A DNA stretch of 64,000 nucleotides. It comes from Candidatus Pelagisphaera phototrophica (GTDB taxonomy: Bacteria; Verrucomicrobiota; Verrucomicrobiia; Opitutales; Opitutaceae). Positions within the stretch are counted from its first letter, which is position 1, and the number at the start of each line of letters is the position of its first letter. Made by a program: the position numbers and the translations under genes. Under the pieces are notes generated by a model that saw only the letters and a list, made by a program, of their open reading frames with translations, was not told the DNA's origin and did not search any database. Positions 1-64,000 of the stretch are shown in pieces. The stretch is taken from positions 186,001-250,000 of the forward strand of contig NZ_CP076039.1 in the NCBI RefSeq assembly GCF_014529625.1, read 5' to 3'.

Positions 1-2
1 GC

Positions 3-494
3 AGAACCGGCGAAATTTCGAACCGCATGGCCAATGCCCTTTCCCAATTTCAACAGAATAGCAGCGTCTTCTATTTTCAGAAGGGAAAGGCCCTCAATGA
101 CAGCCGCCAAGCAGAAGGTCTGGCCCACGAGCTAGAAATCTCGGTTAGCAAGCTAGCATTCAAAGTTGGAGTCCCACAAAAGATTCAGGTTTCCTTTCGA
201 AATGTGGGTGAAAGCCGCTGGATCGACAAGAATGGCGGGCATGTCGGCACCGTGAATTTCGCCTCGAGAATTCTCGACTACAACTCAAAGGATATCTTGG
301 CCGACAACAGCCGGTTCCGAATTCCAAACGAAATGGACCCAGGGGACCACTTTTCCGGCGAAATTTCGGTTCCGCTCTCAATTTCCCAACCTGGAACCTA
401 TTGGCTCAAATTCGACCTCATTTCCGAAGAGGTTTGCTGGTTCGAGACGCTCGGCTCGAAGGCAGTTCTTGTTGAGATAAAAGTTGAAGCCTAG
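3..494 (+). CDS. 3' end of a gene with a C-terminal beta-sandwich domain (partial)
   Basis: The reading frame is open to the first base of the window, so the gene begins upstream; the ATG at 27 is probably internal. About 160 residues are visible. Residues 40-155 look like an immunoglobulin-like beta-sandwich: an NVGESRW turn, a basic/polar middle, then RIPNEMDPGDHF and a PGTYWLKFDL strand followed by CWF. Domains of this type occur at the C-terminus of glycosyltransferases, methyltransferases and cell-surface enzymes, where they probably bind sugars or other partners. The catalytic part is outside the window, so the function cannot be given. No helix-rich or transmembrane segment is visible. 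Confidence 0.6.
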   Translation, partial: RTGEISNRMANALSQFQQNSSVFYFQKGKALNDSRQAEGLAHELEISVSKLAFKVGVPQKIQVSFRNVGESRWIDKNGGHVGTVNFASRILDYNSKDILADNSRFRIPNEMDPGDHFSGEISVPLSISQPGTYWLKFDLISEEVCWFETLGSKAVLVEIKVEA

Positions 495-698
495 GACCCA
501 CCCCATCTAGTGGCTTATATCAATAATAGGAGAGTAGACAGTTGCTCCATAACCGCTCTGATTTGGATCTCCTGAAAACTAGTTGAAGTTTCCATTCAGC
601 CTCCAAGCGGGAAATTCTAAAACAACCGATACGGAATCCCAAGATCTTAATTCCAACAATATTGAGTCGAGGGAGCAGCTAGCTTTTAGAAATCCCAA

Positions 699-1718
699 CT
701 AAAACCCGATTCCTACGGTTTTGGTGCGCACCCGGCAGACATACATATCAACGGTCATGTAAAGGGTGGATCCATCGTCGCCCCAGGTGCAATTACTCGA
801 ATGCTCTCCCATTTCGATTCTTCCGAGTAGATCCCCTTGCGGAGAAAAAATATAAATTCCGGCAGGACCCGACGCCCACAGGTTTCCCTTCCGATCAACG
901 GTCATCCCGTCGGCATTTCCGACACCGTCCTTCTTGAATTTGAGAGCGTTGTATAAGAGCTTTCCCTTCCCGATTTTTCCGTCTCCCTTGACCGGATACG
1001 ATCTCCAAAGAGGAGCCGCACTATCGGATTGGGCAACGTAGAGGGTTTTCCCATCTGGCGAAAGAGCAATCCCATTGGGTCGAGTGAAATCCTTGGTCAA
1101 GAGCTCGACTTCTCCATTCGGCCGAAGCAGAAATACGCCACAGTAATCCATTTCTCGCCGCGGATCGTCTTGCCTTCCGGGCAAGCCATAAATCGGATCG
1201 GTAAAATAGAGATTTCCGTTTGGATGGTAAACCAAATCGTTTGGGCTGTTAAATCGCTTCCCTTTGTAGTTGTCCGCTAGGGTTCGTTTTCCACCATCTT
1301 TGGTGAGGACAGATATTCGCCGATCCCCATGCTCGCACAAAGTCAGTCGTCCCATTGCATCAAAAAGCAGCCCGTTGCTACCAGGCTCCCTTCCGTAATC
1401 CACAATACCCGTATATCCTGCTGGTCGTAAATACTCGCTCAATCCCTCCGTCTCGCTCCATTTCATCACGACATTTCGTGGGATATCCGAGAATACTAAA
1501 AAACCACCTTCTTTATTCCAAGCGGGTCCTTCGGTCCAGACGAACCCGGAGGCAATCACCTCGATTTGGGCTTCTTCATCGATGAGTTCGTCCAAACGAT
1601 CATCGAACTTGTTAATCTTTCCAATCACCGGGTAATTGCTCGGAGTGTCCGTGTTTCCTGAGAGACTGGTAATCGCAATGGAAGCGACGCACGCGAAAAG
1701 AAAAGGGGAGCGTTTCAT
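699..1718 (-). CDS. Secreted SMP-30/gluconolactonase-family protein
   Basis: A 339-residue protein with an N-terminal signal peptide (MKRSPFLFACVASIAITSLS) followed by a six-bladed beta-propeller of the SMP-30/gluconolactonase/LRE family. Visible family signatures are EGPAWN near residue 65, NSPNDLVYHPNGNLYFTDP in the middle, RPNGIALSPDGKTLYVAQS, and NADGMTVDRKGNLWASGP near the C-terminus; the Glu, Asn and Asp residues in these turns bind the catalytic divalent metal in characterised members. Family members hydrolyse sugar lactones to aldonic acids, and export suggests a periplasmic role in sugar oxidation. Substrate cannot be told from sequence. It is a single gene, transcribed away from the BON gene. 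Confidence 0.85.
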   Translation of the reverse strand: MKRSPFLFACVASIAITSLSGNTDTPSNYPVIGKINKFDDRLDELIDEEAQIEVIASGFVWTEGPAWNKEGGFLVFSDIPRNVVMKWSETEGLSEYLRPAGYTGIVDYGREPGSNGLLFDAMGRLTLCEHGDRRISVLTKDGGKRTLADNYKGKRFNSPNDLVYHPNGNLYFTDPIYGLPGRQDDPRREMDYCGVFLLRPNGEVELLTKDFTRPNGIALSPDGKTLYVAQSDSAAPLWRSYPVKGDGKIGKGKLLYNALKFKKDGVGNADGMTVDRKGNLWASGPAGIYIFSPQGDLLGRIEMGEHSSNCTWGDDGSTLYMTVDMYVCRVRTKTVGIGF

Positions 1719-1869
1719 TCCTCTATCCTCTAACTGGGCGCTCGATTGTCCATTTCATTATTGGCCCGCTACTAAACAAACCCCAAACCTTTATCGGAAC
1801 TCCAGGGGATCACTCATTGACTAATTGAGTGCTCCCAGAAACTATTTTTGCTAGTTCCCAACTTAGACT

Positions 1870-2358
1870 ATGAAAACTTTCTTTATCGCTTTAATTCTCG
1901 GCATTTTTATCGGCGCCACAATCACGACCTACCACAACTCACCCGAATCGTTCGATAATCTAATTTCCTCCATTTCGGGAGACCCCTCCTCTTCGAGCCA
2001 GTCGAGCGACGAGATTGTCGAGAAAGCCAAAGAATCGGCGGGGAAGATCGCTGAAAAAATCAAGGAAGGCACCCAGAACCTACTGGAAAGCACCAAAGAG
2101 GAACGGGCTGAGCTAGTGGAAAAAGGGAGGGAGATAGTCGACTCTGCCAAGGATGCCACGATCAAGGCTAAGATCGCAGCAAAGCTAAAAGAGGATTCAT
2201 CCGTCAACGCGGAACGAATTGAGATCGTAGTGAAAAATGGATCCGTCATTCTTTCAGGGGACGTTTCATCTAGTGAAGAAGCGAGAGAAGCCCGCGATAT
2301 TGCCTTGGATACTCAATCGGTAAAAGACGTCGAATCGAATCTAAAAATTGCTCCCTAG
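1870..2358 (+). CDS. BON-domain protein with N-terminal membrane anchor
   Basis: A 162-residue protein. Residues 1-21 form a hydrophobic signal or anchor, then comes a Ser-rich linker, a Lys/Glu-rich helical region (about 45-100, probably coiled coil), and a C-terminal BON domain (about 100-162) with the typical VKNGSVILSGDVSS turn and EAREARDIALDT helix. BON domains bind phospholipids and are found in OsmY-like periplasmic proteins that help the envelope withstand stress. A role at the inner face of the outer membrane or in the periplasm is inferred. It sits 59 bp before glycerate kinase, but no functional link is evident. Confidence 0.8.
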   Translation: MKTFFIALILGIFIGATITTYHNSPESFDNLISSISGDPSSSSQSSDEIVEKAKESAGKIAEKIKEGTQNLLESTKEERAELVEKGREIVDSAKDATIKAKIAAKLKEDSSVNAERIEIVVKNGSVILSGDVSSSEEAREARDIALDTQSVKDVESNLKIAP

Positions 2359-2417
2359 CGAGCTTGAACAGTCGCCGATTCCAATAAACTCCTTCCTCTT
2401 AAGACGAGCTTCCACAG

Positions 2418-3590
2418 ATGCGTGTTCTAGTCGCGTTCGACAAATTTAAAGACGCCCTATCCGCCCGCGATGCTTGCGAGATCGCGGTTGAGGCGATCCA
2501 AAAATGCCGCCCTGAATGGGTGGTTGAGACCGCTCCCCTCGCAGATGGTGGTGACGGGTTTTGCGATACGCTTACCGGTTGCCTCAACGGCGAATTTCAC
2601 AAAACAACCGTTTCCGGTCCTTTGGCTAAAAAGGTCAAGGCTCAATTCGGTATTGTATCAGTCTATCGACTACAAAGTTCCGTTGTTGCACTCCTCAATT
2701 GGAAATCCAATCTCAAAAAGATCGCCGTAATCGAGCTGGCCGAAAGCAGTGGCATATCCCTTACCCCGCTAGAGAATCGATCACCCTGGACGACCACTAC
2801 TGCAGGTCTAGGAGAGGTCATCGAATCTGCAATCGACCATGGAGCCAACGGCGCGATTGTCGGACTCGGTGGATCCGCAACGCATGACCTTGGACTCGGA
2901 GCGCTTTGGAAGCTTGGATTCCAATTTCTAGACGAAAGTGGAACTGTAATTAACAAAGCTCCCTCTCCGGAAATTTGGCCCACTATTAATCGAATTGAGG
3001 CACGCTCTAGCGTTCTACCCAAAGACTTCGAGCTGAGGGTCGCTTGCGATGTCGAAAACCCGCTGCTGGGACCCATGGGAGCCGCTGCCATTTTTGGGCC
3101 CCAAAAAGGCCTCGTCCCCTCAAGTTATGACGAACTCGAACTCGCAACTTCCCAAATGGCGAAAATGCTCTGCGACGCCTGTGCAGTCCCCTACCCATCC
3201 ATGGAGCAGCCCGGTACTGGAGCCGCGGGCGGGGCGGCGTTCGGCCTCAAAGTAGGACTCGGGGCCCAAATCGTCCCGGGTTACGAACTGGTGAAACACT
3301 GGATCGGATTGAACGCTAAGCTCGATAGAGCGGACATCGTTATAACTGGAGAGGGTCGGTTCGACGCTTCCTCTCTTCAAGGGAAAGGTCCAGGAGCCTT
3401 GGCGTTGGAATCAATAGCGAATGGGAAGCAGCTCTTCGTGTTTGCGGGCGGCCTCGGTGAACTTGAAAAGTCCGATTTTCCAACCGATTCGACTCACGCC
3501 ATTTCCCCCATCGGAATGCCTCTAGCGGAAGCGCTCCAGTCAACCGGTAGGAATCTACATAGGGCAATTGAATCGGTTTTTGGGAACTAG
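2418..3590 (+). CDS. Glycerate kinase (GlxK/GarK family)
   Basis: A 390-residue member of the glycerate kinase type-1 family, which phosphorylates D-glycerate to 2- or 3-phosphoglycerate with ATP. Supporting motifs are VAFDKFKDALSA at the N-terminus, PLADGGDGF near residue 42, the glycine-rich IVGLGGSATHDLGLG near 150, GAAGGAAFG near 270 and ITGEGRFDASSLQGKGP near 300. The protein is slightly longer than usual because of about 15 extra residues around 75-95. Glycerate is produced by glyoxylate or tartronate metabolism, fitting the carbon-scavenging genes nearby. It starts at an ATG with no competing start. Confidence 0.92.
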   Translation: MRVLVAFDKFKDALSARDACEIAVEAIQKCRPEWVVETAPLADGGDGFCDTLTGCLNGEFHKTTVSGPLAKKVKAQFGIVSVYRLQSSVVALLNWKSNLKKIAVIELAESSGISLTPLENRSPWTTTTAGLGEVIESAIDHGANGAIVGLGGSATHDLGLGALWKLGFQFLDESGTVINKAPSPEIWPTINRIEARSSVLPKDFELRVACDVENPLLGPMGAAAIFGPQKGLVPSSYDELELATSQMAKMLCDACAVPYPSMEQPGTGAAGGAAFGLKVGLGAQIVPGYELVKHWIGLNAKLDRADIVITGEGRFDASSLQGKGPGALALESIANGKQLFVFAGGLGELEKSDFPTDSTHAISPIGMPLAEALQSTGRNLHRAIESVFGN

Positions 3591-3788
3591 CTGATTTAAA
3601 AGTCGTTTTTCGTACGGGAGACATTGAACCCCAAGGATCAAACCTTTGCTGATAAGGAGGCGTTCGGAGCCGATATTAGTAGGCGGGTAAACATTCGTTA
3701 AAATCCGGCGGCATAATAACTTAACACTAGCTGACTGGATGGAATACTTCTACAGACTACCACGACTCAAACCAAGACTGCTCTCCCA

Positions 3789-4352
3789 ATGAACCTCCTT
3801 GAAACCGAACCTGCCTACAGCCGCGAAGTACGGGCGCGTAGACATGTTCGAATAAGGAGAGCCAAGCAGTTCCTTCGCCCGCTCCCCAGAAAAGCCACGC
3901 TCCACCGCTGGCCAATCTTGAAACGGTTTGCCGAGACTGCCCGCAAAAGGCCCTACTTATGGTCTTTTCGCCAGCGAGAGGTGAGCATCGCTCTGTACAT
4001 CGGCTTCGTTATCACGTTTCTGCCATTGGTTGGCATCCAATTCATATTGGCGTTCGCCGCGGCCTTGACCCTCCATGCAAACCTCCCGGTTATTATGGGG
4101 ACACAGCTGGCTACGAATCTGGCTACAATGTAGGCTATTTATCCCGCCCTCAATATGCTAGGTAACCGAATTCTCGGTTTTTTAGGCATCGGGGACATCG
4201 AATCTCGTTTCGTACAAGTCGCCGTTTCCACCACAATTGGCGGATTGGTGGCAGGAATCGCACTCGCGTTCATTTTCGACGTGATTTACCGACTCGCCTT
4301 CTCCCAAGCAAAAAAGGGCCAAGTAAATCTAAAGAGAATACTCAAAAAATAG
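3789..4352 (+). pseudogene. DUF2062 membrane protein interrupted by an in-frame TAG
   Basis: One continuous reading frame encodes a DUF2062 protein of about 187 residues, broken by TAG at 4131-4133 directly after the NLATM sequence in the first membrane hairpin. The frame resumes with AIYPALNMLGNRILGF, which in family members follows without a gap. The N-terminal part has basic RRAKQFLRPLPRK, then PLVGIQFILAFAAALTLHANLPV as a membrane segment; the second half has another membrane segment (VAGIALAFIFDVIYRLAF). The family is of unknown function and integral to the inner membrane. The single-base nonsense change with no other damage suggests recent loss, a sequencing error, or readthrough. Confidence 0.8.
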
Positions 4353-4428
4353 CATTCCGGTTTGCCCAAAGACCTAATACTACCCAATCTCCGGTGCTAA
4401 AGATGACTCTTTCGCCCGACTTTTCTCT

Positions 4429-5739
4429 ATGATACGCACATTTTCCCTCACTGTTTTCCTCGTATTCTTTCAGGGAGCATATCTTTTTCCCCAGAATATT
4501 GTTCCCCAAATTTCCAATACGGCTCGATTGATTGTTCAAGCCCAGGCGGGCAGCTATCTGAGCCCGCAAGTAAAGCTGGGCATCGACGTCCTGGCCAACC
4601 AAAACTTTTTCCCGCTGCTTGGGAAGCGAGTCGGGCTACTCACCCACCCAGCTGGAGTCAATCGACTGGGGATCTCCACCGTGCGGATCCTCCACCAAAA
4701 CAAGTCCGTCAATCTCGTGGCGCTATTCGGACCGGAACACGGAATTTATGGGAATGAAAAGGCAAACGAGCCCATTGACAACGCGATCGATCCCAGAACC
4801 GGACTCCCCGTTTACTCCTTGTACGGCAAATACCGTAAGCCTACGCCACAGATGCTCTCGGGCCTCGACGTCCTAGTGATCGATCTTCAGGATATTGGAA
4901 CCCGTTCCTACACTTTTATCAGCTGCATGAAACTGGCCCTTGAGGCGGCGTTCGAGAACCGTGTCGAGGTCATTATTCTTGACCGTCCAAACCCTCTCGG
5001 GGGCATTAAGGTCGATGGACCACCGATGGACACTCACTGGGAAAGCTATGTTGGCGCATTTAATATTCCCTATGTTCATGGTCTGACGATCGGGGAACTT
5101 GCCCGGATGGCCGTTTCTAAACCCGGTGTTCTCGATATACCGGACTCGACCAGCAGGGCAGGCAAATTGACAGTAGTGACCATGGATGGATGGCGACGCT
5201 ACATGAGCTGGCCAAGCCTTGGGCTCAAGTGGATCGCCCCTTCACCCAATATTCCTGATTTTCCCGCAGCCGTTGGATACGCAATGACCGGACTCGGAGC
5301 ACAAATTGGTAATTTCAAACACGGAATAGGGAGCGAATACCCGTTCCGAATCCTGACCCATACAAACGCATCACTCGATCAACTCGAAGCAGAGCTCAAC
5401 CGCAGATCGATTCCTGGCCTGTCCTTTGAGAGCAAGTCGTTTCAGAATGGAGCCAATACCGGATTGTACGTCAAAGTTGAGGATTGGAGCGCCTGGAATC
5501 CTACCGAGCTTAGTTTTCACATGATGCAAATCACTGCCCAATTCGATTTTCCAAACCCGTTTGCGAGCGCCACGAGCAATCAAGGCGATTTGTTCAACAA
5601 ACACGTAGGGTCTTCCAGTTGGTGGCGTGAAATCACGCAAAAGGGAGCGAACGCAAATCGCACGGGGTTTGTTGTCGCCTGGCAGCGCCAGGCGAGACAA
5701 TTTCAGATCCAAAGTCGCAACTACTGGCTGTACGAATAG
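4429..5739 (+). CDS. namZ: Exo-beta-N-acetylmuramidase NamZ-like (DUF1343)
   Basis: A 436-residue protein with a signal peptide (MIRTFSLTVFLVFFQGAYLF) and the full DUF1343 fold. Recognisable elements are GIDVLANQNF, GKRVGLLTHPAGVN near 65-78, LFGPEHGIYGN near 100, LPVYSLYG, VLVIDLQDIGTRSYTFI near 150, and the DRPNPLGG and PYVHGLTIGELA segments. Characterised NamZ cleaves single N-acetylmuramic acid residues from the non-reducing end of peptidoglycan fragments during cell-wall turnover. Export to the periplasm fits this job. It lies 76 bp after the broken DUF2062 gene and is followed by a repeat-like hairpin. Confidence 0.85.
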   Translation: MIRTFSLTVFLVFFQGAYLFPQNIVPQISNTARLIVQAQAGSYLSPQVKLGIDVLANQNFFPLLGKRVGLLTHPAGVNRLGISTVRILHQNKSVNLVALFGPEHGIYGNEKANEPIDNAIDPRTGLPVYSLYGKYRKPTPQMLSGLDVLVIDLQDIGTRSYTFISCMKLALEAAFENRVEVIILDRPNPLGGIKVDGPPMDTHWESYVGAFNIPYVHGLTIGELARMAVSKPGVLDIPDSTSRAGKLTVVTMDGWRRYMSWPSLGLKWIAPSPNIPDFPAAVGYAMTGLGAQIGNFKHGIGSEYPFRILTHTNASLDQLEAELNRRSIPGLSFESKSFQNGANTGLYVKVEDWSAWNPTELSFHMMQITAQFDFPNPFASATSNQGDLFNKHVGSSSWWREITQKGANANRTGFVVAWQRQARQFQIQSRNYWLYE

Positions 5740-5750
5740 CCGGTTTGCTT

Positions 5751-5812
5751 CCTTCAAATGCTGCGGCTCGTCGCGTATCCAGTCTGCTCCCACATCACCT
5801 AAAAGGTGAGCT
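5751..5812. repeat. REP-like palindromic intergenic unit
   Basis: Just after namZ lies a GC-rich segment containing the sequence GGCTCGTCGCG, the string CTGCTCCCACA, and a perfect small hairpin with arms TCACCT and AGGTGA separated by AAA. The layout resembles the short palindromic repeats (REP) scattered between genes in many bacteria. Only one copy is evident in this window, so the repeat status rests on resemblance alone. Confidence 0.3.
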
Positions 5813-5952
5813 GGCATTATTCGCGTGTATTCATTCGAATCTCCAGTTTAGGTCGAGCTGACATTTCTCATTGATTACGGGATAGGAATCCGTCAGAAAA
5901 ACCGTCCACTTCATTATTACAACCAACAATCCCAACCCAAATAACACGCGCT

Positions 5953-6996
5953 ATGTCTCGCCCCGTTACACTATTCACCGGCCAATGGGCCGATCTTTCT
6001 ATCACAGAGCTCGCTCCGCTGGCCAAAAAGATGGGCTACGATGGCTTGGAACTCGCCTGCTGGGGAGACCATTTCGACGTAGACCAGGCAGCTCGTAGCA
6101 AGAAATACTGTAAGGAAAAATGGGAATTGCTCACGGAGAATGGACTGACTTGCTTTTCAATCTCCAACCACCTCGTCGGCCAGGCAATCTGCGACAACAT
6201 CGATGAGCGCCACAAGTCAATCCTTCCTCCCGATGTTTGGGGGGACGGTAAACCGGAGGGTGTTCGCCGCCGCGCGGCAAGGAAGATGATTAAGACGGCA
6301 AAGGCCTGCCGCAATTTTTTCGATCTAAAACCAGAGAGAAAGAAAAAAGACGATTTTCCAGCAGTAGTGAATGGCTTTACCGGTTCCTCCATCTGGCACG
6401 CACTTTACGCATTTCCACCCACGGATCAGGCATTCCTCGAGAAAGGGTTCCAGGATTTCGCCAACCGGTTCATTCCGATCTTGGATGAATTTGACAAAGT
6501 AAACGTCAATTTTGGACTGGAGGTGCATCCCACCGAAATCGCTTTCGACATCGCATCCGCTGCTCGAGCGATCAAATCGCTGAGAGGGCACAAGCGATTT
6601 GGCTTCAACTACGATCCGTCGCATTTGGGTTATCAGGGAGTGGACTATGTAAAGTTCATACGCGAATTCGGAGACCGTATTTATCACGTCCATATGAAGG
6701 ACGTTTGGTGGGGCCACGGGAATGGTGACGTGGGGGTATTCGGCGGGCATACGGATTTTGGCGATGCGCGGCGATATTGGGATTTCCGGTCATTGGGTCA
6801 TGGCGACATCGCATTTGAGGACATCATCGTTGCCTTGAACGACGTCAACTATCGAGGCCCCCTATCGGTTGAATGGGAAGATATCCGTATGGACCGAGTT
6901 CATGGCGGAGCGGAAGCGGCATCATTTGTCAAATCCGTAGATTTTCCCTCAAGCTCTGTCGCCTTCGACTCCGCTTTCGATAAGAAAAACCAGTAG
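5953..6996 (+). CDS. Sugar phosphate isomerase/epimerase (TIM barrel)
   Basis: A 347-residue xylose-isomerase-like TIM-barrel protein. The N-terminal FTGQWADL strand leads into [14 protein letters not shown]; later strands show [14 protein letters not shown] (metal-binding Glu), [14 protein letters not shown] (metal-binding Asp and His), [11 protein letters not shown] (His), and [11 protein letters not shown] (Glu) near the C-terminus. These place the four divalent-metal ligands expected for the family, which isomerises or epimerises ketoses, inosose or related polyols. It is 24 bp upstream of the first of two Gfo/Idh oxidoreductases, an arrangement typical of catabolic modules in which a sugar is oxidised, epimerised and reduced again. 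The substrate is unknown. Confidence 0.88.
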
Positions 6997-7020
6997 CGCG
7001 AAACATTTAAATATACTTCT

Positions 7021-8103
7021 ATGAGCACTAAAGTAGCCATCATTGGCGCGGGCGGAATGGCCCAGTACCACATCGCAGGTTTTCGTCAGGCGGGAGCTGA
7101 AATCATAGCAATCGCGGATCTTAACGAGAATGCGGCAAAAGCCACTGCTTCGCAATATGGAGTCGGGCAGACTTTCGGATCCATCGAAACGATGTTTGAA
7201 ACTCTCACAGATCTTGACGCCGTTTCGATCATTGTTCCAAACAAGTTTCATGCCCCGCTCGCCATACAGGCGCTTGAGGCAGGCAAGCACGTATTTTGCG
7301 AGAAGCCACCCGCTCTCAATGCACCTGATGTTGAAAAGATGAGGGAGGCAGCAGAATCAGCCGGAAAGCACCTCATGTTCAACTTTAACAATCGGGCAAG
7401 GCCAGAGTCCTTTGCCATGATGGACTACGTTGCCGACGGCACGATTGGTAAGATCAATTCCGCCCAGGCAAAGTGGATTCGACGGACTGGAATCCCTGGA
7501 TTTGGAGGTTGGTTCACCAACAGAAGCCTCTCAGGTGGGGGACCACTCATAGACCTTCTACACATGGTCGATTTGTCCATGCACTTGATGGGCTATCCAG
7601 AGCCTGAATACGTTATGGGCAAAACCTTTTCTGACTTTATCACCGATAAAGGCTTCAAGGGACCCTGGGGAATTCCAGACAATGCGGAAGGTGTCAATGA
7701 CGTTGAAGCTGCCGCTCATGGATTCGTAACTTTCAAAACCGGCCAGGTACTCAGTCTCCAGGTTTCCTGGGCAGAGCTCGTCAAACGCGAGGAGGTCTCG
7801 GTCCTCTTCCAAGGTGTCGGGGCTGGAGGGAAAATCGAACGACTCTTCGGTTCCGACGGACTGGACGAAACCTGCATCGACAGTTGCGAGCTTTACGTGC
7901 AGGAAAATGGCAATTCGGTCAATCGGGACATCCTCGTAGAAGCGTGTGAGGACATGGGGCGGTCCCGCTCCGCCGCAAATTTCATTCTGTCCATCGAAGG
8001 CAAGGAAAAGCCGCTAAACACTCCAGACCAAGCGGTTTCCCTAATGAAAATCATCGACGCCATCTACGAGTCGGCCAATTCGGGCAAGCCCGTAGCCTGC
8101 TAA
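7021..8103 (+). CDS. Gfo/Idh/MocA family oxidoreductase, first copy
   Basis: A 360-residue NAD(P)-dependent dehydrogenase. The Rossmann fold opens with IIGAGGMAQYHIAGF (residues 6-20), and the family Lys motif is present as CEKPPALN near residue 100. The C-terminal alpha/beta domain carries GGPLIDLLHMVDLSMHLMG, containing the Asp and His normally used for catalysis. Family members oxidise or reduce sugars and cyclitols. It is cotranscribed with the isomerase upstream and a second Gfo/Idh gene 19 bp downstream. The two copies are clearly different proteins rather than a recent duplication. Confidence 0.9.
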   Translation: MSTKVAIIGAGGMAQYHIAGFRQAGAEIIAIADLNENAAKATASQYGVGQTFGSIETMFETLTDLDAVSIIVPNKFHAPLAIQALEAGKHVFCEKPPALNAPDVEKMREAAESAGKHLMFNFNNRARPESFAMMDYVADGTIGKINSAQAKWIRRTGIPGFGGWFTNRSLSGGGPLIDLLHMVDLSMHLMGYPEPEYVMGKTFSDFITDKGFKGPWGIPDNAEGVNDVEAAAHGFVTFKTGQVLSLQVSWAELVKREEVSVLFQGVGAGGKIERLFGSDGLDETCIDSCELYVQENGNSVNRDILVEACEDMGRSRSAANFILSIEGKEKPLNTPDQAVSLMKIIDAIYESANSGKPVAC

Positions 8104-8122
8104 CCTCAAAACATCACTACTC

Positions 8123-9280
8123 ATGAATCGAAAATTGAAAATGGGAATGGTCGGGGGTGGCCGTGGCGCTTTCATCGGAGCTGTTCACCGCATGGCCGCC
8201 AATCTCGACGGGAAAATCGAACTCGTAGCCGGAGCTTTCTCATCCGATCCGAAAAAATCCAAGCTTTCTGGAAAGGACTTCTTTCTAAACCCCTCTAGAG
8301 TATATGGATCCTACCAGGAAATGGCCAAAAAGGAATCCGAGCTTCCTGTGGGCGAACGTATCGATTTTGTTAGTATTGTCGTCCAAAATCACCTACACCA
8401 TGCCGTGGCAAAGCATTTTCTTGAAGCCGGATTCAATGTCATTTGCGACAAGCCCCTCGCATACGACCTTAAAGAAGCCCGTGATTTGCGGCGCATTGTC
8501 AAAAAGTCGGGCAAGGTATTCGCTCTTACCCATAACTACACAGGGTACCCCATGGTCAAGGAAGCTCGAGACTTTGCCAGAAAAGGAAAACTTGGTCGTA
8601 TCCTAAAAGTGGTCACAGAATATCCTCAAGGTTATGCGGTGGGTGATATAGAAAACAAGAACGATGGGAAAATCGCCTCTTGGAGAACGGATCCTAAGAT
8701 TGCTGGCATCTCAAATTGCATTGGAGATATTGGTACTCATGCCGACAACCTAGGGGCCTACATCACTGGTCTGGAGATCGAGGAAATGTGTGCCGAGCTA
8801 ACGGCTTTTATTCCGGGTCGGACACTTGATGACGATGGTAACATTCTCATTAGATACAAAGGCGGTGCGAAAGGCCTCCTCTACGCATCGCAAATCTCTA
8901 ACGGTGACGAAAACAATCTGAATATCCGAATCTACGGCACCAAGGCTTCTTTGGAATGGCATCAAGAGGATCCAAATGAGCTGATTATCAAGTATCATGA
9001 CAAACCTCGGCAGATTCTCCGCCGAGGGAATGGATACGTCTGCAACGCGGCGGAAACAAATACCCGCACTCCCTTTGGACACCCGGAGGGCTTTGTTGAA
9101 GCCTTTGCTAATGTCTATCTGGCAGCGGCAAAATCTATCGCCGCAGAAGTGGCCGGTAAAAAGCTACCGAAAAACCCCGACTTTCCGACTGTCGAAGACG
9201 GCATACGAGGTATGGCGTTTATCGCAACCGCAGTTAAGAGCTCCAACAGCAAATCCAAGTGGACTACGATGCTGAAATAG
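8123..9280 (+). CDS. Gfo/Idh/MocA family oxidoreductase, second copy
   Basis: A 385-residue NAD(P)-dependent oxidoreductase. It starts with GMVGGGRGAFIGAVHRMAA, a Rossmann variant seen in a distinct Gfo/Idh subfamily, and has the Lys motif CDKPLAYDLKEA near residue 113 and the catalytic-type segment IGDIGTHADNLGAYITG near 200. The EYPQGYAVGDIEN region followed by WRTDPKIAG is characteristic of this subfamily. As the third gene of the isomerase/oxidoreductase run, it probably carries out a complementary redox step on the same sugar or polyol. The stop is followed by a hairpin terminator. Confidence 0.9.
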   Translation: MNRKLKMGMVGGGRGAFIGAVHRMAANLDGKIELVAGAFSSDPKKSKLSGKDFFLNPSRVYGSYQEMAKKESELPVGERIDFVSIVVQNHLHHAVAKHFLEAGFNVICDKPLAYDLKEARDLRRIVKKSGKVFALTHNYTGYPMVKEARDFARKGKLGRILKVVTEYPQGYAVGDIENKNDGKIASWRTDPKIAGISNCIGDIGTHADNLGAYITGLEIEEMCAELTAFIPGRTLDDDGNILIRYKGGAKGLLYASQISNGDENNLNIRIYGTKASLEWHQEDPNELIIKYHDKPRQILRRGNGYVCNAAETNTRTPFGHPEGFVEAFANVYLAAAKSIAAEVAGKKLPKNPDFPTVEDGIRGMAFIATAVKSSNSKSKWTTMLK

Positions 9281-9301
9281 GGGGTCTCCCAAAACTTTAC
9301 G

Positions 9302-9334
9302 AAAAGGCCAATCCGTGATTGGTTTTGCCTTTTT
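9302..9334. terminator. Rho-independent terminator between convergent genes
   Basis: An A-rich tract precedes a hairpin with perfect 6-bp arms CCAATC and GATTGG around a CGT loop (9308-9322), followed by TTTTGCCTTTTTC. AAAGGC upstream can also pair with GCCTTT downstream. It lies between the convergent oxidoreductase and LysR genes and could serve both directions, because the other strand also ends in a short T-run. Confidence 0.7.
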
Positions 9335-9347
9335 CTTTGATTTTAAA

Positions 9348-10238
9348 TCACCCTTTTCCATCAACAAATTCACGGACAACATCGAGAAAACCAATTGCCC
9401 CGGAAGATAAATATCGTCGCTCGTGGGTGAGGGCAAAGAGCAGACGAGACATCTTAAGCGATTTCATCGACTTGAAAACCACATCACAGGGCGAAATCGA
9501 CTCACGAGCCATTTCTGGTAAGATCGCTAAACCGAGACCAATGTGCACTAGGGCGACTGCAGTGCTAACCTGCGAACAGTAAGCCGCGGTTTTTGGCTCG
9601 AAGTCGTTTCTTTCGAAAAACTCCATAACCTTTGCCCCTAGGGCAGAAGATTCTCCCAAAACGATCAACGGCTCGTCTTTGAAGTCCTCGATGGAAATAT
9701 CCTCTCTATTCGCCAAAACATGCCCTCGAGGGATAACAAGATTGAGTTTTTCTTGGATAATGGGCTCCGCATCTACCTGTGAAACGCCACCGGAATAGGA
9801 AGAGATTACGACATCAAGGTTCCCACTAACCAAATTCTCTAGAAGCGCCCGCCTTAGATTTTCGTCGACCCTAATCCGAAGCTCAGGAAATCGTTCGCAA
9901 CAGGTTTTGAGTACAGGGGGTAAAAGAAACGGGGCTACGGTCGGAGTTACTCCAATGCGAAGGTTCCCTTTGAAGTCACTCGCACTTTCACGGATTTCCC
10001 GGACTGCGTTATCCGCTTCCATTAGAATCGAGCGGGCCCGCTTCTCGAACTGCTTTCCCACTGAGGTTAGCTCCACTCGCCTTCCCAAGCGATTGAAAAG
10101 GCGATTCCCCAATTCATCCTCCAGCTTAATGATCTGAGCGCTCAGCGATGGCTGGGACACAAAGGACTTTTCAGCGGCACGAGTGAAGTTTCGCTCCTCC
10201 GATATGGCTAAAAAATACCTGAGTTGATGCATTTCCAT
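9348..10238 (-). CDS. LysR-family transcriptional regulator
   Basis: A 296-residue LysR-type regulator. The N-terminal winged helix-turn-helix spans residues 1-60 (MEMHQLRYFLAISEERNFTR, then SQPSLSAQIIKLEDELG), followed by the linker helix and a two-lobed ligand-binding domain (about 90-296). The start MEMHQLRYF is common in the OxyR-like branch, but the paired OxyR cysteines are not recognisable, so peroxide sensing is not implied. The gene converges on the isomerase/Gfo-Idh run and is divergent from a small membrane gene. A perfect inverted repeat in the divergent promoter region is its likely autoregulatory or target site. Confidence 0.9.
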   Translation of the reverse strand: MEMHQLRYFLAISEERNFTRAAEKSFVSQPSLSAQIIKLEDELGNRLFNRLGRRVELTSVGKQFEKRARSILMEADNAVREIRESASDFKGNLRIGVTPTVAPFLLPPVLKTCCERFPELRIRVDENLRRALLENLVSGNLDVVISSYSGGVSQVDAEPIIQEKLNLVIPRGHVLANREDISIEDFKDEPLIVLGESSALGAKVMEFFERNDFEPKTAAYCSQVSTAVALVHIGLGLAILPEMARESISPCDVVFKSMKSLKMSRLLFALTHERRYLSSGAIGFLDVVREFVDGKG

Positions 10239-10255
10239 AGTTTTAAACTATGGAT

Positions 10256-10286
10256 ATTATAACTTATAAGTATTTCAAGTTATAAT
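10256..10286. promoter_or_regulatory. Candidate LysR operator, perfect 10-bp inverted repeat
   Basis: Arms ATTATAACTT (10256-10265) and AAGTTATAAT (10277-10286) are exact reverse complements separated by 11 bp. This contains the T-N11-A geometry usual for LysR-type sites and lies 18 bp upstream of the LysR start, within the 92-bp divergent intergenic region. Control of both divergent genes is inferred. Confidence 0.65.
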
Positions 10287-10330
10287 GAAAGTGTGCGATA
10301 CTCCACTCGTCAGCCAAAACTGACCAAAAA

Positions 10331-10531
10331 ATGAATACACAAACCAAGAGTAACATAATCGCTTCAACTATCCTGGCTCTAGTGCCATTTGGGCTTTTCG
10401 GGTTTCAAATGCCCGCTGGAGAGCTCATCGCGGGAGTTGCAATCACTGCAGCCCTCGTTGGTCTCGGAGTTATGGATCTTAAGCAGGGAGCTTATTCTAG
10501 CTTCAAGCGGGGACCGCGGACGCGGGCCTAA
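10331..10531 (+). CDS. Small membrane protein divergent from LysR
   Basis: A 66-residue protein with two predicted membrane segments (IIASTILALVPFGLFGF and ELIAGVAITAALVGLGV), followed by a basic cytoplasmic tail (FKRGPRTRA). I do not recognise a family. Its ATG lies 44 bp after the inverted repeat shared with the LysR gene, so it is a candidate target of that regulator. Short length makes it less certain, but the hydrophobic pattern and placement favour a real gene. Confidence 0.55.
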   Translation: MNTQTKSNIIASTILALVPFGLFGFQMPAGELIAGVAITAALVGLGVMDLKQGAYSSFKRGPRTRA

Positions 10532-10608
10532 GAAGAATTCTATCGATTCTAGATTTTTGAATGGGATCATAGAACCATGAAACGATTATTCTGAAACAGA
10601 AAACAAAC

Positions 10609-10637
10609 CGGCGGTCGTTCCAAAGGGGCGACCGTCG
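10609..10637 (-). terminator. Hairpin terminator downstream of the DUF4126 remnant
   Basis: Arms CGGCGGTCG (10609-10617) and CGACCGTCG (10629-10637) pair over 9 bp with one G-T pair. On the minus strand the hairpin is followed by GGTTTGTTTTCTGTTTC. It lies 31 bp past the end of the DUF4126 pseudogene and would terminate that unit. Confidence 0.5.
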
Positions 10638-10668
10638 CGAAATTGACGCCAAAAGGGAGGAGTCACAT

Positions 10669-11216
10669 TCAAAAGAGGTAGCGAATACCGAAAACGAAAT
10701 CTTCTACCCAACTGAGAAAGCCGCGAATCTTTACCTTGTCGTCGGGATCTGCTTCAGTCAGGATAACGAGTACGCTCCCCGTCGCCGTCGCCCCCACAAA
10801 CGTAGCCCCTGCAGATAGGGATGCTCGAATCATCTCAAGAATTCACGTTTGCTGTAGCACGCTTCCTGCGAAATCCGCGTCTCCGGTATTCATTCCCCCC
10901 AGAGTCGTTAGCGCTGACAAGCCGGTTTTCGCATAAACAGAGAAATCGTCCATCAGTTATCTCGCCTCAGGTGACTTGTCTGCCACGAATTCTAGGACGG
11001 AAAGAGCACCCAACACGGTAATCATAACTCCACTCGTAAACCAAGTCGGGTGATTGCTCGCCTTACGTGCCATTTCTCCAAGGAATTCTATGTTGGCTAG
11101 AAATGGCCACGAGTGGCCGTATTTCATGAAAAGGGCGGTCAAAAAACCGGTAAGAATATTCGTAACGAGGATAACCCAGACAGTCCGAGCGAATAAAGAA
11201 GGGCATTAAGCTTCAT
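10669..11216 (-). pseudogene. Decayed DUF4126 membrane protein gene
   Basis: The minus strand can be read as a DUF4126 protein of about 180 residues starting at ATG 11216 (MKLNALLYSLGLSGLSSLRI). Damage is extensive: a frameshift in a run of six T's after LPVF at about 11145, an in-frame TAA at 10957-10959 right after VLEFVADKSPEAR, and an in-frame TGA at 10843-10845. The frame nevertheless remains readable through both stops (LMDDFSVYAKTGLSAL, then ILEMIRASLSAGATFVG) to a natural TGA at 10669. The ElvADK-like motif is a family hallmark. The family is an integral membrane protein of unknown function. Three independent lesions make sequencing error unlikely. Confidence 0.75.
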
Positions 11217-11372
11217 AGGACGCGTGCCGATCCGATTTAACGTTTAAACTCTCTGAGAAAAGAGCCTGCGATAGTATTGGATTTTTATTTATATACACTG
11301 CAGGCATTTTCATAAACTATAAAAAAGTATCGAACTCATTTTTCCTACTCAATTATAAGTAATCTATCGACT

Positions 11373-13220
11373 ATGTGTGGAATCGTTGGCTACATCGGAA
11401 AACAGGAGGCATCTCCCTTACTGCTTGAAGGATTGAAGCGATTGGAGTACCGAGGGTACGACTCCGCAGGAGTCGCCGTTTTGACGGAAAAGGAACTCAA
11501 ACTGAAAAAACACAAAGGCCGAGTCACGGAACTAGCCAAACATGTGTCTGGGAATTCGCTCTCCGGCAATCTTGGCATATGCCACACCCGTTGGGCTACC
11601 CACGGGGCCGTCACGGAGGAGAACGCTCACCCGCACGTTAGCTTCGACGGAAAAATCGCGATGGTTCACAACGGAGTCATCGAAAACTATCTTTCGATCA
11701 AGAAGTTTCTAGAGGGCGAGGGATACAGCTTCTACTCTGAAACGGACTCGGAGGTTTTCTGCAACCTGATCGCTTACCATTATGCCAAGGAAGACAGTGA
11801 GTCCGAAACGCGTTTTCCGGATAGCGTGCGTCGCACCTTGAAGCATATTGAAGGAACTTACGGAATCGCCGTCATCTGTGCGGACCATCCCACCGAACTC
11901 GTCGGAGCAAGGAAAGGCTCTCCACTAATCGTCGGGATTGGACCCGATGAATACCTACTTGCGAGCGACGTATCGGCGATTATTCGCCGGACTTCCAATG
12001 TGGTCTACCTCAACGACGGCGAAATAGTCAGCCTCAAGAACGGCGAACTTAATTTGCTCACCAATGACGAGGAGATTTTAACCCCGGAAATCAAAACCAT
12101 TGATTGGGATATCGCTGAGAGCGAACTCGGCGACTACGAGCACTATATGCTCAAAGAGATTTTCGAGCAATCTGGAGCTCTCGAGAATGCGATGCGTGGG
12201 CGCTTTTCCGACGATATGAGCACCGCCAAATTCGGAGGGCTCAACACAACCGCTCAGGAATTGCGTCAGATCGATCGCATTCTACTTTGTGCCTGCGGAA
12301 CCGCCTGGCACGCCTGTTTGGTAGGAGAATACTTGATTGAGCGCTTTGCTCGGATACCAGTGGAGGTAGAATACGCCTCTGAATTTAGATACCGAAACGC
12401 GCCCTTGGACAAGAATACTCTGGTTCTCGTCATTAGTCAGTCGGGCGAGACGATCGACACCCTAGCAGCGCTTCGCGAGTCCAAACGAAAAGGTTACAAG
12501 ACCCTCGCCATCAACAACAGTGTGGGCTCTACCATCGCCCGCGAATCCGATGGAGGAATCTATCAACACGCCGGTCCAGAAATCGGGGTGGCTTCCACTA
12601 AAGCGTTCACATCCCAACTACATATCCTTTCCATGCTCGCCCTTTACCTTGGAAGGCTTCGCGATATGTCTTTTCAGGACGGCCTTGAGTACGTTGCTGC
12701 ATTAAAACAAGCTCCCGAATTGGTCACCGAAACGGTTAAACTGAGTGACCAGATTCTCGAGATTTCCAAGAAGTACAAGGACATGACCGATTGTCTGTTT
12801 CTCGGCCGACAAGACATGTTCCCCATCGCCTTGGAAGGCGCCCTAAAACTGAAGGAAATATCTTACATACACGCAGAGGGGTATCCTGCTGCGGAGATGA
12901 AGCACGGTCCAATCGCCCTGATAAGTGCTGAGTGTCCAGTAATCGTTCTAGCGACTCAGCCTGATATTCACGAAAAACTTGTATCCAACATCCAGGAAGT
13001 GAAGGCTCGCGGAGCACCGGTGATTGCGATCGCGAACCGAAGTAACCCACTTCCTAAGGAAATCGCAGACGATCAGATATTGATTCCAGATTGTCATCGG
13101 GCCGTCCTCCCTATCCTCGCGAGTATCCCCACGCAGCTCCTGAGCTACCACATCGCCAACCTGCGTGGGTGCGACGTCGACAAGCCGAGAAACCTCGCTA
13201 AATCTGTGACCGTCGAATAG
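11373..13220 (+). CDS. glmS: Glutamine-fructose-6-phosphate aminotransferase (isomerising)
   Basis: A 615-residue GlmS of normal length. The glutaminase domain begins MCGIVGYIG, giving Cys2 as nucleophile after Met removal, and continues with RGYDSAG, HTRWATHG and the HNGVIEN segment. Two SIS domains follow (LVISQSGETIDTLAAL and the AEMKHGPIALI region), and the protein ends with the conserved DKPRNLAKSVTVE tail that lines the active site. It makes glucosamine-6-phosphate for peptidoglycan and lipopolysaccharide in the cytoplasm. It stands alone behind an AT-rich leader of about 150 bp; no glmS ribozyme of the Firmicutes type was recognised in it. Confidence 0.97.
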   Translation: MCGIVGYIGKQEASPLLLEGLKRLEYRGYDSAGVAVLTEKELKLKKHKGRVTELAKHVSGNSLSGNLGICHTRWATHGAVTEENAHPHVSFDGKIAMVHNGVIENYLSIKKFLEGEGYSFYSETDSEVFCNLIAYHYAKEDSESETRFPDSVRRTLKHIEGTYGIAVICADHPTELVGARKGSPLIVGIGPDEYLLASDVSAIIRRTSNVVYLNDGEIVSLKNGELNLLTNDEEILTPEIKTIDWDIAESELGDYEHYMLKEIFEQSGALENAMRGRFSDDMSTAKFGGLNTTAQELRQIDRILLCACGTAWHACLVGEYLIERFARIPVEVEYASEFRYRNAPLDKNTLVLVISQSGETIDTLAALRESKRKGYKTLAINNSVGSTIARESDGGIYQHAGPEIGVASTKAFTSQLHILSMLALYLGRLRDMSFQDGLEYVAALKQAPELVTETVKLSDQILEISKKYKDMTDCLFLGRQDMFPIALEGALKLKEISYIHAEGYPAAEMKHGPIALISAECPVIVLATQPDIHEKLVSNIQEVKARGAPVIAIANRSNPLPKEIADDQILIPDCHRAVLPILASIPTQLLSYHIANLRGCDVDKPRNLAKSVTVE

Positions 13221-13661
13221 ACTAACCTCATGCTCTGGCAGATATGTTCTGCCCGACCGTTTCCTCGGATCCCAGTAGACCTATTTTGTTACAGCCAAGC
13301 TTAGCTTAGAGGGCTTCCCGAAGTTTTTCTCGGGTAAATCCTTCGACTGTCGCTTGAGAAATGTCCACCCATTGAAAACGCCTGACCCTATCTGGCTGAC
13401 CATCGAGATTCTGCTCGAATTGACTGCTAGCGACGTCGACGCTCAATTGAGTGGAGGTAATAACTGGGATAGCATCCGCGAAAAACACTCACGAATAATA
13501 AGTATCCGGCACCAAAGCACAACAGAGTAAACTACTCAATTATAACCGATTTTTGAGGATTACTGCCAATTTCTCACGGATTGACCCCGGCGTATTGTAC
13601 TCAAACCCCCTAGATGAGGTTTCTGGAATTCGCCTCGTATCACCTTCTCCCGTTTGGATAT
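13221..13661. other. Intergenic stretch between glmS and rapA
   Basis: About 440 bp without a convincing gene. It holds a short hairpin with arms GGCAGA and TCTGCC just after glmS, and a 60-codon minus-strand frame (13306-13488, GTG start) that has no recognisable relatives. A TATAAT box occurs on the minus strand about 60 bp upstream of that frame, so a small gene is possible but unsupported. The rapA end lies at the far side. Confidence 0.4.
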
Positions 13662-16526
13662 CTAAATCTCCAGGTCGACGACTTCTCCCTCCACGATCAG
13701 TCTTGTAGAGTCGAGCCTAAGACGGGCCGCATCAATTCCTTCCGTGATTCCCTTCATTTCGTCTTTAGCTAGCTCAACTTCCTCTTTTCTGACATTTTCA
13801 TTAATCTTACGCAGATCAACTAGCCGCCGAAGCTCGGCTCCCAGCGCCGCTTTCATTTCCGACTTTGCGGACTGCTTTATGTTGGTGGACTCCTTTCGGG
13901 CCATATCCTCAGCACCATTTAGCATCGATTGGAGAATATCTCGATTGAAACCGGGATTTTCCAAAAATCGATTCAGTGATCCATCGATTAACTGAGTTTG
14001 CTCCCAAGCCGGATCGTGTTCATGAGTGAGATCGTCTCCACGAATATCCACCAGAATTCTTATCGGCGTAGGTGCCATAAACCGATCCAAATGCAGATGG
14101 GCCTGAGCCACTGGTTCCAGAACAAAAATCGCTTCCAGCAAAATATTAGATTGGTCTGATTCCCTGATACTAAAGGCCGAAACACCTACCTCGGAATTGA
14201 TAAGCAATGCCATTGACTCAAGGACAAGCGGGTGGTCCTGCGATATGAATTCGATGTCTTCTCGCACAATTGCCCGATCTCGATCAAAAGTCGCCAAAAC
14301 CCCCTCATAAGGTATCCTTGGAAACGACTCCACATAGGCATGACGGCTGTCAAAAAAAACCTCGCCCGCTTCGTGTTCTTCAATCCGCACCCCATAGTGG
14401 TCCAGCAGATCGAACAACATGGTGCGACTCGTAGAATCGTTCTCCGTTCGACGGATATTGTCCACCACCTCATTGGCCACTGTCTGATCGAATGAGTTCA
14501 ATTCCAACAAACGGTCTCTGCCAAGACGCAACCTCTCCGTGAGCTCCTCGCGGAAAGCGATCGTTTCCTCAACAAAGGCTTCAAGCGCTTCTCGGTTGCC
14601 TTTTTTCTGGCCACGGCCATATTTCAGGGCTCCCTCCAGTAGCCGAGCACTGAACGCCTCCTTGTACTCAACGCTGCCATGAGTGCAAACTTCGAAGGCG
14701 TCCAAACCTTGATAAAACCAGTCTGCGACAAACTCTTGCGGGCTCCCCACAATATAAGGCACATGAATCTGAATTGTAGCCGTTTGGCCGATACGGTCCA
14801 ACCTTCCTATGCGCTGTTCAAGCAGTCCTGGGTTGGCTGGTACATCAAATAAGACGAGATCATGAGCGAACTGGAAATTTCTCCCCTCGCTGCCAATCTC
14901 CGAGCAAAGCAGAATTCTCGCGCCTTCTGGTTCCGCAAACCAGGCCGCATTCCGGTCTCGTTGAACCAGCGGCAGCTTCTCATGAAACAACGCAATCTTA
15001 ACGTTAAGCTTTTCCTGCAACGCGGATTCGATCGCTAGCACTTTCCGCTTCGACTTGCATATCAACAGTATCTTGGCGTTACGTTTCCCCTTTAAAAAAG
15101 ACACCAGCCATTCCAGCCTAGGGTCACCCTTAAACTGGTACCGAATTTCATGTTCCTTGTCATTGAACTCCGCTTCAAATTCCTTCGCCAATCTGCTGAG
15201 TAGCACATTTGATTCACCAGTGGGATTAAGAGGAACTGGGCAGTACATTCTTTTAGGAAACCCTGTCATGTTTGCCCGGGAATTCCGAAACACAACCCGA
15301 CCCGTTCCATGTTCGTCCAGCAATGCTTTCAATAAAACGTCCTTGGCTCCTCGCTTTCCACTTTCAAAGTCTGCCAACCGCTTTTCGAGGCCGTCTAGGT
15401 CTTTAACGAAAATCAGTTTCAAGGCAGATCGATCCGCCGTAGACAGTGCGACCTCGTCAACGATCTTTCCAGCCACTCTCGCCACCGACTCAAAACCTTC
15501 CATCTCGTTCTTAAAGGCTTCCAAGTCACTGTAACGATTCGGATCCAGCAAACGAAGGCGGGCAAAGTGACCCTCGAGCCCCAACTGTGTAGGCGTAGCT
15601 GTCAACAAAAGCAGCCCGGGGCTATCCCGTCCCAGCAAGTCTACAAGCTCGTATTCAGAGTTCTGGGAATCGGGAGCCCATTCCAGATGATGGGCCTCAT
15701 CAACAACTACGAGTTCCCAGCCTGCCTCAATCGCCTGGCCAGACCGGATGGCGTTCCCCGCTAGAAAATCGATGCTGCACAAGACCAGTTGCTCATCCAA
15801 AAATGGATTCATCCCCGCATTGCTTCCCTCCGCGGCAAGGCATCGCTCTTCATCAAAAATACTGAACCATAAGTTAAATCTGCGAAGCAGTTCTACGAAC
15901 CATTGATGTATCAATGATTCTGGCACAAGGATTAGAATACGCTCCGCTTTCCCAATGGATCTTAAACGCTGAATAATCAAGCAAGCTTCAATTGTCTTAC
16001 CCAGTCCCACTTCATCCGCCAGGAGCACACGTGGTGATTGCCGTTTTGAAACCTCGTGCAGAATGTACATTTGATGGGGAATCAAATCAACCCTGCCCCC
16101 AGTGAAGCCCCGCATTGGAGACCTTCTCAGCTCATTCTGCACCCTCAAGGTTTTGTAACGTAAATCAAAAACCTCTCCCGGATCCGCCAAACCGCTCATC
16201 AATCTATCATGAGGCGAACTAAAACTCGCTGAATCCGAAAGATCGCTTTCACAGATTTCAAACCCACTAGCGCGATAGTACAGCAGACCCGATCTTTCTT
16301 CAACACCTTCGACGGTATACGTCTTTTCTTCGTGAGAAGTAATTTTTTCACCTTCTCGGAAACGAGCCCGCTTGAGGACGATCGTATCAGATGCGTACAT
16401 TCGCTCCACCCCCGAGGCCGGGAAAGCAATCCCTACCTGGAAATTACTTACACTGACTACCGTTCCCAAACCCAGTTCCGGTTCCGGTTCACTGATATAA
16501 CGTTGTCCCAAGACAAATCCTGACAT
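13662..16526 (-). CDS. rapA: RNA polymerase-associated SWI2/SNF2 ATPase RapA (HepA)
   Basis: A 954-residue protein matching RapA in length and order: N-terminal Tudor-like part with GLGTVVSV (residues 1-100), SNF2 ATPase with Walker A DEVGLGKT (171-178) and Walker B VVDEAHHLEW, the ATPTQ motif III, helicase C-terminal domain with IGSEGRNFQFAHDLVLFD and the IGRLDRIGQ motif VI, then a RapA C-terminal region rich in Glu/Arg. RapA binds core RNA polymerase and recycles it after termination, especially under salt stress. It is a single gene with a 460-bp gap to the divergent HDOD gene. No methylase or nuclease partner is adjacent, so a defence role is not supported. Confidence 0.93.
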   Translation of the reverse strand: MSGFVLGQRYISEPEPELGLGTVVSVSNFQVGIAFPASGVERMYASDTIVLKRARFREGEKITSHEEKTYTVEGVEERSGLLYYRASGFEICESDLSDSASFSSPHDRLMSGLADPGEVFDLRYKTLRVQNELRRSPMRGFTGGRVDLIPHQMYILHEVSKRQSPRVLLADEVGLGKTIEACLIIQRLRSIGKAERILILVPESLIHQWFVELLRRFNLWFSIFDEERCLAAEGSNAGMNPFLDEQLVLCSIDFLAGNAIRSGQAIEAGWELVVVDEAHHLEWAPDSQNSEYELVDLLGRDSPGLLLLTATPTQLGLEGHFARLRLLDPNRYSDLEAFKNEMEGFESVARVAGKIVDEVALSTADRSALKLIFVKDLDGLEKRLADFESGKRGAKDVLLKALLDEHGTGRVVFRNSRANMTGFPKRMYCPVPLNPTGESNVLLSRLAKEFEAEFNDKEHEIRYQFKGDPRLEWLVSFLKGKRNAKILLICKSKRKVLAIESALQEKLNVKIALFHEKLPLVQRDRNAAWFAEPEGARILLCSEIGSEGRNFQFAHDLVLFDVPANPGLLEQRIGRLDRIGQTATIQIHVPYIVGSPQEFVADWFYQGLDAFEVCTHGSVEYKEAFSARLLEGALKYGRGQKKGNREALEAFVEETIAFREELTERLRLGRDRLLELNSFDQTVANEVVDNIRRTENDSTSRTMLFDLLDHYGVRIEEHEAGEVFFDSRHAYVESFPRIPYEGVLATFDRDRAIVREDIEFISQDHPLVLESMALLINSEVGVSAFSIRESDQSNILLEAIFVLEPVAQAHLHLDRFMAPTPIRILVDIRGDDLTHEHDPAWEQTQLIDGSLNRFLENPGFNRDILQSMLNGAEDMARKESTNIKQSAKSEMKAALGAELRRLVDLRKINENVRKEEVELAKDEMKGITEGIDAARLRLDSTRLIVEGEVVDLEI

Positions 16527-16988
16527 GATTTACGCTATCAACACAGATAATGGGTCGAACCAACCAAAATCGCAGAGTTGGCCGAATCTTACTTTGGGAG
16601 CAAAACAAAAACCAACTTGAGACAGCAGCCACAAACCTACCCATTTGATAGTTTAGACCAAAGGAAGATTCGCTTGCCTGCCGCGAAAGCAACATTCGAT
16701 TTCCAGAGAGGATTATTCTTCGGCAATCAATCACGGTAAAATTCATCTAAATTTCACACGCGTTTTCATTTAGGGTACACACTCGATAGATGCCCGTGTA
16801 TTTATCTATCTTTTAAGGGAAATCTACCGTTTTTAAAACGATTCAGAGAACACTCTTCTATAGTGACGGAGATTCTCTTCTTTTCGAGGGGGAAACTACT
16901 TAACAATTCCCTTTGCCTGACGATCTATATTTGAGCGTTGTGCGGGACCAATAAACCAGAGCTGAATCGATTTTTTACCTTAAGAGTT
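16527..16988. other. Divergent promoter region between rapA and the HDOD gene
   Basis: About 460 bp separating two divergent genes. The region is AT-rich in its right half (16750-16870). A longer HDOD frame opens at GTG 16938, but the better start is ATG 16989. No RNA gene, repeat or convincing operator was seen. Confidence 0.4.
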
Positions 16989-17855
16989 ATGACACGGGAG
17001 TCTCATTCAACCACCAAGTCGCCAAAGCACATAATTGCAGCTGTGCTAGAGGAAAGGCTGAATTCTTCAAATCTCCAGCTTCCTGTAATGCCCAGAGTCG
17101 CCAGCAAAGTTTTCACGCTGACGAACGACCCAAACTCAGAGGTCAGCGATCTATCAAAGCTAATCCACAGCGATCAGTCTATCGCCTCTCACGTTTTGAG
17201 AATAGCAAACTCTGCCGCTTATGGAGGAGGCGAACAAATCGTGTCGCTCCAGCAAGCAGTTACCTGCCTTGGCATGAATCTTCTCGGAGAAGTCGCGATC
17301 GCTGTATCAGTACAGAGCGACCTATTTAAGGCTCCGGGTTTTGAAGCGCAGATCACCCAACTTCTCCGTCACGCTCTTGCTTCTGCTTCCTACGGGAAAG
17401 AGATTTCGCGCAAGCGCCGTCGTAATGTTGAAGGACAGTTTCTTTGCGGCCTTCTCCATTCAGTGGGAAAACCGATTACGGTTCAACTAATCTCGACGAT
17501 CACAAAGGAAAAGGATCTCGAGCTCGACAAGAAAAGCGTTGCCCAGCTCGTCGGCGCTTTCCATCGGAAGATCGCAGCCAAAGTTGCAGTTGACTGGAAA
17601 CTGCCCGAACAGCTGCAAGTTACGACGATCTACTACAAGCGCTATGAATCCGCTCCCAGCTTCAGGGAGGAGTCCGCTGCTACTTATCTCTCGCAACTTT
17701 TGGCAAGTTGGATAATCAATCCCGCCAATTTTAAAGTGAACGAACTCATCAAGGACCCAGTTTTCGGGTTTCTAAATTTCTATCCAGATGATGCTGAGGA
17801 CCTCCTCAATAAAAAAGACCACGTAAAGACCATGGTATCGGCGATGGAGATATGA
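16989..17855 (+). CDS. HDOD-domain protein
   Basis: A 288-residue HDOD protein, counting from ATG 16989, which has AAGAG shortly upstream; a GTG at 16938 would add 17 residues without domain content. The HDOD core spans about residues 15-215: LPVMPRVASKVFTLTNDPN, LSKLIHSDQSIASHVLRIAN with SAAYGG, VTCLGMNLLGEVAIA, and FLCGLLHSVGKP. HDOD domains are HD-related output modules that lack the full metal-binding set and usually bind protein or nucleotide ligands in two-component and c-di-GMP signalling. The last 4 bp overlap the sthA start (ATGA), implying translational coupling with a redox enzyme, which is unusual. Confidence 0.85.
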   Translation: MTRESHSTTKSPKHIIAAVLEERLNSSNLQLPVMPRVASKVFTLTNDPNSEVSDLSKLIHSDQSIASHVLRIANSAAYGGGEQIVSLQQAVTCLGMNLLGEVAIAVSVQSDLFKAPGFEAQITQLLRHALASASYGKEISRKRRRNVEGQFLCGLLHSVGKPITVQLISTITKEKDLELDKKSVAQLVGAFHRKIAAKVAVDWKLPEQLQVTTIYYKRYESAPSFREESAATYLSQLLASWIINPANFKVNELIKDPVFGFLNFYPDDAEDLLNKKDHVKTMVSAMEI

Positions 17856-19309
17856 ACATAGAAGAGGAATTCGACCTAATCGTTATTGGTTCTGGCCCCG
17901 GTGGACAAAAAACAGCGATCCAAGCCACCAATGCCGGCCTAAAGGTAGCCCTTATCGATCGCGAGCGCAAAGTGGGCGGTACCTGCGTCCACCATGGAAC
18001 CATTCCGAGCAAGACACTTCGTGAAGCAGCTCTGACCATTACAACTCTCCGCCGCAACCCAGACGTATTTGATTTCAAGCTGAAAGACGACATGGAGGTT
18101 TCGACCTTGATGAAACGTCTCGATTCAGTCCTTGGTTCCTACACCGATTTCATTTCTGAGTACCTGACAAGCCAAGGGATCTCCTACTTTCACGGTCGAG
18201 CGTCCATCTCAGACGCTAATACGGTCTCCCTCACAACGCTCAAAGGATCCTCTAGTTTTCTTAGCGCTAAATATATCGTAATTGCAACCGGATCGAAACC
18301 TAGAACGCCCTCAGACATCGAAGTCGATCACGAGAACATACTCGATAGCGACTCCATACTCAGTATGATCTACCTTCCTCGTTCGCTTACTGTTGTAGGT
18401 GGGGGCGTCATTGCTTCTGAGTACGCATCCATTTTCTCCTTACTAGGAGTCAAAGTTACGATGTTTGACCGAACGTCCCGTCCGCTCATTTTCATGGAGC
18501 CAGAGTGTACTGAAAAGTTCCTGAACCACTTCACAAAAAATGGCGGTGAGTATATCGGCGAGGCAAAGTACGAGAGCATTAAGTGGGATTCGGTTTCACA
18601 GGTAATCACCAAGCTAGACAACGGTACCGTAATCTCTAGCGACAAAATGCTTGTTGCTCAAGGCCGTATCGCAAATACACAAGGGCTTGGCCTCGAAGAT
18701 CTCGGTATCGAGCTTGGAAGAAACGGGGCCATCCCCGTTGATGATAACTACCAGACATCTATCGAAGGCCTTTACGCAGTCGGGGACGTCATTGGACCTC
18801 CTTCTCTCGCTTCCGTATCCATGGAACAAGGTCGAAGAGCCATATGCCATGCTCTCGGAACTGATCCAGGCAGCAAATTTGAACTAGTCCCCAATGGCAT
18901 CTACGCGGTTCCTGAACTTTCTAGCGTGGGGATCTCGGAAGATCAGGCCCGAGAAAAATACGGTAACGATATCATAATCGGACGTGCAAGTTTTGATGAA
19001 GTTGCCCGCGGTCAAATTGCGGGTTTCAAAGATGGGCTTCTCAAAATGATCGCCGACTCCAAAACGTTAAAGATCCTAGGAGTTCATGTTGTCGCAGAGG
19101 GTGCAACCGACTTGATCCATGTCGGGGAAATGGCGATTCTGAACAACAACGACGTTCGAGTATTTTTGGAAAACGTAATGAACTTTCCAACTCTTGGTGA
19201 AGCTTACCGTATTGCAGCTCTAAACATCATTACCAAGCACGCTGAGAGGCTAGCTCGTAAACCAGAGTCTCGCATCCAGAATCTGATCGAACAGGCAGAG
19301 CTCAACTAA
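17852..19309 (+). CDS. sthA: Soluble pyridine nucleotide transhydrogenase-like flavoprotein
   Basis: A 485-residue member of the pyridine nucleotide-disulphide oxidoreductase superfamily. FAD-binding GSGPGGQKTAIQA opens the protein (13-25) and an NAD-binding VVGGGVIASEYASIFSLLG lies in the middle. The active-site segment is VGGTCVHHGTIPSK: only Cys45 remains and Thr50 stands where disulphide reductases have their second Cys. That is the SthA arrangement, so hydride transfer between NADPH and NAD+ is favoured over lipoamide reduction. The C-terminal dimerisation domain lacks the HPT His-Glu pair and ends FPTLGEAYRIAAL. The cytoplasmic role is to rebalance NADPH and NADH. It is translationally coupled to the HDOD gene. 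Confidence 0.88.
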   Translation: MNIEEEFDLIVIGSGPGGQKTAIQATNAGLKVALIDRERKVGGTCVHHGTIPSKTLREAALTITTLRRNPDVFDFKLKDDMEVSTLMKRLDSVLGSYTDFISEYLTSQGISYFHGRASISDANTVSLTTLKGSSSFLSAKYIVIATGSKPRTPSDIEVDHENILDSDSILSMIYLPRSLTVVGGGVIASEYASIFSLLGVKVTMFDRTSRPLIFMEPECTEKFLNHFTKNGGEYIGEAKYESIKWDSVSQVITKLDNGTVISSDKMLVAQGRIANTQGLGLEDLGIELGRNGAIPVDDNYQTSIEGLYAVGDVIGPPSLASVSMEQGRRAICHALGTDPGSKFELVPNGIYAVPELSSVGISEDQAREKYGNDIIIGRASFDEVARGQIAGFKDGLLKMIADSKTLKILGVHVVAEGATDLIHVGEMAILNNNDVRVFLENVMNFPTLGEAYRIAALNIITKHAERLARKPESRIQNLIEQAELN

Positions 19310-19385
19310 AAAGTACTGCCCGCTAACAAAGGTTCAGATCTTTGCCATTGCGATTCAGCTGCTCAGCGATTGGGCTAGAGGCGTA

Positions 19386-19676
19386 ATGACTGACATTAGA
19401 TCGCCTCGTATTTCGATTCTGTATTGCCGGCAGTGTCGCTGGATGATGCGAGCTGCTTGGCTCGCCCAGGAAGTTCTCACCACTTTCTCCGAAGAAATCG
19501 GTGAAGTTGCCCTTCAGCCGGGAACGGATGGCGTCCTAGAAATCCGATTAAATGGAGATCTCCTCTATTCAAGAAAGACAGAGGGCCGGTTTCCGGAAGC
19601 AAAAGAGGTTAAACAGCTGATTCGCGACCGAATCGCTCCCCACAGAGATCTAGGCCACAGCGACCGGAAACCTTAA
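19386..19676 (+). CDS. SelT/SelW/SelH (Rdx) family protein
   Basis: A 96-residue thioredoxin-like Rdx-family protein with the redox motif CRQC at residues 14-17 (YCRQCRWM), the following AWLAQEVLTTF helix, and the GVLEIRLNGDLLYSRKTEGRFPE strand-turn region that is typical for bacterial SelW-like proteins. The second motif position is an ordinary Cys, not selenocysteine. Function in bacteria is not established; a thiol-redox role is inferred. It lies 76 bp after sthA on the same strand, so it may share that redox transcript. It is convergent with the Spx-like gene, with 15 bp between the ends. Confidence 0.82.
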   Translation: MTDIRSPRISILYCRQCRWMMRAAWLAQEVLTTFSEEIGEVALQPGTDGVLEIRLNGDLLYSRKTEGRFPEAKEVKQLIRDRIAPHRDLGHSDRKP

Positions 19677-19691
19677 AAACGGCTATTGTTG

Positions 19692-20048
19692 CTAAAACCC
19701 CAAGCGCTCAATCCACTCAGTTTCTTTGAACCCGACAACTCCTCCCGTAGCCCAAATTGCGAAGGGGCGCTTTACCAAGTTTCCATTTTTTCCCAGTAAA
19801 TCGAACGCTTCCTTTTCGCTAAGAGATGAAATCTTGTCTTTGAGGTTGAGGGCTCGGTAATCACCCCCGGATACATTAAAAAGGCGACTCAAACCACCTT
19901 GGTAATAGCTAAGCATCTTGGCAAGCTCATCCCGCTTCGGAGGGGTTTCGCGAATCGCTAGGTTTTCGAATTCGATATTCCGCTCTTTAAGCCACTTAAG
20001 AGCCTTCCGGCATGAATCGCATCCTTTGTATGAATACACACGTAACAT
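19692..20048 (-). CDS. ArsC/Spx-family reductase-like protein
   Basis: A 118-residue protein of the ArsC-like thioredoxin fold. The N-terminus has YSYKGCDSCRKALKWLKER with a CxxC pair (Cys10, Cys13), followed by ETPPKRDELAKML, LFNVSGGDYRALNLKDK and the C-terminal GNLVKRPFAIWATGGVVGFKE motif. This is the Spx/MgsR/YffB-type pattern rather than a proven arsenate reductase. In bacteria outside the Firmicutes such proteins have no firm role, so thiol reduction is the safest statement. It is followed downstream by nothing on the same strand. Confidence 0.85.
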   Translation of the reverse strand: MLRVYSYKGCDSCRKALKWLKERNIEFENLAIRETPPKRDELAKMLSYYQGGLSRLFNVSGGDYRALNLKDKISSLSEKEAFDLLGKNGNLVKRPFAIWATGGVVGFKETEWIERLGF

Positions 20049-20107
20049 ACTCTTATCATCAAGGTGTTTTTCAATCCCAGCAATCTAGAAATCGATGCCC
20101 ATTTCGA

Positions 20108-20794
20108 TTAGATCCTAAATGATAATCTATTCAGCCAATGATGCCAGAACTCAGGTGGATCCACTGAAACTCGAACGTCGCCCGACCCATTTGGGTGGCG
20201 AAAACCGAGCGAATACGCGTGAAGCATAAAGGCGTTTGCGCGATCAGAGGAATAAAAACGGTCTCCTACGATTGGATGGCCAGCCTCAAGACAGTGTAAA
20301 CGTATCTGATGCGTTCTGCCCGTCTTAGGTAGGGCTTGAATCCATGAATACTCCCTGTCACTTCCAAGAACACGAAAAGTGGTTTTTGATGGCTTCCCTA
20401 TATCAACGCTGTTTTCCCACCTACCCTCCGACAATGGCCTGATCTTAGTCTCCACCTTATTCGTCCGCTTATCCCAACTCCCAACGACTATCGTCCAGTA
20501 TTCCTTCCTAATCTTCTTCTTCTCAAACAGCTCCGAAAGCTCACGATTCCACTTCTGGTTTTTCGCAAAAAGCACCAGACCGCTTGTATCTCTATCCAGG
20601 CGATGAAGTGGTCTGGAATGATTTCCCGTGTAATCTTTGACCCAGTCCGTCAAGGTGTCTTCGACCGAATTGAAGCCTTCGACGAGCACACCTTGCGGTT
20701 TGTCTAAAATCAGCAAATCTTCGTCTTCAAAAAAAACTTTGGGAGCCCTAGCCAAATCAAACGCCAACTTGCCTAGCCAAACACGATCGGTCAA
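20108..20794 (-). CDS. RluA-family pseudouridine synthase
   Basis: A 228-residue RNA pseudouridine synthase. It lacks the S4 RNA-binding domain and begins near the catalytic fold: VFFEDEDLLILDKPQGVLVE, then the catalytic HRLDRDTSGLVLFAKN with the nucleophilic Asp, KEYWTIVVG, and TGRTHQIRLHCLEAGHPIVGD near the C-terminus. It converts uridine to pseudouridine in tRNA or rRNA; target site cannot be told. The short form resembles RluA/TruC-type enzymes. It stands just downstream of a remnant gene cluster on the same strand. Confidence 0.9.
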   Translation of the reverse strand: MTDRVWLGKLAFDLARAPKVFFEDEDLLILDKPQGVLVEGFNSVEDTLTDWVKDYTGNHSRPLHRLDRDTSGLVLFAKNQKWNRELSELFEKKKIRKEYWTIVVGSWDKRTNKVETKIRPLSEGRWENSVDIGKPSKTTFRVLGSDREYSWIQALPKTGRTHQIRLHCLEAGHPIVGDRFYSSDRANAFMLHAYSLGFRHPNGSGDVRVSVDPPEFWHHWLNRLSFRI

Positions 20795-20800
20795 CCTTGT

Positions 20801-21192
20801 CTAAGGACCAGTTAGATCGTAAATTTCAATCAAAGCACACCCGTTTCATCATTGTTCCCGGCTACGATAGCCGTATACAAACCGGGCTCGAGCCATAAAA
20901 AGAAAGCGCTATCACCACTCCCCTCAGTTAAGTCAAAGGCTCCTGCCGACGACATCAACGAAACAAGTTGCTCCTTCTCAGGTTGTACATCCCGTTCGTC
21001 ATTCGAATCGATCACGCTGAAGCCTCTGTACAAGCTTAAGGTAGGGTCCGAAACTAAATTGTTACCGCTTTGCGCAACGATACCCTTCCCTATCGCGCGA
21101 ATCAGAATTCTCTTCGGAAGGTTGCCTTCAATCACAAATCCGGCAATGAGCACTTCCGATCCAGTGCCTACTCGACCACGCCTCCATTTCAA
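20801..21192 (-). pseudogene. Fragment of a large secreted repeat protein
   Basis: An open frame of 120 residues reads like the C-terminal part of one beta-sandwich repeat found in large secreted proteins of Verrucomicrobiota: GTGSEVLIAGFVIEGNLPKR, LIRAIGKGI, DPTLSLYRG, then SAFFLWLEPGLYTAIVAGNN. A -1 frameshift after ETGV hides the usual ending; in the other frame ALIEIYDLTGP follows to a TAG at 20801. The start of the protein is missing: upstream it runs straight into a response-regulator fragment. It therefore seems to be what remains after a deletion joined two unrelated genes. The family assignment comes from pattern memory and is moderate. Confidence 0.6.
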
Positions 21193-21586
21193 TGCGATGC
21201 TCGCGAGAACGTCGGCTTCGCTTCGCCTTCGCGCAACGAGCCAAAATGAGAGGCACCTCTTGCAGCTCGAAAGGCTTAGACATGTAATCCGCAGCCTTTC
21301 GCTTCATTGCTTCGACCGCGATTTCCCACCCGCCATCTGCAGTCATCACGACAAAGGATTTGTCTTTCGCGTAATCTAAAAGATCTACTCCCAGGCCATC
21401 AGGCAGGTGAACATCAAACAATGCGTAATCAAAAGGCATCGAAGAAAGCACGTTCTTCGCAGCCGCAAAGCATTCGACTGATACCACATGGGCCCCCTCT
21501 TCTTCCAAAAATCGAGACAATCACTTTCTTAAAAGCGGTTCATCTTCAACGACTAGGACATCCCTACCACAAAGACGCGAGTTCAT
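21184..21586 (-). pseudogene. Truncated response-regulator receiver domain with in-frame stop
   Basis: From ATG 21586 the frame reads a CheY-like receiver: VLVVEDEPLLRK, then an in-frame TGA (21521-21523), then LSRFLEEEGAHVV, the phosphoacceptor strand YALFDVHLPDG, VVMTADG and DYMSKPFELQEVPLILAR, which contains the conserved Lys. The order matches receivers of NtrC-type regulators. No output domain follows: after about codon 132 the sequence changes to an unrelated secreted-protein fragment. Both a nonsense codon and the missing output domain make it inactive. Its original DNA-binding partner is lost. Confidence 0.75.
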
Positions 21587-21790
21587 TTTCGACTATCAAT
21601 AAATCGAAGTAGCAAAAATTTACAATCGTCTATTCAATCTGCCCGCCGTAATCTTTATACGAATACAATATGCCGCATACTGGGTTATAATTAAGACTAG
21701 AAAATCCGAGCCTCTGGAAAATTAAAAATATTAAACAAATGTAAATCTTGCTTGCCAAAATTTTACAAGTCGCCCAATTTCGAGAGGTTA

Positions 21791-22009
21791 ATGATTCAGC
21801 CTACACACAGCAATCTCCAAGCCCAATCTCCTCTTAGGCAGGAGTACGTGGAAGAACTTGCGCGGCTGGAGCAAATTGAATCTCGCTTGGGCACCATGTT
21901 AGAGAGAGAAAACGATCTGAATATCGCCCAGGAAATCGCCCATCGGCTTTCCAACATTCAGATGATTCTTGCCATTAGAGAAGGTAAAACATCGGATCCT
22001 GGCCTTTAG
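21791..22009 (+). CDS. Small hypothetical helical protein
   Basis: A 72-residue protein starting at ATG 21791, preceded by GAGAGG, rather than the TTG at 21752. It is highly charged and predicted alpha-helical (EYVEELARLEQIESRLG, then IAQEIAHRLSNIQMILAIREG), suggesting a helical hairpin or coiled-coil. I do not recognise a family. It lies alone between remnant regulatory genes and the exonuclease. Confidence 0.5.
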   Translation: MIQPTHSNLQAQSPLRQEYVEELARLEQIESRLGTMLERENDLNIAQEIAHRLSNIQMILAIREGKTSDPGL

Positions 22010-22163
22010 TTGGCATTTTTATACTAAAACGCCATCAATTGGGCTGAAAAAGAGTCAGCTGGTAATGAGGAGGGTCGATTATATCATTCTATCATTTGCC
22101 TCTATCAGGGAACGGAGCGACTGCTTTGAAAGTCCCTAGTTTATCAATCCTTTTTAGTCTTCA

Positions 22164-22865
22164 GTGAAACCTCTCAATCAAACGCACAGATCGCTTTTTC
22201 ACCCTCTGCTGGGAGTGAAGCAACTCGTTGTGTTCGACCTCGAGACGACCGGCTTGCGACCCAAGCAAGAAGAGATTACTCAAATCGCGGCTATCGAATT
22301 GGGCGGGATGCGAATGGAGATGGGAAGATCTTTCTGTACTTACGTGAATCCAGGGAAGCCGATTCCAAAACAGATTCAAAAGCTCACTCGTGTGCGAGAT
22401 AATAACGTCAAGAATTCGCCGAATCCCAAGGAGGCAATCCAAGCGTTTTCCAATTTCGTGGGGCAGGCAACTCTGTTTGGCCATGATATCTATCGATTCG
22501 ATTTCCAGTTCATTTCAAAGCACGTGAGGGACGACCCCGCCCATTCTCGTAATATCCAGTTTATCGATACGATGGACATCTTCGAGGCTCTCTGGCCCGA
22601 TTTCTCGAGGCTTCGCAACTCGCTGGACGATATAGCTGAGCGCCTGTCCGCTGGACTCTCCTCTATCCGACGCCACGACGCGAAAGGAGACGCTATATTG
22701 CTGGCTCATGTTTTTCAGCGGATACAGGATCATCCAAACCTAGAGCGGCTATGCTCTAGGGTACCCGTTCACGAAACTCGCCTGCCAGAGCCTTTACCCG
22801 TATCCTATGCAAGTTCAACGGAACCTTTGGTAGGAAAGAGTTTCAAAACTTCCGTATCCTACTAG
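22164..22865 (+). CDS. DEDDh 3'-5' exonuclease (DnaQ/epsilon-like)
   Basis: A 233-residue exonuclease starting at GTG 22164. Exo I FDLETTG (residues 24-30, with Asp25 and Glu27), Exo II HDIYRFDFQFI, and Exo III RHDAKGDAILLA, with the His-Asp pair, are all present, so the two-metal active site looks complete. Length and motif spacing match stand-alone DnaQ-like proteins rather than an RNase T or PolC module. It may proofread replication or trim DNA or RNA ends; no polymerase subunit partner is nearby. The last 25 residues are low-complexity and probably disordered. Confidence 0.85.
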   Translation: MKPLNQTHRSLFHPLLGVKQLVVFDLETTGLRPKQEEITQIAAIELGGMRMEMGRSFCTYVNPGKPIPKQIQKLTRVRDNNVKNSPNPKEAIQAFSNFVGQATLFGHDIYRFDFQFISKHVRDDPAHSRNIQFIDTMDIFEALWPDFSRLRNSLDDIAERLSAGLSSIRRHDAKGDAILLAHVFQRIQDHPNLERLCSRVPVHETRLPEPLPVSYASSTEPLVGKSFKTSVSY

Positions 22866-22926
22866 TCGAACTAGGCGAGGTTTCATATTACTTGCCCCTG
22901 CTCCGAATTCGGACTGTTCTCGTTTA

Positions 22927-23730
22927 ATGGGACGCTGCATTTCCTATATCATTCCTGCTTTAAACGAAGAAGGAACTCTGGACGAAACCCTAGACAGCAT
23001 CGACAATCAGGCGAGTGATAAAGAGGTGATTATCGCTGATGGTGGCAGCAATGACAAGACATTAGAAATTGCCCAAAAACGACGATACGAAATCATTCCA
23101 AGTATTCCCGGAAGAGGGACTCAACTAAATCGCGGCGCAGATCAGGCAAAAGGCGACTTTCTTCTTTTTTAGCATGCGGATACTACCTTGCCCAAAAGAG
23201 CATCCATAGAGGTCGTATCGCTAATGAAAGTTCCAGGGACTATCGCTGGTTCCTTCCATCTTGCATTCAAACCGTCTTCGAAACTTCTCCAGTTCTACTC
23301 GCTATGTACATCTTTGAGCAATTTGTATTTCACCTTTGGGGACCAAGGACTTTTCATGCCTAGATCCACATTCTACGCGCTAGGAAAATTCAAACCGTAC
23401 CCAATTCTTGAGGATGTGGATTTTCAGATCAGGCTGAGGGCCATGGGAAGATTCGTCAAATCAAAGTTAGCCGTAACCACTTCTCCGAGACGCCTCTTAA
23501 AGCACGGCATCATTCGGCAGCAGTTACTCAATCTATTTATCGTTGCCGGTTTTCAGGCAGGCATCCACCCAAGGGCACTCTCCCGATTCTACTTGGATGT
23601 TCGCAAGCAGCTACAGTTTCTTCCATGCGGCTACTTTAATGGCGGCTCAGAAATCAAACTTCATCTACAATCTCGTATACAAACACATTGTATCGCACGT
23701 GGACACTATCGATATCCGTTGCCAGCATAA
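22927..23730 (+). pseudogene. Family 2 glycosyltransferase interrupted by in-frame TAG
   Basis: One frame of about 267 codons matches the TIGR04283-type family 2 glycosyltransferases: ISYIIPALNEEGTLDETLDS, VIIADGGSNDKT, PGRGTQLNRGADQAKGDFLLF, then TAG at 23170-23172 and HADTTLPK. In intact relatives the last part is normally LFLHADT, so a Leu codon (for example TTG) seems to have become TAG. Downstream, FGDQGLFMPRSTFYALG and PILEDVDFQIRLRAMG are well kept. Coding after RFYLDVRKQLQF loses similarity, so the C-terminal end may also have changed. The family transfers sugars to unknown acceptors, sometimes next to radical-SAM genes; none is seen here. Confidence 0.8.
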
Positions 23731-23898
23731 TGAGCATTACCAATGCTGAAAAACAGCAAACAATTATTGCTATCATAGTCCCTCCTCGTTAACTCCCAAT
23801 AACTGATACGCTCAAGTGAACAAGATGGTTCCATCAATATCCGGGCTAGCCTCACCTAAGGTATTGACGGTCCATAAAGGATATCCCACAACCCGACT

Positions 23899-24618
23899 AT
23901 GAGCACTTCAAAAAGCCTGATTGAAGCGGCCAAAAAGCTTTCTGCTGAAGTCAATCTTCTGAAGTTTGCTGACCCTGTTTCATACGTTTACAACCCCCTC
24001 GATTATGCATGGGAAAGCCACCAAAGTTATATCGAAAAATTTGGAAGTTCCAAAAAGCGGGTTGTATTCATGGGTATGAATCCAGGACCTTGGGGAATGT
24101 CTCAAACCGGGGTTCCATTCGGAGAGATCTCTTTCGTTAGAGATTGGATGGGAATCGACAAACCCGTGGAGAAACCGAATCGAGAACATCCAAAACGTCC
24201 TATTGTCGGATTCGAATGTGCAAAGTCAGAAGTTTCAGGCCGCCGACTCTGGGGGCTCTTCGCTCAACGCTATCAGGATCCAGCCAGTTTCTTCGAAGAT
24301 CACTTCGTCCTCAACTATTGTCCCCTTGTTTTCATGGAGGAAAGCTCGCGAAACCGAACTCCCGAAAAACTACCAGCAATCGAGTCCTCCGCACTGTTCA
24401 GCTCCTGTGATCAGCATCTCAGGAGATGCATAGAAATTCTAGAGCCCAACTGGATCGTTGGGGTGGGCGGCTTTGCCCAAACTCGAGCCAAAGAAGTCTT
24501 GTCAAGTTTCGAAATTCGACACGGAAAAGTACTGCATCCCTCCCCCGCCAGCCCAGCGGCAAATCGAGGATGGGCTGAAGCAGCAACCAAGCAACTCACG
24601 GATCAGGGAATTTGGTAG
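23899..24618 (+). CDS. SMUG-type uracil-DNA glycosylase
   Basis: A 239-residue protein of the uracil-DNA glycosylase superfamily, most like SMUG1. The key motif GMNPGPWGMSQTGVPFG lies at 59-75, with Asn61 as the expected catalytic residue, and motif 2 is HPSPASPAANRGW near residues 219-231, with the His. An NYCPLVFM segment is also typical. It removes uracil and oxidised pyrimidines such as hydroxymethyluracil from DNA in base-excision repair. The gene is a single unit with an ATG start. SMUG1-type genes are uncommon in bacteria compared with Ung, and lateral transfer is possible. Confidence 0.87.
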   Translation: MSTSKSLIEAAKKLSAEVNLLKFADPVSYVYNPLDYAWESHQSYIEKFGSSKKRVVFMGMNPGPWGMSQTGVPFGEISFVRDWMGIDKPVEKPNREHPKRPIVGFECAKSEVSGRRLWGLFAQRYQDPASFFEDHFVLNYCPLVFMEESSRNRTPEKLPAIESSALFSSCDQHLRRCIEILEPNWIVGVGGFAQTRAKEVLSSFEIRHGKVLHPSPASPAANRGWAEAATKQLTDQGIW

Positions 24619-24682
24619 ATCCGAACATTCCCAACCCGATCAGCTGCCCTTTGTGAATCGACAATCGGCGGAGAAAAGTCGC

Positions 24683-24859
24683 TTACTTGCCCCAGTCTAT
24701 TGAATCGAAATTCTGCCGGAAATCTTCTGAGAAGATATTCCGGGGTACATCGCCTTTACCGTTCTGACTAGAGGAATCAGTCTTAGCTTTAGGCGTAGAT
24801 TCACTTGGACTTGGCTTTGACTCCGCCTTCGAGGGTGAACTTTTCTTTTCTTCTGCCAT
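24683..24859 (-). CDS. Small disordered hypothetical protein
   Basis: A 58-residue protein from ATG 24859 (MAEEKKSSPS). Most of it is Ser/Pro/Lys-rich and likely disordered, with a non-repetitive C-terminal tail (DVPRNIFSEDFRQNFDSIDW) that looks like a short binding motif. A longer frame from 24958 adds unrelated residues and is less likely. No family is recognised. It is convergent with the glycosylase gene, 64 bp away. Confidence 0.45.
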   Translation of the reverse strand: MAEEKKSSPSKAESKPSPSESTPKAKTDSSSQNGKGDVPRNIFSEDFRQNFDSIDWGK

Positions 24860-25103
24860 GGTTGTTGCGAAATTTAGAGGGGCTAACAAAAAAATCCTGC
24901 TTCGCCTGTCAATGACAAATGCGATAGTGGAAATCAATTCTGGCAGAGAATTATACACTTAAACCCTTACTCATTCTCGCCAGCGACGTATTCGGCAGAT
25001 TGGAACTCCAGGCTCTCACCCCATCTCACTTTCAAACATTCAAAGGCAATCGAATATCGATTCAGTTCGCTTTCAAATGAACAGCCTCTATTGAAACATA
25101 GCC

Positions 25104-25586
25104 ATGCGGGATTATACCAAAAAATCACCCCAAGAGAAACTGAATCCGGAGGCCAGCACTTGCGGCCTCCCTTCGAATGCAGATATTGGCCAGATGGGGA
25201 AAGTCCGCAAGTCAGACGAGGAATGGAGACAATCCCTCAGCCCCGAGCAATACAGAGTGCTAAGAAACCAAGGTACCGAGCCTCCTTTTCAAAACGAATA
25301 TTGGGACTGGAAAAAAGAAGGAAACTACTACTGTGCTGGATGCGGTGAAACGCTTTTTTCAAGTAACACAAAATTTGACTCGGGTACCGGTTGGCCCAGT
25401 TTCTTCAAACCGGCTGATCCGCAAATCGTTGGCGAGACAATCGATGTGAGTCATGGGATGACCCGAACTGAAGTTCACTGCAACAATTGCAGTGGCCATC
25501 TAGGTCATGTTTTTCCCGATGGCCCGAAACCAAGCGGACTCCGCTACTGCATCAACTCCGCTTCGCTCGTTTTTAAACCGGAATAG
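25104..25586 (+). CDS. msrB: Peptide-methionine (R)-S-oxide reductase MsrB
   Basis: A 160-residue MsrB. Zinc-binding CAGCGETLF and [12 protein letters not shown], the substrate strand GTGWPSFF and the catalytic RYCINSASL (Cys149) are all present. It repairs methionine-R-sulfoxide in proteins in the cytoplasm using thioredoxin. The first 30 residues are not part of the fold; the ATG at 25194 ([13 protein letters not shown]) is a reasonable alternative start. It lies 25 bp before a hypothetical gene on the same strand and may form an operon with it and aat. Confidence 0.95.
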
Positions 25587-25611
25587 TAGCCGTACACTCT
25601 TCAGATATCCG

Positions 25612-26154
25612 ATGTCATCACTTCAGGAACATTTAGCAAAACAGCAACCAGAGACATCGGGTATACACGAAGCAATGGCGCTTCACACCGAGGACGTATT
25701 TGATGAATTTGCAGGAATACTGCCCCTTTTTCTAGGTAAGCGAAAACTGGGCTCCTTCGTCACGTTAGCGCTACCGACTGAAGTTACTGGTTCACGAGAT
25801 CTTCTTAATTCCTGTCTAGCTGATCTAATCTCCGCGTACGATTTTCGTATGGTTTCATTTGTATCCGCGATCCGGGCCCATAGTGAAACTGACCAAGAAC
25901 CGCGTTTAGGAGCCATTCTTATAACTGCCGACAACGCTAAAAACCTGTATCAACTTCCTTGGATTTTGGAATTTGATAGCCAGGCAAACCTAACGAACCA
26001 CACGAGGTCCGAAGCAACCGGCGAGATCATTCCATCAGGAGTATGGCTCTCGTATTTTCAGCAATCAAGGGATACTGATGAGAAACAATCCGCATATAAT
26101 CGCCTCCTCGAGATATTTGGAGACGCTTCCCTTCTCCCTGATTTTAGTGCTTAA
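25612..26154 (+). CDS. Hypothetical cytoplasmic protein between msrB and aat
   Basis: A 180-residue protein from ATG 25612 (MSSLQEHLAKQQPE); a longer frame opening inside msrB adds unrelated sequence. It has no signal peptide or membrane segment, and mixed alpha/beta composition (FAGILPLFLGKRKLGSFVTL, then GAILITADNAKNLYQLPWIL). I do not recognise a family. Position directly between msrB and aat on one strand suggests a shared transcript concerned with protein repair or turnover, but that is inference. Confidence 0.7.
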   Translation: MSSLQEHLAKQQPETSGIHEAMALHTEDVFDEFAGILPLFLGKRKLGSFVTLALPTEVTGSRDLLNSCLADLISAYDFRMVSFVSAIRAHSETDQEPRLGAILITADNAKNLYQLPWILEFDSQANLTNHTRSEATGEIIPSGVWLSYFQQSRDTDEKQSAYNRLLEIFGDASLLPDFSA

Positions 26155-26205
26155 TCTTTCTGCAGAATATCAATACCCGCAAACGCTCACTTTTTAGACC
26201 ATCAC

Positions 26206-26889
26206 GTGCCGCTTCATTTTCTATCCAGCAAAATTGAATTCCCAGATCCCACTAGTGCAACGGAGGACGGACTTCTAGCGGTAGGGGGCGACCTTAGTCC
26301 CGAACGACTCATTGAAGCATATTCGAAAGGGGTTTTCCCTTGGTACTCGGATGGACAACCAATCCTTTGGTTTTCTCCCGATCCAAGGATGGTGCTTTAC
26401 CCAGACCATTTCAAATGCTCGACCAATCTCCAAAGAGATATTCGGTCAAATCGTTTTGAGATCCGTATCGACACTGTTTTCAAGGAAGTGATTCACTCTT
26501 GCGCTTCTGCTCCGCGCCCAGGCCAAGAGGGAACCTGGATTACGTCCGACATGATCGACGCCTACATAGAAATGCACCAACTAGGCTACGCACACTCCTT
26601 TGAAGCATTCCATAAGGGTAGCCTCGTCGGGGGACTCTATGGTTTATCGCTTGGAGCCGCGTTCTTCGGGGAGTCCATGTTTCACATCAAGTCGAACGCC
26701 TCAAAAATCGCGCTTTCCCAACTTGTAACGTTTGCTAAAAAAAATGGGTTCGACTTCATTGATGCCCAGGCTCCAAGTAGTCATCTGCAAGGCCTTGGGG
26801 CAACATTGGTTCCACGAAATCGCTTCCTCGAAGAACTCCAATGCTCTCTCAAGTTTGAAACCTTGAGCGGGGATTGGTCCATGGTATGA
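26206..26889 (+). CDS. aat: Leucyl/phenylalanyl-tRNA-protein transferase
   Basis: A 227-residue Aat of normal length. Family signatures are FPDPTSATEDGLLAVGGDL near the N-terminus, GVFPWYSDGQPILWFSPDPR, GTWITSDMIDAY, AHSFEAF, GGLYGLSLGAAFFGESMF and the C-terminal DFIDAQAPSSHLQGLGA. It adds Leu or Phe from aminoacyl-tRNA to N-terminal Arg or Lys of proteins, marking them for ClpS/ClpAP degradation. The start is a GTG. The end lies 16 bp from the convergent bioC end. Confidence 0.96.
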   Translation: MPLHFLSSKIEFPDPTSATEDGLLAVGGDLSPERLIEAYSKGVFPWYSDGQPILWFSPDPRMVLYPDHFKCSTNLQRDIRSNRFEIRIDTVFKEVIHSCASAPRPGQEGTWITSDMIDAYIEMHQLGYAHSFEAFHKGSLVGGLYGLSLGAAFFGESMFHIKSNASKIALSQLVTFAKKNGFDFIDAQAPSSHLQGLGATLVPRNRFLEELQCSLKFETLSGDWSMV

Positions 26890-26905
26890 CGATTCCCATT
26901 ATTGG

Positions 26906-27625
26906 CTAGAGGCACTGATTCGATTGTTGGCACTCAACACGCATCGTTCTCCAGCTCAACTCGAAGTACCCCTTTTCCCGCTTTTCTAAATCTTCCAGCA
27001 AACGCTTCAGCACCGAGGGCTTCATGCGATTCTCGCTGATGGCTCCAATATCATGAATCTGCCTCAAAGCGGCTCGTGGGGATTCATAGATCATAATATC
27101 GGTTCGAGTTTCGCTTCTAATTATATCCAGGTTAGCGGCACGAAAGATCTCGACCCACTCCTTTTCACCTTTCCAAGGAAACGCCGGGAACCTCGAATCC
27201 AATCGGGTAAATTCCTCCAAAGATCCTTCAATAAAAAAACAGACGAGCAGCCTTCCGTTTTCCAGTAACGCATCTCTCCAGACACTTAGAACCCTGATTG
27301 GATCGTTCGCCCATTGCAAAAGGCTGCATGCGTATACTCTGTCAGCTTTTCGTGCCTCAAGTCTCCACGCATCTTGAATCTCCCAACAAATATTAGGCAA
27401 CCGGGCTTTCCCTTCATGTAGCATAGAATGGGAGATATCAGTTGCACAAAATTCACGAAAACTACGCAACGCTAAATAACGTGTAAACAATCCCGTTCCC
27501 GCTCCTAGCTCCAACCCAGCAAGTCGCGAGCAATCTTTATCAATCCACTGAGAAAACCAATCCGCTACCTTTTTTTGGATACTGGCTTTCTCATGATACT
27601 GGAATGCTTTCTGGTCAAATTTCAC
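26906..27625 (-). CDS. bioC: Malonyl-ACP O-methyltransferase BioC
   Basis: A 239-residue SAM-dependent methyltransferase, last gene of the biotin operon. The SAM-binding motif LELGAGTGLFTRYLA lies at about 39-53, with a following FCATDISHSML strand and WANDPIRVLSVWRD in place of the usual motif IV region. BioC methylates malonyl-ACP so that fatty-acid synthesis can elongate it to pimeloyl-ACP. Assignment depends on operon position because BioC sequences are diverse. Its start overlaps the upstream esterase gene by 4 bp. Confidence 0.85.
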   Translation of the reverse strand: MKFDQKAFQYHEKASIQKKVADWFSQWIDKDCSRLAGLELGAGTGLFTRYLALRSFREFCATDISHSMLHEGKARLPNICWEIQDAWRLEARKADRVYACSLLQWANDPIRVLSVWRDALLENGRLLVCFFIEGSLEEFTRLDSRFPAFPWKGEKEWVEIFRAANLDIIRSETRTDIMIYESPRAALRQIHDIGAISENRMKPSVLKRLLEDLEKREKGYFELSWRTMRVECQQSNQCL

Positions 27626-28227
27626 AACTCAATTTTCGCTCCTACAAGCAATTCTCTAAGATCGTGCCCTACGTTTTTCAGAACATTGATACCTGGATTT
27701 ATGCTATTAATTCTTCCCGCGTCCAAAAGCCTGTCATTTTCCCCAATCCAAGCCTCCACCTTTACTAAGTTGCCCCTTCTCACCGAATCGTTTATCAGTC
27801 GATCAACCCCCCAAATCAAATCAGAATCTTCGATTCCAAATAAGTCGTGCGAGTGATCGCTTAACCCAGCCCTAAGAACAAAGTCTCTTATCGCGGCGAG
27901 GCTATCCCTTTGCAACCATCGCCTCAAATAGATCAGCTGGGATCGATACACTTTCCCTCCCCTTTCTTCCTCTTTCTTGAAATCCTCAAATGGAGCTAGA
28001 AAGATCACCCTGTCGAAATAATGGTATAGGTTTGGCTGATTCAACAATAGGAATGCTCCAAGGGAATAGGCGACTACAGTTGAGTTCTTCGATATCTCAC
28101 TGAGCTCCGCATCCCAACCTAATTTGGGCAAAATATAGCGGTGCTCTTTATTTGGATACAGTTCAGAAGCGATCGTCTCCAAATAACTTATTCCGATACC
28201 CCACCCATTTATCCACGCTACTTTCAT
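27622..28227 (-). CDS. Alpha/beta hydrolase, likely pimeloyl-ACP methyl ester esterase
   Basis: A 201-residue alpha/beta hydrolase between bioF and bioC. The nucleophile elbow is AYSLG with Ser55, where the first Gly is replaced by Ala; Asp165 (in IGENDRLLD) and His188 (in NVGHDLREL) complete a plausible triad. The N-terminal strand WINGWGIG provides the oxyanion loop. It is shorter than E. coli BioH and nearer in size to BioG, and it probably hydrolyses the methyl ester of pimeloyl-ACP. That role is inferred from position: every other step of the pathway is present and this one is otherwise missing. It overlaps both neighbours by 4 bp. Confidence 0.75.
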   Translation of the reverse strand: MKVAWINGWGIGISYLETIASELYPNKEHRYILPKLGWDAELSEISKNSTVVAYSLGAFLLLNQPNLYHYFDRVIFLAPFEDFKKEEERGGKVYRSQLIYLRRWLQRDSLAAIRDFVLRAGLSDHSHDLFGIEDSDLIWGVDRLINDSVRRGNLVKVEAWIGENDRLLDAGRINSINPGINVLKNVGHDLRELLVGAKIEL

Positions 28228-29384
28228 TTCAAATCAATGAGAATTTCCTCAAGGGCCTCTAAAAGTCTATTGGTAGAGCTTTCGGCAAGATCAGCCTTTA
28301 GCGAAATCCGCAATCGGCTGGTCCCCTCTGGAACAGTAGGAGGCCGAATCGCACCAACTAGGATTCCACGGCTCTCAAGTTCCTTCGCCAAATTCACAAC
28401 CCGATCTGCCTCGCCGATCTGAATTGATACTATTGCTGAGTCAATGAGCACTACATTTAATCCGATTTGCTCGAGCTGCATCCTCACTCGAGTTGATAGA
28501 TCCCTTCCCGTTTTTCGCAGTGAACTAGATTTCCTTACACATCGTATTGCTTCCGTCGCAATCGCGACGCATGCGGGAGGAAGATAAGTAGAATAGATGA
28601 ATTCTCCCGCAAAATTGGCTAAGTAATCCGAAATAGCTTTCTCATGAAAGAGCGTATACGCACCCATCGACCCAAGCGCCTTACCCAAAGTTCCCACTAG
28701 TGCGTCCACTTGATCCAAAACCCCATATTCTTCCGCTAATCCACTTCCTTCCTTGCCATACCAACCCACGGCGTGAGCCTCATCTAGTATCCAAAAGAAG
28801 CCGTACTTTTTTTTCAAATTGGCTATGCCCTTAAGATCTGGAAAATCTCCATCCATACTGAATACCGACTCAGTGACAACGAATAGAACTCGATCATCTA
28901 TGGCATACTTTTTTAGAAGTGCCTCCAAATGCTCGAGGTCACAATGGCGATAGCGCAATAGACGGGCATCGCTAGCTAGCACTCCCGAGATCATGCTATT
29001 GTGAATCAGCCTGTCCGCCAAAACCAGATCACCGCTTTTCGGAAGCAAGCCCAACATTGCTTGATTCGCCCCGTATCCTGTATTCCATACGATTCCAGTT
29101 TCAAATCCGTACCAGGATTCAATCAAGGCCAGAAGATCACGATGAGCTTTACCGAATCCAGTGACAAGCGGAGAGGCAGATGAAGAGCATCCAAACTTCG
29201 AGATCGCATCTTGACCAGCCTTCTGGAGTCTGGGGTCACTCGAAAAACCCAGATAGTCATTACTTGCCAGATTGAGAATACCTTTCGCTGGATCGCTAGT
29301 CCGCAATCTTCTAAAAATGCCTGAATCCATCCGGGCAGTGAGCTCAGAGTCGATTCTTTCTTTCAGGAACTGATTCAGAGCCAA
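28224..29384 (-). CDS. bioF: 8-amino-7-oxononanoate synthase
   Basis: A 386-residue PLP-dependent alpha-oxoamine synthase. Markers are LNLASNDYLGFSSDPRLQ near the N-terminus, WNTGYGANQAML, ILDEAHAVGWYG with the PLP-binding Asp, and VGTLGKALGSMG holding the Schiff-base Lys. It condenses pimeloyl-ACP with L-alanine to give KAPA. The start overlaps the end of bioD by 10 bp and its end overlaps the esterase by 4 bp. Confidence 0.96.
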   Translation of the reverse strand: MALNQFLKERIDSELTARMDSGIFRRLRTSDPAKGILNLASNDYLGFSSDPRLQKAGQDAISKFGCSSSASPLVTGFGKAHRDLLALIESWYGFETGIVWNTGYGANQAMLGLLPKSGDLVLADRLIHNSMISGVLASDARLLRYRHCDLEHLEALLKKYAIDDRVLFVVTESVFSMDGDFPDLKGIANLKKKYGFFWILDEAHAVGWYGKEGSGLAEEYGVLDQVDALVGTLGKALGSMGAYTLFHEKAISDYLANFAGEFIYSTYLPPACVAIATEAIRCVRKSSSLRKTGRDLSTRVRMQLEQIGLNVVLIDSAIVSIQIGEADRVVNLAKELESRGILVGAIRPPTVPEGTSRLRISLKADLAESSTNRLLEALEEILIDLK

Positions 29385-30019
29385 CCCCTTTCACCAAAAC
29401 ATAAGTCTAATTGGCCTGATTGGGTCATTCCCCATATAGGTATCTTTAAATTTTGGATACCATTCAGCGTACCCGTTTTCCCAAGAGATTCTTGCGGCTC
29501 AATTTCGTTCAGCCACACACCACAGTTGAGATCCTTGGAATTCGCATATTCGTAAACCAGACGGGCCTGCCCAATCGCACCGACTCGATCCTCGACAACC
29601 AGAACCAACGCCTGTACTTTGAGGATCACTGCCAAGTCCAACCAGTCCCTGCCATCATTGCTGAGAGGCGTTGCCAACGAACCTGCCCCTTCAATAATCC
29701 GCCAGTCAACGTCAGCAGGCAAACTTGTGATTGAAGATTCGATCTCAGAAAAATCGAGATCTTCTCCCTCGTATTCAGCCGCCGCAACTGGGGCGATTGG
29801 CTTTGAATATGACCGCAAAGTGTATCCTTTCACTAGCCCGCCGCTGCAACCCTCCAACACTTGGGCAACATCGGATTCCGCACCAACGCAGACTCCTGAT
29901 TCAATCGGCTTAACCACCTGGACAGTCGCGCCCTGAGCCGATAAATGCTGTGCGATCGCGCCAACTACCCAAGTCTTGCCAACGTTTGTATCGCTTCCAC
30001 TAACGAAAAGCGTTCTCAT
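29375..30019 (-). CDS. bioD: Dethiobiotin synthetase
   Basis: A 214-residue BioD. The ATP-binding P-loop is GSDTNVGKTWV (residues 8-18), with VVKPIESG and the EGAGSLATPLS substrate loop in order. It carboxylates DAPA and closes the ureido ring of dethiobiotin. The gene lies 5 bp downstream of bioB and overlaps bioF. Confidence 0.95.
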   Translation of the reverse strand: MRTLFVSGSDTNVGKTWVVGAIAQHLSAQGATVQVVKPIESGVCVGAESDVAQVLEGCSGGLVKGYTLRSYSKPIAPVAAAEYEGEDLDFSEIESSITSLPADVDWRIIEGAGSLATPLSNDGRDWLDLAVILKVQALVLVVEDRVGAIGQARLVYEYANSKDLNCGVWLNEIEPQESLGKTGTLNGIQNLKIPIWGMTQSGQLDLCFGERGWL

Positions 30020-30024
30020 TAGAC

Positions 30025-31017
30025 CTATGCAAATATCGAAGCTTCTTCGCCGGAACGCGCATGAATAGCTCTCGCCTGGTCGGGGTCGAGCGAGGTCAAT
30101 CCAAACTTGTTAAGCAACCTGTAATCATCGCTCGAGTCGGGATTTGCGGTAGTCAACAGCTTATCCCCCAAGAAAATGCTATTCGCTCCAGCCAGATAGC
30201 AGAGAGCCTGTAACTCATCGTTCATCTCTGTCCTACCCGCTGACAATCTCACCATCGTCTTTGGCATCAGTATGCGAGCTGTCGCAATAACCCGGACGAA
30301 TTCGAAACTGTCCACAAACTTTTGCGATTCCAATGGTGTCCCCTTACAGGCAATCAGAGCGTTGATTGGAACGGAGTCCGGATAAGGATCAAGATTCGCA
30401 AGCTCTTGGAGCATCTTCAATCGATCATCGATTGACTCGCCCATACCGATTATCCCACCGCTACAAACTTCCATACCCGCCTCACGCACTTTGCGAATAT
30501 TGTCTAGGCGTTCGTCAAAGGTGCGGGTCGTAATTATCTCACTATAAAACTCCCTTGAAGTATCCAAATTATGATTATATACAGCACAACCAGCTTCCTT
30601 CAGAGCATTAGCCTGTTCCTGCTCAAGCGACCCAAGGGTACAGCACACCTCCATCCCCAAGTCGCTTACGGATTGAACCGTGTTCAACAGTGATTCAAAT
30701 TGCTCTCCATGGGGAACCCTTCTCCACGCGGCTCCCATGCAGAAACGAGTAGCCCCTCCTTTTTTTGCCGCAACCGCGTCCTGCAAGATCGTTTCGGTGT
30801 CAAGCAGCGCTTCCTTTTCTATCCCAACCTCACTATGAGCCGACTGTGGGCAATATTTGCAATCCTCTGGACAGGCACCGGTTTTGATAGACTTCAATGT
30901 ACAAAGCTGAACACCTGACGGGTCCTGAAATTTATGATGCACCGCCTGAGCTCTATAGATAAGGGTCGTCAGGGGAAGATGATAGATATTTTGGATTTCT
31001 TCTAATGTGTATTGCAT
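30025..31017 (-). CDS. bioB: Biotin synthase
   Basis: A 330-residue radical SAM enzyme. The 4Fe-4S cluster motif CPEDCKYC is present, together with the second-cluster region (YNHNLDTSREFY, then CSGGIIGMGES) and the RLSAGRTEM segment with the conserved Arg. It inserts sulphur into dethiobiotin. It starts 2 bp after bioA and belongs to one transcript. Confidence 0.97.
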   Translation of the reverse strand: MQYTLEEIQNIYHLPLTTLIYRAQAVHHKFQDPSGVQLCTLKSIKTGACPEDCKYCPQSAHSEVGIEKEALLDTETILQDAVAAKKGGATRFCMGAAWRRVPHGEQFESLLNTVQSVSDLGMEVCCTLGSLEQEQANALKEAGCAVYNHNLDTSREFYSEIITTRTFDERLDNIRKVREAGMEVCSGGIIGMGESIDDRLKMLQELANLDPYPDSVPINALIACKGTPLESQKFVDSFEFVRVIATARILMPKTMVRLSAGRTEMNDELQALCYLAGANSIFLGDKLLTTANPDSSDDYRLLNKFGLTSLDPDQARAIHARSGEEASIFA

Positions 31018-31019
31018 TA

Positions 31020-32405
31020 CTAATTACCTATGTTGTTCATGACCGCATCAATGGCGGTCTTTAAATTGTCGAAAAGAAAGCCTATTTCCTCTTCGTTAAT
31101 TACGAGCGGAGGAACGACAAGAATTGAGTCGAGCAAAGGTCGCAATAGCAAACCATGCTTACGGGCTTCAAGACAAACCTTCATCCCCACACGATCGTTT
31201 GGATGCCAAGCGTCTCGGCTCGAACCCGGAAATAGGTCTATGGCAGCTGCAAGTCCACGTTGGCGTATGTCTAGAACGTTTCTGTGTCCGTTGAAGGTCT
31301 CAGCCAATGTCTGTCCAAAGTCCTCGATCGTTTTCTCAAGCCTCTTGGAACCAATCAACCGCTCTAGTTTTTCCAAACTCTTAAGAGCGACGCTGGCGGC
31401 TAACGGATTTCCTGTAAACGTGTGCCCGTGATAAAAAGCGTTCCCTGTATCGAAAGAGCCCAGAAATGCTTGGTACATTTTTTCAGTCGTCAGAGTCGCA
31501 GCTAGTGGCAAGTATCCGGCTGTTAGGCCCTTCGCTAAGCAGAGGAAGTCGGGATCCACACCTTCTTGCTCGCAAGCAAAAATGGAGCCAGTCCTTCCAC
31601 AGCCAACAAAGACTTCGTCAAGAATGAGGTGGGCACCATATTTCCGACAAAGGGCTTCGACCCGTTTCAAAAATCCGGCGGGCTGGAGTTTCATTCCTGC
31701 TGGTCCTTGAATTGATGGCTCAATAATGACTGAAGCAATTTCAGACGCTTCACGTTCCAATATCTTTTCGAGCTGAAGCAAACTTCGGTCGGAATCCGAA
31801 TGCTTCACAATTCCGTTGATCTCCGAGCATTTAGGAGCCGCAAATGTTCGCGACTCAAACAACCACGGCTGAAAGCGTCCGTGAAACGAATCGCTGTTTC
31901 CGGCCGCCATCGCCCCGAAAGTGTCTCCATGATACCCGTTCTCCATACCTACGACGATACGCTTCTCAGACTTTCTAACTAGCTGCCAATATTGGAAGGA
32001 CAACTTGAGCGCGATCTCAACCGCGTTCGAACCATTGTCACTAAAAACCACCCGACTGAGCGATTTAGGGGCCAAATCAGCCAATCGCTTTCCAAGCATC
32101 GCCCCGACCGGATGGCTTAGTCCCAGATAGGTGGAATGGGCGATCTTGCCGAGCTGCTCAGCTAGGGCCTCATTGATATCTGGCTCATTGTGCCCGTGGG
32201 CATTTGTCCAAATGGATGCGTTCCCGTCTAAGTATCGATTGCCTTCCGTGTCCCAGATCCAGCAACCTTGACCTCTCTCAACCTGCAATTGTGGAATCGA
32301 GCAATACTCCTCCATTTGAGTAAACGGATGCCAGGAATGGTCCTGATCCATTTCATCAAAAATGGTCGGGTCAATTAATGTGTTCTGACTTCGCAAAACC
32401 GTCAT
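31020..32405 (-). CDS. bioA: Adenosylmethionine-8-amino-7-oxononanoate aminotransferase
   Basis: A 461-residue class III aminotransferase from ATG 32405 (MTVLRSQNTL). A longer frame to 32444 would place the palindromic operator inside the coding sequence and is rejected. Signatures: HSWHPFTQMEEY near the N-terminus, YHGDTFGAMAAG, LILDEVFVGCGRTG, the Lys in CLAKGLTAGYLP, and FYHGHTFTGNPLAAS. It converts KAPA to DAPA using SAM as amino donor. It is the first gene of the biotin operon. Confidence 0.95.
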   Translation of the reverse strand: MTVLRSQNTLIDPTIFDEMDQDHSWHPFTQMEEYCSIPQLQVERGQGCWIWDTEGNRYLDGNASIWTNAHGHNEPDINEALAEQLGKIAHSTYLGLSHPVGAMLGKRLADLAPKSLSRVVFSDNGSNAVEIALKLSFQYWQLVRKSEKRIVVGMENGYHGDTFGAMAAGNSDSFHGRFQPWLFESRTFAAPKCSEINGIVKHSDSDRSLLQLEKILEREASEIASVIIEPSIQGPAGMKLQPAGFLKRVEALCRKYGAHLILDEVFVGCGRTGSIFACEQEGVDPDFLCLAKGLTAGYLPLAATLTTEKMYQAFLGSFDTGNAFYHGHTFTGNPLAASVALKSLEKLERLIGSKRLEKTIEDFGQTLAETFNGHRNVLDIRQRGLAAAIDLFPGSSRDAWHPNDRVGMKVCLEARKHGLLLRPLLDSILVVPPLVINEEEIGFLFDNLKTAIDAVMNNIGN

Positions 32406-32413
32406 CCGATTGA

Positions 32414-32453
32414 TTGTTAAGGCAGAAATGAATCTAATTAACAAGCTTGTTAA
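32414..32453 (-). promoter_or_regulatory. Candidate biotin operator upstream of bioA
   Basis: A perfect 16-bp palindrome TTAACAAGCTTGTTAA (32438-32453) and a third half-site TTGTTAA (32414-32420) sit 8 bp upstream of the bioA start, in the 90-bp gap between bioA and the peroxiredoxin gene. TTGTTAA pairs with the palindrome's inner TTAACAA across 17 bp, close to the spacing of known BirA sites of the TTGTAAAC/GTTTACAA type. A biotin repressor (BirA or another family) binding here is inferred. Confidence 0.6.
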
Positions 32454-32495
32454 GCAAGTACGTGGAATTCCGGCTTAAGGATTCCATACTTGAAA

Positions 32496-32969
32496 TCAGA
32501 TAGCCTTTAAGAGCTCCAAGATCTGTTCCCCATGCCTATCAGGGTTCACTTTTACGCAAATTTCCAGGAGGGCTGCATTTTCATCTAAAACATAAGCGGA
32601 GCGGGTTGGTCCCCAAAAGGCTTTGCCATACATCTTCTTTTCGACGAGTGAACCAGCAGCCTTGGCAAATTGGTGTTCAGGATCCGAAACCAACGAGAAA
32701 CCGATCGAGTGCTTAGCCTGGTACTTCATGTGTGATCCCACGGAGTCTTTGCTCAGGCCAAGCACGTCAAACCCCATTGACCGAATCTTATCCCATTCTC
32801 GAGCTAGACTGATCATCTGCCTATCGCAGCTACCCGTGTTGTTCCTCATGAAAACCGAAATGACCGTCGGACGAACGATCAAATCGCTCATGATCAGCGT
32901 CTGTTTTGATTCGCGCTCCGCTACGTTAACGTCAAAACCCAATTCTAGCTGATCACCAGTTGACCTCAT
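32496..32969 (-). CDS. PrxQ/Bcp-like peroxiredoxin
   Basis: A 157-residue thioredoxin-fold peroxiredoxin. The peroxidatic Cys48 is in MRNNTGSCDRQM, a variant of the usual TxxC, and GLSKDSVGSHMKYQAKHS and KKMYGKAFWGPTRSAYVLDE are characteristic of the Bcp/PrxQ branch. It reduces hydroperoxides with thioredoxin. No second Cys at the usual PrxQ position (five residues after) is seen, so it may be 1-Cys or use a partner. The start overlaps the MauE-like gene by 4 bp. Confidence 0.85.
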   Translation of the reverse strand: MRSTGDQLELGFDVNVAERESKQTLIMSDLIVRPTVISVFMRNNTGSCDRQMISLAREWDKIRSMGFDVLGLSKDSVGSHMKYQAKHSIGFSLVSDPEHQFAKAAGSLVEKKMYGKAFWGPTRSAYVLDENAALLEICVKVNPDRHGEQILELLKAI

Positions 32970-33397
32970 TTTTCTCGGCTCCCGTTAGCGTTTCCTCCGG
33001 CTATTATCCCCAGCCCTATTCCGACCAGCATGAGTAGATCGCGGGCAATAGGCCAAAAAAAGCCCGCCTCAGACGATTTTGCGCTGGAACCAAAACACCC
33101 GCAATCGACATCCAGGCCACGCATAGCGGCCTGAGACAGCAAAATGATAAATACGACCAGCAATCCAACTGCCAGCATTCGAGCTCCCCCTTTCATTACC
33201 CTGAAAACCAGACAAGCCCCAACGCAAAGCTCCAAATAAGGAACCCCCAGAGACGCGATTACAGAGACTTTGTAGCTGAATACCTCGTACGTCAAAATCG
33301 CAGATAGGAAAGCAGAAGGATCCATCAGTTTAACGATTCCCGCCCACAAAAAGGCGACCCCTACAATGATTTCTGCGAATTGACCCAGTCTTCTCAT
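32966..33397 (-). CDS. MauE/DoxX-family membrane protein
   Basis: A 143-residue protein with four membrane segments (for example IIVGVAFLWAGIVKLMDP, VIASLGVPYLELCVGACLVF, LAVGLLVVFIILLSQ, LLMLVGIGLGIIAGG) and the characteristic GLDVDCGCFGSS loop with a Cys pair. MauE helps disulphide formation in periplasmic methylamine dehydrogenase, and relatives occur in many redox operons. Function here is inferred as thiol-linked redox relay across the inner membrane. It overlaps both neighbours by 4 bp. Confidence 0.8.
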   Translation of the reverse strand: MRRLGQFAEIIVGVAFLWAGIVKLMDPSAFLSAILTYEVFSYKVSVIASLGVPYLELCVGACLVFRVMKGGARMLAVGLLVVFIILLSQAAMRGLDVDCGCFGSSAKSSEAGFFWPIARDLLMLVGIGLGIIAGGNANGSREK

Positions 33398-33822
33398 TGA
33401 TTCGCCCCTTCAACCATCCCAGCTTCGGCAAGCTTTTCCCACCCGCCTTTGAGCACGAAAACATTTTCCACACCCAACTCAGCCTTCAATCGTTCGGCCA
33501 CTTCATGCGACCGTAAACAAGCTTGGCTCGAGCAATAGACAACCGTGGGAGCATCCGGATTCCAGGCGTCTAAGAAATCCACTATCTGCTCCTCCCAACG
33601 CTCTTCATTGAGAGCCAGAGCCCCTTCCATGTGGCCTTTCTCAAAATCCTCGTCGGATCTTGCATCGATCCAAAACGCTTCTTCGAACCGAAGGACTTCC
33701 TCAAGTTCGACTTCAAGCTCGTCCACATGAAACGCAGGGGCCTTCGGATGAGCGAAGAAAGCGATCAACCCACAAAGGCCCGCGACAACGCTAATAATAC
33801 ATGCTTCGCGAACGGATTTCAT
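33394..33822 (-). CDS. Membrane-anchored rhodanese-like protein
   Basis: A 142-residue protein with an N-terminal membrane segment (ACIISVVAGLCGLIAFF) and a single rhodanese domain. Core features are WIDARSDEDFEKGHMEGALAL and the active-site loop VYCSSQACLRS with a catalytic Cys, plus VFVLKGGWEKLAEAG. It probably faces the periplasm and transfers or senses sulphane sulphur. It is the first gene of the three-gene redox operon with the MauE-like and peroxiredoxin genes. Confidence 0.87.
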   Translation of the reverse strand: MKSVREACIISVVAGLCGLIAFFAHPKAPAFHVDELEVELEEVLRFEEAFWIDARSDEDFEKGHMEGALALNEERWEEQIVDFLDAWNPDAPTVVYCSSQACLRSHEVAERLKAELGVENVFVLKGGWEKLAEAGMVEGANQ

Positions 33823-33946
33823 ACAGACCCGACTTTACTAGATTCGCGTTTGTCAAATTCCAAGCAGCAATCGATTCCGCTAATAACTAGTTTCTTCGAT
33901 AAGAGAAAAATGACGGATCGGTATCGATGCACCTGACCGCTTTATC

Positions 33947-34315
33947 CTAGTTCTGTAGAGCGAGGTACTTCCGCGTAACTTCTTCTGTAGATTCGTGGAA
34001 AGCGCTCTCAGCCTCGGACAAAGAAGCCTTGAATGCTTCGTATGTTAGGATCGCCATGTTGTCTTCAATATTGGCCAGAGCTTTGGCGACCTTCGCAAAA
34101 CCAAAGTTGCTCGATGAGCCCTTCAACTTGTGCGAGTCGCGGCACAAAGAGTCTTTGTCAGAATCGAACGAACCAGCCTTGAGGTTCTCGAGACATCCTT
34201 TGCCATCCTCAACGAATTCATGGAAGAGCTCCGCCATATCTTCGTCGAATTCCTCATCTTCTTCGCCGAAGATCATCTCTAGTTGTTCCCAATCAATTAG
34301 TACTGAATCGCTCAT
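33947..34315 (-). CDS. Histidine phosphotransfer (Hpt) protein
   Basis: A 122-residue free-standing Hpt domain. The phosphoaccepting motif is SHKLKGSSSNFG with His62; a strongly acidic first helix (EEDEEFDEDMAELFHEF) is typical of stand-alone Hpt proteins. It would shuttle phosphate between a receiver and a response regulator. No kinase is encoded nearby, so partners lie elsewhere. It follows the HDOD gene by 80 bp on the same strand. Confidence 0.85.
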   Translation of the reverse strand: MSDSVLIDWEQLEMIFGEEDEEFDEDMAELFHEFVEDGKGCLENLKAGSFDSDKDSLCRDSHKLKGSSSNFGFAKVAKALANIEDNMAILTYEAFKASLSEAESAFHESTEEVTRKYLALQN

Positions 34316-34395
34316 TTATATTCTCCTAAGTCTTTCTTTGATTCTCGTTTTTAGTGGATATAGCTAAACTTTAATTTCGGATCAAAATTGGTATT

Positions 34396-35358
34396 CTATA
34401 GTCGAAAACTGCCTTCTCCGAAGCCCATGTTAGAAGCGATCGCCCTTTTGACCCTCTGCTTAACAACTCCCTCTTCAGTCGCTTCGACGGGTCTACGAGG
34501 CTTTTTGTCGCACACCAAGCTCTCCGCCTTTTCTAAGCTAGTTCGCAATTGCTCCACAACTTTGTAATACTCGTCTTTGGTTAGGTGGAGCAACGCGATC
34601 AGCAACGGATCAGGTCCGAGGGCCAACGCACTACTCGCAGGATCGTTGATGATCGTACTGATCATCCGCTTCGCAAATGAAACGAGGCAGGCCATACGCT
34701 CGTGCTTGCCAGCCCCCGAGGGCTCAAACTGATTCAGGGCAGGAATGACAACTTCGTCCGAGAATCCCCACTCTCGCATCATTGCGGCTCCGACCTTGGC
34801 GTGGTTTATTCCGAATACCTCAAGCTCTTCGTTGGCGAGAGCCATGTCTTCAGAAAGCGAACTGTTAAACTCGATGTGAGGCGTATTCTTGATTTCCCGC
34901 TCCAAAAATACCATTCCAATCCCATGTAATAGGCCAACCGTATACGCCACTCCAGCGTCCTCGCTGTACTTGCGCGCCAGTAGCTCCATCGCGAAAGCAC
35001 AGGCGACGGAGCGCTGCCAGAACTCGCCCGCACTAATTCCGTAAGACTTGAGCGGTTCGGCCAGCAAATCGGAAAATGTCAACATAGTGACAATTTGATA
35101 GACGTCACTAAACCCGAGATGCATAATCGCGTCGTCGATGCTATCGATGTGGTAGCCCGGGTTGAAATAGGAATTGTTAGCAGTTTTGAGTATCATGGCA
35201 CTCAACGCAGGATCCATTCGAATCATATCCCGAATCTCATCCGGGTTCGTGTTGCAGTCGGAAATCATCTGCTGCAACTTCGGTAGCAACTGAGGTGACA
35301 CCGCTATGCCGTCCAAGTCCGATTGTATTTCTTCGATATTAATTGGATGCGAAACCAT
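34396..35358 (-). CDS. HDOD-domain protein
   Basis: A 320-residue HDOD protein: LLPKLQQMISD, the helix MDPALSAMILKTANNSYFNPG, MHLGFSDVYQIVTMLTF, then VAYTVGLLHGIGMVFLER, INHAKVGAAMMREWGF and a C-terminal acidic/basic tail. The HD pair is not fully kept, as usual for HDOD modules, so it is a ligand- or protein-binding output domain. The gene is probably cotranscribed with the downstream Hpt gene, implying action in one phosphorelay-type pathway. Confidence 0.85.
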   Translation of the reverse strand: MVSHPINIEEIQSDLDGIAVSPQLLPKLQQMISDCNTNPDEIRDMIRMDPALSAMILKTANNSYFNPGYHIDSIDDAIMHLGFSDVYQIVTMLTFSDLLAEPLKSYGISAGEFWQRSVACAFAMELLARKYSEDAGVAYTVGLLHGIGMVFLEREIKNTPHIEFNSSLSEDMALANEELEVFGINHAKVGAAMMREWGFSDEVVIPALNQFEPSGAGKHERMACLVSFAKRMISTIINDPASSALALGPDPLLIALLHLTKDEYYKVVEQLRTSLEKAESLVCDKKPRRPVEATEEGVVKQRVKRAIASNMGFGEGSFRL

Positions 35359-35580
35359 ATGCCTAATCTACTGTAAAATTACTTTTACGACTCATTGGTC
35401 GGCTCGGCTGAGAAGGGCCTCAATCTGGAGCTTGAATAACCACGTCTAACAACGGTCCTAGAGAGTGCGGACTTAAGTTAGATCCGCGCATAACTTGCTG
35501 CTAATGGAGTGATCAGCCTACGGGTTCGCGAAAATCACCTGAAGGCTGCCACTTACCTTCCGATAGGATTCATTGTGAAT

Positions 35581-35769
35581 ATGAAGATTGAAGTACCCCT
35601 CAACGAAGAAGAATGGTCCATGCTGAGTGCCACTGCTGACAGCATCTCATCAAGCCCGTAGGAACTGGAGCGAGTATCACTCATGCAACGCTGCCTGGTG
35701 ATGTCGGAAGACGATGAGATCTGCGATCGCACCCGCCAGATGATTGGCCTGGAATTCGGCCTCGATTAG
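35581..35769 (+). pseudogene. Short gene with in-frame TAG
   Basis: A 62-codon frame starting at ATG 35581 reads MKIEVPLNEEEWSMLSATAD, stops at TAG 35659-35661, and continues in frame as ELERVSLMQRCLVMSEDDEI to a TAG at 35767. The amino-acid composition on both sides looks coding (charged, non-repetitive). I do not recognise a family, so it may be an unrecognised small protein gene inactivated by one substitution. Confidence 0.4.
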
Positions 35770-35825
35770 AACTTCGAAGGATCCAGAGCCTCTCAGTAGA
35801 CGGCAGATTGCAGAGATTCAGTCGG

Positions 35826-37307
35826 CTAGTTTTGCACGTTCAACTTCTCGTCGTATACCGTGACGCGGCCGATCGCTTGAAGCGACTCCGCGATCTCTTC
35901 ACGCTTACCCACAACTGCAACGATGCTATTCTCTGGCAGAACGTACTTGTTGGCCAATTCCGCTGCTAGCTCCGGCGTCACAGACATCAATTGAGAAACG
36001 TAGGTTTGGTAGTAATCAGGAGCTAATCCATAGACGTCAATCTCTTGCACCAAACGAGCGATCGTCAAAGGCTGCTCAAGACTGAGCATGTAATTCCCTG
36101 CCAAATACTTTTGATGCATTTCGAGCTCCGATAGGGGAATAGGTTCTTCCCTGATGCGGTTTAGCTCATTGAAGATCTCCTTCACCGCATCCGCAGTCAC
36201 TTCGTTCCGAACATCAGCATAGGAGATTATCGCCCCTAGCTTGGCGGCATTAGCCGAGTATGCTCCGGCCCCGTATGTGAAGCCCTTGTCTTCCCGCAAA
36301 TTCTGGAAAAGACGGCCAGAAAAGCCTCCTCCCAGAATGGACATCACAACCCGAAGCTCAGGTGTGTCTGGATTAGATTTTGGTACTGACTGCTGGGCCA
36401 CACGAAGCGTTGATTGGACCGAATCTTCACGGTCGAGCAAATGAACCGCGCCTCCGTTCACCTCAGGAAAGGATAACTCCGGCAAAGGTGGGAGTTCCGC
36501 CGATTTCCATTTACCTAACTCGCTCTCAACTCGAGCCAACTCAGTCGAACCATCAAAACTTCCCACTATCGCCAAAGATGCGTTGTTCGGCAGAAAGTGT
36601 GCCTTGTGAAATGCGATCAGATCATCGCGCGTAATCGAAGCGACGCTCTCCTCGGTTTGAAAAGAGCCATACGCCCCCTCTCCGTAGACCAGCTTACGTC
36701 TAAGCTTCCCAATTAGCGCATCTGGTTCGCTCCGCTCTGAAATCAAGTTCGAAAGCGTGCGCTGTCTCAGTTTCTCAAGCTCGTCTCCAGGAAATGCTGG
36801 CTCGAGAACCACACTTTTCAAAACATCCAGCAATTTCTCTTTGTACTTGGAAAGGCCTGACACTGAGACAGCGATAAAATCCGAAGAAGCAGTCGCAGAT
36901 AGACTGGCCCCAATAAAGTCGATCTCGCTTGCTAACTCATAACCTGTCTTGCCCTTCACGCCCTTATCCAGCATGTCTGCAACAAACTCCGCCAAGCCCG
37001 ATTTCTCGCCATCGAAAAGTCCACCCGAACGGAACATCAATCGATAAGTAATCATTGGCTGACGATCGGACTCAATCACGTAAATGGTCAAGCCTTCACT
37101 GGTTTCTTGCGTCTCGTAATTGGGAAACGACGACGCAGGTGCAGGTCCGGGATCGGGTCGACTAGAACGGTCAATGGGAGCACTAGCGACTGCAGCCGAA
37201 GAACTGGCATCGTCTACCTTTCCGCATCCCAGAATTAAAACAAGGGAAGTGAGTAATAAAATCGTTGAGGGCGTTCTCATGTTATGAAGTTTTTCCATCG
37301 TATTCAT
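35826..37307 (-). CDS. M16 peptidase-like lipoprotein, non-catalytic partner
   Basis: A 493-residue M16 family protein with a lipobox LILGC (Cys28), so it is probably a lipoprotein. The N-terminal M16 half has FRSGGLFDGEKSGLAEFVAD where active members carry HxxEH, so the zinc-binding motif is absent; a C-terminal half with GGGFSGRLFQNLREDKGFTYGA matches M16 C-terminal domains. Such proteins act as the inactive subunit of a two-chain protease. The ATG overlaps the stop of the upstream M16 gene by 4 bp, implying coupled translation. Confidence 0.9.
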   Translation of the reverse strand: MNTMEKLHNMRTPSTILLLTSLVLILGCGKVDDASSSAAVASAPIDRSSRPDPGPAPASSFPNYETQETSEGLTIYVIESDRQPMITYRLMFRSGGLFDGEKSGLAEFVADMLDKGVKGKTGYELASEIDFIGASLSATASSDFIAVSVSGLSKYKEKLLDVLKSVVLEPAFPGDELEKLRQRTLSNLISERSEPDALIGKLRRKLVYGEGAYGSFQTEESVASITRDDLIAFHKAHFLPNNASLAIVGSFDGSTELARVESELGKWKSAELPPLPELSFPEVNGGAVHLLDREDSVQSTLRVAQQSVPKSNPDTPELRVVMSILGGGFSGRLFQNLREDKGFTYGAGAYSANAAKLGAIISYADVRNEVTADAVKEIFNELNRIREEPIPLSELEMHQKYLAGNYMLSLEQPLTIARLVQEIDVYGLAPDYYQTYVSQLMSVTPELAAELANKYVLPENSIVAVVGKREEIAESLQAIGRVTVYDEKLNVQN

Positions 37308-38635
37308 TTTTCAGGCACTGGGTAATGGAGCGTGTTTCTTCGATCTTTTTTCAAATAGTTTTTCGCAACCCGCTGCAGGTCTTCCTTTTTCACCTTCAAG
37401 TATGCTTCAAGCTCACGATTGATACGGCCAGCGTCCCCATACCAAAGATGATTGTTTGCCAACGACTGCGCCCGGCTACTCATTGTGCCGACAGATGACG
37501 CGATCTCCGATTCCTTTTGATTTAACGCCTTCTGAAATTCCTGGTCCGTCACCCCTGTATCGATCAACTTTTCAACCTCCTCTTCGATCAGACTATCCAG
37601 CTGCTCTATCGTGACTCCTCTGTTTCCAATCGCGTATGCAGCCACGAGGCCCGCCTTCTCCTGCATCCAGGTAAACGCTGCCGAGTTGACCGCAGCTCTC
37701 TCAACATCGACCAAGCGCCGATACATTCGGGAACTTTTCCCCGTAGCAAGAATGCTAATCAGCAAGTCGATCGCCTCGGCATCCTCGTGAGTCAGCACCG
37801 GCGCTCGCCAAATGTGCACAGCAGCCGGAAGCGGGGTCATCGGCTCATCCACCAATTTTGACGTCCCGGGGGCCATCAAATCCCAGTCGATTCCTGCCCT
37901 CTGCGGATCTTCTCCCCGGGGGATTTGCCCAAAGTACTGCTCCACAAGCTGCTTCGTTTTAACCAAATCGATATCGCCCGCAATGGACAGAATCGCATTA
38001 TTAGGAACGTACCACTTCTTGTAGAAGTCCCGAAATTCGTCGATTGTCGCTTCGTCAATGTATTGGGCTGAACCAATCGGTGTCCAAGCATAAGGAGTAC
38101 CTGCAAAAACCGCTCCCGCCATGTTCTCCATAAGGGACCCATAGGGCTGATTGTCATACCGGGAACGTCGCTCTTCTTTAACAACCTCTCGCTGCGTTTC
38201 CACACCAGTCTCGTCGACCACCGCATGCATCAAACGCTCCGACTCTATCCACAATGCTAGCTCCAACTCATTCGAGGGAAGATTTATGTAGTAGTCGGTA
38301 CGGTCAAATGAAGTGGAAGCGTTCAAATTGCCTCCCGCCCCTGAGATGAGCTTGTCGATCTGCCCACGCTCAATATTCGTGCTACCTTCGAACATCAAAT
38401 GCTCGAAAAAGTGGGCGAATCCGGTGCGGTCTGGTCGTTCATCTTTGCTACCCACATGGTACAATACATAGGACGAAACCACGGGGGCGTCCGTATTGCG
38501 ATGGAGGATGACGTGCAATCCATTGGGTAAGTCGAATTCCTCGAATTCAATATTCGGCGATTTCGCAAGCACTCCGATTGAGAACGCGAGAAAACCGATG
38601 GGTGCTGCTAGGCACAGGAAAAAGTTTCGCTTCAT
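37304..38635 (-). CDS. M16 (pitrilysin/insulinase) zinc peptidase
   Basis: A 443-residue secreted peptidase from ATG 38635 (MKRNFFLCLAAPIGFLAFS signal). The zinc motif HFFEH lies in the GFAHFFEHLMFEGS segment, with the third ligand Glu expected about 76 residues later, within the VETQREVVKEERR stretch. A GGNLNASTSFDRTDYY strand and a C-terminal MYRRLVDVERAAVNS segment complete the catalytic subunit. It probably degrades peptides in the periplasm, working with the inactive lipoprotein subunit. A longer frame to 38779 lacks signal-like sequence. Confidence 0.93.
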   Translation of the reverse strand: MKRNFFLCLAAPIGFLAFSIGVLAKSPNIEFEEFDLPNGLHVILHRNTDAPVVSSYVLYHVGSKDERPDRTGFAHFFEHLMFEGSTNIERGQIDKLISGAGGNLNASTSFDRTDYYINLPSNELELALWIESERLMHAVVDETGVETQREVVKEERRSRYDNQPYGSLMENMAGAVFAGTPYAWTPIGSAQYIDEATIDEFRDFYKKWYVPNNAILSIAGDIDLVKTKQLVEQYFGQIPRGEDPQRAGIDWDLMAPGTSKLVDEPMTPLPAAVHIWRAPVLTHEDAEAIDLLISILATGKSSRMYRRLVDVERAAVNSAAFTWMQEKAGLVAAYAIGNRGVTIEQLDSLIEEEVEKLIDTGVTDQEFQKALNQKESEIASSVGTMSSRAQSLANNHLWYGDAGRINRELEAYLKVKKEDLQRVAKNYLKKDRRNTLHYPVPEK

Positions 38636-38912
38636 GATTCGTGTCGAAAAGATAAAACCGATTATGGGTCGTTGAGTCCTAAGTGGGCGACAATGAACAA
38701 TCCACCATCTAGGGCAAACGCAAAGAGCCCCGGTTTTATTGATAGGAATCGAGAGTGCGAAACAAAATTTATTGCCCAAGCACGAGCACCTGTATATCGA
38801 AAAGGATATCCTCCGATTTCATAAACAGATTGCCTCGCAGTTCAAAATACTATCCCTCCGAAGAGCTTAACGACCTTGCGCTAGTTACCGAACAGAGAAG
38901 TCAGTACGGCCA

Positions 38913-39302
38913 CTAAAGGGCCTCAGCACCTCTAGCGCGACGAACGTTTGGCTCTTTGATCGTCTTAATCCCGTTGTTCCCATTCACGAGGACGAGTTTG
39001 GGCCTAAAGGTATCGACTTTTGATTCCTTTACCTTAGTGTAACTAGCGATGATGACAAGGTCACCTGGACTAGCCAAATGAGCGGCGGCCCCGTTAATGC
39101 AGATTTCGCCCGGCTTGCCCCAAATCACATAGGTGTGGAAACGATTCCCATTGTTGCAATTATAGACATCCACTTTTTCGAACTCCACCAGGTCCACCGC
39201 CTCGCAAAGATTCGGGTCTATACTGATGGAGCCTTCATAGTTCAGATCAGCATCGGTTACTACCGCGCGATGGATCTTTGATTTTAGCATGGAGCGTTTC
39301 AT
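38913..39302 (-). CDS. panD: Aspartate 1-decarboxylase
   Basis: A 129-residue PanD proenzyme. The Gly24-Ser25 self-cleavage site is in DADLNYEGSISID, which generates the pyruvoyl group. YNCNNGNRF and INGAAAHLASPGDLVIIASY are conserved. It makes beta-alanine for pantothenate. It is the last gene of the panB-panC-coaX-panD run. Confidence 0.96.
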   Translation of the reverse strand: MKRSMLKSKIHRAVVTDADLNYEGSISIDPNLCEAVDLVEFEKVDVYNCNNGNRFHTYVIWGKPGEICINGAAAHLASPGDLVIIASYTKVKESKVDTFRPKLVLVNGNNGIKTIKEPNVRRARGAEAL

Positions 39303-39324
39303 AGCTTAAACTTTTCTCGTATAT

Positions 39325-40110
39325 CTAATTCTTATCGATCGGATTTAACTCCAGCATCTTGTTCACGCCTTGAAGCACCAAATCCGAGATGATGTCGTCA
39401 AACAATTTTTCGTCTCTATACAGCAGGGAGTAACCACCGGTAGCGACAATCCGGTATCTCTTTTTGCCAAAAGCTTCTTCACCGATCCGCCTCACCAATT
39501 CCTTCACTAAACCCAAGTAACCAAAATACAGTCCTCCTTGGATGCTTTCTATAGAGGACTTCCCGAGAGCCTTTTCCGCATTCACAATTTCCACATGCGG
39601 AAGCTTAGCAGTCTTCGTCCCCAGAGCTTCCATAGCCAAGCCTAATCCCGCGCAAATGGAACCACCGAGGTATTCCTTTTCTTCGCTAACAGCATCCAGC
39701 GTTATAGCGGTACCAAAGTCGACCACAACGATATTTTGGTCAGGATACAGCTCCATCACCGCGATTGCATTAGCAATTCGGTCAGCACCCACTTCGAGCG
39801 GATTTCGAGTCTTGATCTTCAACCGCGTCTTAACTCCAGATTCCAGAAAGAGAGGTTCCGTATTGAAATATTCGCGACAAGCCATTTTGAGTGTAAACAG
39901 CTCCTCCGGAACCACACAGCTCACTCCAATTCGTCGGATCTGCTTGGAGTCTATTCCCTTCTCTCTCAATGCCGACACGAGAAACAGCCCCATTTCGTCA
40001 CTCGATACACGATATGAAGACTCTTTTCGGATCTGCATGACAAGGCGCTTATCGTTCTCGTAAACCGCTCCGTGCAATTGAGAGTTTCCCACATCAATGC
40101 ACAGATTCAT
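39325..40110 (-). CDS. coaX: Type III pantothenate kinase
   Basis: A 261-residue CoaX. DVGNSQLHGAVY at the N-terminus supplies the phosphate loop, followed by GADRIANAIAVMELYPDQN and VVDFGTAITLDAV; GGSICAGLGLAMEAL fits the family. It phosphorylates pantothenate as the first committed step to CoA, without the feedback control of CoaA-type enzymes. Its start overlaps panC by 4 bp. Confidence 0.95.
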   Translation of the reverse strand: MNLCIDVGNSQLHGAVYENDKRLVMQIRKESSYRVSSDEMGLFLVSALREKGIDSKQIRRIGVSCVVPEELFTLKMACREYFNTEPLFLESGVKTRLKIKTRNPLEVGADRIANAIAVMELYPDQNIVVVDFGTAITLDAVSEEKEYLGGSICAGLGLAMEALGTKTAKLPHVEIVNAEKALGKSSIESIQGGLYFGYLGLVKELVRRIGEEAFGKKRYRIVATGGYSLLYRDEKLFDDIISDLVLQGVNKMLELNPIDKN

Positions 40111-40901
40111 CGCAATGACCCTTTCAATTTCTTCAATACGCTAAGTGTCCAATTGTCGATCAACCGTACCCCCTCCAAATTAACCGCCCCAAAACGGCGA
40201 CCTCCTTCATCCACTACGTACTCTACTTCGAAACCCGCTTCCCTAAGCTCGCCAGTCGCTTCCTCAGGAGTCGAGGCAGTCGTGAGTATGCGGGGGAAAA
40301 CTGCCGCCTTTTTTCGGCCTGCTTCTGAAAGACGGCGGTTTCGCGAGCTCAAGGCCAATCCATCGTCCGCCCTTGCCGTTTCACAAGCAACAATCTCAAT
40401 GGGTAGAAAAAACGCTTCCACCATTCCTTTGACCAATCGTAATTGCTGGTAGTCTTTCTCGCCAAAATAAGCACGCTGCGCTCCAGACAAATTCAGCAAT
40501 TTTAGGACAACCGTTAATACGCCATCGAAATGACCCGGCCGCTGCACTCCTTCCATAGAAAGCGAATCCTGGCTTTCCGACACCTTAAACAGATAAGTAT
40601 CTGGGTACATTGCTTCAAAGTCAGGAGCAAACACCACATCTACTCCAAGATCCTCCAGTAATGCGAGGTCCTGCTCAAAATTAGCGGGGTAGGTTTCGTA
40701 GTCGGACGCGTTGTTAAACTGAGTTCGATTCAGAAAGATACTCACCGCAGTCAGTTCATTCTCAGCCAACGAACGACGCACAAGCGAGCTGTGGCCTTCA
40801 TGCAAGCCCCCCATTGTCGGGACAAATCCTAGTGAATGTCCAACCACCAGTTGCGAGCGAAACACCATCCACTCGCTAAGACTGCGAAATACTGGAATCA
40901 T
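40107..40901 (-). CDS. panC: Pantoate-beta-alanine ligase
   Basis: A 264-residue PanC (usual length about 280). FVPTMGGLHEGHSSLVRRSL includes the HxGH ATP-binding motif; SIFLNRTQFNNASDYETYP and FGEKDYQQLRLVKGM are also characteristic. The usual KMSKS-like loop region reads ALSSRNRRLS. It joins pantoate and beta-alanine. It overlaps panB by 4 bp. Confidence 0.95.
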   Translation of the reverse strand: MIPVFRSLSEWMVFRSQLVVGHSLGFVPTMGGLHEGHSSLVRRSLAENELTAVSIFLNRTQFNNASDYETYPANFEQDLALLEDLGVDVVFAPDFEAMYPDTYLFKVSESQDSLSMEGVQRPGHFDGVLTVVLKLLNLSGAQRAYFGEKDYQQLRLVKGMVEAFFLPIEIVACETARADDGLALSSRNRRLSEAGRKKAAVFPRILTTASTPEEATGELREAGFEVEYVVDEGGRRFGAVNLEGVRLIDNWTLSVLKKLKGSLR

Positions 40902-41689
40902 GGCTTATACTCTCCATCGCCGGGGTAGCCACGATCCCGAACGTCTTCGCAGTATCCTTCCACTGCCCGATTAATCATCTGATCCGCGTCCATGTAGCGA
41001 CGCGCAAACGGAGGCTGGAAGTCAGAGTCCAACCCCAGGAGATCGTTTAGAACCAAAACCTGCCCAGAAGTCTCCGGGCCACTACCGATTCCAATCGTAG
41101 GGATCCCCAGCGCATCTGTCACTCGTTCCGCCACTTCGCTAGGAATGCACTCGAGTACAATTGAGAAGCAGCCTGATTCTTCCAATTCGAGCGCCTCATC
41201 AAGAAGCGCTTGGGCCGCATCGCCGTTTCTAGCCTGAATTTTAAACCCCCCGAATTCGTTGACCGATTGGGGCGTCATACCTAAGTGACCCATCACAGGA
41301 ACGCCCCCTTCCACCAGTCGAGTGATCAGTTCAATATTTCCACGGCATCGCTCGACTTTTAACGCGTTCGCCCCAGCCCGCATTAGTTTGGCCACCGCGT
41401 TCGTAGACGCCTCAATCCCACCCCTGTAGGAAAGAAAGGGCATATCACCTATGATTACTTTATTTGGTGCCCCACGCCGAACCGCCGCCGTGTGCGCTTC
41501 CATCATCTCGACAGTCGCGTGGATGGTGCTGTCAAACCCGTGCACCACCATCGCGCAGGAGTCGCCCACTAAGATCGAGTCAACACTCGTCTCGTTTAGG
41601 ATTTTGGCCGTTGCTGCGTCGTAGCACGTCACCATGGTGATCGGCTCGCCAGCGGCTTTCCGCTTGTAGAAATCTGGAATCGTTTTCAT
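40898..41689 (-). CDS. panB: 3-methyl-2-oxobutanoate hydroxymethyltransferase
   Basis: A 263-residue TIM-barrel PanB. MVTCYDAATAKILNETSVD and ILVGDSCAMVVHG carry the metal-binding Asp; VKGE-like catalytic Glu lies in the VLECIPSE segment, and GIGSGPETSGQVLVLNDLLG is the conserved C-terminal loop. It adds a methylene-tetrahydrofolate-derived hydroxymethyl to ketoisovalerate. First gene of the pantothenate operon. Confidence 0.96.
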   Translation of the reverse strand: MKTIPDFYKRKAAGEPITMVTCYDAATAKILNETSVDSILVGDSCAMVVHGFDSTIHATVEMMEAHTAAVRRGAPNKVIIGDMPFLSYRGGIEASTNAVAKLMRAGANALKVERCRGNIELITRLVEGGVPVMGHLGMTPQSVNEFGGFKIQARNGDAAQALLDEALELEESGCFSIVLECIPSEVAERVTDALGIPTIGIGSGPETSGQVLVLNDLLGLDSDFQPPFARRYMDADQMINRAVEGYCEDVRDRGYPGDGEYKP

Positions 41690-41798
41690 TTCGGGTGCCT
41701 GTCGGAAAGATCAGGATCCTAGTGAAGGGTTTTTATTCAAATGCTTTCAGTCGATATTCGGTGATCACCGGGAATACTCCTCAGTGTCGCTTGTAGCA

Positions 41799-41820
41799 GC
41801 CGTTTTCGGTTAAAAACGGC
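41799..41820. repeat. Hairpin (REP-like) between panB and murA
   Basis: A perfect stem with 8-bp arms GCCGTTTT and AAAACGGC and a six-base loop lies between the divergent panB and murA genes. A flanking TGTAGCAGC resembles the start of short intergenic palindromes in related genomes. No T-run follows, so it is not an obvious terminator. Confidence 0.4.
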
Positions 41821-41927
41821 CGAAAATCAACCTTTATTGAAGGCTTCATCTACAAACGAGTCGTCAAACCGCTAATAATGAAGTTGAAAAGCGAACAAGA
41901 GGCACCGAGGCTATCCCCACTCAATCC

Positions 41928-43220
41928 ATGGCTGACCTAATAGTACACGGCGGTAAGCCGCTCAGCGGAAGCATCACGCCTTCAGGCAACAAGAACGCGG
42001 TATTGCCGATTCTCTGTGCGAGTCTGCTCTCCTCGGGGCCGGTTGAGCTATCGAATATCCCAGCCATTACCGATATCGAGAAACTCGTCGCTTTCTTTCG
42101 CCAAATCGGTTCGCAAATCGACTGGAATCGGGAGGCGAAGACGATGCGACTCGACCACTCGAATTTGGAAAGCTCCTTCAACGCGGGGGATCTGCCCCAA
42201 GGAATGCGGTCGTCCGTGCTTCTCTTCGCACCGCTTCTCTACCGGTTCAAAAAGATCTCACTGGACTCAAATCCAAAAGGCTGCGCCTTGGGCATACGCG
42301 AACTCGATCCGCACCTTGAAATTCTCTCACAACTCGGAGCGAAAATCTCTCACAACGGACGCCTGGAGATTTCCATAACGGATCGATTCAAAGGAGCAGA
42401 GCATTGGGCGGACTACATGTCGGTTACAACGACGGAGACGTTCGTTATGGCGGCGGCTCTCGGAATGGGAAACTCTACGTTGACTAACGCAGCGAGTGAG
42501 CCTCACGTACAGGACTTGTGCCGCTTTCTGGAAAGCATGGGCGCTAAAATAGAAGGCATAGGCACGAGCGTTCTGAGCGTAACGGGTGTCGATAGTTTAT
42601 CCGAAACCAGTGCCCAAATCAGCTCAGATCATCACGAAGTTGCTACTTTCCTCGCTCTCGGCGCTATTACGGGCGGGGAAGTAATTGTCACAGACTCGAA
42701 TTCGAAGCACTTCGCCCTGATCGGTCGCAGCTTTGCCAAGCTAGGAGTGGAAATCCACCACGATGGAGATATTGCCATTTGCCCCGCAGATCAAACGTTC
42801 CGTATCCAGCAACCCTATACAACTAATTTGCTGCCCAAGATTGAGGCCGCGCCTTGGCCCTACTTTCCCGTGGATTTGCTTCCGCTCATGATTGCCCTCG
42901 CTACAAAAGCCGACGGAGTCATGCACTTTTGGAACAAAGTATACGAGGGTGGCTTTTCATGGATTCCCGAACTCACCAAATTTGGGGCCCACGTCGTGTC
43001 GAGCGACCCACACCGCATCATCGTTTTTGGGAAGCGACCCATGCGGCCCGCTTCAGTCGAGCCTCCCTACATCATTCGTGCCGCTGTGGCTCTCTACATG
43101 ATGGCAGCCAGCATAGAAGGTAACAGCGTTGTCCGCAAAGCGGACCCCATTCGCCGCGCCCATCCCTATTTCGCAGAAAACCTGCGTAAGCTCGGCGCGG
43201 ATATCGAGTGGGACGAGTAA
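41928..43220 (+). CDS. murA: UDP-N-acetylglucosamine 1-carboxyvinyltransferase
   Basis: A 430-residue MurA. SITPSGNKNAVLPILCASLL opens the protein; the catalytic loop keeps the Cys (Cys119 in SNPKGCALGIRELD) that reacts with fosfomycin in other enzymes. Later segments are TTTETFVMAAALG, VQDLCRFLESMGAKIEG, and PWPYFPVDLLPLMIALA. It catalyses the first committed step of peptidoglycan synthesis, transferring enolpyruvate from PEP. It stands alone, divergent from panB. Confidence 0.95.
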   Translation: MADLIVHGGKPLSGSITPSGNKNAVLPILCASLLSSGPVELSNIPAITDIEKLVAFFRQIGSQIDWNREAKTMRLDHSNLESSFNAGDLPQGMRSSVLLFAPLLYRFKKISLDSNPKGCALGIRELDPHLEILSQLGAKISHNGRLEISITDRFKGAEHWADYMSVTTTETFVMAAALGMGNSTLTNAASEPHVQDLCRFLESMGAKIEGIGTSVLSVTGVDSLSETSAQISSDHHEVATFLALGAITGGEVIVTDSNSKHFALIGRSFAKLGVEIHHDGDIAICPADQTFRIQQPYTTNLLPKIEAAPWPYFPVDLLPLMIALATKADGVMHFWNKVYEGGFSWIPELTKFGAHVVSSDPHRIIVFGKRPMRPASVEPPYIIRAAVALYMMAASIEGNSVVRKADPIRRAHPYFAENLRKLGADIEWDE

Positions 43221-43247
43221 GAAAATTATGCTACCGGGACAGCTAAC

Positions 43248-43832
43248 CTAGTCCACAAGGGCGAACAGCCGATCAGAGTCTTCCCAAATGTCTAGGTGAT
43301 TCGCCTCAAGAACAATTTCGCGATCCAAGGATTTCAACGACGTTAGCGAGCCTTTGAGCGAAGCTACGTAAAGAGTACAAAGCGTTCCGGTCTTCCGGTT
43401 TTTCACTTGCAGGTGAGCAGCTTGTTGTCCCTGAAGCTGACAATAGCGGGCCCCAAGAACTTCGTAGGCGGAAAGCAGCTTTTGCTTTACTAATGGAGTT
43501 ACAGAAAAAGCTAGTTCCCTAAGTCCTTCCTGAGCCCCTTCGAAAGACGCTGCCTTCACATCGAAACTCTTGTATCCATTGTGCCGCATCGCAATCTCGC
43601 CAGCGACATCAAAATAAAAATCATCGTCGTCATAGCTACGACCCATTTGAAACGAGAATGCCATCACGATTGCAGCCGCAGCAGCAACAGGAACCCAGTA
43701 GTGCAACCAGACGGTGTTGTTTCGTCCCGGCTGGGATTCCCCCTGCTCCAAAATCGATTGAACCTTTTCAGCCGGTAATTTCTGACTTAGAAAGAAGTCT
43801 CTTACTGATTTATCTATTTCTTGCTCGTTCAT
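43248..43832 (-). CDS. Putative anti-sigma factor, single-pass membrane protein
   Basis: A 194-residue protein with a cytoplasmic N-terminal part (about 1-45), one membrane segment (VPVAAAAAIVMAFSF, about 47-62) and a 130-residue outer part without recognised domain. It begins 19 bp after the ECF sigma gene on the same strand, the usual position for an anti-sigma factor. The zinc-binding HxxxCxxC motif of the common ZAS type is not present, so sigma sequestration by another mechanism is inferred. Its ligand is unknown. Confidence 0.65.
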   Translation of the reverse strand: MNEQEIDKSVRDFFLSQKLPAEKVQSILEQGESQPGRNNTVWLHYWVPVAAAAAIVMAFSFQMGRSYDDDDFYFDVAGEIAMRHNGYKSFDVKAASFEGAQEGLRELAFSVTPLVKQKLLSAYEVLGARYCQLQGQQAAHLQVKNRKTGTLCTLYVASLKGSLTSLKSLDREIVLEANHLDIWEDSDRLFALVD

Positions 43833-43851
43833 GGCAGCTTAATTTCTTCGA

Positions 43852-44421
43852 CTACTTGCTTTCCCGGAATTCGCTTCCCAACGCTTTGGCTAATTTCTGG
43901 CGAGCTCGGTGAATGTGGCTTAGTATCGTACCTCGGGGGGAACCCGTTCGTTCGGATATCTCACTCGCGGTGTACCCTTCGACTACATTGAGGAACAAGG
44001 CTTCGCTCTCTTCCGGCCTTAGTTTACTCATTAAAAGCTCCATATCCATAGAGACGCCCTTGGATTCCAACCTCCCACTCTCCGGATGCGATTCCAGAGG
44101 CTCAAACTGGACAATTTTGCTCCGGCGCTTCTGATCGTAGAAAAGATTTCGAACGGCTCTGAAAAGAACTGGCGTTCCTTCTACTTTCCCGTACGCTCGG
44201 ACCAACTTCATCCAAGCCTGTTGAACCAAATCCTCCGCATCTTGATGGTGTCTTGCGATCGACAGCGCATAGCGATAGCCCGCCTGCACCAGCTCTGCAT
44301 CGCTAACGTATCGCTGAGTCTTGGGCTTTTCGGAAGTCATAGTCTGAGATTTCGAGTATTCGTCCGTAATGGAAACCGCTAATGCGCTCATGTTCAAATT
44401 CCTTTTCTGCTGATTATCCAA
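43852..44421 (-). CDS. ECF-type RNA polymerase sigma factor
   Basis: A 189-residue sigma-70 family factor with region 2 (VSDAELVQAGYRYALSIARH, then DAEDLVQQAWMKLVRAYG) and region 4 (RPEESEALFLNVVEGYTASE, then GTILSHIHRARQKLAKALG); region 1 and 3 are missing, as in extracytoplasmic-function factors. The first 30 or so residues precede the sigma fold and the true start may be the internal ATG in SQTMTSEK. It most likely directs a stress or envelope regulon controlled by the adjacent membrane gene. Confidence 0.88.
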   Translation of the reverse strand: MDNQQKRNLNMSALAVSITDEYSKSQTMTSEKPKTQRYVSDAELVQAGYRYALSIARHHQDAEDLVQQAWMKLVRAYGKVEGTPVLFRAVRNLFYDQKRRSKIVQFEPLESHPESGRLESKGVSMDMELLMSKLRPEESEALFLNVVEGYTASEISERTGSPRGTILSHIHRARQKLAKALGSEFRESK

Positions 44422-45128
44422 AGCGTGAGGGAAACTAGGGATTGTTAACTACAAATTGTGCTGTCACATCCGCCCGCAATCGAGCCGCTACTTTTGAACA
44501 ACGGTGGCTTTTACCCATTGATTGCTCGTCTTTCACGACTTCCCCAAAAGAGGGACCCGCTCCCTTCTTCAATATTCCCAAACCTAAACCCAACTTTGAC
44601 GGCTCGTCCAGAGTTTTTCAACGTTTTCCCAAGACAAGGAAAAATTTCTAACCTTCTGCTTTTAAATATGTTACATTTCATTGTGAATCGGAAAAAAGCG
44701 TGGTTTGGAATCCTTCCAGGTTTTTGAAGTTTTTGCTGAAAAAAGCATTCGGTCTTTTCACACCAATTCAAAATTTTGGCATCGCCCTTTTCCCAAGGCA
44801 CGTAAGTAATCGAAATCGTCTTGTCAGCAATCGCTCTATCCGGAAGCGCCGATGAGATCCAGGCGAGAATCGCTTTCGACCATGGGTCAAATGCCTTCAA
44901 CGCATTTGAAGCCCAACTCCGGGCTCGATTCGACCACGCGCGGGAACCTGATTCTCTCAACGAAGCCAATCACTTCAACCAGCGAAAGTATCATGGCAGT
45001 TCGCAAAACCGTTCTCATTGCTCTACCAATATTATCACGTATGACCAGAAACTGGGCGACCGTGAACTCCTGCAAATTCTATCTCTTTGCACCGCTTTAG
45101 AATGCCCCGCTCCTAGTCAGACAGATTC
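44422..45128. other. Intergenic 0.7 kb without a confident gene
   Basis: This stretch between the sigma gene and gmk holds several short overlapping frames on both strands, none with a recognised family. The longest (minus, 44511-44969) is compositionally mixed and its frame is closed just upstream by TGA. An imperfect palindrome with arms TTTTCC and GGAAAA lies at 44624-44643. It may be a very old decayed gene or a regulatory region; no claim is made. Confidence 0.4.
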
Positions 45129-45761
45129 CTAGGCAATACGGGCAACCCGGCGTTTTTCAGCCTGCCAAATACTACGAATCGTGTCAAAATCCGCCTCTTT
45201 CGAATGAGACCGGAACGCATAGTCAAACGACTTCCATGCCCCAATCTCTTTCTCGGCCGAACGTATGCGACGATCGATTTCCGCTTCGTCATCCTTTCCC
45301 CGCTCACGCAGCCGACGGCGAAGCTCCTCAAAACTGTCAGGCATAATGAATACAGAAACCAGCCGTTGCCCTATGGCAGAATGATCCCTGGCTGCTTTCT
45401 GAACTGCAGCGACTCCCTGTACATCGATATTCATCACGAGGTCGATATACTCTGACAGCTTATTCTCGATAACCGATTTTAGCGTTCCATAACGGTTAGC
45501 GTGCACCTTTGCCCATTCCAAGAATTCGCCATTTTCTACATTCGCATCAAATTGCTCGTCAGACAGAAAGTGGTAGTCGATTCCGTTTACCTCGCCTTCA
45601 CGAGGTGGCCGCGTTGTGCAAGTTACCACTCGTTCAGTATTCGCGTTTTCTGCCAAAAGACGGTCGCAAAGCGTCGTTTTTCCGCTACCCGCGGGTCCCG
45701 CCAATATTAGAAGCAGTGCAATTTCTTTTTCGGGCAGCGTATCCATCAGGCTAATAAGCAA
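45129..45761 (-). CDS. gmk: Guanylate kinase
   Basis: A 210-residue guanylate kinase. P-loop GPAGSGKTT (about 22-30), the GMP-binding CTTRPPREGEVNGIDYHFLS, and LVMNIDVQGVAAV are all present, with a lid of RRRLRERGKDDEAEIDRR. It converts GMP to GDP. The ATG at 45746 (MDTLPEKE) is an alternative start that avoids the 11-bp overlap with the upstream membrane gene. Confidence 0.94.
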   Translation of the reverse strand: MLISLMDTLPEKEIALLLILAGPAGSGKTTLCDRLLAENANTERVVTCTTRPPREGEVNGIDYHFLSDEQFDANVENGEFLEWAKVHANRYGTLKSVIENKLSEYIDLVMNIDVQGVAAVQKAARDHSAIGQRLVSVFIMPDSFEELRRRLRERGKDDEAEIDRRIRSAEKEIGAWKSFDYAFRSHSKEADFDTIRSIWQAEKRRVARIA

Positions 45762-46296
45762 AGGCTATCGCTCCGACAAGACCCCCATAGATCAGGAAAA
45801 CTAATCCAACCGTTTTCGGACGAGAGGCAGTTCCAAACAACCAAGTGAAGAAATCACGCACGCGAAATGGCGAATAACCAAGATAAAGAGCTACGGCCGC
45901 TCCGATATAGACCGGGGCAACCATGAATAAACGTAGTGGTTCCTCGTATTGGCCAAACGCTCCATTCAGCAATGAGTTCGCTATTAGCAAATACAGTATG
46001 CACGCCCCACGGACTGAAAGAAAATCGGGCGCGTACTTGAACGAGAGCAATCCTATGATCGCGAATCCTATAAAGATGTAATGCTTGAAATCCCCATAGT
46101 TAGCCTCGCCCAAATGAGCAACCTTGTACAAAGTCCAAATCCCTCCCACCGTCATCGTAACGTAGGCGGCAGTGCGTGAACGAGGAAACCCTTTGACCAT
46201 TGCAATGATCGGTTTGTTCGTCGTCACAAACAAAGCTCCTATCAGGACAAAGAGAATTCCAGCAAACAGGGTCGATTGAAAAAGAGTCAGTTCCAT
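45751..46296 (-). CDS. Hypothetical membrane protein between miaB and gmk
   Basis: A 181-residue integral membrane protein with about five hydrophobic segments (TLFAGILFVLIGALFVTT, YIFIGFAIIGLLSF, ACILYLLIANSLL, LFMVAPVYIGAAVALYLG, TVGLVFLIYGGLVGAIAF). I do not recognise a named family. It lies 7 bp after miaB and overlaps gmk by 11 bp, so it is cotranscribed with both, but no shared function is evident. Confidence 0.75.
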   Translation of the reverse strand: MELTLFQSTLFAGILFVLIGALFVTTNKPIIAMVKGFPRSRTAAYVTMTVGGIWTLYKVAHLGEANYGDFKHYIFIGFAIIGLLSFKYAPDFLSVRGACILYLLIANSLLNGAFGQYEEPLRLFMVAPVYIGAAVALYLGYSPFRVRDFFTWLFGTASRPKTVGLVFLIYGGLVGAIAFAY

Positions 46297-46303
46297 ATTA
46301 ATA

Positions 46304-47668
46304 TCAAATTGTATCCACTCCGGCTAAAACAAGATCACCATAAATAGTGCTTGCGGTAGCCCGGTCCACTTTCATTTGGACCAATTGGCCGATCAGCCGA
46401 TCATCCCCATCGAAAATGGAATTACGATAGCCTCGAGTCTTCCCGACAAACTTGTACCCCTTCTTGGCAGGGCCTTCCACAAGAACCTCTTGGACCGTGC
46501 CTACAAGCTGTTCGTTGCGCCACAGCGACCGCTTAGCCAGTATGTCGAGAAGGACGTGATTACGCCGTTCCTTCTCTTCAGTCGAAACCTGGTCCTCCAT
46601 GGTTTCCGCAGGAGTGCCAGTTCGAATACTGTATTTGAAAATATAGGACATATCGAATCCAATATCCTCGAAAAAAACGGCCGATTCATCAAAATCCTCC
46701 TCCGTTTCGCCAGGGAACCCCACAATGATGTCCGTAGAAAAGTACATATCAGGAACCACCGCGCGTAATGAGTCCACAATTTCACGGTAACGTTCCTTGG
46801 TGTAGGGCCGGTTCATCGCCCGAAGGGTCTTGTTGCAGCCAGCTTGCAGGGGTAAGTGGACGTATTCACACAACTTCGGCACATCCCGGTAGGCCTCGAC
46901 CAAATCCTGCTTGAATCCACGCGGGTGAGGTGAGGTGAAACGAATCCGATCGATTCCTTCAATGTCGTTTATCCTCTCGATTAATTGAACAAACGGCGAC
47001 TTCCCTCCAACAACAGGAAAATCGCGCCGCCCATAACTTGTCACTATTTGCCCAAGCAAAGTGATTTCCTTGACCCCTTGCTCGGCCAGCTCATGCACCT
47101 CTTCTACAATCTGGTCCATCGGGCGAGCACGCTCGCGGCCACGGGTCTTTGGAACTATGCAGTACGCACAGTTCATATTGCAGCCCTGCATAATTGAAAC
47201 GAACGCGCAGACCTGGTCCTTTTTGGGTAGGTGGTCCTTGATTGTATTCTGGGAACCTTCCTCCTCCTCCAAATCCAAAATGGTGGTAGGCCTAGGTCCC
47301 TGAGCCGCGTAGCTCTTAATCAGCTGATCCACATGATCGGGAACCGCATGAAACTTCTGCGTCCCCACGATCAAATCCAAATCAGGCAATCGGTCAACGA
47401 GCTCAGACCCACGGTTTTGAGCCATGCAACCCAAGACACCAATCATAAAATTCGGGTTCGAACGCTTTCGCTTCGCCAGGTAACCGGCTTTTCCGATGGC
47501 TTTCTGCTCTGCCTGATCACGGACGCTACAGGTATTAAGCAAGACTACATCCGCATCAAACTCGTTATCTACCATCGAATAGCCACGATCTCGTAGGGAC
47601 GAAGCGACTTGCTCGCTGTCCCGCTCATTCATCTGACAGCCGTAAGTTTTGATATAAACGCGATTCAT
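46304..47668 (-). CDS. miaB: tRNA-2-methylthio-N6-dimethylallyladenosine synthase MiaB
   Basis: A 454-residue radical SAM methylthiotransferase from ATG 47668 (MNRVYIKTYGCQMNERD). The N-terminal UPF0004 cysteines (KTYGCQMN, LNTCSVRDQAEQKA, VLGCMAQ), the radical SAM motif CNMNCAYCIVPKTRG, SPHPRGF and a C-terminal TRAM domain (about 385-450) are intact. It methylthiolates A37 of tRNAs reading U-starting codons. The longer frame to 47716 adds only leader sequence. Confidence 0.96.
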   Translation of the reverse strand: MNRVYIKTYGCQMNERDSEQVASSLRDRGYSMVDNEFDADVVLLNTCSVRDQAEQKAIGKAGYLAKRKRSNPNFMIGVLGCMAQNRGSELVDRLPDLDLIVGTQKFHAVPDHVDQLIKSYAAQGPRPTTILDLEEEEGSQNTIKDHLPKKDQVCAFVSIMQGCNMNCAYCIVPKTRGRERARPMDQIVEEVHELAEQGVKEITLLGQIVTSYGRRDFPVVGGKSPFVQLIERINDIEGIDRIRFTSPHPRGFKQDLVEAYRDVPKLCEYVHLPLQAGCNKTLRAMNRPYTKERYREIVDSLRAVVPDMYFSTDIIVGFPGETEEDFDESAVFFEDIGFDMSYIFKYSIRTGTPAETMEDQVSTEEKERRNHVLLDILAKRSLWRNEQLVGTVQEVLVEGPAKKGYKFVGKTRGYRNSIFDGDDRLIGQLVQMKVDRATASTIYGDLVLAGVDTI

Positions 47669-47749
47669 GGCGGAGTGGGAATCAAAACGGGATACGGGCC
47701 GCTGCTGATACGTCAAACAAGAACCAAACCGCCCTTATCCGACCCATTG

Positions 47750-47890
47750 CTAGTCAGGTATCTCCTCTGCGGGCTTTTCGGCTTCAGATCGACGGTTGAT
47801 ATCCTTTTTCAGCTGCACTGAAAAGAACGCCATTAACAGAACCAGCCCAAAAATCGCTCCTACTACCCACTTTCCGTTCTTTTTAGCCAT
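47750..47890 (-). CDS. Small membrane protein upstream of miaB
   Basis: A 46-residue protein from ATG 47890 (MAKKNGKWVVGAIFGLVLLM) with one membrane segment and a charged, Glu-rich tail. A start at 47971 would add 27 residues and come within 3 bp of the divergent cmoA start, which seems too tight. Function unknown; single-pass small membrane proteins like this are common but rarely assignable. Confidence 0.5.
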   Translation of the reverse strand: MAKKNGKWVVGAIFGLVLLMAFFSVQLKKDINRRSEAEKPAEEIPD

Positions 47891-47974
47891 GGCCTCTTTA
47901 ACCGCAGATTTCCTCGATTCCGACAAGCCGTAAATCCACTTGCCGAGACCCAACATCGTAGCTTGGCTCATCCA

Positions 47975-48721
47975 GTGAAAGAAAAAGACGCCCGCAAAGA
48001 CCGAATCTACGCTGATCCTTTGTCAAAAGTCGGCGGCTTTGTTTTTGACGAGTCTGTAGCCCACGTTTTTGACGACATGATCCGAAGATCCGTCCCTTGC
48101 TATGCGATGACGCTATCATTGATGCCGCTCATCGCACAACGCTACGCACAAAAGAACAGCACCATCTACGACCTTGGTTGCTCTCTCGGAGCAGGATTGG
48201 CGGCGATTGCTAGAAGTCTTCCAAAGGGAACATCTCTGGTTGGCGTAGACAATTCCCAGTCCATGCTGAATCGCTGCCAAATCAATCTGCAAGACGCTAT
48301 TCCAGAAAAAAAATGGTCGCTTAAATGTAGCGACATATTGGATTTGGATATCACAAACGCCAGCGTCGTAATCCTAAACTTCACGCTCCAATTTATCCCG
48401 CTCGAAAGCCGGTTACCCCTCTTGAGTAGAATCGCAAAGGGCCTGGAGCCGGGTGGCGTATTACTCTTGTCAGAAAAAATTCGCTTCGAAGACGAGAATA
48501 CTCAGCAGGGCCTAACCGACCTCCACCACGATTTCAAAAAAGCAAATGGCTACAGCGATTTAGAGGTTAGCCAAAAGCGGGCCGCCATAGAAAATGTGCT
48601 TATTCCAGAATCGATCCAAGAGCACAGGGAACGCCTAAACCAGGCAGGATTCGACCACAGCGAAGTCTGGCTTCAGTGCTTCAATTTTGCATCGCTCCTT
48701 GCGATCAAGGCTTCTGACTAA
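47975..48721 (+). CDS. cmoA: Carboxy-S-adenosyl-L-methionine synthase CmoA
   Basis: A 248-residue CmoA from GTG 47975. Close agreement along the family: PLSKVGGFVFDESVAHVFDD, YDLGCSLGAGLAAIAR (SAM-binding), ASVVILNFTLQFIPLESRLP, LLLSEKIRFED and HHDFKKANGYSDLEVSQKR. It converts SAM plus prephenate to carboxy-SAM, the donor used by CmoB. Followed by cmoB after 33 bp. Confidence 0.95.
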   Translation: MKEKDARKDRIYADPLSKVGGFVFDESVAHVFDDMIRRSVPCYAMTLSLMPLIAQRYAQKNSTIYDLGCSLGAGLAAIARSLPKGTSLVGVDNSQSMLNRCQINLQDAIPEKKWSLKCSDILDLDITNASVVILNFTLQFIPLESRLPLLSRIAKGLEPGGVLLLSEKIRFEDENTQQGLTDLHHDFKKANGYSDLEVSQKRAAIENVLIPESIQEHRERLNQAGFDHSEVWLQCFNFASLLAIKASD

Positions 48722-48754
48722 AAGTTACAGGCGAATACTCTATCGTACCAAACT

Positions 48755-49735
48755 ATGTTCGAATCGAACTTTAATCCTCTGTACGAGGTCATCGCCGACA
48801 CCGACCTAGGACCCTGGCTGGATCGGTTACCTCAGCAAGTTAAGAACCGCTTTGATCATTCAGGCAATGGACACTTGCCTCTGTGGCGGGACGCCTTGCA
48901 CTCAATGCCAGAGGCAAACCCAAGCTTCTTAGACCTAAAGTCCAACGCTATCGCGATTGGCAAGTCGAGCGATCTCTCTAACAGTCAAGCGAAGCGATTG
49001 CGGCAGAATCTTATGGCCTTCCATCCATGGCGAAAGGGCCCTTGGAACTACTTTGGGATAGATATTGATACCGAATGGCGCTCCGACTTGAAATGGAACC
49101 GGATCAAGCAATCGATCAGCCCTCTAAAAGATCGGCTCGTGTTGGATGTGGGTAGTGGCAACGGCTACTATAGTTACCGAATCGCGGGTGAGGAAGCAAA
49201 ACTGGCTCTGGGAGCCGACCCGTTTCTGCTATACGTCCTCCAGTCGCTATTGGCCCGGCGCTACCTCCCATCTAGCTGCCCAGCGTTTGTCGTTCCCCTC
49301 GGAGTAGAAATTCTACCCTCCAATCTACCTTTCTTCGATACGGTACTGTCAATGGGGGTTCTCTATCACCGGAGATCTCCCCTCGACCATTTACTCGAGT
49401 TAAGAGGCCTTCTACACGAAAACGGAGAACTCGTCTTGGAAACACTCGTGATCGATGGCGATGAGGGACAAACTCTGCTTCCTAAAGGGCGCTACGCCAA
49501 AATGAGAAACACTTGGCTCATACCCTCCTGTCTCGCGCTCGAGCGTTGGCTGGAGCGATGCGGTTTCCAAAACATCCGACTGGCGAACCTGTCAACAACG
49601 ACCTCTGAGGAACAGAGGAGCACAGATTGGATGACCTTTGATTCGCTGGATACTTTTTTAAACTCCGAAGACTCTTCCAAGACGATCGAAGGGTATCCCG
49701 CACCTAAACGGGCTATCTTTATAGCCACCCGCTAA
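48755..49735 (+). CDS. cmoB: tRNA uridine-34 carboxymethyltransferase CmoB
   Basis: A 326-residue CmoB. FHPWRKGPWNYFGIDIDTEW, SDLKWNRIKQSISPLKDRLV, VLDVGSGNGYYSYRIAGEEA and FDTVLSMGVLYHRRSPLDHL with the LVLETLVIDGDEG strand match the family, as does the GRYAKMRNTWLIPS motif. It uses carboxy-SAM to make cmo5U34 in tRNAs, widening wobble reading. It forms an operon with cmoA. Confidence 0.95.
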   Translation: MFESNFNPLYEVIADTDLGPWLDRLPQQVKNRFDHSGNGHLPLWRDALHSMPEANPSFLDLKSNAIAIGKSSDLSNSQAKRLRQNLMAFHPWRKGPWNYFGIDIDTEWRSDLKWNRIKQSISPLKDRLVLDVGSGNGYYSYRIAGEEAKLALGADPFLLYVLQSLLARRYLPSSCPAFVVPLGVEILPSNLPFFDTVLSMGVLYHRRSPLDHLLELRGLLHENGELVLETLVIDGDEGQTLLPKGRYAKMRNTWLIPSCLALERWLERCGFQNIRLANLSTTTSEEQRSTDWMTFDSLDTFLNSEDSSKTIEGYPAPKRAIFIATR

Positions 49736-49745
49736 ACAAAAAATG

Positions 49746-50333
49746 TTATGACTGGATTGGAGCTTTTGCTGTTCGCTGTCTAAGCAGGAGGATGTTCAAA
49801 ATTCCGATTCTAAGTATTAAAACAGATGCTCCGGCATCTGGGACACCATGACTATCTGGAATCTCGTTTCCCCAAGCATTGAGCTTGGCTTCCTTAAACC
49901 AGACATCGTTGTACCTTCTGTCACTACGATTCTCGACCCTAACCGCGTAACTAGTGACTCCAACTTGGAGGTCCGTTAGCATTGTGCCGTTTAGCCCGCA
50001 CCAAATCCAGTCAAACCCGTGTCGATGCGTCCCATCCACTTCACGGTGTTTCCAAACGCGGGGGGACTCGAGCCATACATCCACCTATTCCCTTCCGGAG
50101 TCCCCCGACCAATACCCGTCAGAAAACGAGAAACCAACACGAGCACGGGTCAATTGGTGCAGATTCTGATCTTATCCATTGGCACCCGATGTGATGCTAA
50201 ACTGGCCAGCATGGGACTGCCCTTCTCCATGGAAAAACCCCACGTCATCATAATCCTGCCACATTGAGCCGAATGATGCTGACATCAGAAAAACGGCAGC
50301 TACCAGCGTCCCTTTTTTGAATTTTGCCCTCAC
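49746..50333 (-). pseudogene. Broken gene for a VPDAG-type sorted exported protein
   Basis: From GTG 50333 the frame reads a signal-like start (GTLVAAVFLMSASFGSMW), then in-frame TAA at 50172-50174 and TAG at 50085-50087, and continues to a C-terminal sorting signal SHGVPDAGASVLILRIGILN followed by ILLLRQRTAK. That arrangement (VPD-Gly motif, hydrophobic helix, basic tail) is the PEP-CTERM/VPDSG-CTERM type used with exosortase in Verrucomicrobiota. The middle has no recognised domain. Two stops in one frame show the gene is inactivated, while the start and the sorting tail are still readable. Confidence 0.7.
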
Positions 50334-50846
50334 TATTTCTTAACGTTTCTTGAGGTAGGTTAATCTATCGCCCTGGATTGTCACCGGCCGGATTTACCTA
50401 AACTAAAGCGACCACTGAGCGGAACTAACACGTAAAAAGCATGCTTTCTTCGAAAGTAATCATGATTTTCTCAAGGTCGAATGACCTCATCAGGCTCGGT
50501 ATCAAAAAGCCCGTCCGAGGTCTCTGGGCGGGCTTCGATCCGGACCTGCTGATTATCTCGCATCTCATTTACATTCTATTGCTTAACTGTTCTTAAGCAG
50601 CGTAAATAAATCTTACTCCCAAATCCAATACGCATATCCAAAAGAGTATTCAAAGAAGGCTACGTGATAAGAAACACCGAAAACTGCGGATCAGCTTAGT
50701 CACTTCGAGTGGCTGCAAAACCTTCGGCACGACCCAAAAAAAGTCGTGGAAATAGGAGTTGCGGTAACACCTCCACAGAATAACGATGCTTCACAATTTT
50801 CTGAAACTCTTAGCACTTTCCCCAACATTAGTCCTATCCCATCGCA
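50334..50846. other. Intergenic 0.5 kb with orphan hairpins
   Basis: Between the broken sorted-protein gene and dctP. It contains a minus-strand terminator (50504-50535, listed separately) and, just beyond, a perfect hairpin with 7-bp arms TGCTTAA and TTAAGCA (50580-50599). No reading frame of interest is seen. The pair could mark a small RNA on the minus strand or be left over from a lost gene. Confidence 0.4.
50504..50535 (-). terminator. Orphan Rho-independent terminator
   Basis: Arms AAGCCCGTCC (50507-50516) and GGGCGGGCTT (50526-50535) form a 10-bp stem with one G-T pair, with TTTTT following on the minus strand. No minus-strand gene precedes it within 3 kb, so it is either the end of a small RNA or a relic. 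Confidence 0.6.
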
Positions 50847-51920
50847 ATGATTCGTTTCCTGCCAAGTTTATTAGCCGCGTTGATTTTACTTTTCGGGTGC
50901 TCAGGCCCGACATCGAGTGAGTCTGGTTCGAGCCAGCCGTCGGGACGCAAAATTCGCATTGAGGTCGCTTCTTTCATACCCCTCTCGGTCAATGTCCTAG
51001 GTGAGCAGCTCACCCATATCGCAGAGGAGCTGGAAGCCATCAGCGGTGGCAATGTCGAGCTGGAAATCTTCGAACCAGGCGCACTTGTAGGAGCCTTGGA
51101 AATCCTGGACGCCGTATCGGGCGGAAAAGTGGACGCTGGATATGGCGCTTCTGGCTTTTGGGCCGGAAAACTCTCCGCCGCCCCTCTTTTTTGCTCGATA
51201 CCATTTGGACCAGACAATTCGGAGTTTCTGTCCTGGCTCTACCAGGGTAACGGCATGAAACTGTACCAGGAGATGTACGACACATCTGGCTTCGATGTCA
51301 AAGTCCTTGTTTGCGCAATGCTTCCACCCGAAACCAGTGGGTGGTTCGCGAGCGAGATAAAATCTGCCGACGACTTGAAGGATTTAAAAATGCGATTCTT
51401 TGGCCTCGGCGGAGTCGTCATGGGAAAGCTAGGCGTATCAGTTTCGGTACTACCAGGCGGCGAGATCTTTCCTGCACTTGAGAAGGGGGTGATCGACGCA
51501 ACCGAGTACTCCCTCCCGTCCATCGACGAAAGCCAAGGGTTTCACAAGCTCGTCAATTTCAACTACTTTCCCGGTTGGCACCAACAGGCAACGACCCACG
51601 AACTCATCTTCAACAAGCAATTCTGGAATAGGCTGACGCCCACTCAACAAGCTCAAATTGAATCAGCTTGTAAATCGAGTATCGTCCATTCCATTGCATA
51701 TAGTGAGGCCTTACAGTCGGCAGCTCTAAAGAGAAATATAGAACGCGGCGTGAACGTGAAAACCTGGTCTCCTGAAATGCTAGAACTCTACAAAGCCACT
51801 TGGAAAGAAGTGGCAGCAGAAGAGTCTGCAAAGAATCCGTTTTTCAAAAAGGTCTGGGAAGACTTGACGGCTTTTCGAGAAGACTACGCAACTTGGGCGG
51901 ATCGGGCCTTCTTGAAATAG
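50847..51920 (+). CDS. dctP: TRAP transporter solute-binding protein DctP
   Basis: A 357-residue solute-binding lipoprotein (lipobox LLFGC, Cys18). The family signatures are LTHIAEELEAISGGNVELEI, DLKMRFFGLGGVV with the conserved Arg that binds the carboxylate group, GAYGASGFW-type segment GYGASGFWAGKL, and ATEYSLPSIDESQGFHKLVN. It captures a carboxylate (or another anionic solute) and delivers it to the DctQM channel. The substrate cannot be predicted; the YFPGWHQQATTHELIFNK segment suggests the mannitol/sugar-acid-type subgroup. Confidence 0.92.
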   Translation: MIRFLPSLLAALILLFGCSGPTSSESGSSQPSGRKIRIEVASFIPLSVNVLGEQLTHIAEELEAISGGNVELEIFEPGALVGALEILDAVSGGKVDAGYGASGFWAGKLSAAPLFCSIPFGPDNSEFLSWLYQGNGMKLYQEMYDTSGFDVKVLVCAMLPPETSGWFASEIKSADDLKDLKMRFFGLGGVVMGKLGVSVSVLPGGEIFPALEKGVIDATEYSLPSIDESQGFHKLVNFNYFPGWHQQATTHELIFNKQFWNRLTPTQQAQIESACKSSIVHSIAYSEALQSAALKRNIERGVNVKTWSPEMLELYKATWKEVAAEESAKNPFFKKVWEDLTAFREDYATWADRAFLK

Positions 51921-51977
51921 ATCGCGAGAATCCATTCTCGCCCAATCTTATTCTCACTTTCGCAGCTCGAATTCCAG

Positions 51978-52496
51978 ATGAACTCCTTCGCAAGCCGTAT
52001 TGAAAATATCGTAACAGCAATCGGAAAAGTAGTTTCATGGTCAATAGCGGTACTGTTGGTAGCTATCGTATTTCAAGTCTTGATGCGATATGCGCTTGGA
52101 CTGACTAACACCATGCTGGAGGATTCGCTCTGGTACCTCTTTGCCATAACCCTGACCCTAGGGTTGTCCTATACAATGACACACGACGGTCACGTTCGAG
52201 TGGATTTTCTCTATCAGCACTATTCCCCCAAAACGAAGTCCATTGTCGATGTCTTAGGGATCGCCCTTTTTGTCATTCCGTTGTACGCGTTTCTTTTGTG
52301 GCACGGATGGGACTACACCAAAAATTCGATGTCTATCAATGAAAGCTCCCCCAACCCAAGTGGAATGCCTTGGCTATGGGTAGTAAAGGGACTCCTACCC
52401 TTGAGCAGCTTGCTCCTCTTAATCGAATCAGTAGCTCGAATCGTTCTCATTTTCAACAACCGGCGAACCCTTTCAACCGAAGTACATGGATCCTAG
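51978..52496 (+). CDS. dctQ: TRAP transporter small permease DctQ
   Basis: A 172-residue protein with four predicted membrane segments, including VVSWSIAVLLVAIVFQVLMRY, LWYLFAITLTLGLSYTM, and VLGIALFVIPLYAFLLWHGW. It carries the GHVRVDFLY and MTHDG motif that is typical of the DctQ family. It pairs with DctM to form the membrane part. It starts 57 bp after dctP and overlaps dctM by 11 bp. Confidence 0.92.
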   Translation: MNSFASRIENIVTAIGKVVSWSIAVLLVAIVFQVLMRYALGLTNTMLEDSLWYLFAITLTLGLSYTMTHDGHVRVDFLYQHYSPKTKSIVDVLGIALFVIPLYAFLLWHGWDYTKNSMSINESSPNPSGMPWLWVVKGLLPLSSLLLLIESVARIVLIFNNRRTLSTEVHGS

Positions 52497-53877
52497 CACA
52501 GTCCTCATCTTCGTACTGATGGGTCTATTTATCGGCCTACTTTTTCTCGGAGTCCCCGTAGGCTTTTCGCTCGGTGGTTCAGCGATCGCTACGACCGCAG
52601 TCGCTGTTTTGCTGGACCAAGTATTCGGGCTCTACACCGGCTTGAGCTTCCTCCGTTTCTCGATCGTAGTCGATCGTATCTTCGGTATCATGAAAAGCGA
52701 AGTCCTCGTAGCGTTGCCCATGTTTATTCTAATGGGCAATATACTCGATCAATCGGGAGTCGCTGAGAAGATGATGCAAGCCCAGCAAAAGCTGCTTGGC
52801 CGCGTACCTGGTGGCCTCGCTTTTGGCGTGACCCTCATGGGGATACTTCTCGCCGCTTCAACCGGTATCATTGGGGCTTCTGTAGTGCTCCTTGGAACGC
52901 TCGCGCTTCCCGCAATGATGCACGTCAAGTACTCTCCTTCGTTCGCTGCAGGAACCGTTTGCAGTGCGGGCACGCTCGGAATACTCATCCCTCCGAGCAT
53001 CATGCTAATCCTCATGTCAACGCAGTTGGATGTATCCACAGGAGACTTATTCATGGGGGCCGTAATTCCGGGTCTACTCCTTTCGGGTTTGTACCTTCTA
53101 TACATTTTTGTCTACGCGCGAGTCAATCCATCGGCCGCACCAAAACCAAAGGATACGAATTCGTTGACCCTCGCCGACTGGATCGGCCTAGCCAAAGCGA
53201 TCCTGCCAGCAGCATTCCTGATTATGCTAGTGCTAGGATCGATTTTCTTCGGCATTGCAACTCCTACCGAATCGAGCGGCATGGGAGCGCTGGGAGCCCT
53301 GTTTTTGGCCCTTTTTAATAAGCGGCTGAATATTCGCGAATTCCGAAAGTCGCTTCATGGAACCCTCAGCACAATGGGATTTCTTGCGGCCATATTCATT
53401 GGAGCAACTTGCTTTTCCCTCGTTCTGAGGAGGCTCGGAGGAGACGAGATGATAGCCAATGCTATACTTGGAGTTGGTTCTGGAGACTATGGCACAATTT
53501 TCGTTATTCTACTTATAATTTTCGCTCTTGGATTCTTTTTGGAGTGGATCGAAATTACCATGATCATGCTTCCTATTGTCGCGCCGATTATCACAGGCAT
53601 GGATTTGGCTTGGTTGGCCGACAGCGGCATGGACGCCACTTCTAAGCCTGCATTGATCTGGTTTGCCATCCTCTGCGCCGTGGCCTTGCAAACTTCCTTT
53701 CTCACGCCACCGGTCGGATTTGCTCTATTCTACATTAAAGGCGTCTGCCCGGAAGGAATCAATCTGAGGCACATATACAAAGGGGTCGTACCCTTTATTG
53801 TCATACAACTGATAGCGCTTGGTCTTGTTGTGGCTTTCCCGAAACTCGTCACTTGGCTTCCTGGGATAAGTTACTAG
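52486..53877 (+). CDS. dctM: TRAP transporter large permease DctM
   Basis: A 463-residue protein with about twelve membrane segments, DctM/SiaM-type. Signatures include LVALPMFILMGNILDQSGVAE, GASVVLLGTLALPAMM, GTLGILIPPSIMLIL and PVGFALFYIKGVCPEG, with FFLEWIEITMIMLPIVAPII near the end. It transports the solute with sodium. It ends the operon before the convergent gpsA. Confidence 0.95.
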   Translation: MDPSTVLIFVLMGLFIGLLFLGVPVGFSLGGSAIATTAVAVLLDQVFGLYTGLSFLRFSIVVDRIFGIMKSEVLVALPMFILMGNILDQSGVAEKMMQAQQKLLGRVPGGLAFGVTLMGILLAASTGIIGASVVLLGTLALPAMMHVKYSPSFAAGTVCSAGTLGILIPPSIMLILMSTQLDVSTGDLFMGAVIPGLLLSGLYLLYIFVYARVNPSAAPKPKDTNSLTLADWIGLAKAILPAAFLIMLVLGSIFFGIATPTESSGMGALGALFLALFNKRLNIREFRKSLHGTLSTMGFLAAIFIGATCFSLVLRRLGGDEMIANAILGVGSGDYGTIFVILLIIFALGFFLEWIEITMIMLPIVAPIITGMDLAWLADSGMDATSKPALIWFAILCAVALQTSFLTPPVGFALFYIKGVCPEGINLRHIYKGVVPFIVIQLIALGLVVAFPKLVTWLPGISY

Positions 53878-53971
53878 AAAATCGATTCTTAAAAGCAGCC
53901 GCTCAACTCGAAATACCTGCCTAGGGTTGCCGCGTAACTTTGATCGGCATCCACACATTCGAGGGACTGGC

Positions 53972-54985
53972 CTATTCGCTTTCTCGCTTAAGGTCTCGGT
54001 TCATCAAGTCGCTCAGCGCTTCCAGAGGCACCTTGTTTTCATAAAGAATGCGATACACCTGCTCCAAAATTGGAGCCTCGATGCCATTGCTTTGCAGAAG
54101 CTGATGAAATGATCGGGATGTACGGTACCCCTCCACTGCTGTTTTCTGATTTTCGAGAATCCTGCTAGCCGAGCCTCCCAGACTAATCGATTCCCCGAAC
54201 TTACGGTTTCGGCTCCAGGAACCATGGCATGTCGCCACCAAGTCGCCAAATCCACTCAGTCCGTAAAACGTATCCGCTTTAGCTCCGAAAGTGCTCCCGA
54301 CTCGCACCATTTCCGCAAGGGTACGGGTGAGAAGAGCCGCGAGCGCATTGTCACCGAGATTCAAACCCTGACAGCAACCTGCCGCGATGGCGTAGACATT
54401 CTTCATACAGCCCCCCAGTTCAACCCCTTTCAAGTCCTCACTTAGATAAATCCGCATGCTTTTTCCGCTGAGAGCCTCTTGCGTCGACTGAACAATTGGC
54501 TCGAGCGATTCCGATGCAAGCGTCATTGCGGCAGGTTTTCCTTCCGCTACTTCTCCCGCAAAAGTAGGCCCCGAAAGACAACCAACAAGTTGATCGGGCA
54601 AGGCTTCCTTAATAATCTCACAGGGCGTCTTACCCGAATTAATCTCCAGCCCCTTTGCCAAAGACACAAAAAAACGTCGTTCCCCTGACGCTACCAACCC
54701 GCGAATTCGATCCATCCAGTCACGAACTCCATTTGAGGGCACACCTAGAAATACCAATCGGGCACCCCCAAGCGCATCCTCATCGGAAGATGTCACGCTC
54801 ACATTCTCCGGCAATTTAAAACCTGGCAGATAGTCGCGATTTTCTCTTGATTCCCGCATGAGATCCGCTTGCTCGCTCCGCCGCGGCAATAGCGATACCG
54901 TGTGACCCTGCCGCGATAAATGGAATGCCATGGCCGTCCCCCATGCACCCGCACCGCAGATCGCGACTTTAGATTCTTCCGACAT
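53972..54985 (-). CDS. gpsA: Glycerol-3-phosphate dehydrogenase [NAD(P)+]
   Basis: A 337-residue GpsA. The Rossmann motif is CGAGAWGTAMAFHLSRQG, followed by GVPSNGVRDWMDRI, VGCLSGPTFAGEVAEGKPAA, LKGVELGGCMKNVYAIAAG with the active-site Lys, and GLSGFGDLVATCHGSWSRN. It reduces dihydroxyacetone phosphate to sn-glycerol-3-phosphate for phospholipid synthesis. It converges on dctM. Confidence 0.96.
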   Translation of the reverse strand: MSEESKVAICGAGAWGTAMAFHLSRQGHTVSLLPRRSEQADLMRESRENRDYLPGFKLPENVSVTSSDEDALGGARLVFLGVPSNGVRDWMDRIRGLVASGERRFFVSLAKGLEINSGKTPCEIIKEALPDQLVGCLSGPTFAGEVAEGKPAAMTLASESLEPIVQSTQEALSGKSMRIYLSEDLKGVELGGCMKNVYAIAAGCCQGLNLGDNALAALLTRTLAEMVRVGSTFGAKADTFYGLSGFGDLVATCHGSWSRNRKFGESISLGGSASRILENQKTAVEGYRTSRSFHQLLQSNGIEAPILEQVYRILYENKVPLEALSDLMNRDLKRESE

Positions 54986-55231
54986 TGTTGAGTTTCTACC
55001 AATCGACTTGAGCCGATGGCAACCAGCGAAACACTAACATTACATTTTTGAGCCATGGATATCTCGAGTCAAAAAGCCCCCTTCAAAAGCGTGGACCCTC
55101 CATCTCTTCATAAAGAATCCAACTCAAAATGTGTACTTTTGACCCAAATCGACCCTAATTAACCTGAATTTTGAACGTAAACAACTGATTAACGTCTTCC
55201 TAATATAGCACTAGAGCCCTGCGATAAACCA

Positions 55232-55495
55232 ATGTTCAATTTCCTGTCTTATTTGCTTCGAAAAAAGCGTATCAAAAACGATGTGCTGCTCGATAGCAGT
55301 TCCGACGATTCTAGGATACAAAACGCCCAGTTCGTAAGCTTTCTTCAAAAGAGTGGTTTCCGAAAACGGCAACTGGACCGGCACGAAAGAGCTAAGCGTT
55401 TCAAGAAATTTGTAGCCGTAGCATTCTGCTGGATTATTTTCGGTGGCGTACTGTGGGTCGTTGTTGAAAGCACCCAAGCACTTGAGCGTTTCTGA
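55232..55495 (+). CDS. Small hypothetical single-pass membrane protein
   Basis: An 87-residue protein with a basic N-terminus (LLRKKRIKND), a charged middle and a membrane segment near the end (FVAVAFCWIIFGGVLWVVVE). A 97-codon frame on the other strand overlaps it; the plus-strand reading is preferred for its coherent topology. No family is recognised. Confidence 0.4.
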   Translation: MFNFLSYLLRKKRIKNDVLLDSSSDDSRIQNAQFVSFLQKSGFRKRQLDRHERAKRFKKFVAVAFCWIIFGGVLWVVVESTQALERF

Positions 55496-55541
55496 ACACG
55501 GCAATCAACGGATTGCTTAATTGGGAAGCACCGGCGCTTTT

Positions 55542-56306
55542 CTAAAGCGATTTGGCTTTGAACAGGTTCTTAACGCTCGCGGACACGTAGTCGCGATTCA
55601 GTTTGGAGATAAACTCTTCGCTGATCAGCTTAGGACAAGCTGCCGAGCACTCGTACTGGTTCGTGCAATTACCGAATCCCGCTTCATCCATCGTCGCGAC
55701 CATATTGAGCACCCGCTTGTCTTTCTCCGGCTGACCTTGAGGGAGTAAATTGAGTTGGCCCGCTTTGGCTGACACAAACAGCATCGCTGAGGAATTCTTG
55801 CAGGCTGCCACACACGCGCCGCAGCCAATACATGCGGCCGCGTCCATCGCCAAATCAGCCACTTCCTTACCGACAGGCAACGCGTTGGCATCTTCACAAC
55901 TACCCACCCGAGCTGTGATGAAACCTCCCGATTGCATAATCGTATCAAAGGCCGACCTGTCCGTGATCAAATCCTTCTGCACCGGAAAGCCACTAGCCCT
56001 AAAAGGCTCGACTGTAATCAAATCCCCGTCCTTGAAACTGCGCATGTAGGTTTGGCACGTAGTGATACCGTTTTCTGGACCATGTGGTTTACCATCAATC
56101 ATGCAGGAACAAGTTCCACATATGCCTTCCCTACAGTCGTAAGCAAACGCTATCGGGTCTTCACCTTTTACCGTCAAGTCCTCGTTGACCACATCTAGCA
56201 TCTCCAGAAAGGACATGTTCGGATTCAGCCCTTCCGCCTGGTATTCCTCGAAGTTTCCTTTAGAATTGCCGTCTTTTTGTCGCCAAACTCGTAGTGTTAC
56301 TTTCAT
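55542..56306 (-). CDS. sdhB: Succinate dehydrogenase iron-sulfur subunit
   Basis: A 254-residue SdhB. The 2Fe-2S ligands lie in CREGICGTCSCMIDGKPHGP, the 4Fe-4S ligands in CIGCGACVAACKN, and the 3Fe-4S region in CTNQYECSAACPK. Electrons from SdhA pass through it to the quinone site. Last gene of sdhCAB, 26 bp after sdhA. Confidence 0.95.
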   Translation of the reverse strand: MKVTLRVWRQKDGNSKGNFEEYQAEGLNPNMSFLEMLDVVNEDLTVKGEDPIAFAYDCREGICGTCSCMIDGKPHGPENGITTCQTYMRSFKDGDLITVEPFRASGFPVQKDLITDRSAFDTIMQSGGFITARVGSCEDANALPVGKEVADLAMDAAACIGCGACVAACKNSSAMLFVSAKAGQLNLLPQGQPEKDKRVLNMVATMDEAGFGNCTNQYECSAACPKLISEEFISKLNRDYVSASVKNLFKAKSL

Positions 56307-56332
56307 TACAAAATGAGATTTCCGAATTGGTA

Positions 56333-58249
56333 TTACTTATAGCTGCGCGTCACCATCTTGACCGCCTCGTATTCTAATTTCTCTCTGTGGAGCTCTGGTT
56401 CCTGATTCTTGCCCCTCCACTCCCAGGCGGAAACATGACCGTAGTCTTCGTCATTACGCATAGCTTCTCCATCCGGATACTGGTGCTCCTCCCTGAAGTG
56501 ACCGCCACATGATTCTTCTCGTGCGAGAGCGTCACGACACATCAACTCTCCCAGCTCGAAAAAGTCGGCGACTCGACCCGCTAACTCAAGCGATTGATTT
56601 AAAGTGTCTGCAGCACCCGGAACACAAACGTCCTCCTCAAACTCTTGACGAAGCTCTGATATCAGTCGAATCCCTTCTTCCAGACCGCTTTTGCTTCGCG
56701 ACATACCACACTTGTCCCAGATGATTTTCCCTAAGCGCTTGTGAAAACTTCTTACAGTTTGCTTTCCATTACTATCTAGGAGAGCTTTGGTTCGGTTAAC
56801 CACTTCTTCCTCAGCCTTCGCAAATTCCGGATGATCCGTTGGTGGAGCAGGATCTCGCGGAATATCCGCTAAGTAGTGAGGGATGGTATACGGCAATACG
56901 AAATAGCCATCCGCCAGACCTTGCATCAAAGCAGAGGCCCCAAGCCGATTGGCACCATGATCCGAGAAATTGGCTTCGCCAATCACAAAACACCCAGGAA
57001 TCGAACTCATCAAGTTGTAGTCTACCCACAGACCACCCATGGTGTAGTGAACCGCCGGATAAATCCGCATAGGTTGCTTGTAAGCACTCTCGCCGGTTAT
57101 CTCATGGTAAATGTCAAAGAGATTACCATAACGTTCCCGAATCGCGCTCTCTCCGAGGCGATCAATGGCATCTTTGAAATCGAGATAAACCCCCAGTCCG
57201 GATTCGCCCACACCTCTGCCTTCATCGCACGCCTCTTTTGCCGCCCGCGAAGAAATATCGCGCGGCGCTAGGTTTCCAAAGCTTGGATACTTACGTTCTA
57301 AATAGTAGTCACGCTCATCCTCAGGAATCTGATCAGCAGGTCGCCTATCTTCCTTCTTCTTCGGCGCCCAAATGCGTCCGTCGTTTCGGAGCGACTCAGA
57401 CATAAGAGTCAACTTGGACTGGTAGTCTCCGGAGACCGGTATGCACGTCGGATGAATCTGTGTATAGCAAGGGTTGGCAAACGCCGCTCCTTTTCGGTGA
57501 GCCCTCCATGTTGCGGTCACATTGCTATTCATGGCGTTAGTCGAAAGATAGAACACGTTGCCATAGCCGCCCGTAGCGAGTACAACGGCATGGGCCGAGT
57601 GACGTTCTATGGCCCCCGTAATAACATTGCGAGTGATGATTCCTCTGGCGTGGCCATCAATTGTCACGAGCTCCAGCATCTCGTGATTCGCATTCATTCG
57701 CACCGTCCCCAAACCGATCTGACGACTCAAGCCCGAGTAGGCCCCCAGAAGAAGTTGCTGTCCAGTCTGACCTCGAGCGTAAAAGGTCCGCGATACCTGG
57801 GCTCCGCCAAAAGACCGGTTCGCAAGCAATCCTCCATACTCGCGAGCAAACGGCACCCCCAATGCTACGCACTGATCGATGATGTTCGCACTCACTTCAG
57901 CCAGTCGGTAGACGTTCGATTCGCGAGACCGGAAGTCCCCACCTTTCACAGTGTCGTAGAACAGCCGATACACGCTGTCCCCATCGTTCTGATAGTTCTT
58001 CGCAGCATTAATCCCTCCTTGTGCCGCGATTGAATGAGCACGACGTGGGCTATCGTGAAACGTAAACGCGTTTACCGAGTAACCTAGCTCAGCCAAGGTT
58101 GCCGCTGCAGACGCGCCCGCCAGACCCGTTCCCACAACAATGACCTCGTACTTGCGCTTGTTGGCGGGATTAACTATCTTCCCATCCATTATGTGCTTGC
58201 TCCACTTTTTCTCCAGCGGGCCAGAAGGTATTTTAGAATCCAGTATCAT
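56333..58249 (-). CDS. sdhA: Succinate dehydrogenase flavoprotein subunit
   Basis: A 638-residue SdhA from ATG 58249 ([15 protein letters not shown]), 16 bp after sdhC. A longer frame to 58390 overlaps sdhC and is rejected. FAD-binding [19 protein letters not shown], covalent flavin His in [16 protein letters not shown], and active-site [12 protein letters not shown] with the [12 protein letters not shown] region are present. It oxidises succinate to fumarate on the cytoplasmic side. The form matches the B-type (epsilon/Bacteroidetes/Chlamydia-like) enzymes. Confidence 0.96.
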
Positions 58250-58265
58250 CTGAGCAGAAAGGGGG

Positions 58266-59075
58266 TTAAGATTGGCTCTCCTTGGAGCCATCGATTGCGT
58301 CGGCGATCGCATCAGCTGTCCGTGCTCCACAAACCTCGCAATCCGTTCGGCAAGAGAACCCAGCAATCTGAGGATTCTGGATACGCGCATTGCCCCATTC
58401 GTAATAGCAAGCGGCCACGATCAGGGCATTCCCAAGAAAATACAAAACGCATACCACAATAGTAACTCTTTCCAGAAAGCGTGACCAAGTTCTCGTCCTC
58501 AATCCTAGCGATTGAAACATGCTCACGAGCCCATGGGCCAAGTGCCAGCTGAGAAGGCCGACCGACAGTAGGTAGAAGATCGCTATGACTGGATTTTGAA
58601 ATCCTAGGACAATCATCGAGTGAACGTCTCGAACTGGAGTTCCATCCGCCAAAATAGTTGTGGGATACGCCTCCGCTCCGTGCGTGACTCGCACAGTGAA
58701 ATGAAGTAAATGGTATATGATGAATACGAATACGATAACGCCAGACACCCGCATGTACCGTGAGGCCATTGTTGCCCGGAGCGTCACCTGCTTTTCGTAG
58801 TTCTTTTGGCGGGCTCGCTTGTTTTCAATTGTGAGCTGGGCGGCTACCCAGACGTGCACCACCAGCGTTGCGAGCAAGAATAGACGGATCCCCCAAAGGG
58901 CAGGCCCCAACGACTCAATAAAATGGGCGTAGGCATTAATCTTGTCCGGGTGAGCAAAGATCTGAATATTACCCGATAAATGGCTAATCACGAAGCCAAA
59001 CAGTATGAAGCCCGAAACTGCCATTGTGACTTTTTTACCAATGGACGAACGGAAGAGTACGTGAATAACTTTCAT
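58266..59075 (-). CDS. sdhC: Succinate dehydrogenase cytochrome b558 subunit
   Basis: A 269-residue membrane subunit with about five membrane segments, of the b558 type with two haems, with His ligands expected in the [27 protein letters not shown] and [16 protein letters not shown] segments. It anchors SdhAB and reduces menaquinone. It is the first gene of the operon, and it substitutes for the SdhC plus SdhD pair of proteobacteria. The C-terminal tail has a Cys pair (CRTDCEVC) not typical of the family. Confidence 0.93.
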
Positions 59076-59288
59076 CGAATAGCCTTTTTAGGATATCGCA
59101 TTCTCAATACAAAACAGCCGTGCTTGGCTCCATACAAACGATTTTCGACTAGAAATTATCCTTACGCCCCTCAAGGTCAATGCGTTATGCACAGGTTATC
59201 CTCCGTAAATCAAAGAGATTAGCCCATGATATATCTAGTATTAGTCTAGGTATCGCAGAGTGGCGAGCTCTGAGCTAAGAATTGGCCG

Positions 59289-59891
59289 CTAGACAGATCG
59301 CTGCCGAGACTTGAGCTTCTCCCATTTCGGGTAAAACATAAGCAGTGCGTTTAGGGCAAGCGAATGGAAGATCTCTCCATTGGCCGCCATTTCGTAAACC
59401 TCTTGCACGGGAACGGCCCGAGTTACAATTTCCTCATGTTCGTCCCATTCCAAAGTATCAGTCAATCGAGCCTGTTCTGCTAAAACCATATGGCAGGTGT
59501 TGTCTTGGATCGCCGGATTCGGCCGGACTGAACCAAGCAGACTCACTTTGCTCGAGGTATATCCGGTTTCTTCCCTCATTTCTCTCAAGCCCGCAGCAAT
59601 CGGGTCCTCTCCCGCATCCATTACCCCACCAGGTATCTCCCATGATGTCCCTTTGACTCCAAATCGAAATTGGTTAACGAGAATCATCTCATAATTTGGT
59701 GTGATAGGGACAATGTTTACCCAATCACGCGTCTGAATGACGTAGAAATCCCCCTCAGTCTTTCTTTTAGGATGCCGGAATCGCTTAGATACAATGTTGA
59801 AAATGCGGCAATCGGCTACTTTCTCACCACCGAGCTCATCCCAATGGGAAACCCCACTCTCTGATTCACTTAGCATAGGGCCCGTCATCAA
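59289..59891 (-). CDS. Nudix hydrolase, ADP-ribose pyrophosphatase-like
   Basis: A 200-residue Nudix protein. The Nudix box is GGVMDAGEDPIAAGLREMRE followed by ETGY (about 102-125). An N-terminal dimerisation part and ILVNQFRFGVKG match the ADP-sugar pyrophosphatase branch (NudF-like). It probably hydrolyses ADP-ribose or sugar nucleotides. No operon partners. Confidence 0.88.
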   Translation of the reverse strand: MMTGPMLSESESGVSHWDELGGEKVADCRIFNIVSKRFRHPKRKTEGDFYVIQTRDWVNIVPITPNYEMILVNQFRFGVKGTSWEIPGGVMDAGEDPIAAGLREMREETGYTSSKVSLLGSVRPNPAIQDNTCHMVLAEQARLTDTLEWDEHEEIVTRAVPVQEVYEMAANGEIFHSLALNALLMFYPKWEKLKSRQRSV

Positions 59892-59963
59892 AAATCTACC
59901 GGTCCTCTTCTAAATCGGCTAAGCCCACAAAGGGAACGCAGGCCTGCAGGTTGAGATTGGAAA

Positions 59964-60566
59964 CTATTGGGCACTGGGAACTATGATTTTCTGCCCGATG
60001 CGAAGTCTGCGCGGATCAACCCCAGGATTGGCATCGAGCAACGCGTTCACGCCAACTTTGTACTTGGTGCTCAATTTTCCATAGGTGTCGCCTGCGGCAA
60101 TCGTGTGCGATATGGCTGAAGAAGCACTCGATGTGTCACCCTTCCTTGTCTGAGCCGAAAGAGAAGGCACCGGTGAAGCGGCTACTTGAACCCCTTCCTT
60201 CTCAAGTGCCTCGGCTTTTTTCAATGCAGTCCCCGCCTGCATCGCCAAGGAACGCATGTTCCGTTTCACATCGGCGACGTCCTTTTCGATCGCGGTGGTC
60301 ACAGTGCCCAAATTTGACTCTATTGAAGCGATCTTCCCAGCGGCTTTGCGCAACATCTCAGAGTTGTCATATACGGTAGACTCCAGTTTGGAAAGGGATT
60401 CAGCGGCCCCGGATATTTCCGCAATGCGAGCCTCTAAATCATTCGCTTTCGAAAAACCAAGCCAACCAAGCGAAAAACCGATCACTGCGATGATTACAGC
60501 CGCAATTCCGATAAACAATGGCGATTTTGAGGAGGCATCCAAGTCGGCAGATGATAGATTATCCAT
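59964..60566 (-). CDS. LysM-domain protein with N-terminal membrane anchor
   Basis: A 200-residue protein with an N-terminal membrane segment (FIGIAAVIIAVIGFSLGW), a long coiled-coil-like stretch (about 45-125), a Ser-rich linker and a C-terminal LysM domain (IAAGDTYGKLSTKYKVGVNA, then DANPGVDPRRLRIGQKIIVPS). LysM binds peptidoglycan N-acetylglucosamine, so the protein should span from inner membrane to cell wall. No enzyme domain is seen; a structural or scaffold role is inferred. Confidence 0.88.
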   Translation of the reverse strand: MDNLSSADLDASSKSPLFIGIAAVIIAVIGFSLGWLGFSKANDLEARIAEISGAAESLSKLESTVYDNSEMLRKAAGKIASIESNLGTVTTAIEKDVADVKRNMRSLAMQAGTALKKAEALEKEGVQVAASPVPSLSAQTRKGDTSSASSAISHTIAAGDTYGKLSTKYKVGVNALLDANPGVDPRRLRIGQKIIVPSAQ

Positions 60567-60726
60567 TTTATTTAAGCGTTAAATTTCATCACAAACGAGT
60601 CAGCTGCTAGGCTATTCGATGGGCGTCTGCAAATGTTGTTCCTATACTTGTTCTTTCAATAGCTATGGATTTCAAGATATTCTTGACAGCAATCCTAATT
60701 CGACGTCTTTTGACGCCTCTTTTTAG

Positions 60727-60803
60727 CGGGGCGTAGCTTAGCCTGGTAGAGCGCCTGGTTTGGGACCAGGAGGTCGAAGGTTCGAATCCTTTCGCCCCGA
60801 CCA
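60727..60803 (+). tRNA. tRNA-Pro (anticodon UGG)
   Basis: A complete 77-nt tRNA with encoded CCA. The acceptor stem is CGGGGCG/CGCCCCG with an A discriminator. The anticodon stem CCTGG/CCAGG holds the loop TTTGGGA, giving anticodon TGG (60761-60763), and the T-arm contains GGTTCGAATCC. The first base C is typical for bacterial tRNA-Pro. No minus-strand protein should be called here. Confidence 0.97.
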
Positions 60804-60983
60804 TTTTCACTATTGAGAATGGTCGCACCGCAAATCGAACGTGCCTTCCCTTAAGGAGTCCCCGCACAAAAGGCTCCGAAACGGGAAAGGTTGGACGAAG
60901 CGAGCCCGTTAGCGAAGGAGGGGCTTACGAACCAAGGGTCAGAAGAGCTCGGGCGAAGCCCAGCCAATCCTTTCGCCCCAACC
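60785..60983. repeat. Direct repeat of the tRNA-Pro 3' end flanking a 163-bp unit
   Basis: AATCCTTTCGCCCCGACC at 60785-60802 (end of tRNA-Pro) recurs as AATCCTTTCGCCCCAACC at 60966-60983, 17 of 18 positions the same. The 163 bp between holds small inverted stems such as GGGC-GAA-GCCC at about 60950-60960. The arrangement resembles a tRNA attachment site with its duplicated core, or a tRNA-derived repeat. Confidence 0.6.
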
Positions 60984-61230
60984 GATTATTAAATGGAGAG
61001 ATCTGGTCTTCTGCCACAAAAATGAGCTTCGCATCAGATGTTTCCGACTAAATCAGTAATCGGCACACAGGGCATGTCTTAACAACCAGGGCCCTATTTT
61101 CCCAGTCACCGACTGAATTGCCGTAGGTCCGAATGCATGAAAAGGATCCTCCAAGGCTTTCAGCACTAAAAACTGTCAAAGTCGCGGGTTGCAAAAGTAC
61201 AGTAATCCGTTGTTATTTCTCCGTACGAAA
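60804..61230. other. Intergenic region after tRNA-Pro
   Basis: About 430 bp with the tRNA 3' end repeat and its internal stems in the left half, and no recognised feature in the right half before the HDOD gene. No reading frame of interest was seen. Confidence 0.45.
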
Positions 61231-62094
61231 ATGTCTAGCGAAGAAATTCAGATCTCGGTCCCATTGTTGCTAGAGTTCTCCTCGAACCTATCTTCCTCTC
61301 CCCGAATATTTGCTCGACTATCGAAGCTCATCGAAAATGAGGACACCGGTCTTGATTACGTAGCTTCAATTGTAAAAATGGACCCCAGTCTCGTCGCACA
61401 TATTTTGAGGGTCACCAACAGCGCCTACTATGGGAGTGCCATTAAGCTCAACGACATAGAGTCGGCCATTGGAAGAATAGGGTTTAACGAAGTCCACAAA
61501 GTGCTGAGCGTCGTAATCGCTCACGATTCCTTTTATCAAGCCCTGCCTGTCTACGGGGTGACTGCGACAGAGTATGCAGATGAATGCATTGCCATTGCAG
61601 TCGCATCAGAGGTGATTTCAATGAAAGTCGGGATGGATATAAATGCCCCGTATATCACGGGCCTTCTCCATGGAATTGGAAAACTCGCGATCAACCTCTA
61701 CATCGAAAAGCTCGGCAAATCATCTCGGTTGATCGAGACCAAGAACCGAGAGGTCATACATCGCGAGGAGAGAAACACGTTTGGAATTACAAGCTTAAAG
61801 GCCGGCTCGGAACTGCTGAAGCATTGGCAGTTTGAATCGGAAATCTGGCTGCCAATAAGACGACAGAACGATCCTGTGCGAGCAACGAACTACATGCGTC
61901 AGACCGCGATTCTCACCCTCGCCCTCTGGGGGACAGACAATTTCAGGGCGTACGACAGTGAAGCAACGCTCCCGAAAAACATCACTTGGGCCCTGAAAGA
62001 GCTCAACATCGATAGCTGCGACGTTCCTAGCCTCATGGACGACATTCGATTTGAATTCAATGATCGCCAAAACCTCTTCTCCATGTTGATTTAA
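61231..62094 (+). CDS. HDOD-domain protein
   Basis: A 287-residue HDOD protein from ATG 61231 (MSSEEIQISVPLLLEFSSNL). Core segments are SSSPRIFARLSKLIENEDTG, VKMDPSLVAHILRVTNSAYY, IGRIGFNEVHKVLSVV and APYITGLLHGIGKLAINLYI, with AGSELLKHWQFESEIW near residue 200. The GLLHGIGK segment is the usual HD-derived remnant. It differs clearly from the two other HDOD proteins in the window, so these are not recent copies. No partner gene is linked. Confidence 0.85.
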   Translation: MSSEEIQISVPLLLEFSSNLSSSPRIFARLSKLIENEDTGLDYVASIVKMDPSLVAHILRVTNSAYYGSAIKLNDIESAIGRIGFNEVHKVLSVVIAHDSFYQALPVYGVTATEYADECIAIAVASEVISMKVGMDINAPYITGLLHGIGKLAINLYIEKLGKSSRLIETKNREVIHREERNTFGITSLKAGSELLKHWQFESEIWLPIRRQNDPVRATNYMRQTAILTLALWGTDNFRAYDSEATLPKNITWALKELNIDSCDVPSLMDDIRFEFNDRQNLFSMLI

Positions 62095-62130
62095 AACAGA
62101 TCAAATTGGGAGGCATAACGCCCAACACCC

Positions 62131-64000
62131 GTGCGTTCTCAAGCATTCCAGGAAATTCCAACTATTTCTCGATCGCTTAAAATACCTAAAGCGTTGTCAG
62201 CATTTCTATCCAAAATGCTAATCGGATTCATAGTCCTGAATCCCAATTGCATAATGTCCCAAAACATCGTGTACGAGACGATGCCGGAATTGATTGAGCG
62301 AGGGACGACCGCCTTCTCCCGAGGTGATTATTCGGAGGCCGCAACGGCTTTTCAGAAGCTTCAATCAATCTATTCGAAAGAACCTGAATGGCAGGAAGCA
62401 CGACTTAGCGAAAAGCTAATGCCAATCGCTGGATACGCCGCTCTGCGAGCGGGGCTCTACGACCAAGCCATTGAGTCTCTCGGCACCTTTTTGGATCAGG
62501 AAAGCCCCGCTTACAGTCAAGAGATTTTCGCTAAGTATACACTAGCCCTTACACTGAAAAAAAAAGGCGAGCATGAGAAGGCGCTAAAGGCCTTTATAGA
62601 ATTTAGGGAAAGCACCTCTTCAGCATCGCAGCAGGGAATTGCTCTGATCCACGAAGCGGATATTCACCTTAAATCCGGCCAATCCTCGGTCGCGACCCGC
62701 TTGCTACATGGGGTTTCCGAGAGTGGGGTGGCGATTCGAGTGCAAACACAGGCCCGGCTACGGCTACTTCAAGAACAGATTAAATTAGGAGAGCTCAATG
62801 AAGCCGCAAAAACGCTACTCAAGAGTCCTTGGCAATCGGATACGATGCCCGAACTGGCACTTCTCGCATTCCTAGCCATCGAATCGGGTGACGCTTTTTT
62901 CAAAAACGAATTGTATGATGAAGCTCTCCAAGCCTACCAACTCGTTCCTTCAAAAAGTGTCTTGCTTGAAAAGCAAATTCAGAAACTAGCCGAACTGAAG
63001 AACGTATTTGAAAAACGCAGACGTATTGTCGGCATGGGCGGATTCATGTGGACTAACTTTTATGAACAAGTGATTCAATCAGCCGCATCCCAGCTTGAGG
63101 CCCTAAAAGAGGCTCCTGACTATACCGACCAGCTATTGCTTCGTCGTGGTAGAGCATCTCTTCTGGCGGGACGTCCATTCGAGTCTTGGCTCCTCTTCGA
63201 GCGCTTGGCCCATGACTCGTCTAGCAATTACATGGAGCAAGGCCATTTTAATTGGATACTCGCCGCCAAGGGAATCCATCGATTCAACGCCGCAATCTCA
63301 ATCGCCAAAAACTATCTCCAGCTGTATCCAGGATCTGATTCTGTGGATGATGCACTAATGTTGATCGCTAGCTCGCTAATAGATTCGCAACAATATGATG
63401 AAGCGCTCAAAGCCCTTACCGAACTGTCCGAGAATGCTGGGAACCAAGACTACAGAATCTCATCGCTCTATCAGCGTGGACAATGCCACATGCGGTTAGG
63501 CAATTACCCCGTGGCTAAAGCCGATTTCGACAATGTCGCCCTCATGGCTTCTGAACCGATACTTGCGCAACGAGCAAAACTCTGGTCAGGAATAAGCCAG
63601 TTTCTTGAGAGCGACTTTGAAGAAGCCCTGTCAACTTTCAACGATCTTTACGCCAAAACCAGAAGTAGAGAATTAAAGGGAGAAGCCCTCTATCGGGCCG
63701 CATGCTGCAAGTATTTTCTTTATTCATACGAAGAAGCAATCAAGCTCCTCGTCGAGTATTCCAATCACTTCGCAGGGCATGCCAGAGAATTTGAGGCTCA
63801 ACTGCTTCTTGGAGATAGCTACTATGCCCTAAACAGAATGGAAGACGCCATTTCCCGCTACCAGACCATCCCTTCGGATGTTCCCGATCTAGCCCATCTC
63901 GCTGCCATTCAAACTGCATTTGGCTACGAGCAATTAAACCAATACGAAGACGCCATTCGTACACTGGAAAGACGATCCAGACTGGAACACGATCCCTACA
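62131..64000 (+). CDS. Large TPR-repeat protein, partial at window end
   Basis: A frame open from GTG 62131 to the last base, at least 623 codons, running beyond the window. A signal-like start (MLIGFIVLNPNC, ATG 62215) precedes many helix-turn-helix pairs of the TPR type: EGRGTTAFSRGDYSEAATAF-type unit near the start, YAALRAGLYDQAIESLGTFL, YDEALQAYQLVPS, YDEALKALTELSE, and YQRGQCHMRLGNYPVAKADF. Tetratricopeptide arrays bind protein partners; repeated TolA/YbgF-like or gliding/secretion scaffolds have this form. The true start, GTG or ATG, is uncertain. No catalytic domain is visible so far. Confidence 0.8.
   Translation, partial: MRSQAFQEIPTISRSLKIPKALSAFLSKMLIGFIVLNPNCIMSQNIVYETMPELIERGTTAFSRGDYSEAATAFQKLQSIYSKEPEWQEARLSEKLMPIAGYAALRAGLYDQAIESLGTFLDQESPAYSQEIFAKYTLALTLKKKGEHEKALKAFIEFRESTSSASQQGIALIHEADIHLKSGQSSVATRLLHGVSESGVAIRVQTQARLRLLQEQIKLGELNEAAKTLLKSPWQSDTMPELALLAFLAIESGDAFFKNELYDEALQAYQLVPSKSVLLEKQIQKLAELKNVFEKRRRIVGMGGFMWTNFYEQVIQSAASQLEALKEAPDYTDQLLLRRGRASLLAGRPFESWLLFERLAHDSSSNYMEQGHFNWILAAKGIHRFNAAISIAKNYLQLYPGSDSVDDALMLIASSLIDSQQYDEALKALTELSENAGNQDYRISSLYQRGQCHMRLGNYPVAKADFDNVALMASEPILAQRAKLWSGISQFLESDFEEALSTFNDLYAKTRSRELKGEALYRAACCKYFLYSYEEAIKLLVEYSNHFAGHAREFEAQLLLGDSYYALNRMEDAISRYQTIPSDVPDLAHLAAIQTAFGYEQLNQYEDAIRTLERRSRLEHDPY

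Follow-up and report, generated by a model that had tools for sequence, protein, structure and literature searches.

A candidate BirA operator before bioA in an Opitutaceae-like genome, and a predicted biotin-uptake system behind the same box in its relatives

The bio operon and the repeat before it

The window analysed here (64,000 nucleotides in total, from Candidatus Pelagisphaera phototrophica) contains on its minus strand an operon for biotin synthesis, in which bioA, bioB, bioD and bioF are followed by an unassigned gene and a bioC-like gene. The features of the locus are collected in Table 1. The product of the unassigned gene, 201 residues long, did not match any Pfam or NCBIfam model. 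The longest open reading frame of bioA begins at a TTG codon within the repeat described below, and the start that best fits the relatives is the ATG at 32405. Further along the window (38913–41689, minus strand), open reading frames resembling panD, coaX, panC and panB were recognised by eye from their translations.

Table 1. Features of the bio locus; positions are those of the window.
Feature	Position	Strand	Remarks
Candidate BirA operator (BirA box), TTGTTAA-N17-TTAACAA inverted repeat	32414..32444	-	exact, unique in genome; kept before bioA in relatives; half-site and spacing as in Gracilibacillus
bioA-proximal half-site (TTAACAA on minus strand)	32414..32420		8 nt from ATG
Distal half-site of the predicted functional pair (TTGTTAA on minus strand)	32438..32444
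Third, outer half-site (TTAACAA on minus strand)	32447..32453		forms palindrome TTAACAAGCTTGTTAA with 32438–32444
bioA, first gene of the operon	31020..32405	-	TIGR00508, 482.6 bits (cut-off 405); alternative starts TTG 32444, ATG 32354
bioB	30025..31017	-	TIGR00433, 384.6 bits (cut-off 225)
bioD	29375..30019	-	AAA_26 domain, Pfam PF13500; named from domain and operon position
bioF	28224..29384	-	best NCBIfam match TIGR00858 bioF, 362.5 bits, under cut-off (426.45)
Possible BioG/BioH-type esterase gene, between bioF and bioC	27622..28227	-	by position only
bioC-like methyltransferase gene	26906..27625	-	best NCBIfam match TIGR02072 BioC, 104.9 bits, under cut-off (184.95); Pfam methyltransferase
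AhpC/TSA-type redoxin gene, upstream neighbour, one edge of the slot whose content differs among relatives	32496..32969	-	Pfam PF00578; also neighbour in G078 and G019
Leucyl/phenylalanyl-tRNA transferase gene (aat), downstream neighbour, other edge of the slot	26206..26889	+	Pfam PF03588; likewise in G019 and G078

Three half-sites, read on the plus strand as TTGTTAA, TTAACAA and TTGTTAA, lie in front of bioA; they read TTAACAA-GC-TTGTTAA-N17-TTAACAA-8 nt-ATG on the minus strand, which codes for bioA. The initial annotation had reported three half-sites between 32414 and 32453, and a perfect palindrome with a further half-site directly before bioA. All three are present, exact and at those positions, and the arrangement is borne out, the site ending 8 nt from the ATG. 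The two half-sites farthest from bioA form a perfect palindrome of 16 bp (32438–32453), and the middle one also pairs with the bioA-proximal one over a spacer of 17 nt. This spaced repeat, rather than the tight palindrome, is most likely the working unit.

The spaced repeat was found once in the window; 100 shuffles gave 0.00 on average. A search for TTAACAANNTTGTTAA with up to two mismatches also yielded one match, an exact one (shuffle mean 0.28, with at least one match in 23 of 100 shuffles). In the genome of 4.09 Mb, TTGTTAA-N13..21-TTAACAA occurs at a single place, before bioA, and the backward control gave 0. When the N17 pattern was relaxed to two mismatches, 18 places were found in the genome (the bioA site included) versus 22 for the backward control; the relaxed pattern is no commoner than its control, and therefore only the exact site is informative. 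These relaxed counts are what speaks for a chance repeat in intergenic DNA. Against it stand the uniqueness of the exact site and its position at bioA, together with the retention of the box before bioA across the family and its enrichment before receptor genes (see below), and we regard the probability of a chance origin as negligible. Sigma-70 matches are lacking near the site, and a search around it for a consensus promoter and a terminator found neither.

The regulator, the relatives and known BirA operators

The BirA gene of the genome lies at G000:C1:1318113–1319093 (L001:1156–2139, minus strand). Its HTH_11, ligase and C-terminal domains all score over the Pfam cut-offs (HTH_11, 53.7 bits with a cut-off of 25), and the protein passes the NCBIfam model birA_ligase (183.3 bits, cut-off 83.1) and stays under the cut-off of birA_repr_reg (53.8 bits, cut-off 70). 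Solved BirA chains are matched across both the HTH and the ligase part, among them 1bia (residues 13–323), which we take to be E. coli BirA. A BirA match at E 1e-10 was present in 95 of 100 family genomes, and most of the best matches begin at residue 1–6, the HTH included.

Conservation of the box upstream of bioA was assessed in those 13 family genomes whose BioA is at least 51% identical; the other four of 17 matches (G052, G054, G022 and G009, 32–33%) were left out. The best box scored 14/14 in three genomes, 13/14 in three, 12/14 in four and 11/14 in one, i.e. at least 12/14 in 10 of the 13, one of these ten (L016) being tied with the backward control at 12. The box is absent before bioA in G035 and G097 (7 and 8 of 14); in both, the gene immediately preceding bioA, on the same strand, encodes a TonB receptor, and a box is found in front of that gene, at 11/14 in G035 and 13/14 in G097. 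The half-sites are 17 or 18 nt apart in the wider family. Within the genus, all 11 genomes have the N17 pair (the only spacing sought) close to bioA or what remains of it; the spacer letters vary, and the second half has A or T as its outermost letter. An ATG follows 8–10 nt past the box in 9 of the 11, as judged by eye on printed stretches with frames unchecked. BioA is 70–100% identical to that of the window in the five near relatives compared. The title 'Gammaproteobacteria bacterium' of one contig from a public MAG (L021, PBZS01000097.1) is probably a wrong label or the result of mis-binning, because the contig's BioA is 100% identical to the window's and its operator region is nearly the same.

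Exact boxes with spacers of N16–20 were found at 22 places in 19 of the 384 genomes of the class (20 places were annotated together; those in G000 and G012 were examined separately). Eight belong to bioA, to bioB or to the vestige of a bio locus, three lie before TonB-receptor genes and one before sucA, and at ten no biotin gene was recognised by eye. The exact boxes precede bioA-type genes in G402, G252 and G012 and bioB-type genes in G436, G261 and G103. The backward control matched in 11 of the 384 genomes (by our count), 2 of these genomes belonging to the order, which holds 14 of the 22 real places. The sucA case is an exact TTGTTAA-N17-TTAACAA box in G048 (L074, 3001–3031), 31 nt before the open reading frame for the E1 component of 2-oxoglutarate dehydrogenase; we know of no link of sucA to biotin.

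The site was compared with three kinds of known BirA operators. For B. subtilis, excerpts of PMC4016012 list bioWAFDBI, yuiG and yhfUTS as the genes with BirA operators; they also state that operator binding requires biotin and ATP, that a lone half-site stays unbound, and that the operators of B. subtilis and E. coli BirA differ in sequence and spacing. A bio operon of Gracilibacillus (first gene bioW by eye) is preceded by TTGTTAACC-N13-GGTTAACAA, which leaves N17 between the 7-mers. The window's site has in common with this Bacillus-type operator the TTGTTAA(C) half-site, the N17 between 7-mers and a group II regulator, one that has both HTH and ligase domains; it differs in its Opitutaceae-like host, in the variable letters adjoining the half-sites, in the third half-site and in the lack of a BioY match in the genome. 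Because half-site and spacing equal those before the Gracilibacillus bio operon, the box is, judged by its letters, a Bacillus-type BirA box and not a new lineage-specific consensus. The suggestion of the initial annotation that the motif departs from the known consensus and is specific to a lineage thus fails for the core and holds for the third half-site only.

The E. coli operator bioO, TTGTAAACC-N16-GGTTTACAA (as 7-mers TTGTAAA-N20-TTTACAA), is also an inverted repeat before bioA and is bound by an HTH-bearing BirA. It has TTGTAAA half-sites 20 nt apart and lies between the divergent bioA and bioB, whereas the window has TTGTTAA half-sites 17 nt apart and one operon. For delta-proteobacteria, excerpts of PMC545781 describe one or two candidate BirA sites per genome before biotin genes, and a birA gene that is itself unregulated by BirA sites outside Desulfovibrio. 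The window's genome, with one site, agrees with these numbers; the delta-proteobacterial sites differ in consisting of 9-mers such as TTGTcAACC/TTGTAAACC with N14/15 between them (18–19 between 7-mers).

The initial annotation had named the lack of a second copy at biotin genes as a result that would refute it, and taken literally this is the case in this genome: neither the whole-genome nor the per-locus scans found one. Second copies occur in relatives. The best site scored 10/14 or less at birA, at accB/accC (identified by eye) and at four other Biotin_lipoyl loci, and 11/14 at two more Biotin_lipoyl loci; the pyruvate carboxylase promoter was covered by the whole-genome scans and lay outside the per-locus scan. 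Neither BioY nor, at E 1e-20, the TonB receptor of the relatives found a match in the window's genome. Further copies in the same genome need not be present, a single site per genome having also been reported in delta-proteobacteria (excerpts of PMC545781), and with one bio operon in view and no match to BioY or the receptor, a one-site regulon is plausible.

Overall, the comparisons make it very likely that 32414–32444 is the BirA operator of the bioABDF-(unassigned gene)-bioC operon and that the operon is repressed by biotin-loaded BirA. By the operator logic of B. subtilis BirA, a dimer of the chromosomally encoded protein, loaded with biotinyl-5'-AMP at high biotin, would bind the half-sites 17 nt apart and block transcription of the bio operon. 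With 8 nt between the site and the start codon, an overlap with the promoter is probable, and the mRNA would be leaderless or have a very short leader. Sequence, uniqueness and conservation of the site and the HTH-bearing BirA are observed; binding, co-repressor and direction of regulation we infer. This evidence lends good support to the initial annotation's proposal that a local BirA binds the site as a biotin operator: the genome encodes a BirA with a DNA-binding HTH domain, and the site is kept before bioA- and bioB-type genes of relatives.

The third half-site

The third half-site, TTAACAA, is exact (7/7) in 7 of the 11 genus genomes, some of which are closely related to each other (G000, G456, G455, G454, G452, G457 and G078); G453 has 5 of its 7 letters, and G048, G451 and G450 lack it. 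Its distance from the pair is 2 nt, and 3 nt in G457. The chance of a 7/7 match at this position is 0.0017 per sequence, and in G455, G454 and G452 the 7-mer is intact with a flank beyond it that has diverged from the window's to about background. For comparison, the top-scoring box anywhere in each of 93 loci was taken and retained if it reached at least 12/14; at the 51 other boxes so obtained, the third half-site was never found at 7/7 and once at 6/7. On this comparison, it is a conserved addition restricted to the host genus, which the rest of the operator is not. An additional BirA protomer or dimer might sit on it, or it may serve another protein or the promoter; a role in BirA binding appears doubtful.

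The tight palindrome was rejected as the functional operator because it is the N17 pair that all 11 genus genomes share, and not the tight one. It might nevertheless be the operator of another regulator, with BirA uninvolved. Such a regulator would account for the perfect symmetry over 16 bp, for an outer half kept despite diverged flanks, and for the occurrence of TTAACAAN2-3TTGTTAA once each in 7 of the 11 genus genomes, at the bioA locus; the backward control of this pattern, however, also matches once in G000 and once in G078. The three genomes without the outer half-site keep the N17 pair nonetheless, the inner spacing shifts from 2 to 3 nt in G457, and the outer half accompanies none of the 51 other boxes at 7/7. 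Taken together, another regulator is highly improbable, although one with a single genomic site could still exist. As a further alternative, the third half-site could belong, as its inner half, to another BirA operator of lower strength, with two dimers side by side. G457 has the arrangement expected of such a tandem, TTGTAAA-N17-TTAACAA-GGC-TTGTTAA-N17-TTAACAT, with a plausible distal partner 17 nt further out, but in the other six genomes with an exact third half-site the partner expected at N16–18 matches at only 1–4 of 7 positions, and a lone half-site is not bound by B. subtilis BirA (excerpts of PMC4016012). A tandem operator is thus unlikely.

TonB receptor and permease genes behind the box

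The TonB receptor was found at E 1e-20 in 83 of 100 family genomes, i.e. in 4 of the 13 bioA genomes versus 79 of the 87 others (Fisher p = 6.5e-6, a value that ignores kinship and incomplete genomes). Upstream regions were collected from 81 of the 83 genomes (G087 and G011, with gene fragments, were left out; three had less than 300 bases upstream because of a contig end). The box scored at least 12/14 in 40 of the 81; the backward control reached this score in 1 of 81, and letter shuffles would give about 0.06. The box scored at least 11/14 in 58 (control, 2) and 10/14 or less in 23. Pfam PF00593 was over the cut-off in 4 of 7 receptors scanned (L077, L080, L082 and L083); L068 was truncated, and L075 and L092 gave no match. 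NCBIfam matches of the receptor were far under the cut-off. The receptor alignment comprised 16 receptors, and the PDB profile search yielded one match, PhuR (E 1.6e-06 over 103 positions).

Gene neighbours were examined at 15 of 30 receptor loci, and a permease gene of one kind adjoins the receptor in five of the 15, with a Pfam EamA match in the four that were scanned. Loci with the permease beside the receptor and a BirA-like box upstream are L083/L214 (G019), L079 (G078) and L080–L082. The permeases of G078 and G019 are 33% and 38% identical to E. coli BioP/YigM over 261 and 286 columns, and like BioP they match NCBIfam TIGR00950; in contrast to BioP, which passes the cut-off of 230.2 bits, they score 136.9 and 145.1 bits, and the predicted permease in relatives differs further in adjoining a TonB receptor behind a BirA-like box.

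In G078, a sister species without a bioA match, the locus can be aligned to the window as far as 27265 and again from 32241. About 5 kb is missing, from inside bioC to inside bioA, and the operator is intact, including the third half-site (L073, 2828–3031); a short stretch, GCCTTCCGT, is common to both window edges of the gap. Another exact box in this genome precedes a TonB-receptor gene, which is followed by an EamA-type permease gene on the same strand. In G019 the receptor and permease genes lie between aat and the redoxin gene, which is the slot of the window's bio operon. By the shared box and the G019 slot, synthesis and predicted uptake share a box and, in one genome, a place.

The receptor, sometimes together with a BioP homologue, is therefore a predicted biotin-uptake system, present mainly where bioA is missing. 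We consider it fairly likely, on the sequence comparisons described, that the BirA-box regulon in the relatives includes an undescribed outer-membrane biotin importer that replaces synthesis, and that the window's genus carries the operator with three half-sites; the receptor part of this reading is better supported than a third half-site that binds BirA. The titles and abstract openings of the best-ranked literature matches, among which subscription papers are mostly outside coverage, name no TonB-dependent biotin transporter, and neither do excerpts of PMC5343134, PMC9123166, PMC12702654, PMC3400609, PMC11658791 and PMC5317091. In the 2024 review of TonB-dependent transport (PMC11658791) the word 'biotin' is absent from the main text, and PMC6593275 gives BioY and YigM as biotin transporters, with the word 'TonB' absent. 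Among the best-ranked matches for Verrucomicrobia, biotin and BirA, no title concerns a BirA regulon in Verrucomicrobia.

The Bacillus-type BirA box is now placed in an Opitutaceae-like family, where it may serve as a footprint for finding biotin genes in this bacterial group. Following the box gives a testable candidate for active import of biotin across the outer membrane. It also suggests a plausible route from synthesis to uptake, along which the box would stay constant and the genes would be exchanged or deleted. One family genome, G049, is an exception with respect to the regulator: its BirA match begins at residue 63, the first 62 residues with the HTH region being missing, and the region upstream of its receptor gene (L092) is boxless (8/14), which possibly reflects a loss of BirA regulation.
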